From an archaeon (GTDB lineage Archaea > Hydrothermarchaeota > Hydrothermarchaeia > JALTZZ01 > JALUTC01): DNA of 9,899 nucleotides. A model generated the notes under the pieces. That model made no database searches, was not told where the DNA came from, and saw only the letters and a program-made list of their open reading frames with translations. The position numbers and the translations under genes were made by a program. Shown here in pieces: positions 1 to 9,899 of the stretch. Positions within the stretch are counted from its first letter, which is position 1. Each line of letters begins with the position of its first letter. Where the stretch lies: NCBI GenBank assembly GCA_027051265.1, contig JALTZH010000207.1, forward strand, positions 1 to 9,899, given 5' to 3'.

Positions 1-2
1 GG

Positions 3-155
3 CACGACTGCCTTCATGAAGTGCTGATAAATATAAATGATATACTGAAGAGGAAATTCATGCACGTTATTGATACCTTCAAAATACTCAATCCTCAAAA
101 CTTAATGCATAGGCAATCACGATTCATCAAACCTCTTACTTACCTTAAAGGGTGA
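3..155 (+). CDS. C-terminal part of an unidentified protein, cut by the window edge
   Basis: The third forward frame is open from the left edge for 50 codons and ends at TGA (153-155). The translation begins HDCLHEVLININDILKRKFM and ends RFIKPLTYLKG. No family is recognised. The stretch is about 35% G+C, visibly above the genes that follow, and uses codons such as CGA, CTC and CCT that are rarer in the rest of the window. This could mean a horizontally acquired or mobile-element gene, but 50 codons is short enough that chance is possible. The other five frames here are interrupted more often. Upstream sequence would settle whether this is a gene end or a remnant. Confidence 0.35.
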   Translation, partial: HDCLHEVLININDILKRKFMHVIDTFKILNPQNLMHRQSRFIKPLTYLKG

Positions 156-257
156 AGTTTAGATCGATTTTGTTTTTGTTATGTCGTTGAAAATTATGTT
201 AAGTTCGGTAACTACTAAGCTATTAACCTGATCATTGTTAACATTATAAATATTTTC

Positions 258-1454
258 ATGCATCACAATATAGAACAGTATAAGAACAATGTCTTAAATT
301 TCTTTCTTAAGTTTCTAGAAATAGATGCTGTCAATCCATCATTTGGTGGAAGAGGAGAATATGAGAGAGCAAATTTTCTCGAAAACTATTTAGAGGAATT
401 AGGATTAAAAGTTACAAGAATCGATTATAAAGATGATAAAGGTTATATAAGACCCAATATAATTACAGGTATAGATAACAGAAGGGATAAGAGCATCTGG
501 TTTTTATTACATTTGGATACTGTTGATCCTGGAAATTTGGATTTATGGAAATATGATCCATTTAAACCTGTAATTGTTGACGATAAAATATTTGGTAGAG
601 GTTCTGAAGATAATGGGCAAGCGATTGCATCAGTTCTTCTCTTATTAAAATATATTTTAGATAAAAATATAGATATTAAATATAACTTAAAGGTTGCTTT
701 TGTATCAGATGAAGAAGCAGGAAGTAAATATGGTATAAAAAAATTACTTAAAGAAAACATCTTTAAAGAAAACGAATACTTTATAGTACCAGATGCTTCG
801 ATTGAAAATGGAAGATTTATAGAGATTGCTGAAAAATCAATAGTCTGGTTGAAAATTAGAGTTATCGGCAAACAAGGACATGCAGCAATGCCAGATCATG
901 CAATTAATGCTTCAAGAATTTCAATGAAACTTTGTTTAGAAATCGATGAATTTTTACATAGAAAATATTCAAAAAGAAACGATTTCTTTAATCCACCGAT
1001 ATCAACCTTTGAGATAACAAAGAGGGAAAGAAACGTAAACAGTATAAATATAATACCTGGAGAAGATGTAACGTATTTTGATTTTAGAGTGTTACCTGAA
1101 TATAACATAGATGATATATTAAATGATATATATAAAATAAAAAATAAATATGAGAAGAATTATAATGTTAGAGTTGAAATCGAATGCATTGCAAGAGATG
1201 AATGTTATAAAATAACGAGTCCAAATTCTTTTATATATAAAATTCTGGAGAAATCAATAGAGATAAATAGAGGGTTTAAACCAAAACCTATTGGTATAGG
1301 TGGTGGTACATATGCAAGATACCTACGAAATAAAGGATACGATGCAGTAGTATGGCAGACGACGGAAAATAAAGCGCATCAGGTAAATGAATACTGTCGA
1401 ATTTCAAATATATTAGAGGATGCAAAGGTATTTTTAACATGTTTTCTCATCTAG
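258..1454 (+). CDS. M20-family metallohydrolase (ArgE/DapE/carboxypeptidase-like)
   Basis: This 398-residue protein has the full M20 two-metal centre. Visible ligands are H85 in the HLD motif (D87 beside it), bridging D118 in GRGSEDN, E153, D179 in VPDA, and H374 near the C-terminus; E152 is the expected general base. A GKQGHAA stretch (204-210) marks the inserted dimerisation domain, roughly residues 190-300. GIGGGTYARYL lies before the C-terminal His. The family hydrolyses amide bonds of N-acyl amino acids or peptides: N-succinyl-diaminopimelate, N-acetylornithine, LysW-bound intermediates or dipeptides. The sequence alone does not choose between these, and no amino-acid biosynthesis gene lies beside it. 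ATG at 258 gives normal family length but has no Shine-Dalgarno sequence. The TATA-like ATTATAAATA at 243-252 is too close to the ATG to be its promoter. The gene ends in a CTAG shared with the convergent acidic gene. Confidence 0.9.
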   Translation: MHHNIEQYKNNVLNFFLKFLEIDAVNPSFGGRGEYERANFLENYLEELGLKVTRIDYKDDKGYIRPNIITGIDNRRDKSIWFLLHLDTVDPGNLDLWKYDPFKPVIVDDKIFGRGSEDNGQAIASVLLLLKYILDKNIDIKYNLKVAFVSDEEAGSKYGIKKLLKENIFKENEYFIVPDASIENGRFIEIAEKSIVWLKIRVIGKQGHAAMPDHAINASRISMKLCLEIDEFLHRKYSKRNDFFNPPISTFEITKRERNVNSINIIPGEDVTYFDFRVLPEYNIDDILNDIYKIKNKYEKNYNVRVEIECIARDECYKITSPNSFIYKILEKSIEINRGFKPKPIGIGGGTYARYLRNKGYDAVVWQTTENKAHQVNEYCRISNILEDAKVFLTCFLI

Positions 1455-1672
1455 AATTCTTCTTCCTCTTCTTCTTCAAATTCTTCTTCCCATTCTTCCT
1501 CTTCTTCTTCAAACTCCTCTTCCTCTTCTTCCCATTCCTCTTCTTCATCTATTTCCTCTTCTTCCTCTTCCCACTCTTCTAGGTCCTCTTCCTCTTCTTC
1601 GAATTCTTCTTCAAACTTTAAATAAGCATTATGTATTTCATCGTAATTCAAAGTATTAGTTATTACAACCAT
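1451..1672 (-). CDS. Small, extremely Glu-rich protein with regularly spaced aromatics
   Basis: This 73-residue protein has no family I recognise. Residues 1-19 (MVVITNTLNYDEIHNAYLK) have ordinary composition. Residues 20-73 are almost only Glu plus a few Asp, broken by single hydrophobics: F20, F24, L31, W34, I41, W47, F54, W61, F65 and a terminal F73. Many are about seven residues apart, which would put an aromatic stripe on an acidic helix. The start is set by AGGTGA (1683-1678) five bases before ATG 1672; a GTG at 1681 and an ATG at 1678 are in frame but lie inside that Shine-Dalgarno sequence. GAA and GAG codons are mixed, which argues against plain triplet slippage. The gene converges on the M20 gene, with the two TAG stops overlapping in one CTAG, and diverges from mtd. 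Inferred roles include binding a basic partner or cations, a DNA mimic, or a protein chaperone; none is shown. Confidence 0.7.
   Translation of the reverse strand: MVVITNTLNYDEIHNAYLKFEEEFEEEEEDLEEWEEEEEEIDEEEEWEEEEEEFEEEEEEWEEEFEEEEEEEF
1456..1618. repeat. Polypyrimidine/polypurine tract inside the acidic gene
   Basis: The plus strand here is almost pure C/T, mainly TTC and CTC triplets, with a purine at the codons for Trp, Phe and Ile. It contains imperfect copies of a unit encoding W-E6-F-E6-W. It is explained by the Glu codons of the minus-strand gene. Its strand asymmetry and near mirror symmetry could in principle form triplex DNA and make the tract prone to length change. Confidence 0.7.
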
Positions 1673-1696
1673 CGTCATCACCTTTTAATTAAAACA

Positions 1697-1725
1697 ATAA
1701 ATTAAAAAGCAAAACGTTTTAGGAA
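1697..1725 (-). promoter_or_regulatory. Probable promoter of the acidic gene
   Basis: On the minus strand, TTCCTAAAACGTTTT (1725-1711) is followed by a TATA-like TTTTTAATTTA (1708-1698), whose centre is about 31 bases before ATG 1672. The AAAACGTTTT core (1711-1720) is a perfect palindrome. A TATA box this close would start transcription around the Shine-Dalgarno sequence. A second candidate, GATTTATC at about 1744-1737, would leave a leader of about 40 bases. The choice needs a mapped 5' end. Confidence 0.4.
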
Positions 1726-1802
1726 TGTTTCATGATAAATCTTTTCAGAAAGTATGATCTCAATTCATGTAGAAGAAATAGTTAAGAATTCTTCTAAAAC
1801 GT
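1714..1802. promoter_or_regulatory. 9-bp inverted repeat facing both divergent genes
   Basis: ACGTTTTAG at 1714-1722 and CTAAAACGT at 1794-1802 are exact inverse copies 71 bases apart. Read towards its own gene, each copy has the same orientation and lies 42-57 bases before the start codon, ahead of a TATA-like sequence. TTC precedes each copy closely. This is the layout of a shared operator or activator site for the acidic gene and mtd. The regulator is unknown. Confidence 0.4.
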
Positions 1803-1811
1803 GAACTTAAG

Positions 1812-1827
1812 ATATTTTTTAATAATC
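1812..1827 (+). promoter_or_regulatory. Probable TATA box of mtd
   Basis: ATATTTTTTAATAATC is centred about 31 bases before the mtd ATG. That spacing fits transcription starting at or just before the start codon (leaderless or nearly so). It agrees with the absence of a Shine-Dalgarno sequence before 1851. The palindrome AAGAATTCTT (1784-1793) and the CTAAAACGT element lie just upstream. Confidence 0.5.
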
Positions 1828-1850
1828 AATTAACAAAGTTTAATTTTATT

Positions 1851-2672
1851 ATGGTAAAGATTGGAATAGCAAAAACTGGTAATATAACTACTAGTATAAT
1901 TCTTGAACATTTATTAGATGAAAGAGCTGATAGAGAAGATATTGAAATACGAGTGTTCTCTTCAGGTCCAAAAATGAGAGAAAAGGATTGCAGAGAGATT
2001 TTATCCAGAGTTATCGAATATAATCCTGATATAATTATCTATATAACACCAAACGCTTCTTTGAAGCATGTACAAAGAAATATAGAAAAATATCTTACAA
2101 ATAAGAATGCTGTAATCATAAGTGATGCACCTTCAGAGAAAATCGTAAAAAAACTTGAGGAACTAAATCTTGGATATATAATAGTAAAGGGAGATCCAAT
2201 GATTGGTGCAAGAAGAGAGTTTTTAGATCCTATAGAAATGGCAATATTTAATGCTTCGATGCTTAAAATTCTTTCAATTATAGGTGTTTTGAGAATAATT
2301 TTAGAAGAGGTTGATAAAACGATTGATGCTTTAAAGAAGGGTTCTAAATATTTACCTAAGATGATAATAGATTCCAATACATTGTTATCGAAGGATTACA
2401 TAAAAAATCCATATGCAAAATCGTTAATCTACTCTATATATGAAACATTAATAAAAGTTGGTGAAATAAATGTTACAGCATGTTTCGTAGAGAAAGATTG
2501 GAAAAAATATACGTACATGGTTTCATCAACACATTTGTTATTACAAAAACTCGAAGAACTTGCTGAAGAGATAAGAAGAATGGAAATTTATAGTGACGAT
2601 GTGTTAAGAACACCACATCACAGAGATGGAAGCGTCCTGATGAAAAGAAAACTCATAGAAAAACCGAAATAA
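1851..2672 (+). CDS. mtd: F420-dependent methylene-tetrahydromethanopterin dehydrogenase, divergent
   Basis: Mtd reversibly oxidises methylene- to methenyl-tetrahydromethanopterin with coenzyme F420, in the cytoplasm, within the C1 pathway of methanogens, Archaeoglobi and related archaea. The 273-residue length is normal. Family signatures are LLDERADR (21-28), GYIIVKGDPMIGARREF (108-124) followed by LDPIEMA, NPYAK (about 186-190) and LRTPH (252-256). The sequence is nevertheless divergent. The start reads KTGNITTS where I recall KCGNIGTS. The Pro-rich loop I recall as PNPAAPGP is replaced by PNASLKHV (67-74). The late SAHEML segment is SSTHLLL. Family membership is clear; full activity is probable but not certain because of these changes. 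The gene has its own promoter and is followed after 17 bases by the prenyl synthase, so it may head a transcription unit. Confidence 0.9.
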   Translation: MVKIGIAKTGNITTSIILEHLLDERADREDIEIRVFSSGPKMREKDCREILSRVIEYNPDIIIYITPNASLKHVQRNIEKYLTNKNAVIISDAPSEKIVKKLEELNLGYIIVKGDPMIGARREFLDPIEMAIFNASMLKILSIIGVLRIILEEVDKTIDALKKGSKYLPKMIIDSNTLLSKDYIKNPYAKSLIYSIYETLIKVGEINVTACFVEKDWKKYTYMVSSTHLLLQKLEELAEEIRRMEIYSDDVLRTPHHRDGSVLMKRKLIEKPK

Positions 2673-2689
2673 TTATAAAAAACAAAGCT

Positions 2690-3625
2690 ATGTTTTTCTC
2701 TGAATATATAAACTTAATAAATATAAGATTACAGAATGTGTTTGAAGAAATATTTCCAAATAAGTTATACTCAGCAGTTAGACATCTCTTGATAAACGAG
2801 GGAAAGAGGTTAAGAGCATTATTAACTTTACTAACGTATAATTACTTTAGGAATGATATTGAGCGATGTATTAATCTAGCTTTAAGTATTGAACTTATAC
2901 ATACGGCTTCTTTAATACATGACGATATAATTGATAGAGGAGAATTTAGGAGAAAAGTACCAACGGTTAATAAGCTTTATGGTGATGATATAGCAATTAT
3001 AGCAGGAGACCTTATCTTTTCAAAGGCTTTTCAATTAGCAGGAAGTTATGAAAACAAAAATATAATTAACAATATATATAATATGTGTAAAGAATTAGCA
3101 GAAGGGCAAAGTATTGAACTTATAAAAAGTGGAAATCTAAACATTTCAGAAGAAGTTTATTTGGAAATAATTTCAAGAAAAACTGCAAGTATGTTTAAAT
3201 ATGCAATGAAACTCGCATCAATATTAGCTGGAGCTAAAAATCGTGAGATATTCTTATTTGAAAAAATAGGAAAGTTTATTGGAATAGCGTATCAAATAAT
3301 AGACGATGTTTTGGATATGTCTGGAAAATTTGTAGGTAAAGATTCTTTTAAGGATATGAAATTTTTAAGACCAAATATCGTATTAATATATACGTTTTCA
3401 AAGTTAAACAAAACTGAGAAAGAGTACTTTATGAAAAGTTTAAGAGAAGAGAATCTTGCCGAAATTTATAGATACGTAAGAAAGATGAATTCAATAAATT
3501 ATGCTAGAGAAAGAGCTAAGAAATTTATAAAATTATCATTAGAATATATACGTAAATTAAGAAAAAACATGATTAGAAGGAGATTTGAAGAAATAGCGAA
3601 TTTTATAGTTTCAAGAAATTACTAA
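2690..3625 (+). CDS. Trans-polyprenyl diphosphate synthase (geranylgeranyl or longer chain)
   Basis: This 311-residue, all-helical isoprenoid synthase condenses isopentenyl diphosphate onto allylic diphosphates. The first Asp-rich motif is DDIID (D78, D79, D82), followed by R87 and R88. The second is DDVLD (D205, D206, D209), and EGKRLR (37-42) binds diphosphate. K164-T165 and Q202 are the other expected active-site residues. In archaea such enzymes make the C20 chain of ether lipids. Here, however, residue -5 to the first motif is small (A73, in HTASLIH), where short-chain and GGPP synthases usually carry Phe or Tyr. The local sequence resembles hexa- to octaprenyl synthases, so a quinone or methanophenazine side chain is a real alternative. 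It lies 17 bases after mtd and 16 before the DUF35 gene, and has no Shine-Dalgarno sequence. Confidence 0.88.
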   Translation: MFFSEYINLINIRLQNVFEEIFPNKLYSAVRHLLINEGKRLRALLTLLTYNYFRNDIERCINLALSIELIHTASLIHDDIIDRGEFRRKVPTVNKLYGDDIAIIAGDLIFSKAFQLAGSYENKNIINNIYNMCKELAEGQSIELIKSGNLNISEEVYLEIISRKTASMFKYAMKLASILAGAKNREIFLFEKIGKFIGIAYQIIDDVLDMSGKFVGKDSFKDMKFLRPNIVLIYTFSKLNKTEKEYFMKSLREENLAEIYRYVRKMNSINYARERAKKFIKLSLEYIRKLRKNMIRRRFEEIANFIVSRNY

Positions 3626-3641
3626 ATTTAAATATTTATTT

Positions 3642-4037
3642 ATGATTCCAAAATTTTGGAGAAACATTCCATACAGATATAATCTTATAGGAAAAAAATG
3701 CTTAAAGTGTAACGAGATATATTTCCCTCCAAGAAAAATATGCAGAAACTGTAGAAGAAAAGGAGAGCTTATCGATATAAAATTGAGTGGTGAAGGAGAA
3801 ATTTATACGTATACTGTAATTTATGTTGCACCTGAAGGATTTGAAAAAAAGATACCATATATCATAGGAATAATAAAACTGAAAGAAGGAGTTCTTGTAC
3901 CAGGTGAAATAGTTGATGTTGAACCTAAAGATGTATACATAGGAATGCCTGTAGAGGTGTGTTTTAGAAAAATAAGAGAAGATGGAGAAGATGGTTTAAT
4001 ATACTATGGATATAAATTTAGACCAAAACTTGATTAA
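3642..4037 (+). CDS. DUF35 Zn-ribbon/OB-fold protein (thiolase/HMG-CoA synthase partner family)
   Basis: This 131-residue protein has an N-terminal helix region with WRNIPYRYNLIG, a four-Cys Zn ribbon (C20, C23, C34, C37) and an OB-fold from about residue 45 to the end. This is the ChsH2/DUF35 architecture. In methanogens a member of the family bridges acetoacetyl-CoA thiolase and HMG-CoA synthase, channelling acetoacetyl-CoA into the mevalonate pathway. Other members bind acyl-CoA for different thiolase-like partners. Its place 16 bases after a prenyl diphosphate synthase fits an isoprenoid role, but neither thiolase nor HMG-CoA synthase is in view, so the partner is inferred. The start lies in an A/T-only stretch without a Shine-Dalgarno sequence. 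Family assignment is firm; the exact role is moderate. Confidence 0.85.
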   Translation: MIPKFWRNIPYRYNLIGKKCLKCNEIYFPPRKICRNCRRKGELIDIKLSGEGEIYTYTVIYVAPEGFEKKIPYIIGIIKLKEGVLVPGEIVDVEPKDVYIGMPVEVCFRKIREDGEDGLIYYGYKFRPKLD

Positions 4038-4076
4038 ATTCGTGCGAAACTCTCTTTCAAGAAATAATATATTATT

Positions 4077-4622
4077 ATGATTGTTAGCAAAGATGATATA
4101 AAATTGGAGAATTTGGTCGTTTCAATAAATCTACCGATCAATTTAGATCTAGAGGAATTAAGTAAAAGACTAGGAAATGTCTCATATGATCCTAGTAACT
4201 TTCCAGGAATTGTATATAGATTGAATGAGCATAGAGTTACGGCGCTGATTTTTTCTTCAGGTAAAGTTATATGTACTGGCATTAAAAAATATGAGAAAAT
4301 ACCTGAAATTAGTAAAGAAATAATTAACAGTATCAGAAATGCTTTAAAACTTAAAATTAAGGAAGAAGATTGCAGAATAATTGTTAACAACATCGTAGCA
4401 ACCGTAAACCTTAGGATGCAAATAGATTTAAGTTCTTTAGTATTATCCTTTGATAACGTTGAGTATGAACCAGAAGATTTTCCTGGATTAATTTTAAGAG
4501 ACGATTCAGGAATGACGTTCTTGATATTCTCTACGGGTAAGGTTGTATGTACAGGAGCTAAAAGTCTCGAACAATTAATTGACGGTATAAATAGCTTGAT
4601 TAAAAAAATAAAAATTGAATAA
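4077..4622 (+). CDS. tbp: TATA-box-binding protein (TBP)
   Basis: This is the general transcription factor that binds and bends promoter TATA boxes and recruits TFB and RNA polymerase. At 181 residues it has normal archaeal length. It shows the two-fold repeat of the saddle: repeat 1 has YDPSNFPGIVYR and LIFSSGKVICTG, repeat 2 has YEPEDFPGLILR and LIFSTGKVVCTG, offset by 92-93 residues. The four DNA-kinking Phe are present (F42, F59, F135, F151). The second repeat departs a little from the first (ILR for VYR, then DDSG). The protein ends in a basic KKIKIE without the acidic tail found in some archaeal TBPs. The gene follows the DUF35 gene by 39 bases. Its start codon comes directly after the A/T-only AATAATATATTATT, with no Shine-Dalgarno sequence. 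Confidence 0.97.
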   Translation: MIVSKDDIKLENLVVSINLPINLDLEELSKRLGNVSYDPSNFPGIVYRLNEHRVTALIFSSGKVICTGIKKYEKIPEISKEIINSIRNALKLKIKEEDCRIIVNNIVATVNLRMQIDLSSLVLSFDNVEYEPEDFPGLILRDDSGMTFLIFSTGKVVCTGAKSLEQLIDGINSLIKKIKIE

Positions 4623-4625
4623 AAA

Positions 4626-4655
4626 ATTTTTAATTTAATTGTTGAGGTGAATTTA
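4626..4655 (+). promoter_or_regulatory. TATA-like element and Shine-Dalgarno sequence of the aIF2-beta gene
   Basis: TTTTTAATTTAATTG starts just after the TBP stop, and AGGTGA (4645-4650) lies five bases before ATG 4656. The Shine-Dalgarno sequence and spacing match those of the minus-strand acidic gene. It fixes the start at 4656, not at the in-frame GTG 4647 that lies inside the ribosome site. The TATA-like sequence could start a separate transcript for aIF2-beta-secFD, or only reflect A/T richness. Confidence 0.5.
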
Positions 4656-5288
4656 ATGCAAAACGATGAAGAATATTTAAAATTATTAGAACGAGCTTAC
4701 ATATTGTTACCTGAAACTGCCACTATAACTGTCAGATTCGTACCACCAAAAATTAAATCCCAGATTCAAGGAAAGAACACCGTAATTTTAAACATATCAG
4801 AGGTTTCAAAGCTTATAAATAGAGATGCTGATTTGCTCGTTAAATATCTTCTAAAAGAACTTGCTACTAGTGGAATGTTCGACGGAAATCATCTTATCCT
4901 AAAAGGTAATTTCAGACAAGAACAAATACAGAGAAAGTTTGAAAATTTCCTATACGATTACGTCATATGTCCATCCTGCGGTAAACCGGATACGAAATTA
5001 ATTAAGGAAGGAAGAATATTCCTACTTAAATGTGATGCCTGTGGTTCAAGGAATCCAATAGGATTAGCCAAATTTGCCAGAAAAATTACTGAAGGAAAAA
5101 TTAAAGAAGGAGATATACTGAAGGTTTATATATCAAGACTTAATGAACAAGGAGATGGTATTGCAGAACATTCGGGATATACTGTTATCATTCCCGGAGC
5201 TAAAGATGGAGAGGTTGTAAAGGTGAAAGTAAAGAAAATTGAAAACAACAAGATATATGCGGAAATAATAGAAAGACAAAAGGTTTAA
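4656..5288 (+). CDS. Translation initiation factor aIF2 beta subunit with C-terminal TRAM domain
   Basis: aIF2-beta is part of the heterotrimeric aIF2 that carries initiator Met-tRNA to the ribosome. This 210-residue form has an N-terminal helix, the central alpha-beta domain (about 20-95, with GKNTVILN and LATSG) and a zinc ribbon with CPSC (C105, C108) and CDAC (C126, C129). From about residue 150 there is a TRAM domain (GDILKVYISRLNEQGDGIAE, then YTVIIPGAKDGEVVKVKV). TRAM is an RNA-binding fold. Its fusion to aIF2-beta is known in some euryarchaea and absent from others, so it is a lineage hint. The chosen ATG has AGGTGA five bases upstream. The stop is one base before secF, so the two are probably translated in a coupled way. 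Confidence 0.95.
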   Translation: MQNDEEYLKLLERAYILLPETATITVRFVPPKIKSQIQGKNTVILNISEVSKLINRDADLLVKYLLKELATSGMFDGNHLILKGNFRQEQIQRKFENFLYDYVICPSCGKPDTKLIKEGRIFLLKCDACGSRNPIGLAKFARKITEGKIKEGDILKVYISRLNEQGDGIAEHSGYTVIIPGAKDGEVVKVKVKKIENNKIYAEIIERQKV

Positions 5289-5289
5289 C

Positions 5290-6150
5290 ATGAAGAAATC
5301 TATCGATGAAGTAATTAGTTCAATAGCGGATCAAATTGATAGATTAAAATTCATTCCTTTATTATTTCTTGTTTTTTCATTTCTTATCTTATTAATATTT
5401 ATAGATGATATAAAACTCGGAATTGAATTTAAAGGTGGAACTTTTATAGAAATAATTGGAAAGCATGAGATACAATTTAAAGATGGGTTTGATTATTCGT
5501 TAGAATATGCAAGAGATACATTCGGAAATGTATATACAAGAATATTCATTGATAGATTTTTGAACGTTAGTGAAATAAACAATCTCGTATCATATTTTGA
5601 ATCAATAGGAATAGATAGAGATTCGGTATCGATTGAGCAAATATCACCCACTTTTGGTAGAGAATTCTTTAAACAAGTTATAATGGCTCTCATGTTTGCC
5701 TTTGCTTTGATGTCTTTTGGTGTATTTTTAAGATTTAGATCACCAATACCAGCATTAACAATAATAATTTCAATTGTATCTGATATTGTAACGACGTTGG
5801 CATTTATAATTATTTTAGGAATAGAATTTACAAAGGGTGTTTTTCTTGCGTTGTTGTTGTTAATAGGTTATGGTGTAGATTCAAACGTATTGCTAGCGAC
5901 TAGAGTATTAAAAGAATATAAAAGATTCAAAGATGGATATATCTCCGCATTTAAAACAGGAATTCTAATGACAATTACAACGATATCTGCAGGTATAGCT
6001 CTTTACACGTTTTCAGCCACAAAAATACTTAAAGATATCGCACTCGTTGCTGTAATTGGTTTAGCATCTGATTTTATATATACTTGGTTTCTCAATTCTT
6101 ACTTAATTAAAAAAATAATTACAAAGAGGAGAAGAAAATGGAGATATTAA
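5290..6150 (+). CDS. secF: Protein-export membrane protein SecF
   Basis: SecF pairs with SecD in the cytoplasmic membrane to help Sec-dependent export. The protein is 286 residues. Transmembrane helix 1 is about 20-38 (PLLFLVFSFLILLIF), followed by LGIEFKGGTFIEI, the family's start of the extracytoplasmic P1 domain (about 40-125). Five more helices follow from about 127 to 272, with GYGVDSNVLLATRVLKEYKR after helix 4 and a basic C-terminus (KRRRKWRY). That layout is typical of the RND-like export family. AAAGGT lies about six bases before the ATG as a Shine-Dalgarno sequence. It begins one base after the aIF2-beta stop and overlaps secD by 13 bases. Confidence 0.95.
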   Translation: MKKSIDEVISSIADQIDRLKFIPLLFLVFSFLILLIFIDDIKLGIEFKGGTFIEIIGKHEIQFKDGFDYSLEYARDTFGNVYTRIFIDRFLNVSEINNLVSYFESIGIDRDSVSIEQISPTFGREFFKQVIMALMFAFALMSFGVFLRFRSPIPALTIIISIVSDIVTTLAFIIILGIEFTKGVFLALLLLIGYGVDSNVLLATRVLKEYKRFKDGYISAFKTGILMTITTISAGIALYTFSATKILKDIALVAVIGLASDFIYTWFLNSYLIKKIITKRRRKWRY

Positions 6151-7307
6151 AAGAGAAGGAAATAATTTTACTTATAATTTTTGTAGCAATTTCAGCACTA
6201 TCACTTGGAGTAAATGGTATAAATTATGGAATCGATTTACAAGGAGGAGCAGAGATAAAATTAAAAACCGAAAAACCATTATCTGAAAAAAATCTAAGTG
6301 AAATTGTTAAAATTCTTGAAACAAGGTTTAATGCAAGAGGTGTAAGAGATGTTAACATATATGCTTGGGGTAAGGAATACATAATAGTGCAGATCGCTGG
6401 AATCTCAGTTGAAGAAGCAAGAAAACTTGCTGAAAGTCAAGGTAAGCTAGAAGTTAAAATCGGTAATATAACAGTATTTACTGGTAGAGATATAATCAGA
6501 ATAGAACCTTATGAATTAAATCCAGAAACTCAAAGATATGGTGTTCCATTTACAATAACAGAAGAAGCCGCTCGTAGATTTAGAGACGTAGCCATTGCAA
6601 CTAATTTCTCTCTACCTGTTGATATGTATTTAGATGATAATCTGGTAAATTCTGCACCTATAGGAGAGGATTTGAAACTAGCAATGTTGAGAGGAGAGGT
6701 TGTTAAAGCATTGATTCTTGAAACTGGATATGGTGAGGATGCAAAAAAAGAAGCTGAAAGAGTTGAGATAATATTGAGAAGTGGTGTCCTACCTATAAAG
6801 CTTAAGACGGAATCTGTTTTGGAAATACCACCAAGATTAGGAGAGAGATTTAAGGAATATGCAGCAATAGCTGCTGGAGCTGCAATAATTTTGGTTTCAG
6901 TAATAATAGCATCTCGTTATAAAAACTATAAACTATCGTTTCTAATAATAATAACACTGATATCAGAAATTTTAATAATACTTGGCATATCTTCATTGAT
7001 TGGTCATGACTGGGATCTTGCATCAATTGCTGGTTTGATAATAGCAATAGGAACTGGAGTTGATCATCAGATAATAATTGCCGATCAACTTATAAGAGGT
7101 AAAGAAAGAAGTTTTAGAATTAGATTAAAGACAGCATTATTTATACTCGTAACATCTTGGGTATTATTGGTACTTGCAATGATGCCTCTATTTTATATTG
7201 GAATCGCAATGCTAAAAGGTTTTGCTCTTATAACAATCATAGGATATACTGTAGGAGTATTTATAACAAGGCCTGCTTTTGCTAAGCTTTTGATAAGAGT
7301 GCTATAA
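6138..7307 (+). CDS. secD: Protein-export membrane protein SecD
   Basis: SecD forms the SecDF accessory complex of the translocon. This 389-residue archaeal form has helix 1 at about 8-25, then GINYGIDLQGGAEIKLK, the family signature opening the large external domain. Within that domain, LETRFNARGVRDVNIYAWG is the usual P1 motif. Five helices follow from about residue 238, including LIIAIGTGVDHQIIIADQ, the archaeal version of the helix-4 motif. The length is well below many bacterial SecD proteins but usual for archaea. GAGGAG (6126-6131) lies six bases before the ATG, within the end of secF, and the overlap suggests translational coupling. The secF-then-secD order is the archaeal one. Confidence 0.96.
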   Translation: MEILKEKEIILLIIFVAISALSLGVNGINYGIDLQGGAEIKLKTEKPLSEKNLSEIVKILETRFNARGVRDVNIYAWGKEYIIVQIAGISVEEARKLAESQGKLEVKIGNITVFTGRDIIRIEPYELNPETQRYGVPFTITEEAARRFRDVAIATNFSLPVDMYLDDNLVNSAPIGEDLKLAMLRGEVVKALILETGYGEDAKKEAERVEIILRSGVLPIKLKTESVLEIPPRLGERFKEYAAIAAGAAIILVSVIIASRYKNYKLSFLIIITLISEILIILGISSLIGHDWDLASIAGLIIAIGTGVDHQIIIADQLIRGKERSFRIRLKTALFILVTSWVLLVLAMMPLFYIGIAMLKGFALITIIGYTVGVFITRPAFAKLLIRVL

Positions 7308-7312
7308 TTTTT

Positions 7313-8269
7313 ATGATAGCAGATATAATAATAGAAAAAGCTATAAGACGAGCTAAAACAGTAACGGTTAAAAAATTACCTAAGAGAATAAGAGCTAAGA
7401 TTTATACTATCAACAAAATAAACACGTTCTGTAACGTGATAAAAGATTCCTTAAAAAACCTAATAGAAAAAGTTGATATAAGTAAATATACTAACTTTCA
7501 AAAAGAATTGTTGGATTTATTAATATCCTTAGAGAGATTAAATAAGAGTATAGATGTTGTAAATAAAATTATCCAGAGGATTGAAAATGCGGAAACAAAA
7601 TATATAAACCTGATAAAACAAGAAACCGATAAAAATAGGATAAAGGAATATAGAAAACAATTATACGGGTATGTTATATCTCAAATAAAAAGAAAGAAAA
7701 AATATATAAATTTTTTAGAACATGCATTTAATGAAATGAAAAAGATCCCGAACGTTAAGGATATGTTTACAGTAGTAATAGCAGGTGCTCCTAATGTAGG
7801 AAAATCAACTTTACTAAAGGCATTAACTGAAAGTGAACCTGAAATCGCACCATATCCTTTTACGACAAAAAATATTTTATTAGGATATATAAAAGATGTT
7901 AAGCATGAGATACAAGTAATAGACACTCCTGGTCTTTTAGATAGAAAGCTTGAAGAGAAGAATATCATAGAGAAACAAGCGATACTTGCATTGAAACATC
8001 TTGCAAACGTTATAATCTTCGTTTTTGATCCAACAGAAACTTGTGGTTTTAGTAAAGAATACCAAGTAAACGTTTATAGAAGTATAAGAGAAAACTTTTC
8101 TGATAAAAATATTATTGTTGTTATCAATAAAATTGATCTTTTACAAAACAGATCTTATCAAGAATTTTCTAACTTTTTTAAAAACGATATTGTTCCATGC
8201 TCAGCTTTATATAATATTGGTATTAATAAGTTGAAACAAAAAATATACAATCTCTACTATAAATCTTAA
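7313..8269 (+). CDS. NOG1-type GTPase, probable 50S ribosome assembly factor
   Basis: This is a 318-residue OBG/NOG1-class GTP-binding protein. A helical N-terminal domain (about 1-145, rich in Lys and with heptad-like Leu/Ile) precedes the G domain. G1 is GAPNVGKST (158-166), the G2 region is YPFTTKN (181-187), G3 is DTPG (204-207), G4 is NKID (272-275), and SAL near residue 300 is G5. FDPTETCGFS (238-247) is typical of NOG1. Eukaryotic NOG1 acts in large-subunit assembly; archaeal homologues of this length are thought to do the same, but this is by family. It starts five bases after the secD stop without a Shine-Dalgarno sequence. An unrelated stand-alone OBG-like role cannot be excluded. 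Confidence 0.9.
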   Translation: MIADIIIEKAIRRAKTVTVKKLPKRIRAKIYTINKINTFCNVIKDSLKNLIEKVDISKYTNFQKELLDLLISLERLNKSIDVVNKIIQRIENAETKYINLIKQETDKNRIKEYRKQLYGYVISQIKRKKKYINFLEHAFNEMKKIPNVKDMFTVVIAGAPNVGKSTLLKALTESEPEIAPYPFTTKNILLGYIKDVKHEIQVIDTPGLLDRKLEEKNIIEKQAILALKHLANVIIFVFDPTETCGFSKEYQVNVYRSIRENFSDKNIIVVINKIDLLQNRSYQEFSNFFKNDIVPCSALYNIGINKLKQKIYNLYYKS

Positions 8270-8285
8270 CAAAATTTAATTTAGG

Positions 8286-8350
8286 CTTTTTAAAAGAATT
8301 TGTCTAATCCTTGCCACTCATATCAGAGAGGTGGTTAATAAGGAGTAGAA
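8286..8350 (+). ncRNA. Candidate structured RNA or leader in the spacer before the surface-protein gene
   Basis: Bases 8301-8350 are about 40% G+C inside a very A/T-rich spacer. CCACTC (8314-8319) pairs with GA-bulge-GTGG (8328-8334), and CCTT (8309-8312) can pair with AAGG (8340-8343) across an internal loop. A near-palindromic TATA-like CTTTTTAAAAG (8286-8296) lies upstream at promoter distance, and T-rich runs follow. In A/T-rich thermophile genomes, G+C islands often mark RNAs, which is why it is listed. No known RNA family was recognised and no clear C/D boxes are present. Confidence 0.25.
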
Positions 8351-8354
8351 CATC

Positions 8355-8392
8355 AATTAAATTTATTTTATTTATTCTATTTTATTTTTTTT
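8355..8392 (+). promoter_or_regulatory. TATA-like element and T-rich run before the propeller gene
   Basis: AATTAAATTTAT (8355-8366) is centred about 32 bases before ATG 8393, the spacing for a leaderless start. The stretch continues as almost only T/A and ends in eight T (8385-8392) directly before the ATG. T-runs of this kind also terminate archaeal RNA polymerase, so it may end transcripts coming from the GTPase gene. Confidence 0.4.
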
Positions 8393-9899
8393 ATGATAAA
8401 AATATTTATCCTTTTAATACTTTTGTTTGGAGTCTCTGTTGCATCAGAGATGAAAGAAATAGGTTATGGAACAATTCCATTCTTTGAAGTTGAGTCGTAT
8501 GAGAAGCTTGATTTAAATAAGGATGGTGTTTATGATGCAGTAATACTAGCATCAAGAAATAATCTATACCTAATAAATACAGGTGGCGTTAAAAATATAT
8601 ATGGATTTCCCAGCATAATTCAGAAGGTATCGAATATCGATTGGAACAAAGATGGGTTTAAGAATGAGATTATAGTAGTGGCGGATAAAATATATATTCT
8701 CAGTGATAAAGGGAATATATTATACGAAATTAATGATACAGGATATGATGTTTGTAGTATTGATTTTGATAACGATGGTTATGAAAATGAGATAGTACTA
8801 GGAAAAGGTAGAAAAGTCGTGATATACGGAAAGGATAAGAAATTTTTTGAAAGAGAAATCGGTATAACTCGTGTCGAAGTAAGTTGTTTCAGAAATAAGT
8901 TTATAGCTTTTTCAGCAAATATTCTCGAAGTATATGAAGGTAAAAGCCAAAAACTTTTTAAACAATTGGAAAATGGCAAAATATTCGATGCTATATTTAT
9001 AGATTTAGATAAGGATAAGAAATATAATGATATCGCTGTTCTCCTTTCAAATGGTTACGTTTATGTTTACAAAGACTATTCTAAAGAATTACCTAGAAAA
9101 TATATAAGTTTAAATACAAAATGTTATTTAAAAATATTTCCATACGATATTGATTACGATGGATATGAGGAAGATTTTGGCATAATTAATATTGATCTAT
9201 ATTTAATCACAGCAGAAAAAGAAAAAATACCGTTTGGTATATTTGCATCATGTCCAGATTCGTTTGATCTTATTGATTTAGATGGGGATAAAATTTTAGA
9301 CGATATAGTATTAGGAAAGAAAGGAGACAAAGGATATATAGCCGTTATGAATTCTGGTAAGGAAGTTTACAAATTTAAATTTAAGATAACTGTAAATAGA
9401 AAAGAAGAAGAGATATCATCTGAGAGATATAATAAAACGGCTGCTGACTTCATATTCTCTCTAGATTTGGATGGTGATAGAATTATCGGTGAATTTATCG
9501 TTCTAAATTTACTGGAAGGAAAATATTACATATTAAAACCATTGGTGATTGATAAAACCAGAAAAAGAGAAAGAGAGATTATATTGTTAGCTAATAGTAT
9601 AGATTATAAGTTATCTGAAAAATTTAGAAAATATATAACAGATAAGGGTCATAGATTAATACATGTAACAGCAAATAATTTTTCAGCGTATAAAAGTGAA
9701 CGTTACATCATTATACTTGGAGGACATAAAGCTTATGAAGGGGTAGGAGATATCGTTAAGACTTTACTAAAAACATTACCAGTTTATCTCTATGAGGATT
9801 ACATTAGAGAAATCGAAAGGATGTATGAAGTTATAAAGCTAAAGGATGTATATTCGAAAGGTCAAGTCATTTACATAATTGCAGGTAGAGATAGATATA
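8393..9899 (+). CDS. Secreted beta-propeller (FG-GAP/EF-hand-like repeat) surface protein, C-terminus cut by window edge
   Basis: The frame stays open for 502 codons to the window edge. Residues 1-18 form a signal peptide (KIFILLILLFGVSVAS). Seven Asp-rich D-x-D/N-x-D loops follow, at about D40, D83, D124, D204, D252, D295 and D358, each followed by a hydrophobic strand, as in IDFDNDGYENEIVLG. They recur every 41-48 residues, with larger gaps at 124-204 and 295-358. The first gap holds a degenerate blade around 165-182. This is an FG-GAP-like propeller with probable calcium loops, seven or eight blades. Residues from about 395 form a second domain with IIILGGHKAYEGVG and GQVIYIIAGRDRY, resembling a C-terminal domain of archaeal S-layer-type proteins (from memory). 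Substrate or ligand is unknown. There is no Shine-Dalgarno sequence. Confidence 0.8.
   Translation, partial: MIKIFILLILLFGVSVASEMKEIGYGTIPFFEVESYEKLDLNKDGVYDAVILASRNNLYLINTGGVKNIYGFPSIIQKVSNIDWNKDGFKNEIIVVADKIYILSDKGNILYEINDTGYDVCSIDFDNDGYENEIVLGKGRKVVIYGKDKKFFEREIGITRVEVSCFRNKFIAFSANILEVYEGKSQKLFKQLENGKIFDAIFIDLDKDKKYNDIAVLLSNGYVYVYKDYSKELPRKYISLNTKCYLKIFPYDIDYDGYEEDFGIINIDLYLITAEKEKIPFGIFASCPDSFDLIDLDGDKILDDIVLGKKGDKGYIAVMNSGKEVYKFKFKITVNRKEEEISSERYNKTAADFIFSLDLDGDRIIGEFIVLNLLEGKYYILKPLVIDKTRKREREIILLANSIDYKLSEKFRKYITDKGHRLIHVTANNFSAYKSERYIIILGGHKAYEGVGDIVKTLLKTLPVYLYEDYIREIERMYEVIKLKDVYSKGQVIYIIAGRDRY

Follow-up and report, generated by a model that had tools for sequence, protein, structure and literature searches.

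APLF has a disordered acidic domain that binds histones, imitating DNA in its contacts with them and placing aromatic anchors in their hydrophobic pockets; when these anchors are mutated together, histone binding in cells is lost (PMC9328677). In Dss1/Sem1, a disordered ubiquitin-binding motif places aromatic residues, with two or three residues between them, in an acidic context (PMC9381478). A 73-residue archaeal protein that consists largely of glutamate resembles both. It is encoded in the window analyzed here, a complete 9899-base contig (G000:C207) from a 1.46-Mb, 95%-complete archaeal MAG (G000), and has an orthologue in a sister genome (G001). Like the acidic domain of APLF, the proteins of both species are acidic chains with aromatics spaced along them, and like Dss1/Sem1, the window protein is small, free, and highly acidic with its aromatics in acidic surroundings. 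Extreme negative charge and expected disorder are further features that it has in common with prothymosin-alpha-like proteins and with the acidic tails of ribosomal-protein and histone chaperones.

The APLF acidic domain is part of a larger eukaryotic protein, whereas the glutamate protein is a free archaeal microprotein made of almost nothing but Glu. Its bulky residues (Trp, Phe, Leu, and Ile) are regularly spaced, no sequence homology to APLF was detected, and histone binding would be assigned to it by analogy. Dss1 is likewise not homologous, and its close aromatic pairing is not the pattern found here: the bulky residues mostly have five or six residues between them, so that gaps of 6-7 dominate, with gaps of 3-4 occurring three times in the window protein and a single gap of 4 in the orthologue. 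Prothymosin-like chains have no regularly spaced aromatics. They also come from a different domain of life, and no homology to them was detected. An acidic stretch with interspersed aromatics, a feature of histone chaperones, is present in the window protein and conserved in G001, and the relationship suggested by this likeness is one of analogy, not of membership. Similar archaeal proteins were not found in the literature.

A glutamate/aromatic ORF that converges on an M20 hydrolase gene

Translation bears out the first-pass annotation of a 73-residue open reading frame, with exact coordinates (Table 1). Its nonrepetitive N-terminal part leads into a tail that had been described as nearly all Glu. 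The Glu content is indeed extreme, but the wording is slightly strong for 42 of 54 residues (78%), the remainder being 2 Asp and 10 F/W/L/I residues. The description of Glu runs three to seven residues long also holds broadly, except for one run of just two. The whole protein has a calculated mass of 9.4 kDa, 59% Glu, a net charge of about -45 at pH 7, and a pI of about 4.05 that is close to the floor of the method. Its bulky residues fall at positions 20, 24, 31, 34, 41, 47, 54, 61, 65, and 73, which gives gaps of 4, 7, 3, 7, 6, 7, 7, 4, and 8. The DNA that encodes the tail contains imperfect tandem repeats (33-base unit, 2.5 copies, 86%).

A Shine-Dalgarno sequence and a mixture of GAA and GAG codons are both present, as originally reported. 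The codon mixture had been offered as a sign of selection and cannot serve as one, because the GAA:GAG ratio of the ORF (32:11) is the same as that of the ten other genes in the window (167:55). An open frame is also weak evidence here, since a nearly all-purine tract is almost sure to leave some frame open, and the case for this ORF consequently had to rest on its relatives.

The ORF converges on a gene for an M20-family metallohydrolase (NCBIfam PRK13983). The TAG stop codon of the M20 gene (1452-1454) and that of the Glu ORF (1451-1453 on the minus strand) overlap in the palindrome CTAG (1451-1454). Elsewhere in the window, the gene at 4647-5288 (+) encodes aIF2-beta with a C-terminal TRAM domain and adjoins the gene for TATA-binding protein, and 5290-7307 (+) holds secF and secD in that order with a 13-base overlap. 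The protein encoded at 8393-9898 (+), which is cut by the contig end, has a hydrophobic start resembling a signal peptide, a weak FG-GAP match, and four D-x-[DN]-x-D-G calcium-binding-like motifs at residues 40, 83, 124, and 252.

Table 1. Features of the Glu/aromatic locus and its immediate surroundings in the window
Feature	Position	Strand	Description
M20-family metallohydrolase	258..1454	+	Convergent neighbour; 72% identical in G001 and convergent there too
Glu/aromatic ORF, 73 aa	1451..1672	-	Translation MVVITNTLNYDEIHNAYLKFEEEFEEEEEDLEEWEEEEEEIDEEEEWEEEEEEFEEEEEEWEEEFEEEEEEEF, then stop; orthologue in G001
N-terminal part of the ORF			Residues 1-19; nonrepetitive
Glu-rich tail of the ORF	1454..1615	-	Residues 20-73; 54 residues, 42 Glu, W/F/L/I every 3-8 residues
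Conserved promoter and leader	1673..1713	-	TTTGCTTTTTAATTTATT (1696-1713) and Shine-Dalgarno AGGTGAT; from comparison with G001
mtd (methylenetetrahydromethanopterin dehydrogenase)	1851..2672	+	Divergent neighbour; adjacency not conserved

An orthologue in the sister genome

Searches with the Glu protein identify a single copy in G000 and another in G001 (E = 9.6e-5), an 81%-complete genome that is the sole member of the same genus in our comparison. The orthologue, MIVKYVDDNDLYNMYLRIEEEEDIEEEFEEEEWEEEEEEWEEPEEEEWEEEEEEFEEEEEWEEEEEWEEEEEEL, has 74 residues, 61% Glu, and a net charge of about -47. Its 57-residue tail contains 45 Glu and also a proline (EEPEEEE). The two proteins are 66-69% identical, depending on the alignment, and indels separate their genes. 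In G001 the gene is split by the assembly: contig C127 ends and contig C122 begins within the tract, with an exact 127-base overlap across which the orthologue was read. This overlap would be the size expected from an assembler k-mer of 127 bases, and the two contigs probably join into one gene. Each half by itself already shows the family, since C127 carries the promoter, the start, and 65 codons, and C122 carries the end of the gene, which converges on an M20 gene as in the window. The two stop codons are directly adjacent there. A small Glu/aromatic ORF, anticipated in the first-pass annotation beside mtd or M20 in related genomes, thus lies beside M20 in G001, and both its frame and the spacing of its bulky residues are kept. 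Among the three sense frames of the tract, the Glu frame alone is open in both species.

The G001 assembly breaks exactly within the Glu tract, where the branch may reflect strain variation. Genes with such tracts may often be split or lost by metagenome assembly.

The upstream region is conserved as well. The 18 bases of the promoter sequence are identical in G000 and G001 and lie 23 bases from the ATG in both. Over the 41 bases of promoter and leader, 32 are identical without gaps, compared with a best of 28 in 100,000 shuffles and a best of 23 in 25,980 placements on another G001 contig. This conservation favors the ATG at 1672 over an upstream GTG. A promoter element shared with the divergent mtd gene had also been proposed, and we reject this link. 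The longest word common to the two upstream regions is a 9-mer, CTAAAACGT, that is at chance level (p = 0.07) and absent upstream of the G001 Glu gene, and mtd is found elsewhere in G001, after a small 86-aa ORF. The Glu gene of G001 adjoins instead a gene (G001:C127:9689-10609) for what we take from its sequence to be an RsmB/NOP2-like methyltransferase. Its relative in G006 is at 61%, but G000, where the best match reaches 39%, lacks a close orthologue, and the gene offers no functional lead for the Glu protein. Within the class, highly identical copies of the M20 gene are confined to this genus, three other genomes having only weak matches, and the gene may have been gained together with the Glu ORF as a pair.

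Evidence for selection

The two genomes have diverged strongly at silent sites, as fourfold sites differ by 57% in mtd, 63% in the prenyl synthase gene, and 52% in the M20 gene. A comparison of synonymous and nonsynonymous change, as the first-pass annotation had envisaged, finds near-random third positions in the Glu codons: 16 of 39 shared codons (41%) differ between GAA and GAG, compared with 43% calculated for random choice. Glu is nevertheless kept at 39 of 42 aligned positions (93%, an upper estimate because the repeat alignment is generous), whereas the corresponding values in mtd, prenyl synthase, and M20, likewise derived from alignment counts, are 76-83%. The argument from composition stands independently of the repeat alignment. 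In 5000 runs of a neutral simulation at silent-site divergence, a mean of 5 of the 54 tail residues were left as Glu (maximum 15), and a stop codon arose in 99.8% of runs. The bulky residues are also more evenly spaced than expected from random placement, with a spacing variance of 2.8 in the window protein (null median 20, p = 8e-4) and 1.3 in G001 (null median 23, p = 5e-6), although expansion of the imperfect 33-base repeat could add to this evenness.

Conservation extends from the gene and its promoter to the frame, the composition, and the spacing. Judged from these sequences, conservation in the sister genome is the decisive evidence for more than a chance ORF, and the joint retention of frame, start codon, promoter, acidity, and regular spacing agrees with the initial proposal of a real, selected protein. 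We consider the Glu ORF almost certainly to be such a gene.

Distribution

None of the 21 further genomes of the class, which are all of the phylum's genomes in the comparison, contains a match to the Glu protein, and a profile search of 394 archaeal genomes from 253 genera gave no credible match. A candidate in G019 (E = 0.128) was rejected as an ordinary mixed-charge helical protein. Weak matches in seven other archaeal genomes (E = 0.013-0.8), several of them within long frames, were also rejected; at these loci, a count of 14 acidic residues within 30 is reached in none of the three frames. Scanning DNA for the pattern of Glu/aromatic tracts gave no hit in another three sets at phylum level (0 of 151, 0 of 5, and 0 of 115 genomes) and none in viral contigs; the pattern is strict, so a miss in these scans is weaker evidence than a miss in the profile search. 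No Pfam, NCBIfam, or PHROGs family and no PDB sequence matches above chance, in keeping with the first impression that the protein belongs to no known family. In Pfam, the window protein has no match at E values up to 10, and the orthologue matches only T-box, at a chance-level 0.055. As far as searched, the Glu family is thus an orphan family confined to a single genus, which belongs to the same class as Hydrothermarchaeum.

Alternative explanations

Expansion of a (GAR)n repeat into a translated product with weak or no specific function seems to us rather doubtful. The imperfect tandem repeats in the DNA, the indels between the two species, and the restriction to one genus would all fit this origin, but Glu is retained despite the strongly diverged silent sites, and the promoter and start are conserved. 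In addition, slippage within a Glu repeat would not by itself produce codons for Trp and Phe, which differ from GAR by two or three changes. It is extremely improbable that the tract has no protein product and that the pyrimidine-rich strand after the M20 stop acts as a terminator or some other DNA or RNA element. The plus strand is T/C-rich at 1455-1615, directly after this stop, in an arrangement conserved in G001, but the tract is much longer than an archaeal oligo-T terminator, and the single frame open in both species follows a conserved minus-strand promoter, Shine-Dalgarno sequence, and start. Changes in shared Glu codons are mostly at third positions by construction, yet Glu itself is kept.

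The tail had been pictured as a helix with an aromatic stripe. Structure prediction by AlphaFold2 from the two-sequence alignment does yield a single helix over residues 10-72 (mean pLDDT 86), but we give this result little weight because helices are often drawn for Glu-rich low-complexity chains. The stripe is rejected, since the bulky residues share a common face in neither species (resultant length R = 0.05 in both, at 100 degrees per residue). With the coiled-coil angle, the window protein reaches R = 0.50 but the G001 protein only 0.10, its heptad phase being lost. Docking on a basic protein through such a stripe, by a rigid acidic helix or a bundle of helices, is unlikely: the gaps of 3, 4, and 7 in the first half of the tail are heptad-like, but the orthologue has its proline in the middle of the tail, and poly-Glu without counter-charges is not helical at neutral pH. 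A polyanion that binds or buffers cations (Ca2+, Mg2+, or other metals), with bulky residues that keep the chain compact, is improbable. It would make use of about 45 negative charges in so small a protein, but no known metal-binding motif is present, and buffering does not require evenly spaced, conserved Trp and Phe.

A possible mode of action

Even spacing without a common helical face fits spaced anchors in a flexible chain. By analogy with the systems described above, we tentatively propose that the protein serves a basic partner as a chaperone or as a mimic of nucleic acid, and that it does so as a flexible, hyperacidic chain with aromatic anchors. The product of the ORF would be an expressed microprotein under purifying selection, and its hyperacidic chain, probably flexible and disordered, might act in the manner of nucleic-acid mimics or of the acidic domains found in histone and ribosomal-protein chaperones. 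With its Glu runs as a polyanion, the chain would cover the surface through which a very basic partner binds nucleic acid; an archaeal histone, an Alba-like protein, and a ribosomal protein are candidates for this partner. The W/F/L/I residues, one every 6-7 positions, would anchor in hydrophobic pockets of this partner, and some specificity may come from the short N-terminal part, in which N-x-Y-L-K/R-F/I immediately precedes the tail.

Docking on a basic partner, as first suggested for the protein, is plausible. A histone gene is present in G000 (at C244) and none was found in the 81%-complete G001, which leaves histone as just one candidate beside ribosomal and Alba-like proteins. Besides the missing G001 histone, three observations speak against the mechanism: searches of Pfam, NCBIfam, PHROGs, and the PDB relate the protein to no chaperone, AlphaFold2 draws its single helix, and the neighbours are not chromatin genes, with M20 alone conserved beside the Glu gene. 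A convergent gene need not share function. The more specific idea that this is a new archaeal microprotein, a free Glu-plus-aromatic "sticker and spacer" chain that acts on archaeal histones (or ribosomal proteins) by chaperoning or displacing them and originated independently of eukaryotic acidic chaperones, is quite unlikely.

The comparison of the two genes indicates that the ORF is a real, conserved, and compositionally extreme microprotein of narrow distribution. For a natural protein its product would be unusually simple, with bulky residues set at even intervals in Glu and maintained by selection. Should the partner that it shields be a basic protein of chromatin or of the ribosome, then acidic-aromatic chaperoning would have arisen in archaea in a minimal form, and the protein, which looks almost designed, would serve as a model for the binding of polyanions that carry aromatic anchors. 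The case also shows that a small, low-complexity ORF of the kind that annotation easily misses and assembly breaks can be a real gene.
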